Shown here: positions 1 to 43,589 of the stretch, in pieces
Layout: each line of letters starts with the position of its first letter
Position numbering within the stretch: the first letter of the stretch is position 1
Source: Candidatus Cryptoclostridium obscurum
Lineage (GTDB): Bacteria > Bacillota > Dehalobacteriia > UBA7702
Assembly (NCBI GenBank): GCA_904420535.1
Contig: CAJFVQ010000012.1
Span: forward strand, 1-43,589
Length of the DNA stretch: 43,589 nucleotides
Reading direction: 5' to 3'
Made by a program: the position numbers and the translations under genes
The notes under the pieces: model-generated
What the model was told of the DNA's origin: nothing
The model's database searches: none
Seen by the model: the letters and a program-made list of their open reading frames with translations, nothing else

Positions 1-915
1 ATTTACGGACCAATCTTTACCACGGTCTTCATGTATTTGTTTGTATTTATTCTTGGCCACAGAGAATCTGCCGGATCTCAAATCAAACTGCCCTTGGTTC
101 ACTGGTTGTTTCTGTTAATCATCCCCGTGGCTTCTTTTTATATGATTCTCATGATTTTGAGCTTGGACGTGTTGGACACAAGGAGTGTCGCTGTCTGCTG
201 TTTCTTGGCGCTTTTAATTAATCTGGCAGCCTTTTATCTCTACGATATGATTGTGGCTTACGCCTCCGGCAAAATCGAAAAACAACAAATTGAACAGGAA
301 AATGCTTATTACAGTCATCAGCTCGAAATTATGGATTCCTTTTTATCTACTATGAGAGGTTTTCGCCATGACCTCAAAAACCATGTCATCGCTATGGACG
401 TTTTCATTGCCAAAAAGCAATATCAAGAATTGGAAGTCTATTTTCATGAGACCTTTTCCTCTCGGTTCTTGGAAAATGAAGTAATTTTTAGCGGCAATAC
501 GACCATTGACAGCATTTTGAATTATAAATTTCACGAGGCAAAGAACAGGGGTATTCGTTTTGATATTCACTTGGCTATCCCCGAAAAGTTGGAAATTTCC
601 AACAGGGATTGCGTAATTATTTTAGGGAATCTGTTAGATAATGCCATCGAAGCCGCGGAAAAAGTACCGGAGCCACGCACCGTCGACCTTGATATCACCT
701 GGGAAAAGGGTTGCCTGTATATTACCGTTGTCAATCCTTATATCGGAGAAATGCACTTCAAGAACGGGTTGCCCGTAACCACCAAAGCCGATACCGCTTC
801 CCACGGCATCGGTCTGACCAATGTGAAAGAGGCTGTAGAGCGAAACCACGGTGCAATTCGTTTTGAAGACAAAGATCATATTTGTAAAACAGAAGTGGTT
901 CTCTTTCCGCAATGA
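1..915 (+). CDS. Sensor histidine kinase, GHKL type (5' end outside window)
   Basis: The frame is open from base 1, so the true start lies upstream; numbering here is from the first Met at 31. Hydrophobic segments cover about residues 22-45 and 52-76, followed by a short coiled linker. The phosphoacceptor region FRHDLKNH has its His at 113. A GHKL ATPase domain follows, with N-box NLLDNAIEAAE at 200-210 and G-box HGIGLTNVKEAVE at 258-270. This is the AgrC/NatK-like class of two-component kinases that usually sense peptides or envelope cues, with a LytTR-type response regulator nearby. The partner is not in the window and may lie upstream. Family is confident; the signal is unknown. Confidence 0.88.
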   Translation: MYGPIFTTVFMYLFVFILGHRESAGSQIKLPLVHWLFLLIIPVASFYMILMILSLDVLDTRSVAVCCFLALLINLAAFYLYDMIVAYASGKIEKQQIEQENAYYSHQLEIMDSFLSTMRGFRHDLKNHVIAMDVFIAKKQYQELEVYFHETFSSRFLENEVIFSGNTTIDSILNYKFHEAKNRGIRFDIHLAIPEKLEISNRDCVIILGNLLDNAIEAAEKVPEPRTVDLDITWEKGCLYITVVNPYIGEMHFKNGLPVTTKADTASHGIGLTNVKEAVERNHGAIRFEDKDHICKTEVVLFPQ

Positions 916-994
916 GTCCGATGTAATACAATCCGTCTGAAAGATGACGGCAAAGATGGAATCGCGTTTCCAAAGAACTTTTCCCAAAGAGACC

Positions 995-1021
995 AAAAAC
1001 CACCCGCATAGGGTGGTTTTT
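995..1021. terminator. Bidirectional intrinsic terminator
   Basis: Perfect 11-bp stem AAAAACCACCC (995-1005) and GGGTGGTTTTT (1011-1021) around a 5-base loop. It has T-rich tails on both strands and sits between the convergent kinase and amidohydrolase genes. Confidence 0.9.
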
Positions 1022-1034
1022 ATTTATTCGTTGA

Positions 1035-1877
1035 TTATGTGGGAAGTGTAAGGTTAAACTTGGGGCCAATGAGTTCTTTTAAAATGCGGTGTTCGTCCAG
1101 GGAACAGCGACCATGAGGGCAAATGCTGGTACCGCCGTCGCTACCGGCCAAAATTGTTACACCGATTTCCGCTGCCTTTTTTACCATGGCTTTATGATTT
1201 TGCACTACATTGGCAACAAGTTCTCGCTTCCATCCGGGGATCCAGACATCGTAAGTCAGAGCATTGTCAAAGGGGGCCAACGTCGGCGTCCAGGCGATGC
1301 CCTTTTTTTTCATCGCCCAAAGCAGGTCTTCCGTCATAAAATAACCATGTTCAATGGTGTCGGCCCCGGCGTCGATCACCGTAGCAATGGGGCCGGGGAA
1401 ATTGACATGGACCATCACCGTGAGACCGTTTTGATGCGCTGTTTCTACGATCAAAGCCAGCATTGCTTCGCTGAAAAAAGGCACTTCGTTTTGGGTGGCG
1501 CCGTTAACTTCCACAAGATCTGACTGCACAACCTTAAAAAGATCCACTCCCGATGCTAAAAGGAACTCCAACTCCCTTTTGAGATCGTCTATGGTGGCGA
1601 CAGCTTCCCCGAGATTTTTGCCGTAACAGCCTTGGCGCACCAGGGCCCTGCCGGGACTTTTTAAGGTGATCCCCAGTTTTGCGGCATCTTCACGCAGGCG
1701 AAATGCTTTCAGATTCCTGTCGCCGCCATCCCGGAGGAAGGTCACTCCCGCATCTTTGTACTGCAATAAGTTATTATAGGCATGGTCTAGATCCGTGCCT
1801 TGATATTTATCACTCCGCTGCTCTTTGCGAAAATTGCCATAGCCCAAATGGACATGGCAGTCTGCCAAATGTTTCAT
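1035..1877 (-). CDS. Amidohydrolase-superfamily metal-dependent hydrolase, minimal form
   Basis: A 280-residue protein with the amidohydrolase metal-site signatures in order: DCHVH (His8, His10), a possible carbamylated Lys115 in LFKVV, His157 in MVHVNF, His177 in IEHGY and Asp247 in AGSDGG. This resembles the imidazolonepropionase/prolidase-like branch, which cleaves cyclic amides or dipeptides. It starts directly at the first metal motif and stops soon after the last. The usual flanking beta-sandwich, and the C-terminal helices that often follow, are therefore missing, and the family norm is longer. The start is supported by GAGGTGAG just upstream. It is transcribed alone, and the substrate is unknown. 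Confidence 0.75.
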   Translation of the reverse strand: MKHLADCHVHLGYGNFRKEQRSDKYQGTDLDHAYNNLLQYKDAGVTFLRDGGDRNLKAFRLREDAAKLGITLKSPGRALVRQGCYGKNLGEAVATIDDLKRELEFLLASGVDLFKVVQSDLVEVNGATQNEVPFFSEAMLALIVETAHQNGLTVMVHVNFPGPIATVIDAGADTIEHGYFMTEDLLWAMKKKGIAWTPTLAPFDNALTYDVWIPGWKRELVANVVQNHKAMVKKAAEIGVTILAGSDGGTSICPHGRCSLDEHRILKELIGPKFNLTLPT

Positions 1878-1997
1878 GGTTTCTCACCTCACTTTAATGA
1901 TACCACAAACCATGAAAAGCACAACGTCATTCTTTGCCAAAACCGTGGAGAAAGATTCCCAATTTTCTGTAAAAGTTTGACTTTCGTAAGAAAATAC

Positions 1998-2026
1998 TTG
2001 TAATGCAAAAGGATAAATGGTATAAT
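1998..2026 (+). promoter_or_regulatory. Sigma-A promoter of the polysaccharide deacetylase
   Basis: TTGTAA (1998-2003), a 17-bp spacer and a perfect TATAAT (2021-2026), 57 bases before the start codon. Confidence 0.75.
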
Positions 2027-2082
2027 CAACAATTATTAAAGTACAGTTTGTTGTATAAAGTGCAGGAGGCCGGAAGCAGGCA

Positions 2083-3084
2083 ATGAGAAAAAACCAACAT
2101 AAAAAAGGAAATCGGTGGTTTATATTCTTTGCCGTTTTTTGTGTGGTCGCAACTATTGGGGTCGCTTTTGGCGTTTCTGAGAATTATGCTGTAGATGCCA
2201 ACGCTAAAATGGTGCGGACCATGACTTTGGGTGACGCGGGGGGAAGTCCTCTGCCCAATATCGTCTCTGAAGCTGTAAAGGAGATCGAGGCCTTAAATAG
2301 AAATACTGTATCCGTTCCCATTTTGTTATATCATTCAATTACGGAAGATCCCGCGGAGGTCACGCCGATCGTTGTCACGAAGGATACTTTCCGAGGACAT
2401 ATGCAGGCGCTTTATGACGCGGGATACCAAACGGTTTCTTATAGTGATTTATATGCCTTTGTGGAACAAAAGGCTGCCTTGCCGGAAAAACCCGTAATCA
2501 TTACTTTTGATGATGGCTACCAAAATAATTTGACTTTTGGAGCGCCGATTCTGAAAGACTATGGGTTCTGTGCACAAATCGCGGTCATTGGTTGTTCTTT
2601 GGGAAAATCCGTATATAAAGACACCGGCCGGGAAATCATACCGCACTTTTCCCTGCAGGAGGCAGAACCATGGATGGCCCATGGCACGATTCATTTAAAT
2701 TCCCATTCCTTTGATATGCATCAGGTAAAGGAGTTTGATGGCACGGATTGCCGCAAGGGTGTTTTGCCTTTTGAGGGTGAGAGTAAAGAGTCCTATGCTG
2801 CTGCGTTAAAAAAAGATTTTGAAACTTCTGTTGCGCTGATTGATGAGGATTCTGCTGAAAAAGGGATTTTGGTTTTTACTTATCCTTACGGACTTCACCA
2901 TCCTTGGTCAGAACAGATCCTTGGCGAACTTGGCGTCGTCGTTACCGTGGCGGCCAATCACGGTATTGCCCAACTTGCGCGAGGGGACCCCCAAAGCTTG
3001 AGAAAATTGCCTCGCGTAAATGTCACTGATGATATCACTCCGGAGCAATTATTGGAGATTATTGCTCCGGCTCTCGCGGAGTAA
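2083..3084 (+). CDS. Membrane-anchored polysaccharide deacetylase (NodB/CE4 family)
   Basis: A 333-residue protein with an uncleaved-looking membrane anchor at about residues 12-31 and an extracytoplasmic domain starting near VPILLYHS (78-85). The catalytic motif TFDDGYQN is at 141-148 and a metal-binding NSHSFDMH at 206-213, as in COG0726 deacetylases that remove N-acetyl groups from peptidoglycan or other surface glycans. A ribosome site AGGAGG lies about 14 bases upstream, a slightly long spacing. The gene has its own promoter and terminator, so it is monocistronic. Role in cell-wall modification is inferred from the family; the exact glycan cannot be told. Confidence 0.87.
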   Translation: MRKNQHKKGNRWFIFFAVFCVVATIGVAFGVSENYAVDANAKMVRTMTLGDAGGSPLPNIVSEAVKEIEALNRNTVSVPILLYHSITEDPAEVTPIVVTKDTFRGHMQALYDAGYQTVSYSDLYAFVEQKAALPEKPVIITFDDGYQNNLTFGAPILKDYGFCAQIAVIGCSLGKSVYKDTGREIIPHFSLQEAEPWMAHGTIHLNSHSFDMHQVKEFDGTDCRKGVLPFEGESKESYAAALKKDFETSVALIDEDSAEKGILVFTYPYGLHHPWSEQILGELGVVVTVAANHGIAQLARGDPQSLRKLPRVNVTDDITPEQLLEIIAPALAE

Positions 3085-3142
3085 ATATGTTTTCTGAAGG
3101 CATTTAAGTTCCGTTGATATTTACCATAATCGTGCTGATTAA

Positions 3143-3175
3143 AAAGGACGAAGATTGCGCAAATCTTCGTCCTTT
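3143..3175. terminator. Bidirectional intrinsic terminator
   Basis: A 14-bp perfect stem (3143-3156 with 3162-3175) around the loop GCGCA, between the convergent deacetylase and BCCT genes. The flanks are A-rich on the left and T-rich on the right, so it can serve both strands. Confidence 0.9.
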
Positions 3176-3189
3176 CTCTGATCGATTCA

Positions 3190-4719
3190 TTATTCTTGAT
3201 CCTGTTTTCCGTAAAGACCTTTCAGCGTGGAAGCCAAAAGAGCAATCATCAAAAACAGCAGAGGAAGGGAGGCCAAAACAGTCAGCATTCGGGCGCCATC
3301 AATGCCGGCGAAACTAATCATGACCCAGGCCATGGTGCCTATGGTAACGCCCCAAACGACCTTTAAAACCGTGGGAGGCTCCCCGTCTTCATGTTGGAAG
3401 CCTTTGGTGCTCATAATCGACGCCACCGAGGTCATGGAATCGGCCATGGTGACAAAGGAAATGACAATGACCACCAGGAACACGAAAACCAGGATCGTCC
3501 CAAGCGGTAGCTGTTGGAAGAAGGAGAATGCCGCGCTCTCCAGTCCCTTATCCTGGAAGACAGACCAAAGATCGAAGATATTTTCCAGCTGCATATGAAT
3601 GGCAGTACCGCCGAAAATTGTAAACCAAATGATACCGAAAATGGCTGGGGCCACCAAATTCACTAGCAAGAATTGCCGCACGGTTCTGCCGTAACAAAGG
3701 CGGGTGAGGAAAATCCCGATGACTGGGGCGTAAACGATCCACATGGCCCAATAAAAGATTGTCCACCAGCGGGACCAGTCTTCTCCATTGGCCGCTCCCA
3801 GATAAGTAGACTTTTGGAAGAACGTCGTAACCAGAGTACCCATGCTTTCGGTGCCGATTTTTAGAATATAGGCTGTGGGACCTACGATAAAAATAAAGGC
3901 GAGAACAATAATATAGATTTTTAAATTTTGGTCCGCAAGACATTTTAATCCTTTATCCAGACCGAGTTTGCTGGAAAAGGTAAAGGTAACTACGATAAAT
4001 ACGGCGATCAACGCCCAAACGAGCCTGGAAGGTTCTAACCCCGTGGAGAATTCAAGACCGCTGGCGATCTGCATCAAGCCTAAACCCATACCCGACGCCA
4101 TACCGCCCAGAAGAGCAAATAGCGAAAAAGCATCCGCTGCTTTGCCGATGGGGCCGTTGCATTTGTCGCCAATGAGGAAATAGAGTCCCGAACCAATGGA
4201 CATTTTTTGATGGTAATTGTATACTGCCAGGGCAATGGGGATCGTAGCCAGGGTATAAAGAGCATAAGGAGTGAATGACCAGTGGAAATATACTTGAGAC
4301 ATGGAAAACAGCACTGCTTCGGAACTAAAGGGTTCGATGCCGTTATTGGGTTCCGCCAAAAATTGAATGGGTTCCGCCACACCCCAAAATACAATGCCAA
4401 TGGCAATGCCTCCACAGAGACTCATAGCAAACCACTGAAATGTTGTAAACTTGGGTTTCGCGTCTTTGCCGCCGAACTTGATGCTTCCCGCTTTGGAAAA
4501 TAAAATGAATGCCGCTACCGCAACGAAAGCAAGCCCCACCAGAAGATAAAGCCAGTCTAACCAATGACTGACCCAAAGGTAGCCCTGGTTCATTGCAGTG
4601 GCGAAGGCATCCTGGTTAAGGAAACTGAGAGCAATGCAGAGTACCATCACCAGAAAGGGCGGCCAAAATACCCAGTTGTTTAGAAAATGCCGTCTCTTTT
4701 TTTCATCCAATTGTTTCAT
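3190..4719 (-). CDS. BCCT family transporter (betaine/carnitine/choline type)
   Basis: A 509-residue integral membrane protein with about 12 hydrophobic helices. The BCCT signature regions are visible: WFAMSLCGGIAIGIVFWGVAEP in TM3 and the tryptophan-rich segment WTIFYWAMWIVYAPVIGIF. The family imports quaternary ammonium compounds such as glycine betaine, choline or carnitine. The start at 4719 (MKQLDEKKRR) is chosen because AAGGAGAG lies directly upstream; an in-frame Met at 4773 has no ribosome site. A sigma-54 promoter lies about 50 bases upstream. It is adjacent to and co-oriented with the MttB-1 gene but separated from it by a terminator, so it is a separately promoted member of the same regulon and probably imports the MttB substrate. 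Confidence 0.92.
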   Translation of the reverse strand: MKQLDEKKRRHFLNNWVFWPPFLVMVLCIALSFLNQDAFATAMNQGYLWVSHWLDWLYLLVGLAFVAVAAFILFSKAGSIKFGGKDAKPKFTTFQWFAMSLCGGIAIGIVFWGVAEPIQFLAEPNNGIEPFSSEAVLFSMSQVYFHWSFTPYALYTLATIPIALAVYNYHQKMSIGSGLYFLIGDKCNGPIGKAADAFSLFALLGGMASGMGLGLMQIASGLEFSTGLEPSRLVWALIAVFIVVTFTFSSKLGLDKGLKCLADQNLKIYIIVLAFIFIVGPTAYILKIGTESMGTLVTTFFQKSTYLGAANGEDWSRWWTIFYWAMWIVYAPVIGIFLTRLCYGRTVRQFLLVNLVAPAIFGIIWFTIFGGTAIHMQLENIFDLWSVFQDKGLESAAFSFFQQLPLGTILVFVFLVVIVISFVTMADSMTSVASIMSTKGFQHEDGEPPTVLKVVWGVTIGTMAWVMISFAGIDGARMLTVLASLPLLFLMIALLASTLKGLYGKQDQE

Positions 4720-4768
4720 TGTCCATCTCTCCTTTGTTTGATATTTTTCTCCTACTGTAATATTTTGT

Positions 4769-4784
4769 TGCAAATTTTATGCCA
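4769..4784 (-). promoter_or_regulatory. Sigma-54 (-24/-12) promoter of the BCCT gene
   Basis: On the minus strand TGGCATAAAATTTGCA matches the -24/-12 consensus (TGGCA ... TTGCA) with the invariant GG and GC exactly spaced. The predicted transcription start is near 4757, giving a leader of about 40 bases. Confidence 0.8.
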
Positions 4785-4850
4785 AAGGTGCAATTTTTCT
4801 TGCTCATTGATTCCTGGTGACTCAAAGACTGTGGAGCGCGGGAGTTCGGC

Positions 4851-4883
4851 GCAAAAAAGAGGATGCGCATTTTGCGCATCCTC
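4851..4883 (-). terminator. Intrinsic terminator of the MttB-1 gene
   Basis: An 11-bp perfect stem GAGGATGCGCA (4859-4869) with TGCGCATCCTC (4873-4883). On the minus strand it is followed by a run of six T (4853-4858). It separates MttB-1 from the BCCT promoter. Confidence 0.88.
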
Positions 4884-4899
4884 CCGGCAATCGAAGCCT

Positions 4900-6321
4900 T
4901 TATTTTAGCAGTTCTTCTTCCCGCTGGACAATGGCGTCTAATTTTGCGAGAATTTCTTCGGAAAGGGGTTCGGGTTGATGATTATCGAGAATTTCTACAA
5001 GTTTTTCGGCGACGACTTGTTTCATGTCCTTTGCGCCGTCGGCTTCCCATTCCTCATAAGAGCGGCGTTCACTGAGGGTTGGAGACCAAATTTCATCACG
5101 GAAATGACGGAAGGTGTGTTCTTCTCCCAGGAAATTGCCATTGGGCCCCACTTCTTTGATGGTTTCATAAGCCAAGTGTTCTGCGTCAACGTCAATACCG
5201 CGGAAGAGACGGCGGGCATGGCTGATGACTTCATCCGTAAAGACCAACTGATGACAGGAACCGGTCAAAGCGTAATCCATGAACCCTACGTCGTGAATGA
5301 GGTTGCTGCCGGTGGCGCCGCTGATAAATACCTGCATTGCAGTTTCCATTCCGGCTTGGGCGTCAACGGTTTTGCAATCCGGGGAGCCTGCCAGACCAAA
5401 GGAGGGGACGCCGAGGTAGCGCCATAATTCACCGGAACAGCCGTGGATCAGGATACTTTCCGGGGATCCGTAAGGTGTTTTCATATGTTTCATATCCATG
5501 GGATTTCCGGCGCAACCGGCGATAAAAGGAGCACCGGGTTGGACCAACTGGCTCACCACCAGACCGGTGAGACATTCGGCAGTCCCTACGGACATGGCTC
5601 CCGACAAAGTCACGGGAGCGGTGGCGCCCATCAACATTCCAGGCGTGTAAATGCAGGGAATTTTATTTTTAGCCAGGATCATTACTTTGTCCAAAGCTTC
5701 TTTGCAATGGCTCAAAGGCGTGGTGGGTTCTGCGTAAACAATGAGGAAAGGTTTTTCCTGCAATGCTTCAAGACTCCCTTTGACCGCCGCCGCCATTTCA
5801 ATGATGGCTTCGGTATTGTGGCCGTTAAATGCCCAAGTGGCAATAGGTTTTGTGCTGTTTCTCACCATGGCGTCCATTTCATGAACGTCGGCAAGGCCGC
5901 GGGTCTGGTCCTGGATCATGACCAGGGACATCACATAGTCGATGTTGGGCAAAGCATCGGAGACCAAAGCGGCTTCGGCGGCATCGGATTTCTGGGATAA
6001 TCTCCGTTCTCCGGTGCGAGAATCCATGAAATTGGGGCAGGTGGGGCCTGCGCCATAATAACTGTTTTTGCCGCCAAGATCCATGGCTTCGTTGCCGTTG
6101 CGGTCGTAAATTTTGATGTAAGCGGGAACCGTTTCCAATGCTTTGGCCACAACGGTGCGGGGAATGGTCACTCTGGTGCCTTCTACGGTGCATCCTGCAT
6201 CTTGTAAAAGATTCCGAGCTTCTTCATTGTTGACTTCGACGCCAATGGTTTCCAGAATATGATAACTGGCATCGACGATTTCTTGTAATTTTGCATCGTC
6301 CAAAATCCTAAATTCAATCAT
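4900..6321 (-). CDS. MttB-family (COG5598) corrinoid-dependent-type methyltransferase, paralogue 1
   Basis: A 473-residue protein that aligns by eye along its length with the second MttB protein in the window, sharing blocks such as LPNIDYVMSLVM, DAMVRNSTKPI and EEHTF-FR-DIW. The family transfers a methyl group from trimethylamine, glycine betaine or another quaternary amine to a corrinoid protein. The frame runs through with no in-frame amber codon, so it belongs to the non-pyrrolysine branch typified by MtgB. Start 6321 (MIEFRIL) has GGAGGT five bases upstream; the Met at 6333 would overlap that site. A sigma-54 promoter drives it, divergent from a sigma-54 activator. The exact substrate is not readable. 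Confidence 0.9.
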   Translation of the reverse strand: MIEFRILDDAKLQEIVDASYHILETIGVEVNNEEARNLLQDAGCTVEGTRVTIPRTVVAKALETVPAYIKIYDRNGNEAMDLGGKNSYYGAGPTCPNFMDSRTGERRLSQKSDAAEAALVSDALPNIDYVMSLVMIQDQTRGLADVHEMDAMVRNSTKPIATWAFNGHNTEAIIEMAAAVKGSLEALQEKPFLIVYAEPTTPLSHCKEALDKVMILAKNKIPCIYTPGMLMGATAPVTLSGAMSVGTAECLTGLVVSQLVQPGAPFIAGCAGNPMDMKHMKTPYGSPESILIHGCSGELWRYLGVPSFGLAGSPDCKTVDAQAGMETAMQVFISGATGSNLIHDVGFMDYALTGSCHQLVFTDEVISHARRLFRGIDVDAEHLAYETIKEVGPNGNFLGEEHTFRHFRDEIWSPTLSERRSYEEWEADGAKDMKQVVAEKLVEILDNHQPEPLSEEILAKLDAIVQREEELLK

Positions 6322-6385
6322 AATGACCTCCATGAATGTTTAATATTTTTCCTTCGTTGTGAATGTCGTGAACACTTATTGATAT

Positions 6386-6401
6386 TGCAAGGGACGTGCC
6401 A
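6386..6401 (-). promoter_or_regulatory. Sigma-54 (-24/-12) promoter of MttB-1
   Basis: On the minus strand TGGCACGTCCCTTGCA is a full match to the consensus TGGCACG-N4-TTGCA. The predicted start is near 6374, about 53 bases before the start codon. Confidence 0.92.
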
Positions 6402-6525
6402 AACAGACCAACGAAGAAAAATATTCTGTATACTGGACTTTCCCATGTGTATAAGCTATAATAAAAGCAGATTTCTGTCTTGGTGCGAATTTTGTCCGTG
6501 AAATATTTTTAAAAAATTTTAAACC

Positions 6526-6554
6526 GTAACTTTTATTACCGTAATAAAAGTTAC
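6526..6554. promoter_or_regulatory. 29-bp perfect palindrome, candidate enhancer site
   Basis: GTAACTTTTATTAC (6526-6539), one central C, then its exact reverse complement (6541-6554). It lies about 150 bp upstream of the predicted MttB-1 transcription start, the usual distance for an enhancer-binding-protein site. It is also 49 bp before the divergent activator gene, so autoregulation is possible. No T-run follows closely, which argues against a terminator. Confidence 0.65.
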
Positions 6555-6602
6555 TCTTATATGTAAAATAGTAACATTGGTTGCGATATAAAGGGGGCTG
6601 TG

Positions 6603-8105
6603 ATGAAACTTCAACTTTCATTGGAAATCTTGTTAAGGGTGTTAGATTATCTCAACGAAGCCGTTTATATCGTAGATCAGGACGGCATTGTGATTTATGT
6701 AAACCGTGCGGCGGCTCGTCTGGAACAGTTGGATCAAGAGGAAATGATTGGCAAGACCGTTCAGGAAATTTACGGATATACGGAGCTGAGGGAGGAGAAA
6801 AACGCCCCCTCTCTTAACGTGTTAAAAACCGGTATCCCCCAGGTGGATGAAAATATCGAGTGGTTTACCAAGGCGGGAAAAAACGTCAATGCCATCACCA
6901 GCAGTTATCCTTTATTGGATCAGGAAGATATTATTGGTGTATTTTCTGTTTCCGAAAACATTGAGGAATTGCGGACGCGGCTGAAAAGTGTCGGTGCCTT
7001 TGAGAGGAAAAACACCTACCGTTTGCGGAAAAAGCTTATGCGTAACGGTACGATCTATATCTTTGATGACATCATCGGCAAAAGCGAGGTCATGCAGGAG
7101 GCCATCGCCTTATCCAAACGGTTTGCCATCAAAAAAATGCCGGTGATGATCTATGGGGAAACCGGCACGGGAAAAGAGATGTTTGCCCAGAGCATTCACA
7201 ATGCTAGCCCTTATATGAACGGCAATTTTGTGGCGGTGAACTGTGCCGCCATTCCCGACAATCTTTTAGAAAGCACCTTGTTTGGTACGGTAAAGGGGGC
7301 CTTCACCGGCGCCATGGATAGCCCTGGTCTCTTTGAAAAAGCAGAGAACGGCTCTATCTTTCTGGATGAAATCAATTCCATGCCCATTGCCCTTCAGGCG
7401 AAACTCCTTCGGGCACTTCAGGAAAAAGAGGTACGGCGCATTGGAGACACCAAAAACCGCAAGATCAATTGTCGCATTTTAAGTGCTGCCAATAAAGTCC
7501 CCATGGAGGCCATCCGCAGTGGAGAAATGCGGGAGGATCTATTTTATCGCCTTTCTACGGGATTGGTATCCGTACCGCCTTTGCGGGAGCGCGGTCATGA
7601 TCTGGATCTTTTGGTTCGCCGTTTTATGGAAAAAAGTAATGAAGAATTGAATATCTCCGTGGAGCGGGTGTCTTCATCCCTTTCTTCGCTGCTTCACTCC
7701 TATTATTGGCCGGGGAATATTCGCGAATTGGCCAATACGGTGGAAAGTGCCATGAATATGACCCAGGACGGTGAAGATACCCTGGACGTTCATCATCTTC
7801 CCTCTTATTTGAAAAACCATTTTAAAAAGGAAATTTCCGCTATGCCCAATGCTATGCAGGTGTTTTCCCATCCCAATCACACCATGAAACTATACGATAA
7901 TTACCCTGTGATGGACTTTCATAGTGATCTCAGTACCATGGTGGGGCAATATGAAAAAAATATTCTGGAGATTGCTTTGGCCAGTACCGGCGGGAACCTT
8001 ACTCGCTGCGGGGAAAAGTTGGGCATCACCCGCCAGGGGTTGATGAAAAAGGTGCAAAAATATCATATTGACCTGGCCCCTTACAAACGGCGGAGGCAAA
8101 CCTGA
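6603..8105 (+). CDS. Sigma-54-dependent transcriptional regulator (PAS, AAA+, Fis-type HTH), copy 1
   Basis: A 500-residue enhancer-binding protein. An N-terminal PAS domain covers about 10-120 (LNEAVYIVDQDG). The central AAA+ domain has Walker A GETGTGKE at 185-192, the sigma-54 contact loop GAFTGA at 232-237, Walker B IFLDEIN at 252-258 and WPGNIREL at 369-376. The C-terminal helix-turn-helix is about 455-490. No receiver domain is present, so it probably binds a small ligand. ATG 6603 follows AAGGGGG by five bases; GTG 6600 is a possible alternative. It is divergent from MttB-1, whose promoter is sigma-54 type, so it is the likely activator of MttB-1 and perhaps the BCCT gene. Confidence 0.92.
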   Translation: MKLQLSLEILLRVLDYLNEAVYIVDQDGIVIYVNRAAARLEQLDQEEMIGKTVQEIYGYTELREEKNAPSLNVLKTGIPQVDENIEWFTKAGKNVNAITSSYPLLDQEDIIGVFSVSENIEELRTRLKSVGAFERKNTYRLRKKLMRNGTIYIFDDIIGKSEVMQEAIALSKRFAIKKMPVMIYGETGTGKEMFAQSIHNASPYMNGNFVAVNCAAIPDNLLESTLFGTVKGAFTGAMDSPGLFEKAENGSIFLDEINSMPIALQAKLLRALQEKEVRRIGDTKNRKINCRILSAANKVPMEAIRSGEMREDLFYRLSTGLVSVPPLRERGHDLDLLVRRFMEKSNEELNISVERVSSSLSSLLHSYYWPGNIRELANTVESAMNMTQDGEDTLDVHHLPSYLKNHFKKEISAMPNAMQVFSHPNHTMKLYDNYPVMDFHSDLSTMVGQYEKNILEIALASTGGNLTRCGEKLGITRQGLMKKVQKYHIDLAPYKRRRQT

Positions 8106-8224
8106 TTGCGGCAAAGGATTTAGACACGAGCACTTCATTGATTGCGGGGAAATCAGCCTCGAGAATTATTTGTTATGGATCACCGATGATGGAATGAATG
8201 CCAAAAAAAACGGAGTTATCAATT

Positions 8225-9628
8225 ATGGGACGTGAAATCAAAGATTTGGAAGAATATGTTCATTTTCTGGAAACGGTTTTGGATCATTTGTCTGAAGCAG
8301 TTTACATTGGCGACGAAAACGGAAAGATTATTTTTGTGAACCGCGAAGCGGAGCGTATGGACCATTTATCGAGAAAATATGTGATTGGCCGCAACGAAAA
8401 TGAGGTCTACGGCACAGAAAACGGCAAATTGGTCGCCGGAAGCGGTCAGCCCATCGTCGATGAACGTACCTCCTACCGTACTGACGAAGGACGTCTGAAA
8501 TATGTATTGCATAGTGTATACCCCTTTTATCACAAAAATGAGATTAAGGGGAACTTTGCCATTTCCCGAGACATTACCAGGGAAGATAAATATATCGCCA
8601 AAATTTATGAATTGCAGCAGGAACTCAAAGCCGAGCATCGGGAGGCGAATAAAAACGGCACCCGTTATATCATCGACCACATCATCGGCAAAAGTGTGGC
8701 CATGATTACTGCTATCACCATGGCGGAACGGGCGGGAAAATTCGGTACCAATGTGCTGATCTGCGGTGAAACAGGCACGGGAAAAGAGATGTTTGCCCAA
8801 AGCGTTCATAACTGCGGGCTTCATCGCAATGAACCCTTTGTGGGTATCAACTGCGGCGCCATTCCCGAAAATCTTTTGGAGAGTATTTTGTTCGGCACGG
8901 AAAAAGGTGCCTTTACTGGGGCCCAATCCCAGGAGGGCCTTTTTGAATCCGCCAAAAACGGCACCCTGTTTCTGGACGAAATCGACAGCATGTCCCTGGC
9001 CATGCAGGCGAAGCTCCTTCGCGTGCTTCAAGAAAAATCTGTGCGTCGCCTGGGGGGAAAGCGGGAAATCCCCGTGACCTGCCGGGTGATTTCTGCCACA
9101 AACATTAATATTGACCACGCATTGGAAACTAAGAAGATACGCCTGGATCTTTATTATCGCCTCTCTTCGGTGGTGCTGCAAATTCCTCCGTTGCGGGAGC
9201 GCAATAAGGATGTTTTGCTGCTGGCTCAAGAGTTTATCAATCGTTTCCAGGATATCTTCGGTACCCATGTCAAAGGTCTTTCTTCGGAAGTCGCTGATAT
9301 GTTTCTCAATTATGATTGGCCCGGCAATGTGCGGGAACTGGAACACGTGATTGAAGGCGCTATGATGGTGGTGGGGGAACACGATGAGGAGATTTGCCCC
9401 CGCCATATTCCGGAACGGATTTACCGAGACAGGGACACTGACCGAGTGGATCTTCCCAAAGCGCGCAGCAATATTGATCTGGCGCGGGAAACCGCGGAGT
9501 TTGAACGGGGGATCATTCAAAAGGTCTTGCGGGAAAACCGAGGTAACGTCACTGCCGCTGCGAAATCTCTCCATCTTCACAGGAATGTTCTGTACCGTAA
9601 AATGAAAAAATACGGCATTGAGCGCTAA
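8225..9628 (+). CDS. Sigma-54-dependent transcriptional regulator (PAS, AAA+, Fis-type HTH), copy 2
   Basis: A 467-residue paralogue of the preceding regulator. PAS is about 15-120 (LSEAVYIGDENG), Walker A GETGTGKE at 181-188, GAFTGA at 228-233, LFLDEID at 248-254, WPGNVREL at 365-372 and a C-terminal HTH at 435-463. ATG 8225 has GGAG nine bases upstream. ATG 8198, nine codons earlier, has only a weak GGA and remains possible. It lies in the same direction as copy 1 after a 119-base gap with no terminator. It precedes the MFS/MttB-2 unit, whose sigma-54 promoter is the probable target. Its HTH differs from that of copy 1, as expected for a different DNA site. Confidence 0.92.
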   Translation: MGREIKDLEEYVHFLETVLDHLSEAVYIGDENGKIIFVNREAERMDHLSRKYVIGRNENEVYGTENGKLVAGSGQPIVDERTSYRTDEGRLKYVLHSVYPFYHKNEIKGNFAISRDITREDKYIAKIYELQQELKAEHREANKNGTRYIIDHIIGKSVAMITAITMAERAGKFGTNVLICGETGTGKEMFAQSVHNCGLHRNEPFVGINCGAIPENLLESILFGTEKGAFTGAQSQEGLFESAKNGTLFLDEIDSMSLAMQAKLLRVLQEKSVRRLGGKREIPVTCRVISATNINIDHALETKKIRLDLYYRLSSVVLQIPPLRERNKDVLLLAQEFINRFQDIFGTHVKGLSSEVADMFLNYDWPGNVRELEHVIEGAMMVVGEHDEEICPRHIPERIYRDRDTDRVDLPKARSNIDLARETAEFERGIIQKVLRENRGNVTAAAKSLHLHRNVLYRKMKKYGIER

Positions 9629-9745
9629 ACCTGTGTTTCCATGACCGTAGTCTTTGGCTGACACTGGGGTCGGTGGCAGGGGAAGTTCTTTACTCTGGAG
9701 CAGAATCAATGATGGAATGCGCCATGGATTATATTGTTTGTATTG

Positions 9746-9764
9746 ACAATATTTTCAATATTGT
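9746..9764. repeat. Short inverted repeat upstream of the MFS gene
   Basis: ACAATATT (9746-9753), TTC, AATATTGT (9757-9764). It abuts the first copy of the 19-bp direct repeat and may be part of the same protein-binding region. Confidence 0.45.
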
Positions 9765-9866
9765 GCACTAAAAACGAACATAATATAAGTTGTTTTGATG
9801 TATATGTTCGATTTTGATGCTATGGTTTTGGTTTATATGAGATTACATGCACTAAAAACGAACATA
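9764..9866. promoter_or_regulatory. Array of 19-bp repeats, candidate enhancer sites for copy-2 regulator
   Basis: TGCACTAAAAACGAACATA occurs exactly at 9764-9782 and 9848-9866, with starts 84 bp apart (about eight helical turns). An imperfect inverted copy beginning TATGTTCG lies at 9803-9821 (15 of 19 matches to the reverse complement). The array is 250-350 bp upstream of the sigma-54 promoter of the MFS gene, a position that suits enhancer-binding protein oligomers. The 9629-10080 interval otherwise holds no convincing gene. Confidence 0.6.
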
Positions 9867-10080
9867 TTTTGTTTGAAAATTTGTTATTTCGATGAAAATA
9901 TTGCATTTGCGGGATTTGCAGTCAAAGGAATGGACATAAAAATTACCATAGTTCATAGCCATTGCAATGAAACAAATAGGGAAAACGGTTTTTATGAAAG
10001 CGTTTCCGTAATTCCAAATGGTGATAACATTCCCAGCTAAAAGCAAATTTTCTATCAAAATTTCTTCAAAAATTTTGTAC

Positions 10081-10112
10081 AAGGACTGTGAAAATTTTCG
10101 CGGTCCTTTTCC
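10081..10112 (+). terminator. Intrinsic terminator just upstream of the sigma-54 promoter
   Basis: A 14-bp stem with two G-T wobbles (10081-10094 with 10095-10108), effectively a small-loop hairpin, followed by TTCC and T-rich sequence. It would stop read-through from the regulator genes before the MFS promoter. Confidence 0.65.
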
Positions 10113-10115
10113 TTT

Positions 10116-10131
10116 TGGCACGACCTTTGCA
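10116..10131 (+). promoter_or_regulatory. Sigma-54 (-24/-12) promoter of the MFS-MttB-2 unit
   Basis: TGGCACGACCTTTGCA is a full match to TGGCACG-N4-TTGCA. The predicted start is near 10143, giving a leader of about 36 bases before the ATG at 10179. Confidence 0.93.
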
Positions 10132-10178
10132 ATAGAGAAAATCGAACGTTCACAAAAATTTTCAAAGGAGTGAAAACA

Positions 10179-11432
10179 ATGGGAGAAAGAAAAGTCAACC
10201 GGTATTTGACCTTATTGGTATTGGCCTTGGGTGCGGTGTCCATTTATCTGTTGCCGTATTTACGTTGGACTTATTACGATACTCTGGTGGAAGCGGTGAA
10301 CCTGAGCAATGCCCAATTCGCTGCCACCATGAGTATTTTTGGCGTAACGGCAATGATCTTCTATGCCCCCGGCGGTTACCTGGCCGATAAACTATCCTTA
10401 AAAAAGATGTTGTCCTTTGCCTTTCTCAGCACTGGTTTGCTGGGCCTGTGGTACGCCACTTTCCCGGGGTTTGTGGCCCAAATGCTGATCTTTGGTTTGT
10501 GGGGCGGCATCGGCACGGCATTCTTCTGGTCCGCTATGATGAAAGTCACCCGTACCTTGGGAAGTAGTGAAGAGCAAGGCCGTATGTTCGGTCTGTTGGA
10601 GGGGAGCCGTGGTCTGGTCAATGTGATTATTGCCTTTGTGGCCTTGTACTTTTACGGAAAAATGGGAGAAAGTGTTGGCGGGATGCAAGGGATTATCGTA
10701 GCATTTTCCATTCTCTGCATCATATCGGCAGTATTGGCTTGGATCGTGATTCCCAACAGAGTGGAGGGCGCCAGCGATAGCATTCACTTGAAGGACGTGG
10801 GAACGGTATTGAAGATTCCCGCCGTATGGATTATCGCCTTGATCGTTATGACTTGTTACAGCGTATACATTGGCAGTACGTATCTGACGCCCTATATGAC
10901 GGAGATGTTGGGATTGTCTGCGACCTTAGCCGGGGCCATCGCGATCCTGCGGACTTATGCGCTGCAGTGTGTGGCTGCTCCCACCGGCGGCGCCATCGCC
11001 GATAAGATCGGTTCCGTTACCTTGGTGATCGGTATTTGCTTTGTGATTATTGTGGCCGCCTTAGCTGGCTTTGTTTTGCTGCCGGCGAGCCCCAGTATTG
11101 TCATGATCGCCCTGGTGCTGATGCTGTTGTTCTGTGCCGCGATCTTTGCTATGCGGGGCATCTACTTTGCACCCATGGACGAATGCAACGTGCCGAAGCA
11201 TTTGACGGGAACGGCGGTGGGCGTCATTTCTGTGATCGGCTTTTTCCCCGACGTTTATATGAACGCTGTAGCAGGGACATTAATGGACGCGTTTCCTGGG
11301 GCCCAGGGGTATAAATACCTCTTTATCGTGATGCTGGCTTTCGCCATTGTGGGGACTGTGGCGTCGATTGTTTTAAGTCGAATGATTAAAAAACACAAAC
11401 AAGAAAAGACCGCTTTGGACACCGAAAAATAA
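10179..11432 (+). CDS. MFS transporter
   Basis: A 417-residue protein with about 12 hydrophobic segments. A typical major-facilitator loop GGYLADKLSLKKM sits after TM2, and a second-half counterpart GGAIADKIG is near residue 271. ATG 10179 is preceded by AAAGGAG at eight bases; the GTG at 10170 lies within that ribosome site. It is driven by a sigma-54 promoter and followed 89 bases later by MttB-2 without a terminator, so the two are probably co-transcribed. By context it imports the MttB-2 substrate or exports the demethylated product. The family does not show substrate. Confidence 0.88.
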   Translation: MGERKVNRYLTLLVLALGAVSIYLLPYLRWTYYDTLVEAVNLSNAQFAATMSIFGVTAMIFYAPGGYLADKLSLKKMLSFAFLSTGLLGLWYATFPGFVAQMLIFGLWGGIGTAFFWSAMMKVTRTLGSSEEQGRMFGLLEGSRGLVNVIIAFVALYFYGKMGESVGGMQGIIVAFSILCIISAVLAWIVIPNRVEGASDSIHLKDVGTVLKIPAVWIIALIVMTCYSVYIGSTYLTPYMTEMLGLSATLAGAIAILRTYALQCVAAPTGGAIADKIGSVTLVIGICFVIIVAALAGFVLLPASPSIVMIALVLMLLFCAAIFAMRGIYFAPMDECNVPKHLTGTAVGVISVIGFFPDVYMNAVAGTLMDAFPGAQGYKYLFIVMLAFAIVGTVASIVLSRMIKKHKQEKTALDTEK

Positions 11433-11521
11433 CTGAAAATATGTAAACCGATCTTCGCTGTAACATAAGCGGAGGCAAACATAGAAAATAAAATATCAGA
11501 AAAATGAAAGGAAGTAAGAAA

Positions 11522-12961
11522 ATGATCAGTAATTTCCACTTTGAAATCCTCACCGATGCTCAAAAAGAAAAGCTTGTCGATACTGCTTACCGCATCATGG
11601 AAGAGATTGGCATGAATATTCACCTTCCTGAAGCCGTAGAGCTTTTGCGAAAAGCCGGTTGTAACGTGGCGGAAGACGGCATCCGCGTCTACATCCCCCG
11701 TGACGTCACCAAAAAAGCCATTGATTCCGCTCCGGCCGGGATCCAGATCTACGACAGAAACGGAAAAGAAGCCATGTTACTGGAAGGTCGCAATTCCTAT
11801 TTCGGCCCCGGTCCCACCTGCCCTTATTTCTATGATCCCCAAACCGGGGAACGCCGCCCCTCCACCAAACAGGATGCCGCCGATACCGCCAAGGTTTGTG
11901 ATGCCTTGCCTAACATCGATTATGTGATGTCCTTGGTCATGGTAGGGGATCAAACCGACGTTCTGGCGGATATTCACGAAGTGGATGCCATGGTAAGAAA
12001 TTCTACCAAACCTATTTGCACCTGGGCATTTAACGCCGCCAATATGGAAAATCTCTTCCAAATGTGCGCTGCTGTGGCCGGTGGGGAAAAGGAACTTCGG
12101 GAAAAACCCTTCCTCATTGTTTATTCAGAGCCTACTTCGCCTCTTTCCCACGGGAAAGATGCTTTAGAAAAACTCATTATCGCCGCCAAATACGGTGTTC
12201 CCTGTATCTATACTCCCGGTATGATCTTTGGCGGTACAGCACCGATGACCATTGCCGGCGCGCTTCCCCAAGGATTGGCGGAATTCCTTACAGGCCTCGT
12301 CATTGCCCAGTTGGTGGCACCCGGCGCCCCCATCATTGGTGGTACTTCCGGTTCTCCCTTGGATATGAAAACCATGCAAACGCCCTACGGTTCTCCGGAA
12401 TGCAGCCTGATTCTGGCGGCCTCCAATGAAGTCATGCGCTATCTCGGGATTCCTTCCTTTGATATGGCGGGCGCCACGGAATCGAAAAAAGTTGACGCTC
12501 AGTCCGGCGCGGAAATTGCCATGGAAATTTTGATCAGTCTCCAAAGCGGCGGCAATCTCATTCATGATTGCGGTTTTATGGATGTGGGGATCACCGGCTC
12601 CTTGGATCAGCTGGTACTCTGCGATGAAGTGATCGGCATGGCCAAGCGTTATTGCCAATCGGTGGCGGTGGATGACGATCGTATCGGTTTTGATACTATC
12701 AAAGCCGTTGGCCCCGGTGGGAATTATTTGAGCGAAGAACATACCTTCCAATATTTCCGCAGCGATATTTGGACGCCTACTATCATGGAACGCCGCGCTT
12801 ATGAAGGCTGGGCTGCTGACGGCAGTAAAGATATGGCACAACGTGTCCATGAAAAAATGATTGAGATCTTAGAAAGCCATGCGCCCGAAGCCCTCTCCGA
12901 TGATGTTTTGAAGCAGTTGGACGATATTGTCGCCGCAGCCGAAGCTCGTGTTTCCAAATAA
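11522..12961 (+). CDS. MttB-family (COG5598) corrinoid-dependent-type methyltransferase, paralogue 2
   Basis: A 479-residue paralogue of the protein at 4900-6321, similar from end to end (for example LPNIDYVMSLVM, HEVDAMVRNSTKPI, IYTPGM, EEHTFQYFRSDIW). As there, no in-frame amber codon interrupts it, which places it with non-pyrrolysine MttB homologues such as glycine-betaine methyltransferase MtgB. Start 11522 (MISNFHF) has AAAGGAAG at a proper distance and matches the paralogue's N terminus; 11504 overlaps that site. It is co-transcribed with the MFS gene. It would need a corrinoid protein and a reductive activase encoded elsewhere. Substrate unknown. Confidence 0.9.
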   Translation: MISNFHFEILTDAQKEKLVDTAYRIMEEIGMNIHLPEAVELLRKAGCNVAEDGIRVYIPRDVTKKAIDSAPAGIQIYDRNGKEAMLLEGRNSYFGPGPTCPYFYDPQTGERRPSTKQDAADTAKVCDALPNIDYVMSLVMVGDQTDVLADIHEVDAMVRNSTKPICTWAFNAANMENLFQMCAAVAGGEKELREKPFLIVYSEPTSPLSHGKDALEKLIIAAKYGVPCIYTPGMIFGGTAPMTIAGALPQGLAEFLTGLVIAQLVAPGAPIIGGTSGSPLDMKTMQTPYGSPECSLILAASNEVMRYLGIPSFDMAGATESKKVDAQSGAEIAMEILISLQSGGNLIHDCGFMDVGITGSLDQLVLCDEVIGMAKRYCQSVAVDDDRIGFDTIKAVGPGGNYLSEEHTFQYFRSDIWTPTIMERRAYEGWAADGSKDMAQRVHEKMIEILESHAPEALSDDVLKQLDDIVAAAEARVSK

Positions 12962-12986
12962 GAGCGAACCTTTTTACCATATCATG

Positions 12987-13028
12987 AAAAGGCCCCGAAA
13001 CCTAAAAATATAGGTTCCGGGGCCTTTT
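12987..13028 (+). terminator. Strong intrinsic terminator after MttB-2
   Basis: Stem AAAAGGCCCCG (12987-12997) with CGGGGCCTTTT (13018-13028), extended inward by six pairs after one mismatch. It ends the MFS-MttB-2 unit. Confidence 0.92.
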
Positions 13029-13138
13029 CTCCGCGAGCAGAGCAACATAAAATTTTTATACGGCACCGCTGAGAGAAGGAAAATCGGAAACCTTGGTGAA
13101 GTTTCATAAAGCTGTCCAAAAAGCGATTTCATAGGGCG

Positions 13139-13151
13139 CAACCATTGGTTG
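13139..13151. repeat. Short palindrome before the XRE gene
   Basis: CAACCA (13139-13144), T, TGGTTG (13146-13151), about 110 bp before the regulator start. It could be an operator. The rest of the 12962-13257 interval shows only the terminator and the ribosome site AAAGGGGGG near 13245. Confidence 0.3.
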
Positions 13152-13257
13152 ACAAAATGACGGGCACCGTTGGTAGCCCTAAGGTAATTCTCTTGTTACA
13201 ATAGAAATATCCTCTGAGAAAAATGAGATCGGAACACCAAAGAAAGGGGGGACAGCC

Positions 13258-13869
13258 ATGAATCTTTCTGCAAGAATTCAGCGATTGCGCAAAGAAAAAG
13301 GCCTTTCCCAAGAGGAACTCGGAGAAGCAGTTGGCGTTTCCCGTCAAGCCGTCTCCAAATGGGAATCGGGGCAAAGTATGCCGGATCCCGATCATATTGT
13401 CCTGTTGAGTCAATGCTTTCACGTTTCCACGGATTATCTTTTAAAGGGGACCGAAGATTTTCCCGGGGCAAAAAAGGAGAGGACAGACGCCCATGTTTTT
13501 GTGATTGTTGCTACGGTACTGAATTTCATCGGGCTCATGATTGCCGTTGCTATCTGGTATGAAACCCAGACCGTAATTGCCCTCATCGTCGGTGTCGTCT
13601 TTATGGCACTGGGGTGCATGGTCTACGGCGTTGGCGCCATGGAATCGGAGGAATCTTCCAAAAGCCAAGCAAAGCGGAAATTTTGGACCCTGAATATCTG
13701 GCTGCTGTCTTTTTTGCCTTTATCCTTCTGTTATAACATTTTCATGACGGGGATTCCCAGCCCTTATCCCATTGTAGTTTCTCCTATCCCCGGTTATCTC
13801 TTATTTTGGGGGGTTTACATTATGATGTGCTGCGGTGTGGTTTCTCTGCAAAAAGAGAAGAGAAAATGA
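13258..13869 (+). CDS. XRE-family HTH regulator with C-terminal membrane segments
   Basis: A 203-residue protein. An N-terminal HTH_3 domain covers residues 1-65 (RIQRLRKEKGLSQEELGEAVGVS, then RQAVSKWESGQ). A linker follows, then four hydrophobic segments at about residues 81-100, 103-125, 143-165 and 175-195. This is the Clostridia/Bacilli class of membrane-attached Cro/CI-like regulators. AAAGGGGGG lies eight bases before the ATG. It stands alone between a terminator and a convergent catalase gene. Targets are unknown, and direct membrane control of its DNA binding is only an inference. Confidence 0.85.
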   Translation: MNLSARIQRLRKEKGLSQEELGEAVGVSRQAVSKWESGQSMPDPDHIVLLSQCFHVSTDYLLKGTEDFPGAKKERTDAHVFVIVATVLNFIGLMIAVAIWYETQTVIALIVGVVFMALGCMVYGVGAMESEESSKSQAKRKFWTLNIWLLSFLPLSFCYNIFMTGIPSPYPIVVSPIPGYLLFWGVYIMMCCGVVSLQKEKRK

Positions 13870-14004
13870 ATGGTTCCGTTGATTTATCGATGGGACTTGC
13901 ATCAGTACGAGACATTGATCGGTAATGTTTTTTATGATTCCTTTGTTGTGAAAGCGCCAATGAAAGAGATGGGATACAACGACATATTTTGGATCCATTT
14001 GATA

Positions 14005-14044
14005 AAAAGGACTTCACGCCATTCCATGACGATGAAGTCCTTTT
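14005..14044. terminator. Bidirectional intrinsic terminator
   Basis: A 12-bp perfect stem AAAAGGACTTCA (14005-14016) with TGAAGTCCTTTT (14033-14044) around a 16-base loop, between the convergent XRE and catalase genes. Confidence 0.85.
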
Positions 14045-14056
14045 GGGTTCATATTT

Positions 14057-14722
14057 TTAATTGAATTTTGGAGGCTCCACATCGGTGCCGTGAAAATCGT
14101 TCTTCGGTGACGGCGTGGAAAGATCAAAATAAAGACGGGAATCTTGGGTCACGCCGAAATCCAGGTTGGAGCCGCTGTCCTGGACGCGGTTGAAGGCTTC
14201 CCGAAACATGGCGTTATGGGCTTCTTCGCGGTTCAGGAGAAAGTCAATGGTCTCTTTGACCTTTTTATCGTCGATTTGACGGTATAAATATTCGTAGACG
14301 ACCTTCGCCCGCTGTTCCGAGGCGATGTTTGAAAGGAGATCCGCGCAGAGATCCCCGGTGACGGTAACGTAATCCGCCGTCCAAGAATAGCCTGAGGAGT
14401 TCGTCAAACCGGGACTCAGACCCCACAAGACATGGGTTTCGATTTCCCCGCCATTGACGCCTTGGCTGTCCAAATCATGACCGTTCAGAAGGTTGATGGT
14501 GGCGGCCACCATTTCCATATGGCTCAGTTCCTCGGCGGCAATATCCATGAACAGATCCTTAATGGCGGGATCTTTCACGCGGAAGCTTTGGGACATATAC
14601 TGCATGGCTGCTTTCAATTCGCCGTTGCCGCCGCCCAGTTGTTCCTGGAGCAACGCGGCATAGTGGGCATTGGGACGCTCCACCGCCACAGGATGAAGCA
14701 GTTGCTTTTCATGTCGAAACAT
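14057..14722 (-). CDS. Manganese catalase family protein
   Basis: A 221-residue ferritin-like four-helix protein. The dimanganese ligands expected from the Thermus/Lactobacillus enzymes are all present: Glu35, Glu65 and His68 (EELSH), Glu136 (ASEQRAK) and His169 (REEAH). It would disproportionate hydrogen peroxide, useful to an anaerobe exposed to air. It is somewhat longer than the spore-coat relative CotJC and shorter than full-length Mn catalases. GGAGGTG lies directly before the ATG. It is 87 bases downstream of rsmG in the same direction with no clear terminator between, so read-through from the mnmE operon is possible. Confidence 0.9.
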   Translation of the reverse strand: MFRHEKQLLHPVAVERPNAHYAALLQEQLGGGNGELKAAMQYMSQSFRVKDPAIKDLFMDIAAEELSHMEMVAATINLLNGHDLDSQGVNGGEIETHVLWGLSPGLTNSSGYSWTADYVTVTGDLCADLLSNIASEQRAKVVYEYLYRQIDDKKVKETIDFLLNREEAHNAMFREAFNRVQDSGSNLDFGVTQDSRLYFDLSTPSPKNDFHGTDVEPPKFN

Positions 14723-14808
14723 AATTGCACCTCCAGTTAAATTTCTGTGATTAGTATTTCCTGGAGGCGTCTGATTTTATGGCTTCCTTTTTCTTCCTTT
14801 GATTTTAC

Positions 14809-15516
14809 TCAGAGAGGCGATTTCCCAGGCTTTCCTACTCTTCTGGGATATTTTTCCGGTGTTGGGCCGATTTTTTTGATACGGTAAATGGTGCGTTCTC
14901 CTTGGCCCATCAGATTGTAATGATACTCATTGTCGATGGTTCCGCAGAGTATTTCCAGGGCGTGGCCGGGATCCTGTTCCTCGGCTTTGCCCTTTAGGGG
15001 CAGAAATTCACCGCCCGCCTTTAACAGGGGTAGGGCGTATTCCAGCAGGACAGGAAGGGTGGCCACAGCCCGGGCTGTAGCGTAATCGTATTGTTCCCGA
15101 TGGTCATGATCCCGTCCCGCTTCTTCGGCACGGCAGCAGAGAACCGTAAGGTTTGGGAGTTCCAGAACTTTGGCGGTCTTTTCCAAAAAGTGGCACCGTT
15201 TAGCCAGGGAATCCATTAAGGTAATGCGGAGGTCGGGACGGAAAATTTTTAACGCCAACCCGGGGAAGCCCGGGCCGCTGCCAATATCGATCAAGGTGGC
15301 TCGCTCTTTTAGAGCGCCGTATTTCAGAAGGCATAGGGAATCCCCAAAATGCTTGAGGGCGATTTCATCATCATCCACAATGGCGGTGAGATTCATTTTT
15401 TCGTTTTCTCGCAACAGTATTTGTCGAAAAGCGTTGGCCATGGCGATCTGTTCCGAGGAAAAGGCGATGTTTAAGTGGTTCAAAACCTTCTCCAGACATT
15501 GGCGGAATCGGTTCAT
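14809..15516 (-). CDS. rsmG: 16S rRNA (guanine-527-N7)-methyltransferase RsmG
   Basis: A 235-residue Rossmann-fold methyltransferase with the SAM-binding motif IDIGSGPGFPG near residues 76-86 and typical RsmG spacing (NLTAIVDDDEIALKHFGDS upstream of it). It methylates G527 of 16S rRNA; loss usually gives low-level streptomycin resistance. ATG at 15516 shares its A with the TGA stop of mnmG and has GGAGG upstream, which suggests translational coupling. A GTG one codon earlier is less likely. It is the last gene of the conserved mnmE-mnmG-rsmG operon. Confidence 0.95.
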   Translation of the reverse strand: MNRFRQCLEKVLNHLNIAFSSEQIAMANAFRQILLRENEKMNLTAIVDDDEIALKHFGDSLCLLKYGALKERATLIDIGSGPGFPGLALKIFRPDLRITLMDSLAKRCHFLEKTAKVLELPNLTVLCCRAEEAGRDHDHREQYDYATARAVATLPVLLEYALPLLKAGGEFLPLKGKAEEQDPGHALEILCGTIDNEYHYNLMGQGERTIYRIKKIGPTPEKYPRRVGKPGKSPL

Positions 15517-17426
15517 CACGGTTCCTCCTTCTTCGCTTCGGCGGTGGCTCTACGGTGGTATTCCTCTAGATAAACAAGGAGCACCCCGATGTCGGCCGGG
15601 GAAACGCCGGAAATGCGGGAGGCTTGCCCGACGCTGAAGGGACGAAGCTTTTTCAGCTTCTCCCTGGCTTCGATGCGCAAGCCGCCGACGTCGTCATAGT
15701 CGATGGTCTCTGGGATTCGTTTTCCTTCCCCTTTATTGAAGCGGTTAACCTGTTCCCGCTGTTTTTTCAAATATCCTTCGTATTTTGCTTCCAGTTCCGC
15801 CTGACGCAGGGGTTCCTCCTCCCAGACGTTTTCTTTCCCCGCCAGTTTGGTCAGGTGGATGATATCCACTTCCGGCCGTTTTAGCAGATCCCTGCCGCTT
15901 ACGGTTCCTTCCAGCGGTGCGGAACCGAGCTCTTCCAAATAAGCAACGACCGCTTCATCGCTGCCGCGGAACCGCGATTCCGTTAGCCATTGATCCACTT
16001 CGCCGATGGCTTCTACCTTTTCGTTGAACCGACGCCAGCGTTCCTCGGTCACAAGGCCGATGGCGTGGCCCTTTTCCGTTAGCCGCAAGTCCGCGTTGTC
16101 GTTTCGCAGAAGCAGGCGGTATTCCGCCCGAGAAGTGAACAGACGGTAAGGTTCATTGGTTCCTTTCATCACCAGGTCGTCAATGAGGACCCCCAAATAA
16201 CCGTCGGAACGGCGCAGGATGAAAGGATCCTCTTCTTTCAGCTTCAAGGCGGCGTTGATACCTGCCATCAAACCCTGACCTGCGGCTTCTTCATAGCCGG
16301 AGGTTCCGTTGATCTGACCTGCGCCGTAAAGCCCTTCGATTTCCCGATATTCCAGGGTGGGTTTCAGCTGAGTAGGGACGACGCCGTCGTATTCAATGGC
16401 ATAAGCAGGGCGCATAATCTCCACGTGTTCCAATCCGGCGATGGTGCGAAGGAATTTTTCCTGGATTACCATGGGCAGTCCGGTGGACATCCCTTGAACG
16501 TAAATTTCGTTGGTATGGAGTCCCTCTGGCTCCAGAAAGAGCTGGTGGGCGTCGCGGTCGGCAAATCGCACCACTTTATCTTCAATGGAGGGACAATAAC
16601 GGGCGCCGACCCCTTCGATAATGCCGCTGTACATGGGGGCAAGGTGAAGATTCTCTCGAATGATGTCGTGGGTCGTGGGATTGGTGTAGGTCAGATGACA
16701 GGGCACCATGGGACGTTGGAAGGTCGTAGTCATATAGGAAAAGGCTAATTTTTCCTTGCTGCCGTTTTGCACGATGGTTTTGGAAAAATCGATGCTCCGC
16801 TTATCGACGCGGGCAGGAGTCCCTGTTTTAAAGCGGAAAAGCTCCAATCCAAGATCTTTTAAGGAATCGGAGAGTACCGCCGCCATGGGTTGGTTGTTGG
16901 GGCCTGCGGGGGTCAGCAAATCTCCCATGATGATGCGGCTTTTTAAATAAGTGCCTGTGGTAAGGATAATGGCTCTGGCCCCAAAAATGGCTCCGGTGTT
17001 GCAGCGCACACCCTTGACATGGTTCCCCTCGGTGAGGATCTCCTCCACGGCAGCCTGTTTGACGTCGAGCCCCTCCTGACATTCCACAGTGTAGGTCATG
17101 GTTTCCTGGTAGAGTTTCTTATCGGCCTGGGCACGAAGGGCCTGGACTGCCGGGCCTTTAGAGGTATTGAGAAGGCGGATCTGGATCTGGGTCTTGTCGA
17201 TGTTGATCCCCATCTGACCGCCGAGGGCGTCAATTTCCCGTACCACATGGCCTTTGGCGGGGCCGCCAATTGAGGGATTACAGGGCATCAAAGCAATATG
17301 ATCGAGACTTAACGACAAAAGCAGGGTATTCATTCCCAGTCTCGCGGCGGCAAGGGAGGCCTCCACCCCGCCGTGACCGCCGCCCACCACAATAACATCG
17401 TAATTTCCTGCGCGGTATGTTTCCAT
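15516..17426 (-). CDS. mnmG: tRNA uridine-5-carboxymethylaminomethyl modification enzyme MnmG (GidA)
   Basis: A 636-residue FAD-dependent protein, full family length. The N-terminal dinucleotide fold [10 protein letters not shown] starts at residue 15. The conserved GidA segments [23 protein letters not shown] and [13 protein letters not shown] are present, and the helical C-terminal domain ends with [19 protein letters not shown]. Together with MnmE it installs the cmnm group on wobble U34 of tRNAs reading split codon boxes. It follows mnmE by 18 bases and overlaps the rsmG start, a classic operon arrangement. Confidence 0.97.
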
Positions 17427-17444
17427 AATAGTTCACTTACTTCC

Positions 17445-18818
17445 TTATTTTCCAATACAAAAATCTGAGAAAATGCGGTCGATGATCTCTGTAGAAATGC
17501 TTTCGCCACTGATTTCTCCCAAGGCTTCCAAGGCTGCCCGAAGGTCGATCACTTGAAAATCTAAGGGCAATGCTATTTCTTGAGCTTTCAGAACTTCCTC
17601 CAGATGATGTTTGGCCCGAAGAAAGACTTCTTTATGACGAAGGTTCCCTACCCATTCTCCGCTTTCGGCGGCAATTTCTCCTTCCAGGAACATGTGGCGA
17701 ATGGCATCGCCCAAGGCTTTCAGGTTTCGTTCCTCTTTGGCGGAGATCTCTAACACCGGTAGCGGCGCCACTGCTTCTCGTAGAGAATCGCTGTAATCCG
17801 AAGGTAAGTCGCATTTATTCAATAAAACAATGGTCTTTTTTCCGTCAATGGCTTGAAGGATTTCTCCGTCCTCGGCGGAAAAAGGCTCTGTGCCGTCGAG
17901 AACGAAAAGCACTAGGTCGGCGTTGTGAATGGCCTCGCGGCTGCGGTCAACGCCGATCTTTTCTACGGGATCCAGGGTCTCTCGGATCCCTGCTGTATCT
18001 ACGATTTTTAAAGGCACGCCGCTGATGATAGCCGTTTCTTCAATGGTATCCCTAGTGGTGCCGGGAATATCCGTCACAATGGCGCGTTCCTCCGACAACA
18101 GGGCGTTGAGAAGGCTGGATTTTCCCACATTGGTACGGCCCAGGATCACTGTGGACAGCCCCTCCTTATAGACGCGCCCCTCTTCGGCTTTTTTGATTTC
18201 TCGATCCAACGCTTCGATCATGGGGCCAATGCGCTTGCCGATGGTCTCGGCAATGGAATCGTCAAGGCCGTCCTCGGGAAAGTCGATAACGGCTTCGGTC
18301 TCGGCAATGATGGATAAAAGGGATTCCCGAAGGGCCAAAAACCGCTGCCCCTTTTTTCCCTCCAAGCGTCGGAGTGAAAAATCAAGATCCCGGTCGCCCT
18401 GGGCTTCGATGGTTTCGATGACCGCTTCTGCCTGGGAAAGGTCGAGACGACCGGAAAGAAAGGCCCGTTTGGTAAATTCCCCGGGGCCTGCCATGGCTAC
18501 TCCCAGAGACATCAGCAGTTCCAAGATCCGTCGGGCAGAGATAAAACCGCCGTGGCACTGGATCTCCGCCATCTGTTCCCGGGTGTAGGAGGCGTGTTCC
18601 TTCATCAGGGCCACCAATACTTCGTCGTAAATAGCGCCTTCGTAGGTAATATGTCCGTAATGGAGGCTGTAACCTGCCACGGTGCTCCAGTCAAAGGGCT
18701 GCCGAGGTTGAAATATCTGTTCGATTACGCTCCAGGCACCGTCGCCGGATAAGCGTATAATGGCAATGCCGCCGCGACCTTCGGCCGTGGCCAGCGCTGC
18801 GATCAATGGATGATCCAT
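17445..18818 (-). CDS. mnmE: tRNA modification GTPase MnmE (TrmE)
   Basis: A 457-residue GTPase. The N-terminal tetrahydrofolate-binding domain begins MDHPLIAALATAEGRGGIAIIR. The G domain is inserted in a helical domain, with G1 GRTNVGKS near 227-234, PGTTRD, DTAG near 274-277 and NKCD near 334-337. The protein ends in the invariant CIGK, whose Cys is required for modification. Start 18818 follows GAGGTGG; the in-frame TTG at 18830 overlaps that site. It works as the MnmE-MnmG complex. The usual upstream neighbours (yidC, jag) are not present here. Confidence 0.97.
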   Translation of the reverse strand: MDHPLIAALATAEGRGGIAIIRLSGDGAWSVIEQIFQPRQPFDWSTVAGYSLHYGHITYEGAIYDEVLVALMKEHASYTREQMAEIQCHGGFISARRILELLMSLGVAMAGPGEFTKRAFLSGRLDLSQAEAVIETIEAQGDRDLDFSLRRLEGKKGQRFLALRESLLSIIAETEAVIDFPEDGLDDSIAETIGKRIGPMIEALDREIKKAEEGRVYKEGLSTVILGRTNVGKSSLLNALLSEERAIVTDIPGTTRDTIEETAIISGVPLKIVDTAGIRETLDPVEKIGVDRSREAIHNADLVLFVLDGTEPFSAEDGEILQAIDGKKTIVLLNKCDLPSDYSDSLREAVAPLPVLEISAKEERNLKALGDAIRHMFLEGEIAAESGEWVGNLRHKEVFLRAKHHLEEVLKAQEIALPLDFQVIDLRAALEALGEISGESISTEIIDRIFSDFCIGK

Positions 18819-18845
18819 AAGCCACCTCAATTCAAAGGTTTTCCG

Positions 18846-18877
18846 TAAAAGTAGGATCCTTCTGTGATCTACTTTTA
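18846..18877 (-). repeat. Hairpin in the mnmE leader
   Basis: TAAAAGTA-G-GATC (18846-18858) pairs with GATC-TACTTTTA (18866-18877) with one bulged base. It lies 28 bases upstream of the start codon. An extended -10 (TGATAAAAT on the minus strand, about 18884-18892) lies just upstream, so the hairpin would be near the 5' end of the mRNA. Confidence 0.45.
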
Positions 18878-18966
18878 GTAACTATTTTATCAGAACTTTT
18901 GTGTAATTTCTATAGTTCGCCAAAACTTTCCCACGGGAAACATCGGCTCCGTATTTTGGGCGCAAG

Positions 18967-18993
18967 AAGGCCCCCGCGGAACACGGAGGCCTT
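18967..18993 (-). terminator. Probable terminator of the leu operon
   Basis: AAGGCC (18967-18972) pairs with GGCCTT (18988-18993), with extra G-C pairs inside. The T tail on the minus strand is weak, but it lies 16 bases past the leuB stop. Confidence 0.55.
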
Positions 18994-19008
18994 GTATCGT
19001 TTCGTAAT

Positions 19009-20088
19009 TTATGCCTTTTTCAGCTTTGCGGCGATGAGGTCTCCCATTTCGGAACAGGATACCCGCTTCATTCCCTCGCTCATCATGTCGCCGGTGCGAT
19101 AGCCGTCGTCGAGAACGGCGTTGACGGCGGCTTCAATGGCGGCGGCTTCTTCGTCCATGTCAAAGGAATATTTCAGCATCATGGCGCCGGAAAGAATGGT
19201 ACCGATGGGGTTGGCCAGATTTTGGCCGGCAATGTCCGGAGCGGAACCGTGGATGGGTTCGTACATCCCACGGGTTCCCTTGCCCAGACTGGACGAGGGG
19301 ATCATGCCGATGGACCCTGTAATCATGCTGGCTTCGTCGGAGAGAATATCGCCGAACATATTTTCCGTCACCACCACGTCGAATTGGGAGGGGCATTTTA
19401 CGATCTGCATGGCGGTGTTATCCACCAGCATATTTTCAAATTCCACATCGGGATAGTCCTTGGCCACCCGTTCGCAAACTTTTCTCCAGAGGCGGCTGCT
19501 GTCTAAAACATTGGCCTTGTCGATGGAGGTTACTTTGGAACGACGTTTTCTCGCCGTATCAAAGGCTACTCTGGCAATGCGTTCCACTTCCAGTTCTCCG
19601 TAGGTCATTTCGTCGGTAGCCACCAACTGACCGCCGATTTCTCTGGTGTAACGGTTGCCGAAGTAGACACCGCCGATGAGCTCCCGCACCACCAGAAAGT
19701 CGATACCCTGAGCCACGATGGAGGGCTTCAGAGGAGAAGCCTCGGCCAGTTGTGGGAAGAGTTTTGCGGGACGCAGATTCGCGTAAAGCCCCATACCGCT
19801 GCGGATGCCCAAAAGGGCAGCCTCGGGACGATTTTTGGGATCGACCTGATCCCATTTGGGACCGCCTACAGCTCCCAGTAATACGCTGTCGCAATCGAGG
19901 CATTTTTCCATGCTTTCTTCAGGCAATGCTTTCCCGCAGGCGTCGATGCCGGCACCGCCGGCGGCAATTTCTTGGTATTTGAATTCATGGCCATACTGGA
20001 CGCCGATGACGTCCATGACCTTCAAGGTTTCGGTGACGATTTCCGGGCCGATGCCGTCCCCTTTGATGACTGTGACTACTTTTTTCAT
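19009..20088 (-). CDS. leuB: 3-isopropylmalate dehydrogenase LeuB
   Basis: A 359-residue beta-decarboxylating dehydrogenase, normal length. The N-terminal segment VIKGDGIGPEIV, the LGAVGGPKWD loop, the substrate Arg/Tyr region ELIGGVYFG, and the NAD-specific GSAPDIAGQNLANPIGTILSGAMML near residue 280 identify LeuB rather than isocitrate dehydrogenase. It oxidises 3-isopropylmalate to 2-ketoisocaproate in leucine synthesis in the cytoplasm. It is last in leuA-C-D-B, 50 bases after leuD, under the T-box upstream of leuA. Confidence 0.97.
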   Translation of the reverse strand: MKKVVTVIKGDGIGPEIVTETLKVMDVIGVQYGHEFKYQEIAAGGAGIDACGKALPEESMEKCLDCDSVLLGAVGGPKWDQVDPKNRPEAALLGIRSGMGLYANLRPAKLFPQLAEASPLKPSIVAQGIDFLVVRELIGGVYFGNRYTREIGGQLVATDEMTYGELEVERIARVAFDTARKRRSKVTSIDKANVLDSSRLWRKVCERVAKDYPDVEFENMLVDNTAMQIVKCPSQFDVVVTENMFGDILSDEASMITGSIGMIPSSSLGKGTRGMYEPIHGSAPDIAGQNLANPIGTILSGAMMLKYSFDMDEEAAAIEAAVNAVLDDGYRTGDMMSEGMKRVSCSEMGDLIAAKLKKA

Positions 20089-20138
20089 ACGATTTTATCT
20101 CCTTAAAATTTATGCCGTTTTCGGCGTTTATTCCGATG

Positions 20139-20633
20139 TTAGTTTTTGCCGCTTTCCTTTAAAGAATTCAGAAGGCCGTTTTTATGGATAATTTCTTTGA
20201 TAAATTCCGGGAAAGGTTCCCCTTGATACGTTTTATTCTTGGTAAGGTTGGTGATGATGCCGCTGTCAAAGTCAATGGAGACTTCGTCGCCGTCGTCAAT
20301 ATCGTCGCTGGCTTCTTCGCATTCCAAAATGGCAAGACCGATATTGATGGAATTGCGGTAAAAAATCCTGGCAAAGGTTTTGGCGATGACACAGGAAATT
20401 CCCGATTCCTTGATAGCGATGGGGGCGTGTTCCCGGGAGGAACCGCAGCCGAAATTAAACCCTGCCACCATAATATCGCCGTCTTTGACTTTGTTGACAA
20501 ACTCAGCGTCAATGTCTTCCATGCAGTGGCTGGCCAATTCTTTGTGATTGGCGGTATTTAGGTGACGGGCCGGGATGATCACGTCGGTATCGACGTTGTC
20601 ACCGTATTTATGGACAAAACCATGTGCTTTCAT
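20139..20633 (-). CDS. leuD: 3-isopropylmalate dehydratase small subunit LeuD
   Basis: A 164-residue protein of the short (archaeal/clostridial) LeuD type. [12 protein letters not shown] near the N terminus and the swivelling-domain motif [11 protein letters not shown] are both present. It forms the isopropylmalate isomerase with the LeuC encoded one base upstream. The close leuC-leuD junction implies coupled translation and fixed stoichiometry. Confidence 0.96.
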
Positions 20634-20634
20634 C

Positions 20635-21897
20635 TTATTCTACCTCCTCAGGGCCACTGATTTTTCCGGTGATGGCGCTGGCCGCCGCCACCGCGGGGCT
20701 GGCTAGATACACTTCCGAGGTTGGATGACCCATACGTCCCACAAAGTTGCGGTTGGTGGTGGCGACGCACCGTTCCTCTTCCGCCAGAATCCCCATATAT
20801 CCACCGAGGCAGGGGCCGCAGGTGGGGGTGGAAACAACGCAACCCGCGTCAATAAAGGTTTCCATATATCCCAGGGAGATACATTCTTTGTAGATCTTCT
20901 GGGTGGCGGGAATGATGATGGCTCTTACATCTTTATGAATTTTTTTGCCCTTTAAGATGTCGGCGGCGATCTTCATATCGGAAAGCCGTCCGTTGGTGCA
21001 GGAACCGATGACGACCTGGTCGATCTTAACGTCGCCCACTTCGTCGATGGTCTTGGTGTTCTCCGGCAAATGAGGGAAAGATACCGTGGGCTTGATGGCG
21101 GAAAGGTCAATGTCGATCACTTCGGCGTATTCCGCATCTTCGTCGGCTTCATAAACATGGTAGGGGCGGTTGACTCTACCTGCCATATAATCCTTGGTTA
21201 CTTCGTCCACGGCGAAGATGCCGTTTTTTGCTCCAGCTTCAATGGCCATATTGGCCATGCAGAGGCGATCATCCATGGTGAGGTTTTTTAATCCCTCGCC
21301 ACTGAACTCCATAGATTTGTAGAGGGCGCCGTCGACACCGATTTTTCCGATGATATGCAAAATTACATCTTTCCCGCTGACATTTTTCTGCAATGCGCCG
21401 GTGAGATTGAATTTGATGGCTTCGGGCACTTTGAACCATGCCTGGCCTGTGGCCATGCCGGCACACATATCAGTGCTGCCTACACCGGTGGAGAAAGCTC
21501 CCAACGCCCCGTAAGTGCAGGTATGGGAGTCGGCGCCGATAATCAGTTCCCCGGCGGCGACCAATCCTTTTTCGGGGAGGAGGGCGTGTTCAATGCCCAT
21601 TTCTCCTACATCATAGTAGTTTAGAATATCAAAGCGTTTGGCAAAGGCGCGGCATTGTTTGCATTGCTGTGCTGCTTTGATGTCCTTATTGGGCGCGAAA
21701 TGGTCCATAACCATGGAGATTTTGGTGCGGTCAAAGACGCTGTTGAACCCTGCTTTTTCAAATTCGTTGATGGCGACGGGAGAAGTAATGTCATTCCCCA
21801 GTACCATATCGAGATCTGCTCGGATGAGCTGTCCTGCCTTGACGGAATCCAGTCCCGCATGAGCGGCCAGGATTTTTTGTGTCATTGTCATTCCCAT
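20635..21897 (-). CDS. leuC: 3-isopropylmalate dehydratase large subunit LeuC
   Basis: A 420-residue aconitase-superfamily protein of the two-subunit, archaeal-type LeuC. Cluster-binding cysteines lie in SCTNGR and [32 protein letters not shown] is the aconitase signature. Start 21897 ([15 protein letters not shown]) is chosen because homologues begin here and a GAGAG element lies upstream. An earlier in-frame Met at 21960 overlaps the leuA stop and would add 21 lysine/arginine-rich residues. It isomerises 2- to 3-isopropylmalate using a [4Fe-4S] cluster. Confidence 0.95.
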
Positions 21898-21956
21898 AAT
21901 TGAAATATCTCTCTGCCTTTCTTTGTATTTTTTACGTTTCGCTTTGGTTTGTGGGG

Positions 21957-23642
21957 TCATGCATCATGTTTCAATTTGCGATTGATGGCGCTGACCAGGG
22001 CATTCACTGAAGAACTGATGATGTCGGAATGGATTCCCACGCCCCAGTACATATCGCCTTCCTTGTCGGTGATAGCCACATAGGAACAGGCCCGAGAATC
22101 AGAACCTACTTCCATGGCGTGTTCCGTATAGGTGGTGATGGAGTAATCGAGATCCAGATCGCATTCTTTCAGGGCGTTGCTTACTGCGTCGAGACGACCG
22201 TTGCCCATGGCGGTGGATTCAAAATGCTTGCCGTCGATGGTGACCCAGATTGTCGCGGTAATGCCGTTGACCTGTTTGAAGGTGACTTTGGTAATGTCGA
22301 TGGGGGTGAAGTCGTTGACATATTCCTTTTCAAAAATATCTTGAACCTCTTCGGGGGCAAGCTCTTTATGCCCTTGGTCGGAGATGTGCTTCATCAAATA
22401 ACCCACTTCTTCCCGCATGGCGTCGGGCAGTTTGTAGCCGGAGTTTTGTTCCAGAAGATAGCCGATGCCGCCTTTGCCCGACTGGCTGTTGATGCGGATC
22501 ACATCGGTTTCGTAAACGCGACCCACATCTTGGGGATCGATGGGAAGATATGGGACGGTCCAATAGCGCTCGTTCCGTTCTTCCCGGTATTTCATACCCT
22601 TGGCAATGGCGTCCTGATGGGAACCGGAGAAGGCCGCGAATACCAATTTCCCTCCGTAAGGCTGACGGTCGCCAACTTTCATTCGAGTGACTTTTTCATA
22701 CATTTCTACCACAGAGGGCATGTCTTCAAAATTCAGCTGGGGATCAACACCCTGGGAATACATGTTCATGGCCAAGGTCACAATATCTACATTCCCGGTA
22801 CGCTCGCCGTTTCCAAAGAGGGTGCCTTCGATACGGTCTGCCCCGGCCAAAAGCCCCATTTCCGCGTCGGCCACACCGGTGCCGCGGTCATTATGGGGAT
22901 GCAGGGAAATAATCACGTTTTCTCTGTTGTGGAGATTGTCGTTCATGTATTCAATTTGATTGGCATAAACGTGGGGCATGGACATAGAAACCGTTGCCGG
23001 CAGATTGATAATGACTTTGCTGTCGGCGGTAGGGGCCCAAATGTCGATGACGCGGTTGCAGATTTCCAGGGCAAATTCCGGTTCCGTACCGGTGAAGCTT
23101 TCCGGGGAATATTCAAAGAGGAGCTTCGTTTCCGGGGATTCCTTAGCGAATTCCGCTTTCAATTCATTGAACATTTTGGCGCCGAAGGCCGCGATTTCGA
23201 TGATTTCTTCTTTACTCTTTTTAAAGACCTGCTCCCGTTGGGCCAGGGAAGTGGAATTGTAGAGGTGGACCACGGCGCGTTTTACACCCTTAATAGCTTC
23301 AAAGGTCTTTTTGATGATGTGTTCCCTGGATTGGGTCAGCACTTGAACGGTGACGTCGTCGGGGATCATATCCTTTTCGATCAAGGTGCGGAGGAATTCG
23401 TATTCTGTTTCCGAAGCGGCGGGGAACCCGACTTCAATTTCTTTGAAGCCCAATTTTACCAAAAATTGGAAAAATTCCAATTTTTCTTCAAGGCTCATGG
23501 GTACAATCAGGGCTTGATTACCGTCGCGCAGATCCACGCTGCACCAAATAGGAGCTTTTTCAATGTGATCCTTTTTTGCCCAGCGCATTTCGCAATGGGG
23601 CGGCAGGAAATAACCGATTTTGTACTTGTCATAATTTTTCAT
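21957..23642 (-). CDS. leuA: 2-isopropylmalate synthase LeuA (long type)
   Basis: A 561-residue protein of the long LeuA class. The synthase barrel begins near [15 protein letters not shown] and carries the HPHNDRGTG motif; the C-terminal LeuA dimer/regulatory domain ([15 protein letters not shown], near residue 515) mediates leucine feedback. It condenses 2-ketoisovalerate and acetyl-CoA, the first step to leucine. Start 23642 ([15 protein letters not shown]) follows AAAGG. The frame stays open 70 codons upstream, but that stretch is the T-box terminator and antiterminator, not protein. It heads leuA-C-D-B. Confidence 0.96.
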
Positions 23643-23717
23643 GTTGCAATCGACCTTTCTTTTGTTTTTTTTGTTTTTGTCGCCCTGGGGCGTTTTGTGC
23701 TGGGTGCCAGTGGGATA

Positions 23718-24016
23718 TAAAAAAACCTTCGTCCCTGGAAAGAGACGAAGGCTGAAATACATACTCCGTGGTACCACTCTAATTGGTATCAAATAATACC
23801 CACTCTTCCGCATCGGCCGAACCTTAAAATCGGCGAATGCGTTCTCCTGCATAACGGTGAGAAACCCGGTCGCACTTACTCAAAACATCTTTCAGCTGAC
23901 TGCTCAAGGGGGAGACGATCAAAGCACGGGTGTTATCTCGCACCGAACGATAACTCTCTGAAACGCCGAAGGCCGTGATCCGATCCCTGTCATCGCATTT
24001 AAAAAAATATGAAACT
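23718..24016 (-). ncRNA. T-box leader riboswitch of the leucine operon
   Basis: On the minus strand the conserved T-box AGAGTGGTACCACGG is at 23766-23780. It is followed by a terminator CCTTCGTCTCT-TTCC-AGGGACGAAGG (23726-23751) and a run of seven T. A Stem-I distal hairpin (GTTATC, loop with GGTGCGAG, GATAAC) lies near 23930-23953. Uncharged tRNA pairing stabilises the antiterminator and turns on leuACDB. The specifier codon could not be fixed by eye: the 3' side of the lower loop reads CTTTGATCGTCTC, offering CTC (Leu) or ATC (Ile). Confidence 0.93.
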
Positions 24017-24022
24017 CTGATT

Positions 24023-24051
24023 ATCATAATAGAAAAACTTTGATTTGTCAA
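24023..24051 (-). promoter_or_regulatory. Sigma-A promoter of the leu operon
   Basis: On the minus strand TTGACA (24046-24051), 17-bp spacer, TATGAT (24023-24028), directly before the T-box leader. The 24052-24207 interval beyond it holds no recognisable feature. Confidence 0.88.
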
Positions 24052-24207
24052 TACCTATCTTGATAAATTTTCTATGATTCTTTTTTGTTGTTTATGAATC
24101 GTTCTGTAAGCGCCGTAAAACGCGGAGAAATGCGGTACGGTGGAAAGGACAGAGAGCAGCGCGAAATCCGTCACTGCCATGGCAATGTTCTGGATTTTGA
24201 GCAGAAC

Positions 24208-24238
24208 AAAGGGCAAGCCGAAAATAAGCTTGCCCTTT
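24208..24238 (-). terminator. Terminator of the ZinT-SLH gene
   Basis: An 11-bp stem AAAGGGCAAGC (24208-24218) with GCTTGCCCTTT (24228-24238), 26 bases after the stop codon. The T tail is short. Confidence 0.75.
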
Positions 24239-24264
24239 GGAGCTCGATAAAAATATTAATTGCT

Positions 24265-25743
24265 TTATTGCGCGATATTTTCACCGTACCGCATGTGAAT
24301 GGTTGCAACCTGGGCGCGGGTGGTGTGGGCTTTCGGAGCAATGGCGCCGTCGTCCATTCCTTCAATGACCTCTTCGGCCACAGCCCATTGCAAGGGAGCT
24401 ATTGCGTATGGGCTGATGGTATCGGCATCGCTGAATTGAGACAAATCTCCTGCGGCGCTGACGTCATATCCTTTATATTCCGCGTAACGGTACAAAATTG
24501 CCGCCGTCTGCTCTCTGGTGATATTGTCATCGGGACCAAAAAGCCCTTCTCCGTAGCCGTTGACAATTTCATGATCGGTTGCCCAAAGTACAGCATCGCC
24601 GTACCACGCCCCGTCTTCCGTATCGTGGTAGCTGTCAGCGCCAGATACTTCAGGTGCGCCTTCCTGATTATAAAGTACCTGTACCAGCATGGCACGGGAC
24701 AACTGGGTATCGGGTCGGAATGTTTGGTCGGGATATCCTTCCATCAACTTGTTGTTGATGACATAATCCGTTGCACTGTGATACCATGCGCCGGGATTTA
24801 AGTCACTGAAGCTGTGGGAGGGGCAGCTTTCTCCTACTTCCGTCCATTTTTCTGCCTGGTGCATCCCTAAGATGACATTGTATTTCGCCAGGTCGGAAGC
24901 ATCTCTGTTGGTCATAGTTGCGTACCAGGTGCGGTTTTTGATGTTGGTATCGGTTCCGTTATAAGTTTCGCCGTTGACCAAAAGGTCCTCAAGGCTGTTA
25001 CCGAATTGGAAATGATAATGGGCTGCGATGGGAGTTTTGGTATCGCCCTCCATGTCCGGAGCCATAGTTACAAGATATTTATAGACGCTGTCGGCTCCAA
25101 GAGTATCGGCGGTGAATACATACATGGTAGCGCCCTCCAGGCCTTTTACCATTTTTCCGGTCATGGTATAACTGTCAGAGGCCAAAACTTTGCCGTCGTT
25201 ATCCAGCCATGAAAGCAGATAACCGGAATTCTCTGCTTCGGCAACGGTAATCGTTGCCACGCCTTCGGTGCCGGTCATTTCATACCAGTAGGCTTTCAAG
25301 GCGGCAGTATCCGGATATTGTTCTTCTACCATTTTTCCCATTTCTTCGCTGACGGCATAGAATGCGGCGATATAGGCATCATAAGCGATATCCCAGACTT
25401 CTTCCAGATATGGATATCTCGCCAAAGTTTGTTCGTCGGGATAAATATACTTTTGCCAAGTTTCCCAATTTCCTACCCAATGTTTCAGTGTCGTGTCACC
25501 CACCAGTTGGGTTTTGTCTCCGATGGTTACAAGATAAGCGTCGGCATCACCATTTTCAAAAACTTCAGTGTTCGTAAGATCCAGATCGGAAAAATCAAGG
25601 GTTTCCAAAGCTTCCTGGGTAAATTTATCGGTAACGTCGGTTCCATCCACGATTACAGCGGTATCTGCCGCCATTGCTCCTGCGGGAATTGCAAAAACGC
25701 CAAAAATAGCCACGAGAAGCAGAGATAAAAAGCCTTTTTTCAC
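24265..25743 (-). CDS. Secreted ZinT/YodA-like metal-binding domain fused to three SLH repeats
   Basis: A 492-residue exported protein. The signal peptide (MKKGFLSLLLVAIFGVFAIPAGAMA) is cleaved near residue 25. Residues about 84-297 resemble ZinT (YodA), the periplasmic zinc-binding lipocalin-like protein: LKHWVGNWETWQKYIYP at the start, and AHYHFQFGN at 241-249 with His242 and His244 matching ZinT's HFHIFMGN zinc site. Three SLH repeats follow (about 309-360, 371-422, 437-487) that would hold it on the cell wall. GTG 25743 is chosen because AAAGGTGG lies eight bases upstream. It probably captures zinc or a similar metal at the surface; this is inferred from the fold. Confidence 0.82.
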   Translation of the reverse strand: MKKGFLSLLLVAIFGVFAIPAGAMAADTAVIVDGTDVTDKFTQEALETLDFSDLDLTNTEVFENGDADAYLVTIGDKTQLVGDTTLKHWVGNWETWQKYIYPDEQTLARYPYLEEVWDIAYDAYIAAFYAVSEEMGKMVEEQYPDTAALKAYWYEMTGTEGVATITVAEAENSGYLLSWLDNDGKVLASDSYTMTGKMVKGLEGATMYVFTADTLGADSVYKYLVTMAPDMEGDTKTPIAAHYHFQFGNSLEDLLVNGETYNGTDTNIKNRTWYATMTNRDASDLAKYNVILGMHQAEKWTEVGESCPSHSFSDLNPGAWYHSATDYVINNKLMEGYPDQTFRPDTQLSRAMLVQVLYNQEGAPEVSGADSYHDTEDGAWYGDAVLWATDHEIVNGYGEGLFGPDDNITREQTAAILYRYAEYKGYDVSAAGDLSQFSDADTISPYAIAPLQWAVAEEVIEGMDDGAIAPKAHTTRAQVATIHMRYGENIAQ

Positions 25744-25804
25744 AAAAGCAACCACCTTTCTTATACAATAACTGTTCTGATAAGTTTCTGTTGCGATATT
25801 TTAG

Positions 25805-25829
25805 TTAGACATAGCTAACCATTGTCTAA
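25805..25829. promoter_or_regulatory. Inverted repeat, candidate metalloregulator operator
   Basis: TTAGACA (25805-25811) with TGTCTAA (25823-25829), overlapping GTTAG...CTAAC arms (25804-25819). The TTAG/CTAA pattern recalls DtxR/MntR-type boxes. It sits in the leader of the ZinT-SLH gene, downstream of its promoter. Assignment to a regulator family is inference. Confidence 0.45.
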
Positions 25830-25837
25830 AAAATTTT

Positions 25838-25856
25838 GCGGCTTTACAATTGCCGC
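25838..25856. repeat. Hairpin in the ZinT-SLH leader
   Basis: GCGGC (25838-25842) pairs with GCCGC (25852-25856) around a 9-base loop, at the predicted 5' end of the mRNA. It could stabilise the transcript. Confidence 0.4.
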
Positions 25857-25857
25857 T

Positions 25858-25886
25858 GTGATAGTGTTTGCTCCTTTCTTTGTCAA
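25858..25886 (-). promoter_or_regulatory. Sigma-A promoter of the ZinT-SLH gene
   Basis: On the minus strand TTGACA (25881-25886), 17-bp spacer, TATCAC (25858-25863). A perfect 14-bp palindrome CATAAGCGCTTATG lies just upstream of the -35 at 25891-25904 and may be a regulator site. Confidence 0.6.
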
Positions 25887-26031
25887 TGGTCATAAGCGCT
25901 TATGTATTCATCATAGCATGGAGCTTTTATTTTTTCAATAGTTTTTCTGACATTTGTTTTGTTTTTTTGTGAGTAATTTGGGGAGGACCTTTAGAAAATG
26001 GACATTCATTCGTTCAAAGAAGGGGAATTTC

Positions 26032-26060
26032 TTGACAAAATTCAAAATACTATCTATAAT
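26032..26060 (+). promoter_or_regulatory. Perfect-consensus sigma-A promoter of the alcohol dehydrogenase
   Basis: TTGACA (26032-26037), 17-bp spacer, TATAAT (26055-26060). The predicted start is near 26067, 86 bases before the ATG. Confidence 0.92.
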
Positions 26061-26152
26061 AAAGTATTAAAGCGAATCTTTCATAAGGATTGATTCTTTT
26101 ATTAAAATTCCAGGTCAAGGTTATAGATTCTGCAACACGGAGATGAAACACC

Positions 26153-27289
26153 ATGAATCATTTTATTGTAAAAACAAAGGTTTTCTGCGGTGACAAAGCA
26201 CTTTATCATATCGGCGATTTTCCCATCAAAAAGGCATGTATTGTCTGTGATCGCTTTGTGGTGGACTCCGGAATGCTCAACGAAATTTTCGCTTTGCTGG
26301 AGGCTATTCCTGCTGAATACCATGTGTTCTCTGATGTGATTCCCGATCCCGACTATGCCATTGTGGCCAAAGGCGTCGCTGATATCCAAGCCAACGGCTG
26401 TGACGCGATCATCTCCGTAGGGGGCGGCTCCGTATTGGATACAGCAAAGCTGATCAGTTTGATTTACGGTAATTGCGACAACGGTATGCGTCCCATTACC
26501 ATCGCAATTCCCACTACCAGCGGTACCGGTTCGGAAATGACCTCATTTTCCGTCATTACCGATACTGCGACAGAAACGAAATACCCATTGGAAGCCGACG
26601 GTATGCTTCCGGATTATGCCATTCTCGACGCTCGCTTTACCCAAAGCGTTCCTCCGGCGGTAACGGCAGATACGGGATTCGATGTATTAACTCATGCTTT
26701 GGAAGCTTATGTATCACCCCTGGCAACGGATTTTTCCGATGCATTGGCAGAAAAAGCCGTATCCCTCGTTTGTCGAAATCTGCCGCGGGCCGTGGCAGAC
26801 GGCGACGACCTCGACGCTCGCACCGCCATGCTTAACGCCTCCTGTATGGCGGGGATTGCCTTCAACCACGCGAAATTAGGGCTTTGCCATGGTATGGCCC
26901 ATGCTTTGGGGGCACATTTTCATGTTTCCCACGGCAGGGCCAATTCTGTCTTTTTACCCGCTGTCATTTCCTTTAACGGAGGTCTGGATCGAGATATTGC
27001 TATCAGCGGAATTCCCGTACGGAGAAAATACGCCGTGATCAGTCGTATCCTGGGCTTTCAAGGAGATAACGATCGAGAACTTACTGCCCGTTTGGTCGAT
27101 GCTATTGTGGAACTGCGGCAAAGAACCGGGCTGCCGGCGGGTGCAAAGGATCTTAATATTCCCCAAAAAGACTATGAAGACGCTTTGGACCTATTGACGG
27201 ATCGCGCGTTTCATGACACGTGTACCGCGACGAACCCGGTAACTCCCCATTTGCAACAAGTCAAAAAACTATTTTTGGAATCTTATTGA
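26153..27289 (+). CDS. Iron-containing alcohol dehydrogenase
   Basis: A 378-residue group III (Fe-type) alcohol dehydrogenase. NAD-binding GGGS is at 90-93 and TTSGTGSE at 121-128. The four metal ligands are in place: Asp177 and His181 (GFDVLTH), His246 (LCHGMAH) and His260 (HVSHG), with the same spacing as FucO. It interconverts an alcohol and an aldehyde or ketone, and resembles the 1-propanol/ethanol dehydrogenase branch (PduQ, EutG) without nearby microcompartment genes. The promoter is a perfect sigma-A consensus, so expression is probably high. It is monocistronic with its own terminator. Substrate not determined. Confidence 0.93.
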   Translation: MNHFIVKTKVFCGDKALYHIGDFPIKKACIVCDRFVVDSGMLNEIFALLEAIPAEYHVFSDVIPDPDYAIVAKGVADIQANGCDAIISVGGGSVLDTAKLISLIYGNCDNGMRPITIAIPTTSGTGSEMTSFSVITDTATETKYPLEADGMLPDYAILDARFTQSVPPAVTADTGFDVLTHALEAYVSPLATDFSDALAEKAVSLVCRNLPRAVADGDDLDARTAMLNASCMAGIAFNHAKLGLCHGMAHALGAHFHVSHGRANSVFLPAVISFNGGLDRDIAISGIPVRRKYAVISRILGFQGDNDRELTARLVDAIVELRQRTGLPAGAKDLNIPQKDYEDALDLLTDRAFHDTCTATNPVTPHLQQVKKLFLESY

Positions 27290-27315
27290 TTCATAAACAA
27301 GCCATATGATAAACG

Positions 27316-27352
27316 AAATCCCCACGCCTCATCCAAGGGTGGGGATTTTTTA
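27316..27352 (+). terminator. Terminator of the alcohol dehydrogenase gene
   Basis: A 10-bp stem AAATCCCCAC (27316-27325) with GTGGGGATTT (27339-27348) followed by T residues. Confidence 0.88.
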
Positions 27353-27380
27353 TATTTTCCGATCACTGATAAAAATAGTG

Positions 27381-27404
27381 AAAACCCGCTCCCCAAGGGG
27401 GGCG
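27381..27404 (-). terminator. Possible terminator of the DUF47-PiT operon
   Basis: CGCTCCCC (27387-27394) pairs with GGGGGGCG (27397-27404) with a 2-base nominal loop. On the minus strand a short T run (27381-27384) follows. Weak, but placed right after the PiT stop. Confidence 0.4.
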
Positions 27405-27423
27405 TCTTGTTTCAATAACATCA

Positions 27424-28416
27424 TTAAAAGATATGTTCAAGAATGAAAGCCATTCCCCCACCGAAGCACATCGTAATCGGCAACGTGACAAACCAGGCAA
27501 TCACAATATTTTGGGCAACCCCCCATTTGACCGCGGAAAACCGTTTGGCCGCACCGACCCCCATGATGGAAGTAGTAATCACCTGGGTGGTGCTGACCGG
27601 TGCTCCGATGAAGGAAGCGCTCTCAATCACCAAAGCCGAGGCGGTTTGGGCAGCAAAGCCATTGACGGGATCTAATTTGGTTACATTGTTTCCCATGGTT
27701 TTCATGATTTTCCAGCCGCCCAGGGAAGTTCCCAGAGCCATCATAAAGGCGCAGGAAATTTTAACCCATAGGGGCACACCGCTGTCGGCAGCGAGAACAT
27801 TACCGCTGATCAAAGCCATGGTAATAATCCCCATGGTTTTTTGAGCATCATTGTTACCGTGGGAATAAGCCACGAATGCCGCGGAAAAAATCTGTAATTT
27901 AGAGAATAGCCGATTGGCCTTCGTCGGCTTGGCATTTTTTAGCAAGTTAAAAAGAATTGTCATAAAAGTAAAGCCTACCAAAAAGCCAATGACCGGTGAA
28001 GTAAAGAGAGGGATTACAATTTTGCGCAAAACCCCTTCCCAAATGACTCCTTCCATAGACATGGTAGATACGATCGTAGCCCCTAGGAGACTGCCGATGA
28101 GGGCGTGGGAAGAACTGCTGGGAATTCCTAAATACCAGGTAATAAGGTTCCAGATAATGGCGCCCAACAAAGCCGAGAGAATGACAAATTGCTCAAGTTC
28201 CACACTGACAAGACCTTTGGAAATGGTCATTGCCACTTTTTCGCTGACCAAAGCGCCGACAAAGTTCATAATCGCTGCCAAAGTAATGGCCTGTTTCGCC
28301 GTAAGAGCGCGGGTATACACCGAAGTCGCAATGGCATTGGCCGTGTCATGAAAGCCGTTGATAAACTCAAAAATCAACGCCGCGGCAATGACCATAATCA
28401 AAACAGTATCAAGCAT
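27424..28416 (-). CDS. pit: PiT-family inorganic phosphate transporter
   Basis: A 330-residue membrane protein with about ten hydrophobic segments and both halves of the PiT repeat. The signature INGFHDTANAIATSVYT is at residues 19-35 and AYSHGNNDAQKTMG in the second half. It moves phosphate, as neutral metal-phosphate, with protons or sodium. Its start overlaps the end of the DUF47 gene by eight bases and has GGGGTGG upstream, so the pair is co-transcribed and probably translationally coupled. This is the standard arrangement in Gram-positive bacteria. Confidence 0.95.
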   Translation of the reverse strand: MLDTVLIMVIAAALIFEFINGFHDTANAIATSVYTRALTAKQAITLAAIMNFVGALVSEKVAMTISKGLVSVELEQFVILSALLGAIIWNLITWYLGIPSSSSHALIGSLLGATIVSTMSMEGVIWEGVLRKIVIPLFTSPVIGFLVGFTFMTILFNLLKNAKPTKANRLFSKLQIFSAAFVAYSHGNNDAQKTMGIITMALISGNVLAADSGVPLWVKISCAFMMALGTSLGGWKIMKTMGNNVTKLDPVNGFAAQTASALVIESASFIGAPVSTTQVITTSIMGVGAAKRFSAVKWGVAQNIVIAWFVTLPITMCFGGGMAFILEHIF

Positions 28417-29032
28417 ATTTCATGACCACCCCTTCTACGGCATCGGCAATGGATTCGCAAGTATCCAAGGCTTTTTCCAGGCGGTCATAAATCTCCTGCC
28501 ATTTAATAATCTCAATGGGATCTTTTTCTTCCCGGAACAGCTCCCGAATGGCCTGACGATACAAAGAATCACCTTCGTTTTCCAGACGGTTGACTTCGAT
28601 CACCTGTTTCAGTACTCGGTCGGTCTTTTTAAAATCTTTCAGGTTTTGGAACATAATATCCAATTCCCGAATGCACTGACAAATTGATTCCGACATACGG
28701 CAGGCAGGGGCACGGAGTTCTTTGATGTCAAAAATAACAAAATAATTGGCGGTTTTTTCCAATACATCCACGATGCGGTCTAACTGCTTGATGATGGCAT
28801 AAATATCCTCTCGATCAAAAGGGGTAATCAATGTTCCGTTGAGGATTCCCATCATTTTATGGGTTTCCTTATCGCAATCAGCCTCCATCCAAACAAGGGT
28901 GTGGGCTTTTTCTTCTACATCGACATAATTATGGGTTAAGTCGTAGAAAGTTTCGCCTACATCGACGATTTTTTTCATTTGCTCACAGAACAGGTCAAAA
29001 AAAATATTTTCTTTCTTTTTAACGCCAATCAT
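28409..29032 (-). CDS. DUF47 / PhoU-like phosphate transport accessory protein
   Basis: A 207-residue helical protein beginning MIGVKKKENIFFDLFCEQM, typical of the DUF47 family that accompanies PiT carriers and is thought to gate them. PhoU-like E/D-rich helices occur at RLENEGDSLYRQAI. Start 29032 matches family starts; the ribosome site is weak (GGGT). A GTG at 29074 would add 14 atypical residues. It is first in the two-gene operon with the PiT gene. Confidence 0.9.
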   Translation of the reverse strand: MIGVKKKENIFFDLFCEQMKKIVDVGETFYDLTHNYVDVEEKAHTLVWMEADCDKETHKMMGILNGTLITPFDREDIYAIIKQLDRIVDVLEKTANYFVIFDIKELRAPACRMSESICQCIRELDIMFQNLKDFKKTDRVLKQVIEVNRLENEGDSLYRQAIRELFREEKDPIEIIKWQEIYDRLEKALDTCESIADAVEGVVMKYA

Positions 29033-29109
29033 AACTTTACCCGTTTTCGCAGTGTTGCTTTGACACTGTTTCACCTTTCTTTTTCAAAAATTTAACAAAT
29101 TCTTTACAT

Positions 29110-29138
29110 ATTATAATATAATTGACGCCATTCGTAAA
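29110..29138 (-). promoter_or_regulatory. Promoter of the DUF47-PiT operon
   Basis: On the minus strand TTTACG (29133-29138), 17-bp spacer, perfect TATAAT (29110-29115). Confidence 0.65.
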
Positions 29139-29206
29139 GAGATTTCTTGCTAAGCTTTCTATTTTATTTGAAATATGGTATGATAAAACAAACGGGAGAA
29201 TACGCC

Positions 29207-29662
29207 ATGAGTCGACTGCTGTCACAAGGAAAAATCATTTCACTCATATTGCTGTTCATCATTGTGGCCGCAACATTTTTGAGCTGCGGAAACGGGAATA
29301 TTGACGAAAACAGCGCTTATACCTCATCGGACGAAGTCGCGGCTTATCTTAATGCCTATGGCCGTCTTCCTGAAAACTTTATCACAAAAGACGAGGCCAA
29401 AGCTTTAGGATGGGACAGTACATTAGGAAATCTCAATGAAGTTGCACCGGGAAAAAGCATTGGCGGCGATCGTTTCGGGAATTACGAAGGGCTTTTGCCG
29501 GAAAAGGAAGGCCGCATCTATTACGAATGCGACATAAATTACAACGGTGGTTTTCGCGGCAGAGAACGACTTGTATGGTCCAACGACGGATTGATCTACT
29601 ACAGCGGCGACCATTACGAATCCTTTACCCTGCTTTACGGTACAGAGGAGGCGAACCCATGA
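29207..29662 (+). CDS. Barnase-type ribonuclease lipoprotein
   Basis: A 151-residue secreted protein. A membrane signal at residues 8-26 ends in TFLSC, which fits a lipobox with Cys27. Residues about 40-146 match barnase closely: LPENFITKDEAKALGW and VAPGKSIGGDRFGN, then DINYNGGFR. The catalytic set is intact: Lys61, Glu107 (general base), Arg117, Arg121 and His136 (general acid). It would cleave RNA, mainly after G, outside the membrane. Start 29207 follows GGGAG by eight bases; the earlier Met at 29147 lacks a site. Its stop overlaps the barstar start (ATGA). Likely a defence or competition RNase, or a nutrient nuclease. Confidence 0.9.
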   Translation: MSRLLSQGKIISLILLFIIVAATFLSCGNGNIDENSAYTSSDEVAAYLNAYGRLPENFITKDEAKALGWDSTLGNLNEVAPGKSIGGDRFGNYEGLLPEKEGRIYYECDINYNGGFRGRERLVWSNDGLIYYSGDHYESFTLLYGTEEANP

Positions 29663-29943
29663 ACAATATAACATTGCGAGGTAATGAAATATTTACCAAA
29701 GATGATCTCTTTACAGCGCTGAGAACTTCCGCGACATTGCCCTCCTCTTGTGGAAAAAACCTCGATGCCTTGGCAGATGTGATCACCGAAGCGGCGCCCG
29801 TTCACATTGTAGTCAAAGAACCGCAGCAATTTTGCCGACATCTGGGAGATTGGGGGGTGCGGTGTTTAAAAATGCTGAAGGCTTTGACTGCGAAGGATCA
29901 TCATATTACTTTGACCATTGAGGAGGAAAATCAGGAATCATGA
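29659..29943 (+). CDS. Barstar-family ribonuclease inhibitor
   Basis: A 94-residue cytoplasmic protein, typical barstar length. The inhibitor helix CGKNLDALAD keeps the two key aspartates (Asp36 and Asp40, equivalent to barstar Asp35 and Asp39 that plug the barnase active site). Barstar Tyr29 and Trp38 are replaced here by Ser and Ala. It overlaps the barnase-like gene by four bases (ATGA), which ties inhibitor synthesis to that of the RNase, and overlaps the next gene in the same way. It protects the cell from RNase that has not been exported. Confidence 0.9.
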   Translation: MNNITLRGNEIFTKDDLFTALRTSATLPSSCGKNLDALADVITEAAPVHIVVKEPQQFCRHLGDWGVRCLKMLKALTAKDHHITLTIEEENQES

Positions 29944-30179
29944 ATTACACCTACAAAACCAAAGGAACTTGCTCCAAAGAGATCCACTTTTCTATGGATG
30001 GAAACATCGTGACCGATGTGGAATTTATCGGTGGCTGTCACGGAAACACCCAGGGAATCAGCCGACTCGTAAAGGGAATGACTGCTGAGGAAGTCATCGA
30101 ACGGCTGGAAGGCATTCGCTGTGGAAGAAAGCCTACTTCCTGCCCGGATCAGTTGGCCCAGGCGCTGAAAAATCGTTAA
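29940..30179 (+). CDS. TSCPD domain protein (TIGR03905-like)
   Basis: A 79-residue protein with the TSCPD pattern near its C terminus (RKPTSCPDQLAQAL) and the conserved FIGGCHGNTQGI segment. Stand-alone members of this family are widespread in anaerobes; related domains occur at the C terminus of vitamin-B12-dependent ribonucleotide reductases. Two or three cysteines (Cys11, Cys33, Cys68) suggest metal binding or redox activity, which is inferred. Its start overlaps the barstar stop (ATGA), so it is the third gene of the barnase-barstar operon. A functional link to RNase/inhibitor is not known. Confidence 0.85.
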   Translation: MNYTYKTKGTCSKEIHFSMDGNIVTDVEFIGGCHGNTQGISRLVKGMTAEEVIERLEGIRCGRKPTSCPDQLAQALKNR

Positions 30180-30200
30180 GCCGCCAATAACAGAAACAAA

Positions 30201-30231
30201 AAATCTCCGCTTTAAACGCGGAGATTTTTTT
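30201..30231. terminator. Bidirectional intrinsic terminator
   Basis: A 10-bp stem AAATCTCCGC (30201-30210) with GCGGAGATTT (30218-30227) and T/A runs on both sides, between the TSCPD and mltG genes. Confidence 0.92.
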
Positions 30232-30314
30232 GCAAAAAGAACATATGTATGTAGTTATCTTTCGTACTGTCGTTGCAATACATTCATCGACGAGACGCAG
30301 AAACCGGACTTGTT

Positions 30315-31352
30315 TTATGAGCCCCAATTTGCGTGAAGCTCCTCTTGGATCGCGGCGTGCTCCTCAAAGGTCTCGGCGAAGTGGAGTTTTCCTTTGTCAT
30401 CGGACTGGAAATAATAATAATTGCTTTCAGTGGGCCACAAAACTGCTTCGATAGATTCCAACGAAGGGCAACAGATGGGTCCATAGGGCAATCCCGGGTT
30501 TTGGTAGGTATTATAAGGAGAGTCATACTTCGTATCCTCCAGGGAAAGCACCTGTTTTTTGATGCCCATGGCATATTCCACCGTAACGCAGGACTGCAAA
30601 CGAGGAAACAGATCCGGATGGGCAAGGCGATTTAAAAAGACCCCCGCCACCAGCTTTCTATCTTCTGTCGTAGTTGCTTCGCTTTCCACCATGGAACCGA
30701 GAATTACAACTTCATCGAGGGTATAACCGATCTCTTCCGCCCTGGTGAGAATCTCTTCTGTGACTACAAGTTCTTGAAACCGTTGGAGCATGGCATGAAC
30801 CACGTCCTCTCCATCGGCATCAGGTTCAAAAAAATAGGTATCGGGGAATAAATATCCTTCTAAACCGCTGATACGATCCTGGTAACTAACGCCTTCCAAA
30901 AAATCATAGTCATAAACGCCATAGGTAGAGGCGTTAAGAAAGTCCTCAGCAGAACAAATACCGGCCTCCTCCAATATCGCGCCAATCTGTTTGGCTTGTT
31001 TCCCTTCGGGAATGGTCACTTTAACAGAAGCTGTTTGAGGCGTCGTGAGAAGGCGGAAAAGGTCATCGTAATCCTGTCCCGGTTCCACGGAAAAAGTGCC
31101 TTTTTGCCACTGTCCATCCAATCCTTGCCATTTCGCCGCAATTTGAAACACCAGAGGATAGCGGATTATATTTTCCTCTTCTAAAATCGCCGCCACTTCG
31201 GCAGTCCCCGCGCCAGAGGGAATGGTCACAGGGGTTTCCTCCGACAAACGGGCGCCTCGCTTCATTTCGTAGCCGAGAAATCCACAGACAGTACCGATTA
31301 AAACACAAAGGCAGAGAAGTACCAATAACGCGATCTTCCTTTGTCTCTTCAT
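30315..31352 (-). CDS. mltG: Endolytic murein transglycosylase MltG (YceG-like)
   Basis: A 345-residue protein with one N-terminal transmembrane helix (about 8-28), a LysM-like region (VTIPSGAGTAEVAAIL) and a YceG catalytic domain. The active-site glutamate is Glu223 in GSMVESEA, corresponding to Glu218 of E. coli MltG. GLEGYLFPDTYFF and NTYQNPGLPYGPICCPSLESIEAVL are family hallmarks. It cuts nascent peptidoglycan strands and may set glycan chain length. It overlaps the upstream small membrane-protein gene by four bases and is the third gene of a ybaK-led operon. Confidence 0.95.
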   Translation of the reverse strand: MKRQRKIALLVLLCLCVLIGTVCGFLGYEMKRGARLSEETPVTIPSGAGTAEVAAILEEENIIRYPLVFQIAAKWQGLDGQWQKGTFSVEPGQDYDDLFRLLTTPQTASVKVTIPEGKQAKQIGAILEEAGICSAEDFLNASTYGVYDYDFLEGVSYQDRISGLEGYLFPDTYFFEPDADGEDVVHAMLQRFQELVVTEEILTRAEEIGYTLDEVVILGSMVESEATTTEDRKLVAGVFLNRLAHPDLFPRLQSCVTVEYAMGIKKQVLSLEDTKYDSPYNTYQNPGLPYGPICCPSLESIEAVLWPTESNYYYFQSDDKGKLHFAETFEEHAAIQEELHANWGS

Positions 31353-31573
31353 GATCTCGGCTCCTTTCCATCAGGCGGATTCCAAAGAAAAGAGAGGGCC
31401 GTAATCCCTGCCAACACAGCGGTGCCCACCAAAAACACCACGGCCAAAACGCCATTAGACACCGGGAACCATGACCGTATCCCCAGAAAGGTAACAAAGG
31501 CCATTAAAAGTGCTTCCAAAATCACCATAATAAGAAATATTTTTATTGGAAACTGCCGTTTTTTCTGTTTCAT
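31349..31573 (-). CDS. Small membrane protein of unknown function
   Basis: A 74-residue protein with two predicted membrane helices (about 10-32 and 41-64) and a charged cytoplasmic start (MKQKKRQFPIK). Not recognised as a known family. The 4-base overlap with mltG and 15-base gap after ybaK place it firmly inside the operon, so it is likely a real gene. It may assist MltG at the membrane. Confidence 0.7.
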   Translation of the reverse strand: MKQKKRQFPIKIFLIMVILEALLMAFVTFLGIRSWFPVSNGVLAVVFLVGTAVLAGITALSFLWNPPDGKEPRS

Positions 31574-31588
31574 GGAATCCTCTCCTCT

Positions 31589-32077
31589 TTATTCCACAAC
31601 AATATCGTCAAATTTTCCGTGAATCACCTTCACAAGGTCTTTGGGGTTGATTTTGATTTGAGATCCAATACGCCCGCCGCTGACATAGAATTCCGCCAAG
31701 GATTCTGCCGCCTGATGGACTACGGTAGGAAATTGTTTTTTCATTCCCAAAGGGCTGCAGCCGCCGCGAACATAACCGGTAACGGTGGTGATATCCTTTA
31801 CATGGATCATTTCAAGGGATTTTTCACCCACGGATTTGGCTGCTTTTTTCAGGTGCAGTTCCGCCGCTACGGGAATCACGAAAACAAAATAGTTTTTACT
31901 TTTTCCCACAGTCACCAGGGTCTTATAAGTGATACCTGGGTCGATCCCCAGCCGCTCCGCCACGTGGACACCATCAGTAAAACCGTCGGCGTCATAAGAT
32001 TGATGTTCATAGGGAATTTTATGAGTATCCAAAAACCGCATGGCATTAGTTTTTGTATCTTTTTCTTTTTTGGCCAT
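31589..32077 (-). CDS. ybaK: Cys-tRNA(Pro)/aminoacyl-tRNA deacylase, YbaK/EbsC family
   Basis: A 162-residue protein with the YbaK/ProX editing fold. Conserved YKTLV (Lys52) and GYVRGGCSPLGMKK near 101-114 are present, and the length is normal for the family. It hydrolyses Cys mischarged on tRNA-Pro in trans. Start 32077 (MAKKEKDTK) matches family N termini; the frame is open 31 codons further upstream to 32170, but that stretch is basic and atypical. Ribosome site is weak. It is first in the operon with the small membrane protein and mltG. Confidence 0.9.
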   Translation of the reverse strand: MAKKEKDTKTNAMRFLDTHKIPYEHQSYDADGFTDGVHVAERLGIDPGITYKTLVTVGKSKNYFVFVIPVAAELHLKKAAKSVGEKSLEMIHVKDITTVTGYVRGGCSPLGMKKQFPTVVHQAAESLAEFYVSGGRIGSQIKINPKDLVKVIHGKFDDIVVE

Positions 32078-32289
32078 AGCAATTCGCTTCTTTCTTTTCA
32101 TCTTTTTTTGTTTCGGCTGGACAAGCCGGTGCTTATTGCATAATTTATCACAAACAGACATTTTGCGCAACCGTGGGAAAAAGGCGATCTCATTAAAACT
32201 TTATCAAAAAAGTATAAAATCTTTATTTTTTTCTTTGTTCAAATAAGGTATAATAAAAACATCGAAGAATCGTAAAAGGAGACGGTTTT

Positions 32290-32562
32290 ATGAAAGTAGA
32301 AGTCACCAACGGCACCTTGGAACAACGCGAAATCGATGCCTACATTGCCCACGCCTGCGAAAAATATCCCGATCGAGAGATCAAAACTTTAGGCATTGAT
32401 TTGGACGGAGATTATGTCAACCTTCGTTACGAATTGGCGGCGGAGCCCTTCCAGAGAATTCGCCGCATTACAGGTTACCTCGTTGGCGATATGAGACATT
32501 GGAACAATGCCAAACGGGCGGAAGAACGGGACCGGGTGACCCATACAAAATCATCTCTTTAA
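32290..32562 (+). CDS. Stand-alone NrdD-like C-terminal segment protein
   Basis: A 90-residue protein. Its second half, FQRIRRITGYLVGDMRHWNN followed by AKRAEERDRVTH, matches the end region of class III anaerobic ribonucleotide reductases just before the glycyl-radical site. The radical glycine loop and the zinc cysteines are absent, so it cannot be a reductase. Similar short proteins are annotated in clostridia as anaerobic ribonucleoside-triphosphate reductase. AAAGGAGA lies directly before the ATG, and TATAAT at 32249-32254 is a likely -10. Function unknown; perhaps an RNR regulator or decoy. Confidence 0.8.
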   Translation: MKVEVTNGTLEQREIDAYIAHACEKYPDREIKTLGIDLDGDYVNLRYELAAEPFQRIRRITGYLVGDMRHWNNAKRAEERDRVTHTKSSL

Positions 32563-32584
32563 AAAATGATCATAATTTATCTTG

Positions 32585-32617
32585 AAAACTCCGCGTTGAT
32601 AAAGCGCGGAGTTTTTA
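32585..32617. terminator. Bidirectional intrinsic terminator
   Basis: An 11-bp stem AAAACTCCGCG (32585-32595) with CGCGGAGTTTT (32605-32615), between the convergent NrdD-like and nudC genes. Confidence 0.9.
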
Positions 32618-32639
32618 TATTTGCCAAGAAGATTTTCCG

Positions 32640-33491
32640 TCAATCCTTTTTCCCAATGGCGGATAAAGAAGCACCTCCACGGCGAAACAATTCAATCATT
32701 TCATTGGTCAAGGAGACGGTATTGTCAAGAGGAGGAATCTCTTTTCTTGGAAACCAACGAGCCTCGGCCAATTCTTTTTCCTCCAATACAATTTCATCGG
32801 ACCCGTCCAGTTCAGCGAAGAAGCCCATCAAAAGCGTCTCCGAAAAAGGCCAGGGCTGACTTTTATAATAACGCAGATTTTTTACCCGCAGGCCCACCTC
32901 TTCCATGACTTCCCGATGCACCGTGGCTTCGACGGTTTCACCAATCTCACTATATCCCGCCACCAGAGCATAGCGCCGATAAGGCCGCCCGGCATATTTT
33001 GTCAACAGCAAACGGTCGCCGTGAGTTACCGCCACGATCACCGACGGAGCAATGGAGGGATATTCCACATTGCCGCAGGCAGGACAAAAAAGGGCCCGCT
33101 CCAAATGATGATGCTCCATTTTTTTCCCACATTGGCCACAAAACCTTCGCCGACGATACCACCGCACCAAATGAAGCCCCACGGCGCCGGCAAAGGCCTG
33201 CCAACCGGGAGAAGCGTTCCTTAATGCTTGTGGGCCCAAATATTCATACCCCTCCTTTTCTACCAAAGCCGCGTCATACCAGTAAAAGTGGCAATCATCA
33301 ACGGAAAATAAATAACGGCAGTTTTCGACCGATATTTCGGAAAATTCCCCAAAACGAGGGAAGGACAAACAGCCTTCCCCCAAAGTAGCCAAAAGGCGTT
33401 CCTCTTGAAAACAAAGAAGGTAGTCCCCCGCCGACGGTGGCTGCTCTGTAAATTCATTGTGAAACTCATGGGGGATGATATCTTGAAACAT
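32640..33491 (-). CDS. nudC: NAD(+) diphosphatase NudC
   Basis: A 283-residue Nudix hydrolase. A zinc ribbon has Cys118, Cys121, Cys136 and Cys139. The Nudix box GYSEIGETVEATVHREVMEEVGL begins at 179, and the SQPWPFS motif at 211-217 is specific to NADH pyrophosphatases. It hydrolyses NAD(H) to NMN and AMP and can remove NAD caps from RNA. GAGGAGG lies upstream of the start. An extended -10 (TGGTATAAT; TATAAT at 33528-33533 on the minus strand) is the likely promoter. Confidence 0.95.
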   Translation of the reverse strand: MFQDIIPHEFHNEFTEQPPSAGDYLLCFQEERLLATLGEGCLSFPRFGEFSEISVENCRYLFSVDDCHFYWYDAALVEKEGYEYLGPQALRNASPGWQAFAGAVGLHLVRWYRRRRFCGQCGKKMEHHHLERALFCPACGNVEYPSIAPSVIVAVTHGDRLLLTKYAGRPYRRYALVAGYSEIGETVEATVHREVMEEVGLRVKNLRYYKSQPWPFSETLLMGFFAELDGSDEIVLEEKELAEARWFPRKEIPPLDNTVSLTNEMIELFRRGGASLSAIGKKD

Positions 33492-33646
33492 TCTCTATCC
33501 TCCTCTTCTTTACAATGTAATAAGTTAATTATACCATAACTCCGGGAAATACACCGTCGATTTCGGCCATATTTCCGAAATCATTAACAAAATATTGTTT
33601 TCTTTTACAAAATCAAAAAAGAGATCAACTTTTTCATAAAAAGTTC

Positions 33647-33675
33647 TTGTATTTTTTTTCAAGTTGTAGTATGAT
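33647..33675 (+). promoter_or_regulatory. Sigma-A promoter of the glycine riboswitch-symporter unit
   Basis: TTGTAT (33647-33652), 17-bp spacer, TATGAT (33670-33675), with a start near 33682. Confidence 0.75.
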
Positions 33676-33708
33676 AATTTCACTTAAGATTATATTGCAC
33701 CATAAGAA

Positions 33709-33870
33709 GCTTGCAGAAGAACAGGCGTCGCCTTACCGAAGGGGTAACACTCCCAGGTGTCCGTAGGATGAGGACTGCAAGCCGATGGAACTCTGGAGAA
33801 GCCCACAAAACGGGTGCCGAAGGGGCAAAGCGCGTTTCGCGTTAATCTCTCAGGCAAAAGGACAGAGAGC
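33709..33870 (+). ncRNA. Tandem glycine riboswitch (two aptamers)
   Basis: The first aptamer is closed by GCTTGCAG (33709-33716) and CTGCAAGC (33775-33782) and contains the core ACCGAAGGGGTAA. The second is closed by CTCT (33791-33794) and AGAG (33865-33868). It contains GCCGAAGGGGCAA and the diagnostic CTCTCAGGCAAAAGGACAGAG, given as positions 33847-33867. This is the gcvT-type glycine aptamer pair. It precedes an AGCS symporter, so it senses intracellular glycine to control glycine/alanine transport. Confidence 0.93.
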
Positions 33871-33886
33871 AAATCAAAACAGAAGA

Positions 33887-33936
33887 CGTTCTTCCACGCT
33901 TCCCTTAAAAAGGGAAGGAGAACCGTTTTGGATTTT
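33887..33936 (+). terminator. First terminator-like hairpin after the glycine riboswitch
   Basis: CTTCCCTT (33899-33906) pairs with AAGGGAAG (33910-33917), extended by ACG/CGT and TTCT/AGAA with small bulges. It is followed by TTTTGGATTTTT and is the probable expression platform. Confidence 0.7.
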
Positions 33937-33945
33937 TCTGTTCCG

Positions 33946-33978
33946 AAGAGTAAAATGAGGGTTTTACTCTTTTTTTGT
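33946..33978 (+). terminator. Second terminator after the glycine riboswitch
   Basis: AAGAGTAAAA (33946-33955) pairs with TTTTACTCTT (33962-33971) around a 6-base loop, followed by a long T run. It lies about 90 bases before the symporter start codon, so transcription must pass it. Confidence 0.8.
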
Positions 33979-34068
33979 TTTCCATTTTGGTGGAATGGAA
34001 CGACAAGGACAGATCAATCATAGATACCATCCGTAGAGATGCAGATTTTTTTTGAAGGAGAAACATTT

Positions 34069-35454
34069 ATGGAATCATTTTTTGCTTTTCTTAACGTGTA
34101 CCTTTGGGGTTGGCCCATGCTGATCCTACTGGTAGGAACTCATATTTACATGACGTTCCGCACCGGTTTTATTCAAAAGAAAGTTGGTTTGGGGATCAAA
34201 TTATCCGTCACCAAAGATAAGGACGGCGCCGGTGACGTTTCCCAGTTCGGAGCATTGGCAACGGCTTTGGCTTCTACAGTGGGAACCGGGAATATTGTCG
34301 GCGTAGGCACCGCCATTGCCATGGGGGGTCCCGGCGCGGTGCTTTGGATGTGGCTTACTGGGGTTTTCGGAATTGCCACCAAGTATTCCGAATCCTTGAT
34401 CGCCGTAAAATATCGGGTCAAAACCAGTGACGGAACCATGCTCGGCGGCGCCATGTACGCTCTGGAACGCGGTTTAAAATGCCGCTGGGGCGGAATGATC
34501 TTTGCGGCGCTTACAGCTTTGGCTGCTTTCGGCATTGGCTGCTTTGTCCAAGAAAAAGCCATCATAGAAATTGTCAACACTAACTACGGCGTTCCCAGCT
34601 GGCTCATTGGGATTATCATCGCGGTCCTAGTTGCTGTGGTAATTCTCGGCGGCGTGCAATCCATTGCCAAATGCTGCACGATTTTAGTTCCCTTTATGGC
34701 CATTTTCTACGTACTGGGTTGTATCATCATCCTGATTATCAATCGCGCATTTCTCCTCGACGCTGTGGTTCTCATTTGCAAGTGTGCCTTTAATCCGGAA
34801 GCGGCAGGGGGAGGTTTCGTTGGAGCCACCATCATGATGGCCATGCGTTATGGGGTTGCTCGCGGCCTTTTCTCCAATGAATCGGGGATGGGTTCCGCTC
34901 CCATCGTTGCTTCGGCAGCACAGACGAGAAACCCCGTGCGTCAGGCATTGGTTTCCTCTACCGGAACATTCTGGGATACCGTAATCATCTGCGCCATGAC
35001 CGGCCTTGTCCTCGTCACTACCATTTTGTCCAATCCCGACATTGGTTTTGATACCATTGGCGACGGCGGCGCATTGACCACCGCAGCTTTTAACCATATT
35101 CCCGTTGTGGGCCCAATCATTCTCACTGTCGGTATTATTACCTTCGCATTTTCCACCATTCTCGGCTGGTCCTATTACGGCGAACGGGGCGTTGAATATA
35201 TTTTCGGCAAAAAAGGGATTCTTCCCTATCGCGTCATCTGGGTCATTGCCCTGGTTGCCGGTTCTTTCATCATGTCTTTGGGTGCTGTGTTCGAAATGGC
35301 CGATACCTTAAACGCTTTGATGGCAATTCCCAATCTCATCGCTGTTTTACTTCTTTCCAATGTAATTTCCAAAGAAACCAAGTATTATTTGGGGAATCAT
35401 TGCGAACATTTGGATGAATTCGACAAGAATCCCATTCCCGAAGTGAAACGCTGA
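34069..35454 (+). CDS. Sodium:alanine/glycine symporter, AGCS family
   Basis: A 461-residue membrane protein with about 11 hydrophobic segments. AGCS hallmarks are QFGALATALASTVGTGNIVGVGTAIAMGGPGAVLWMW, beginning near residue 63, and ESGMGSAPIVASAAQTRNPVRQALVSSTGTFWDT near 280. The family takes up alanine or glycine with sodium or protons; the glycine riboswitch upstream points to glycine as the relevant substrate. Start 34069 (MESFFAFLN) follows GAAGGAG by eight bases; ATG 34039 lacks a site. It is monocistronic. Confidence 0.95.
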   Translation: MESFFAFLNVYLWGWPMLILLVGTHIYMTFRTGFIQKKVGLGIKLSVTKDKDGAGDVSQFGALATALASTVGTGNIVGVGTAIAMGGPGAVLWMWLTGVFGIATKYSESLIAVKYRVKTSDGTMLGGAMYALERGLKCRWGGMIFAALTALAAFGIGCFVQEKAIIEIVNTNYGVPSWLIGIIIAVLVAVVILGGVQSIAKCCTILVPFMAIFYVLGCIIILIINRAFLLDAVVLICKCAFNPEAAGGGFVGATIMMAMRYGVARGLFSNESGMGSAPIVASAAQTRNPVRQALVSSTGTFWDTVIICAMTGLVLVTTILSNPDIGFDTIGDGGALTTAAFNHIPVVGPIILTVGIITFAFSTILGWSYYGERGVEYIFGKKGILPYRVIWVIALVAGSFIMSLGAVFEMADTLNALMAIPNLIAVLLLSNVISKETKYYLGNHCEHLDEFDKNPIPEVKR

Positions 35455-35493
35455 GCCATTCTTTCATCACACCTTATTTCAGTATTTTATTGG

Positions 35494-35526
35494 GAAAGCC
35501 CTTGCAATAAGCGAGGGCTTTCTTTT
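35494..35526 (+). terminator. Terminator of the AGCS gene
   Basis: GAAAGCCCT (35494-35502) pairs with AGGGCTTTC (35514-35522), extended by three inner pairs, and is followed by TTTT. Confidence 0.85.
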
Positions 35527-35537
35527 CAGATAACAAT

Positions 35538-35571
35538 AAAAATACCCATCGCTAAAACGATGGGTATTTTG
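35538..35571 (-). terminator. Terminator of the SLH protein gene
   Basis: AAAATACCCATCG (35539-35551) pairs with CGATGGGTATTTT (35558-35570). It lies 19 bases past the stop of the minus-strand SLH gene. Confidence 0.88.
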
Positions 35572-35589
35572 ATAAACTATTTTTATGGG

Positions 35590-36861
35590 TTAGATGGTAG
35601 CATTGATCACACGACTGAAAATGGTTGCCATCTGTGCTCTGGTGCAGGTTCCCTGGGGAGCCAGTTGGTTGTCCCCGATTCCTTCCATGATGCCGTATTC
35701 TACACACCAGGTCATGGCTGCTTGAGCATAGGTGCCGATTTGAGCGGCATCTTTAAAGTAATCGGCAAGATCAATGGTCGTTGTTTCGTCGTAACCCAGA
35801 TAATCGGTGCAATATCTGTAAATAAAGGTTGCGGCCTGTTCGCGGGTTAAATTTCTTTCGGGTTCAAAGGTGGTATCGGTCATGCCTCTGGCAATTCCTT
35901 CCTGAGCAGCCCAGAGAATCGCGTCTTTGGCCCAGTTATAAGCTTCGGGAACATCGGTGAAGGGATATTCCGTCGCGGAAACTGTGGGTTCTCCTTCCAA
36001 ACGATAAAGCATAGTCACCATCATGGCGCGGGTCAGATTCGTGTCAGGGGAGAAGCTGTCTTGGTCCATGCCATTCATGATGCCTCTGGCGGCAACAAAG
36101 TTTACATAGGGTTCAAACCATTTGCCGGAAATGTCGTTGAAAGTGACGATGTTATCGTCGACAAGGAAAGAAATATCACCGGTGACGGGGAAAGCAATCA
36201 TGTCATATTCACTGTCGTACCCGGTTTTGGTCAACACGGATCCCACTCCGTCAACGTATTCCACGATCACCGTGGTTTCGTTAAAATCCTCGCCGCCGCC
36301 GGCTAAAACAGCGTAAGCGTTGACAGTTTCCGCGCCGTCAAAATTGATATAGGGGGTTTCTTCTCCTAAACCGATTCCCATAACAAAATTGTCGCCGGTG
36401 CAGACAGGTACTTCATGGAAATAAAGATAGGTGCCGCCCATCATGGCACTGCATACCATGACGCCGTCGCTCTCTTCCAAAGCGGCTAATTTTTCCATGG
36501 AAGCCTTGGAGATGGAGATGGCTTCAGCGGGTTGTTGACTATATGCATTGGTCATAAACGCTACAACGTCCACATCATTGGCGGCAGCGGCTTCTAACAC
36601 TTTGTTCATTTCATCGTCGGTAAAGGTGGCGGTAAAAACGCCTTGCACATCAACACCATTATGGGTAACGACCATGGTGCCGTTTTCAATGGCGTACTTG
36701 CAATCTGCGCTGATTTCAATTTCTGTGATGTTGCTGGGGTCGGCTTGGATTACAGTGTCAACCTTAGCGGCATCGCTTAAGTCTGCGGCGAGTGCACCCA
36801 TGGATCCGAATGCCAAGACCGTGGCAACGACAAGGCATAGGATCAGTAACTTTTTCTTCAT
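35590..36861 (-). CDS. Secreted SLH-domain surface protein
   Basis: A 423-residue exported protein. The signal peptide MKKKLLILCLVVATVLAFGS continues to cleavage after ALA (residue 25). The N-terminal 215 or so residues are not recognised as a known domain; they are acidic and beta-rich, as often in S-layer-associated proteins. Three SLH repeats follow (about 240-300, 305-362 and 368-423) with the TRAMMVTMLYR, TREQAATFIYR and TRAQMATIFSR motifs that bind pyruvylated wall polymers. GGAGGATATT lies before the ATG. It has its own promoter and terminator. Together with the ZinT-SLH protein it is one of two SLH-anchored proteins here. Confidence 0.88.
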   Translation of the reverse strand: MKKKLLILCLVVATVLAFGSMGALAADLSDAAKVDTVIQADPSNITEIEISADCKYAIENGTMVVTHNGVDVQGVFTATFTDDEMNKVLEAAAANDVDVVAFMTNAYSQQPAEAISISKASMEKLAALEESDGVMVCSAMMGGTYLYFHEVPVCTGDNFVMGIGLGEETPYINFDGAETVNAYAVLAGGGEDFNETTVIVEYVDGVGSVLTKTGYDSEYDMIAFPVTGDISFLVDDNIVTFNDISGKWFEPYVNFVAARGIMNGMDQDSFSPDTNLTRAMMVTMLYRLEGEPTVSATEYPFTDVPEAYNWAKDAILWAAQEGIARGMTDTTFEPERNLTREQAATFIYRYCTDYLGYDETTTIDLADYFKDAAQIGTYAQAAMTWCVEYGIMEGIGDNQLAPQGTCTRAQMATIFSRVINATI

Positions 36862-36878
36862 AGTAATATCCTCCTTTT

Positions 36879-36911
36879 GGCCGCTCTATTTTATATGATG
36901 TGATAGCGGCC
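36879..36911 (-). repeat. GC-rich hairpin at the 5' end of the SLH mRNA
   Basis: GGCCGCT (36879-36885) pairs with AGCGGCC (36905-36911), extended by TAT/ATA after a bulge. It lies between the predicted start (about 36916) and the ribosome site, so it would form a 5'-terminal stem-loop of the mRNA. Confidence 0.6.
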
Positions 36912-36922
36912 GCACCGGGATT

Positions 36923-36951
36923 ATTGTAACATGTATTGGCAATGCTTGCAA
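36923..36951 (-). promoter_or_regulatory. Promoter of the SLH protein gene
   Basis: On the minus strand TTGCAA (36946-36951), 17-bp spacer, TACAAT (36923-36928) with an extended TG element. Confidence 0.75.
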
Positions 36952-37105
36952 ATATTGTCTGGAATTTTCATGTAAAATCTAAATGATAAAACCATGGATT
37001 AGCGATTCATCATGAAGTGAATATGGGTTTGGATCACTGAAACAGAAAAACAATTACGTATTGAGAAATTTTTTATGGAAACCATAAAAAATTTGGAAAA
37101 ATCCT

Positions 37106-37133
37106 TTGCAAGGCCTTGCTTTTTTTGTATAAT
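37106..37133 (+). promoter_or_regulatory. Sigma-A promoter of guaB
   Basis: TTGCAA (37106-37111), 16-bp spacer, perfect TATAAT (37128-37133), 48 bases before the ATG. No purine riboswitch is visible in the short leader. Confidence 0.75.
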
Positions 37134-37180
37134 AAATATAATATATACGGATAAATAAAAAAAATAGGAGTGAAACGAAC

Positions 37181-38689
37181 ATGGCATTTTATTATGATGA
37201 GCCTTCCCATACCTTCAGTGAATATTTGTTGGTTCCCGGTTACTCCTCTTCCCAATGTATTCCCGCCAACGTGTCGTTAAAAACGCCCCTTGTGAAATTC
37301 AAAAAAGGGGAAGAACCTGCGATTTCCATGAATATTCCCCTGATTTCCGCCATTATGCAGTCGGTTTCCGATGACAAAATGGCTATTGCCCTGGCGAAAG
37401 AAGGAGGTATTTCTTTTCTATACGGTTCCCAAACCGTGGAACAGCAGGCAGATATGGTGCGACGTGTCAAGAATCATAAGGCGGGGTTTGTCTCCAGCGA
37501 TTCCAATATCGGTCCTGAAGAAACCCTTGCTGATATTTTGGCATTAAAAGAAAAAACAGGTCATTCCACTGTGGCTGTGACCGAAGACGGCACCGCCAAC
37601 GGCAAAATGATCGGCATTGTTACCAGCCGCGATTACCGCGTCAGCCGCATGGAAAAAACCGTGAAAGTCAAAGAATTTATGACCCCCATTGAAAAAGTTA
37701 TCTATGCCAAAGAAGGAATCAGTCTGAAAGAGGCCAATGACATTATTTGGGATCATAAGCTTAACGCCCTTCCCATCCTCGACGAAAACCAGAGAATGGT
37801 GGCTTTTGTTTTCCGCAAGGACTACGATTCCCACAAGGAAAATCCCAATGAATTGTTGGATAGTCACAAGCGCTATGTGGTGGGGGCCGGGATCAATACC
37901 CGAGATTACGCTCAGCGTGTTCCCGCTTTGGTGGAGGCCGGCGCCGACGTTCTTTGTATCGATTCTTCCGAAGGGTTCTCTGAATGGCAGAAGCTTACCA
38001 TTGACTGGATCCGCAAGCATTACGGCGACAGTGTGAAAGTCGGCGCGGGAAATGTCGTCGATGCTGATGGTTTCCGCTTCCTGGCCGAGGCCGGTGCTGA
38101 TTTCATTAAAATCGGGATTGGCGGCGGTTCCATCTGTATTACCAGAGAAGCCAAGGGCATTGGCCGCGGACAAGCCACCGCTGTTATCGACGTTGCCAAA
38201 GCCAGAGACGAATATTTTAAAGAAACCGGCGTTTATGTTCCCATCTGCTCCGACGGCGGCATCGTCCATGACTATCATATCACCTTGGCTCTTGCTATGG
38301 GTTGTGATTTCTGTATGCTGGGCCGCTATTTCTCCCGTTTTGATGAAAGCCCCACCAACAAAGTGATTGTTAACGGTAATTATATGAAGGAATATTGGGG
38401 GGAAGGTTCCGCCCGTGCTCGCAACTGGCAGCGTTATGATTTGGGCGGCGATGCCAAACTCTCCTTTGAAGAAGGTGTCGATTCCTATGTGCCCTATGCC
38501 GGCAGTCTCCATGACAATGTGGGAATCACATTGAGTAAGATCCGTTCTACCATGTGCAACTGCGGTGCTTTGAGCATTCCCGAATTGCAGAAAAAGGCCA
38601 AGTTGACTTTGGTATCCTCTGTCAGCATTGTGGAAGGCGGCGCCCACGACGTCGTGGTCAAGGATAAAAATACGATCATTTCCGAATGA
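37181..38689 (+). CDS. guaB: Inosine-5'-monophosphate dehydrogenase
   Basis: A 502-residue enzyme. The catalytic barrel is split by a pair of CBS domains at about 105-225 ([17 protein letters not shown]). The IMP loop [20 protein letters not shown] carries the catalytic Cys, and the flap and potassium-site region precedes a C terminus ending near TIISE. It oxidises IMP to XMP, the committed step to GMP. The divergent C-terminal third ([19 protein letters not shown]) fits the IMPDH type found in many clostridia rather than the B. subtilis form. It is monocistronic with AGGAG upstream. Confidence 0.94.
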
Positions 38690-38757
38690 TTGAAAGGATC
38701 AAAAGAATCAAAGAGATCGAAAAGATCTCATGATCGAGTCATCGCCGGAATATATCA

Positions 38758-38792
38758 CAGCCTGTCGGTCCAAGTTCCGGCAGGCTGTTTGA
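38758..38792 (+). terminator. Probable guaB terminator
   Basis: CAGCCTG-T-CGG (38759-38769) pairs with CCG-G-CAGGCTG (38778-38788), followed by only TTT. The rest of 38690-38878 shows no convincing gene. Confidence 0.55.
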
Positions 38793-38878
38793 TGCAAGGT
38801 GATCAAGTTGATGATGGCAGAGAACTCTTGACTGCTTTGCAAAGGGTTCAAAAGGATTTCCGCCTTTTCCAATACAAC

Positions 38879-38917
38879 AAAGCCCGACAATAATCTTCTT
38901 TGTCGGGCTTTTTCTTT
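38879..38917. terminator. Strong bidirectional terminator
   Basis: A 12-bp stem AAAGCCCGACAA (38879-38890) with TTGTCGGGCTTT (38900-38911) and a T-rich tail, between the convergent guaB and ilvN. Confidence 0.9.
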
Positions 38918-38933
38918 TTTGAATGTGAGATGC

Positions 38934-39422
38934 TTACATTGCCCCTCGGGATAAAGCGGTGATCCCGGTGCGGCAAACTTCCAAGATCGTATATTCGCTG
39001 AGGATTGACAGGAATCCGTCCAATTTGTTGGGCTCCCCGGTCAGCTCCATAATCATAGAACCGATGGAAAGATCGATGATTTTGGCTTTGTATACATTGG
39101 CGATCTCCGTTAAGGCGCCGCGGTTGGATTCATCGGCCACGACTTTCACCATGAGCAGTTCCCGTACGACGCTATGGTCGTAATCCAGAGTGAAGATATC
39201 TTGAACTACTTCTAATTTGGAGGTCTGGAAGATCATTTGATCCAGCATATGTTCATTTCCTTCAATGACCAAAGTAATGCGGGAAATATCGGGATTGTTG
39301 GTGGTGGATACCGTTAAGGAGGCGATGTTGTAGCCGCGGCGGCCAAAGAGGCTGGTGACTCTGGTGAGAACCCCCGGTTGGTTATCTACCAATACGCTAA
39401 CGACTTTCTTTTGCATATTCAT
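38934..39422 (-). CDS. ilvN: Acetolactate synthase small (regulatory) subunit IlvN/IlvH
   Basis: A 162-residue protein with an N-terminal ACT domain (VSVLVDNQPGVLTRVTSLFGRRGYNI) and the C-terminal ALS_ss_C domain (about 85-160). It binds valine and confers feedback inhibition on the large subunit. It follows ilvB by nine bases with GGAGGAGG upstream, so the two are co-transcribed and made together. Confidence 0.96.
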   Translation of the reverse strand: MNMQKKVVSVLVDNQPGVLTRVTSLFGRRGYNIASLTVSTTNNPDISRITLVIEGNEHMLDQMIFQTSKLEVVQDIFTLDYDHSVVRELLMVKVVADESNRGALTEIANVYKAKIIDLSIGSMIMELTGEPNKLDGFLSILSEYTILEVCRTGITALSRGAM

Positions 39423-39431
39423 CCTCCTCCT

Positions 39432-41102
39432 TTAATCCATGATAATATCTTCGATGGTGCCGCCGGCAGGAATCATCGGCAACACTTTTTCATCTTTTTC
39501 AATGATGCATTCGATCCAAACGGGACCCTTGGCGTTTAACGCCTTTTTCAGGGCCTCTTTGAATTCCGCAGGATTGGTGGCGCGGTAAGCCGTAAGGCCG
39601 AAGGCTTCACCGAGTTTTACGAAATCCGTTTTTCGTTCCGGGTCCGTATGGGAGTAGCGTTTTTCGTAGAAGGCAGTTTGCCATTGACGTACCATACCGA
39701 GAACGGAATTGTTCATGATCACGGTGATAATGGGCAGATTGTAGCTGACAGCGGTACAGGCTTCGTTGAGGTTCATGTGGAAGGATCCGTCGCCAGTGAT
39801 ATGGACCACCTGTTTGCCGGTGTCCTTCACTGCCATTTGAGCGCCGATGGCGGCACCGTAACCATAGCCCATGGTCCCCAGACCGCCGCTGGTGAGGAAT
39901 GATCTGGGATGAACATGGTGCAGAAATTGAGCGGCCCACATCTGATGCTGTCCCACGTCGGTGACGTAGACGGTGTCTTCCCCGCACATCTCGCTGATCG
40001 TATGCATCACCTGGTGAGGACGGAGTTTTTCTTCACTGTCTTTGGGATGGTAGTCGTGGCGCTGCCATTCTTTGATCTGTTCGACCCATTCGGGATGTTG
40101 CTTTTCTTCCACCATGGGAATCAGGTCGGTCAAAACCTGTTTGACGTCGCCGACGAGATACGCGTCAACCAGAACGTTTTTATTGACCTCGCTGACGTCG
40201 ATATCGATTTGAATAATTTTTGCTTCGCTGGCGAATCGTTTGGGATTCAGCGCTACGCGGTCGCTGAACCGTGCGCCGATGGCCACTACGAGATCGGCTT
40301 TATTGATCACATGATTGGACGTGCGGGTCCCATGCATCCCGATGAGGCCGATGTTGAGTTCTTTATCATCACTCAAAGCACCGGCGGCCATTACGGTATA
40401 AGTGGCGGGAATGCCTGCCTTGTCCACCAACTCATTGAGTTCCGCTTCGGCGTTACTGAGACCTACGCCGCCACCGTAATAGATTACGGGGCGCTGGGCC
40501 TGGTTAATCATATCTGCCGCCGTCTTCATGGCCTTCATATCTTTTTGATAACGCTGAATGACCTGAATGGGCTTCTTCGATTCAAATTCGCATTTATTGG
40601 CAGTGACGTCCTTGGGAATATCGATTAAAACGGGGCCTTTGCGACCGGTGTTGGCAATACGAAAGGCGTCCCGAATGATATCCGCCAGGTCTTCCACTTT
40701 ATTGACTAGGAAATTATGTTTCGTAATGGGCATGGTAATGCCGGTAATGTAGATCTCCTGGAACGAGTCGCGCCCTAAAAGGCTGGTGCCCACGTTTCCC
40801 GTAATGGCTACCATGGGAATGCTGTCCATATAAGCGGTGGCAATGCCTGTGACAAGGTTCGTGGCGCCGGGCCCGCTGGTGGCCAGGACAACGCCGGTTT
40901 TTCCCGTGGCTCTGGCGTAGCCGTCGGCTGCGTGAGAGGCGCCCTGCTCATGGGCGGTGAGAATATGGGTGATCCGGTCCTGGTTTTTGTACAGCGTATC
41001 GTAGATATTGAGAACTGCACCGCCGGGGTACCCGAAAATGGTATCCACGCCTTGTTCGATCAGGACTTCTGTAAGAATTTCAGCTCCTGTTAATATCATC
41101 AT
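39432..41102 (-). CDS. ilvB: Acetolactate synthase large (catalytic) subunit IlvB
   Basis: A 556-residue thiamine-diphosphate enzyme. The N-terminal domain has AHEQGASHAADGYARATGK with the catalytic Glu. The C-terminal ThDP motif begins GDGSFHMNLNEACTAVSYN, and a central FAD-binding domain lies between. It makes 2-acetolactate or 2-aceto-2-hydroxybutyrate in valine, leucine and isoleucine synthesis. GGGGAGG precedes two adjacent ATGs (41102 and 41099), so the start is uncertain by one codon. ilvC and ilvD are not in the window. No T-box is seen before it. Confidence 0.96.
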   Translation of the reverse strand: MMILTGAEILTEVLIEQGVDTIFGYPGGAVLNIYDTLYKNQDRITHILTAHEQGASHAADGYARATGKTGVVLATSGPGATNLVTGIATAYMDSIPMVAITGNVGTSLLGRDSFQEIYITGITMPITKHNFLVNKVEDLADIIRDAFRIANTGRKGPVLIDIPKDVTANKCEFESKKPIQVIQRYQKDMKAMKTAADMINQAQRPVIYYGGGVGLSNAEAELNELVDKAGIPATYTVMAAGALSDDKELNIGLIGMHGTRTSNHVINKADLVVAIGARFSDRVALNPKRFASEAKIIQIDIDVSEVNKNVLVDAYLVGDVKQVLTDLIPMVEEKQHPEWVEQIKEWQRHDYHPKDSEEKLRPHQVMHTISEMCGEDTVYVTDVGQHQMWAAQFLHHVHPRSFLTSGGLGTMGYGYGAAIGAQMAVKDTGKQVVHITGDGSFHMNLNEACTAVSYNLPIITVIMNNSVLGMVRQWQTAFYEKRYSHTDPERKTDFVKLGEAFGLTAYRATNPAEFKEALKKALNAKGPVWIECIIEKDEKVLPMIPAGGTIEDIIMD

Positions 41103-41193
41103 TCATTCCTCCCCTTCGATACCATTTTTTCATCAACCATCGCTGAAAAGAAAGCTTCTTTACCGAGCAATGGTAAAAAAGTATATTGTTTTT

Positions 41194-41222
41194 ATTATAA
41201 CTGATTGTTTTGCCGCCGTAAA
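41194..41222 (-). promoter_or_regulatory. Promoter of ilvBN
   Basis: On the minus strand TTTACG (41217-41222), 17-bp spacer, perfect TATAAT (41194-41199). Confidence 0.65.
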
Positions 41223-41260
41223 GTACCAAACAAAAATTTTGCGTTATCTGGTTGAAAGTT

Positions 41261-41522
41261 TATAATATTCTGACGACTTTGGGGCTAGCCGAGAGAATCA
41301 CCTATTACTGTCGTATTACAAAGGGTAGGAGTGGGGCTCTCTGTTTTTTGGGATGGCAGATTACAACGTTGATTCTTGGTTCCCTTTCTATATCACGATG
41401 GATTGTAGAAAAATATCTTCCGCATTTCTATAATATTTTTACAAAATCTTGAAGGAAACGACGGTTCTTTCCAGAAGTATATATGATTGACAAATTCGTA
41501 AGAGATTCAGGAGGATCCATCG
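41261..41522 (+). promoter_or_regulatory. ilvA leader with candidate attenuator hairpin
   Basis: TATAAT at 41261-41266 is a possible -10 with a poor -35. The leader of about 250 bases contains GAGAG (41291-41295) that can pair with CTCTC (41337-41341), enclosing a CAC-CTA/TAG-GTG helix and followed by TTTTTT at 41344-41349. This looks like a terminator. A short frame across it encodes Ile, Leu and Thr residues, but no good start codon was seen. No T-box motif is present. The ribosome site AGGAGGA is at 41510-41516. Confidence 0.45.
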
Positions 41523-42773
41523 ATGAGTAAAATACCATTGGAAGATATATTAAGAGCGGGCCATGATTTAAAGGGGATTGTCAAAAATCATCCCCTGGAG
41601 TTAAATTCTGTTCTTTCCGAACGATATCAATGCCAAGTTTATTTAAAGCGGGAAGATTTACAAACCGTACGTTCTTTTAAAATTCGCGGCGCTTATAATA
41701 AAATGTGCCAATTAAGTGAAGAAGAACGGAGCCGCGGCGTTGTCTGCGCCAGCGCCGGTAATCATGCCCAAGGGGTCGCCTATTCCTGCAAAGCCATGGG
41801 CTGCCACGGCAAAATTTTTATGCCGGTGACTACGCCAAAACAAAAAGTCTCTCAAGTTGCGCGATTTGGTGGAGAATTTGTAGATATTATTCTGGTGGGC
41901 GATACCTTCGACGATTCCAACGAAGCTGCCACCAAATTGTCGGAAGAAGAGAATATGCCCTTTATCCATCCCTTTAACGATCCTTTGGTCATCGCAGGCC
42001 AAGGCACCATCGGTTTAGAGATTATGAATGATGACGCTGGCCATATGGATTTTGTCTTTGCTACCATCGGCGGCGGCGGTTTGGCTTCGGGAGTCGGTTC
42101 CTATGTGAAGCATATTCGCCCTGCTACCAAGGTGATCGGTGTGGAACCATCTGGCGCGGCAGACATGAATTTCTCCTTGGAACATGGCAGCGTCGTGGCG
42201 TTGGATACCATTGATCACTTTGCCGACGGCGCTGCGGTCAAACGCGTCGGAGAGCTGACTTACGATATTTGCCAGGAAGTTCTTGACGACATCGTGGTCG
42301 TTCCCGAAGGGAAAATTTGCACTACTATTTTGGAGCTATACAATAACAGCGCCATTGTGACGGAACCCGCCGGGGCGTTGACCATTGCCGCCCTGGACTT
42401 TTATAAAGATGAAATCAAAGGAAAGAAAGTTGCCTGCATCATCAGCGGCGGCAACAATGATATCGCCCGCATGCAAGAGATTAAAGAACGCTCCCTTCTT
42501 TATGAAGGATTACAACATTATTTTATCATCAACTTCCCACAGCGTCCCGGTGCCCTCAGAGAATTTCTTACCGATGTTTTGGGTCCCAACGACGATATTA
42601 TTCGCTTCAATTACTCAAAAAGCAACGACAAAGAAAATGGTCCCTCCCTGCTGGGGGTGGAACTTTCCGATCCCAAAGATTACGAACCTTTGATCCAGCG
42701 CATGGAAGCCAAAGGATTCCGCTACACCCCTGTGAACCAAAGCGAACAGCTTTTTAATCTTTTCTGTTTTTAA
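41523..42773 (+). CDS. ilvA: Threonine ammonia-lyase (threonine deaminase), short type
   Basis: A 416-residue PLP enzyme. The Schiff-base lysine is Lys53 in SFKIRGAYNK, SAGNHAQG is at 77-84 and the phosphate-binding GGGG at 183-186. A single C-terminal ACT-like domain begins near residue 335 (FIINFPQRPGALREFL). This is the roughly 410-residue IlvA form rather than the two-ACT E. coli form. It converts threonine to 2-oxobutyrate for isoleucine synthesis. The AGGAGG site is at good spacing. It is followed 15 bases later by a lipoprotein gene and probably shares its transcript. Confidence 0.95.
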   Translation: MSKIPLEDILRAGHDLKGIVKNHPLELNSVLSERYQCQVYLKREDLQTVRSFKIRGAYNKMCQLSEEERSRGVVCASAGNHAQGVAYSCKAMGCHGKIFMPVTTPKQKVSQVARFGGEFVDIILVGDTFDDSNEAATKLSEEENMPFIHPFNDPLVIAGQGTIGLEIMNDDAGHMDFVFATIGGGGLASGVGSYVKHIRPATKVIGVEPSGAADMNFSLEHGSVVALDTIDHFADGAAVKRVGELTYDICQEVLDDIVVVPEGKICTTILELYNNSAIVTEPAGALTIAALDFYKDEIKGKKVACIISGGNNDIARMQEIKERSLLYEGLQHYFIINFPQRPGALREFLTDVLGPNDDIIRFNYSKSNDKENGPSLLGVELSDPKDYEPLIQRMEAKGFRYTPVNQSEQLFNLFCF

Positions 42774-42787
42774 GAGAGGGTCGCGTA

Positions 42788-43399
42788 ATGAAGACCATGA
42801 AAAAACTATGGACGGGATTCCTTCTGGTATGGCTGGCCATTGCCTTCGTCGCCTGCAGCTCTCAGCAAGGGCCTGAATCTGATGACACCCAAACCAAGAC
42901 GGAAGACGTGTCCACAGCACAAATGGCAGCGGCACCCATAGAAGCCGAAGCTACCATTGAAGGGGAAACGAATACTTATGATAGCGATGCCTATTTCCGC
43001 ATGACCAACGAGGTTTTGGGAGACGATGGCGAGCAAGAAAACTTACGAAAAATTATGGAATTGGAAGTTTTTTATCGTGAGGGACAAGCTCAAGGAATCC
43101 AGATTTCCGATGAGATGGTAGAGGCGGAGATCGATGCGAGAAAATCCGGCGAACAAGTGGGTGAACAGGGAGAAAATGCCGGGGCGCAATATCGCAGGGA
43201 GCTGACGGCTTATCTCCGGCGTCATGACCTTTCCGAGGAGGATTATTGGAGTTCCGTGACGGAAGATGTGAGGAAATATCTTACTGCCATCGCCCTGGTA
43301 TCGATGGTCTCCGAGGAGTATGAAGGCGATGACGCAGTCGCCTATATCGAAGGAGCCTATACCGACGAATTATTTCAAAAATACGGCGTTTCCTATTGA
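42788..43399 (+). CDS. Lipoprotein with SurA-N-like helical domain
   Basis: A 203-residue protein. A lipoprotein signal ends FVAC with Cys23, followed by a low-complexity acidic linker (residues 24-65). The rest is helical and resembles the chaperone N-terminal domain of SurA/PrsA-like proteins (EVFYREGQAQGIQISDEMVEAEIDARK, then a YLRRHDLSEEDYW helix), but no prolyl isomerase domain follows. It may be a membrane-anchored chaperone or a degenerate foldase. GAGAGGG lies seven bases before the ATG. It is probably co-transcribed with ilvA. Confidence 0.75.
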   Translation: MKTMKKLWTGFLLVWLAIAFVACSSQQGPESDDTQTKTEDVSTAQMAAAPIEAEATIEGETNTYDSDAYFRMTNEVLGDDGEQENLRKIMELEVFYREGQAQGIQISDEMVEAEIDARKSGEQVGEQGENAGAQYRRELTAYLRRHDLSEEDYWSSVTEDVRKYLTAIALVSMVSEEYEGDDAVAYIEGAYTDELFQKYGVSY

Positions 43400-43422
43400 G
43401 ATAGGAAACCGCGGCAGAACAG

Positions 43423-43451
43423 AGCGTCTTTGCATTGCAAAGACGCTTTTT
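43423..43451 (+). terminator. Terminator of the ilvA-lipoprotein unit
   Basis: A 12-bp inverted repeat AGCGTCTTTGCA (43423-43434) with TGCAAAGACGCT (43436-43447) followed by T residues. Confidence 0.88.
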
Positions 43452-43537
43452 GATTTCCTGAAAAACTACGCATGTGCCATAAAGTAACACAAGAATTTGA
43501 TGGGCAGCCGCCCACTATTCCATTGATTCAAATTATA

Positions 43538-43566
43538 TTGTCCTTACTCATTAAGACGGCTATAAT
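43538..43566 (+). promoter_or_regulatory. Sigma-A promoter for a gene beyond the window
   Basis: TTGTCC (43538-43543), 17-bp spacer, perfect TATAAT (43561-43566). Nothing is encoded between here and the window end. Confidence 0.7.
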
Positions 43567-43589
43567 AAAATAGGACTTGACGATTATTC

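Follow-up and report, generated by a model that had tools for sequence, protein, structure and literature searches.

Does the gene at positions 24265-25743 of the window (the whole 43,589-nt stretch analyzed here, on which all positions are numbered unless another genome or contig is named) encode a metal-binding domain of the ZinT type fixed to the cell wall, and how might such a protein serve its host? The explanation that we prefer is a wall-displayed, remote ZinT-type barrel that gathers or buffers metal; taken as a whole, we give it about an even chance of being right, and its parts differ considerably in firmness.

The gene and its SLH anchor

The gene is an intact open reading frame (ORF) of 492 codons plus stop. 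Its coordinates in the initial annotation were right, and the strand, which was not given there, is minus. The features of the gene and of its upstream region are as follows.

24265..25743, minus strand: whole gene, with a GTG start at 25743 and an alternative in-frame GTG at 25755
25669..25743, minus strand: predicted Sec signal peptide, residues 1-25, with the end AMA/ADT and no lipobox Cys (read from the translation)
25492..25668, minus strand: N-terminal segment, residues 26-84 (alignment with the relative L002, see below)
24844..25491, minus strand: ZinT-like, lipocalin-type core, residues 85-300 (profile test, alignment, fold searches)
25465..25479, minus strand: WxGxW motif (WVGNW), residues 89-93, at the core start; the ZinT counterpart is WDGVW (profile test, alignment)
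25054..25080, minus strand: KYLVTMAPD block, residues 222-230 (alignment with ZinT; conserved in L002)
25009..25020, minus strand: HYHF (HxHF motif), residues 242-245; lies opposite the HFH pair of zinc ligands in the alignment with ZinT/AdcA
24658..24813, minus strand: SLH repeat 1, residues 311-362 (Pfam PF00395)
24478..24633, minus strand: SLH repeat 2, residues 371-422 (Pfam PF00395)
24280..24438, minus strand: SLH repeat 3, residues 436-488 (Pfam PF00395)
25910..25938, minus strand: promoter-like site TTGAAA-17-TATGAT with an extended -10 (consensus match only)
25891..25904, unstranded: perfect palindrome CATAAGCGCTTATG, a candidate operator that closely follows the -10

The hydrophobic N-terminus reads clearly as a predicted Sec export signal, and the three SLH repeats that had been claimed are borne out by Pfam (PF00395, E 2.1e-32, three stretches), such that anchoring of the product to the wall is well supported from the sequence. 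To judge from the rest of the genome, the SLH cassette is a resident module of the host that is routinely placed on exported proteins. Within about 2.10 Mb, 32 ORFs bear three SLH repeats each, the cassette being located C- or N-terminally on many different modules, and among their N-termini are some that read as lysozyme-, deacetylase-, protease- and von-Willebrand-type domains. The cassette nearest to that of the gene (66% identical) resides on an otherwise unrelated protein of the same genome, and no second copy of the N-terminal segment was found there. The simplest history would be a fusion, in either direction, between a rare exported ZinT-like protein and this resident anchor. The window itself contains another ORF with three SLH repeats (35590-36861, minus strand), whose N-terminal domain gave only a weak match, to AIM24 (E 0.037).

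A single relative and the putative metal site

A scan of 84,980 species, with a reach confined to close relatives, yielded one relative, L002, a protein of a metagenome-assembled genome (MAG) labelled Spirochaetaceae (JAITJK010000194.1). L002 is 61-64% identical to the window protein across the N-terminal segment and core (core 64%, best segment 62%) and possesses both of these in full, with HYHF and APD conserved; the shared residues of the N-terminal segment align as VIVDG.DV...DFS.LDLTNT.VF..G....YLVTIG. Unlike the window protein, however, it is a lipoprotein with the lipobox LLAAGC and stops after the core, lacking SLH repeats. No relatives of the core were detected among 149 related genomes, 398 genomes drawn from the phylum, 345 genomes of the spirochaete phylum beyond that of L002 itself, viral contigs or plasmids. 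Several weak genome matches (L011-L014, L016) proved on inspection of their ORFs to be due to chance. Two weak ZinT matches came from the same class: L004, whose sequence reads as that of an amidase-like protein, and L005, with an ORF equal in length to that of L004. By alignment, the window protein and L002 form a subfamily of two in which the HxH block is conserved. Transfer across phyla is at most suggested, since the MAG contig carrying L002 could be mis-binned.

In the ZinT-type domain of AdcA, zinc is held by His452, His461 and His463, and ZinT-type sites are solvent accessible and take Co and Ni as well (PMC7858048), so zinc specificity is not to be assumed for any such site in the window protein. 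The alignment places its HxH at AdcA His461 and His463, the last two of the three zinc ligands. A counterpart of the first ligand is missing: KYLVTMAPD stands where ZinT has KYIQFSDH, and the His of ‘SDH’ is absent from both the window protein and L002, so that of the pattern H-x8-HxH only the HxH is present. Over the corresponding stretch, E. coli ZinT reads SDHIIAPRKSSHFH, and both subfamily members read LVTMAPDMEGD...AAHYHF. A divergent ZinT member from Bacillota, L009, retains a His at the first-ligand place. Asp230, which is common to the window protein and L002, adjoins the place of the missing His and is a candidate replacement ligand, an assignment that is tentative because the loop alignment varies between runs. 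Nor does the protein have the His-rich tail with which ZinT begins.

The most conserved stretch between the two proteins, YKYLVTMAPDMEGD...AAHYHFQFG, is identical at 25 of 28 positions, vs 64% overall, although the permutation p of this maximum is no better than 0.09. Conservation of the histidines, on which the initial annotation had made its proposal depend, turns out to be partial (two are conserved and one is not) and is weakly tested, because only two family members are known. The conserved HxH nonetheless makes a putative ‘metal trap’, as the product had been called, a reasonable inference.

The same residues can be read differently, in that a ZinT-descended or ZinT-like barrel might have lost efficient metal binding and assumed another ligand or a structural or adhesive role, with the HxH being partly structural. 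The loss of the first His ligand and the His-rich tail, the extra helical and loop insertions seen in the alignment, the lack of a detectable zinc regulation signal at the gene (discussed further below), and the many unrelated modules borne by the same anchor in this genome would all be expected of such a protein. It would not be expected, however, that conservation between two proteins 64% identical in the core should peak at the HxH and the Asp-containing stretch next to it, and we consider loss of binding doubtful, albeit less so than the other alternatives. If binding was lost, a carrier barrel has been reused on an S-layer-type anchor. A more elaborate form of the metal-gathering barrel, in which a ZinT-derived metal-binding subfamily with a site of two His and a carboxylate moved between Bacillota and spirochaetes, exchanged lipid and SLH anchors, and acts in the window as a wall-bound trap, appears to us somewhat unlikely.

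Probable relationship of the core to ZinT

Curated models do not recognize the core. The ZinT family (PF09223) gave no Pfam match in the full protein, in the isolated core (searched at E up to 10) or anywhere in the genome (E 10); NCBIfam gave no ZinT match in the full protein or in the core (E up to 1 for the latter), and the curated-model search yielded one chance match only. The ZnuA-type domain PF01297 is also absent from the protein by Pfam, which sets it apart from the AdcA-type fusion of ZnuA and ZinT.

An independent profile was built from 10 ZinT domains, leaving out the window gene and L002: E. coli ZinT, two AdcA C-terminal domains, entries from Priestia, Rhizobium, Tritonibacter and Sinorhizobium, a Phyllobacterium entry annotated as AztD, a ZnuA-ZinT protein of Subdoligranulum (L020), and L009, which lies below the Pfam cut-off (21.8 vs 27 bits). 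This profile scored the window core at 15.3 bits and L002 at 16.3 bits; none of 1,000 shuffles exceeded 7.6 bits, and the next ORF of the window reached 5.6. The corresponding single-test P values (window core, 7.7e-7, or about 8e-7; L002, 3.8e-7) are somewhat generous, because the ZinT hypothesis had been picked in the initial annotation from the same motif. Across the host genome, the gene ranked first of 5,526 ORFs (E 0.0084; next ORF E 0.81), and the match is colinear, with a start VxDxxLxxWxGxW followed by Y...YxF...KY...AAHxHxxxGN. When L009 was removed, the scores of the window core and L002 became 10.6 and 11.4 bits, vs 7.5 for shuffles; with both L009 and L020 removed, leaving eight classical ZinTs, both scores were at background level and the gene ranked third in its genome (E 1.7). 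Comparison by hhalign of the two-member profile with small ZinT sets gave single-comparison P values of 0.004-0.008 at low probability, in the right register, and a sequence search of the PDB with the same two-member profile returned only weak lipocalin matches (C8gamma, E about 0.8).

With just two sequences to draw on, AlphaFold produced models of poor quality (pLDDT 44 and 52). In fold searches of 350,542 chains, the nearest solved structure to both was the ZinT domain of AdcA, with 7jj9 and 7jja ranked first and second in one run and 7jja first in the other; lipocalins and avidins were also among the ranked matches. Comparison with a set of viral structures gave nothing informative. At E 0.12-0.19 and probability 0.15-0.28, these matches are not significant on their own, and the informative part is the appearance of the same family on top in both runs, which are not independent because the sequences overlap. 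Structure prediction, proposed earlier as the means of comparing the domain with ZinT, thus places the AdcA domain on top both times, yet does so from low-confidence models and with weak statistics.

From the bridged profile and the ranking of fold matches, remote ZinT homology of the core is probable rather than proven, because the profile signal falls when the bridging sequences are withdrawn and both models are of low confidence. The original designation as a ZinT-like domain can therefore be kept in the sense of a remote relationship that the curated models do not match, whereas describing it as ‘the same type of domain’ overstated the case, given the loss of the first zinc-ligand His and of the His-rich N-terminus and an inserted helical stretch about 25 residues long. 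The alternative that the core is not homologous to ZinT at all, but has another lipocalin-like (calycin) or an unrelated fold in which the HxHF is coincidental, can draw on the silence of Pfam and NCBIfam, on the dependence of the profile signal on L009 and L020, and on the lipocalins and avidins in the fold search; against it stand the first rank of the gene in its genome by the bridged profile, two motifs colinear with ZinT, and the AdcA domain at the head of both fold searches, and we judge it unlikely.

Known systems and the zinc context

Several known proteins resemble the window protein in part. ZinT itself (YodA, PF09223, E. coli b1973) shares the WxGxW start, the export (predicted for the gene product), the HxH in register and, as far as the AlphaFold model of the gene product can be trusted, the succession of helices and then strands; apart from the differences in the core described above, ZinT is a free protein and the gene product is SLH-anchored. 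The C-terminal ZinT-like domain of Streptococcus AdcA, the best structural match to the core, likewise is a ZinT-type module inside a larger exported Gram-positive protein, but in AdcA this module belongs to a lipoprotein, is fused to a ZnuA-type domain and has three His ligands, whereas the window protein has three SLH repeats and no ZnuA part. L008, in another Bacillota genome (214-1851 there), also combines a ZinT-type domain with a cell-wall-binding protein, but its anchor consists of three CWB2 repeats, it also has a Listeria-Bacteroides repeat, and its ZinT domain has a Pfam match; that domain ends before the HxH and is probably truncated. Besides the free periplasmic protein and the AdcA C-terminal domain named earlier as the main forms of ZinT, this CWB2-ZinT fusion is a precedent for wall-associated ZinT. 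A further arrangement is presented by L020 (OY725857.1, ORF about 1051-2598), a nested fusion in which ZinT lies inside ZnuA, replacing the His-rich loop, and which is adjoined by zur- and znuC-like ORFs.

Because ZinT fusions already exist in AdcA, L008 and L020, the joining of a ZinT-like domain to SLH repeats is a new architecture composed of known parts, with the domain modified, and no new kind of system. A ZinT-SLH protein is not named in the literature searched, insofar as titles and the opening parts of abstracts represent the papers on ZinT and S-layers. The closest analogues in the way they work are IlsA and BslK of the Bacillus cereus group, whose SLH repeats present a NEAT domain that binds heme (PMC2777315, PMC7759979); these too are SLH-anchored binders of a nutrient metal at the surface, but they act on heme through a NEAT module unrelated to ZinT. 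ZepA of Anabaena, also considered as an analogue, is a different protein, an exoprotein with PEP-CTERM (PMC10957091).

The host genome encodes one ZnuA, in the gene order fur/zur-znuA-znuC-znuB on contig C83, separate from the contig of the gene. The earlier statement that no solute-binding protein lies nearby stands for the gene's own contig, among whose ORFs none was seen, but it has to be set beside this operon. The palindrome TGAAATTCAATTTCA upstream of zur-znuACB is presumably the Zur box, and no copy of the motif was found at the gene in scans of the locus and of the whole genome, for which the genome's own presumed Zur box was the sole standard. The palindrome at the gene, CATAAGCGCTTATG, is unrelated to it, occurs exactly once in the genome, and is possibly the operator of some regulator. 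Membership of the gene in a zinc-limitation regulon, or its control by zinc, is unsupported though conceivable, because the znu operon is on another contig and its putative Zur box has no copy at the gene. A Zur-regulated zinc-limitation scavenger with a dedicated ZnuA partner, a narrower form of the preferred explanation and compatible with it, would accord with the zur-znuACB genes of the host and with the assistance that ZinT-type domains of other bacteria give to AdcA or ZnuA in taking up zinc (PMC7858048), but is improbable given the unlinked znu genes and the two dissimilar palindromes.

For the wall-displayed, metal-gathering barrel in its broader form, the firm part would be export by Sec and attachment to the wall through the three SLH repeats. 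The displayed module would be a remote, modified ZinT-type (lipocalin-like) barrel, a fold that is supported, short of proof; the HxH pair, perhaps together with Asp230 or a nearby carboxylate, would bind a divalent transition metal in a pocket open to solvent; and metal gathered or buffered at the wall might be handed over, directly or through a raised local concentration, to importers in the membrane, for instance ZnuACB. If this is true, metal recruitment of the ZinT type, so far placed in the periplasm and on AdcA lipoproteins, extends to the outer wall in a cell coated with SLH proteins, in parallel with the SLH-anchored heme scavengers, and employs an altered metal site whose specificity is testable.

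By sequence reading, the neighbours of the gene are leu genes, an iron-type alcohol dehydrogenase and a phosphate-type transporter, with no functional link to it. A T-box leader precedes the leu genes (23738-24002, minus strand), and a glycine riboswitch (33783-33875, plus strand) precedes an amino-acid transporter-like ORF. Elsewhere in the window, a barnase-type ribonuclease gene (29147-29943, plus strand; PF00545, E 1.7e-18) encodes an exported or lipoprotein-like N-terminus and is followed by a small ORF that appears barstar-like by eye, and a manganese catalase family protein is encoded at 14057-14722 (minus strand). Two ORFs that read as MttB-like, i.e. trimethylamine-methyltransferases (4900-6333, minus strand; 11504-12961, plus strand), are accompanied by a betaine-type transporter and sigma-54-type regulators, which suggests use of methylamines or betaine.
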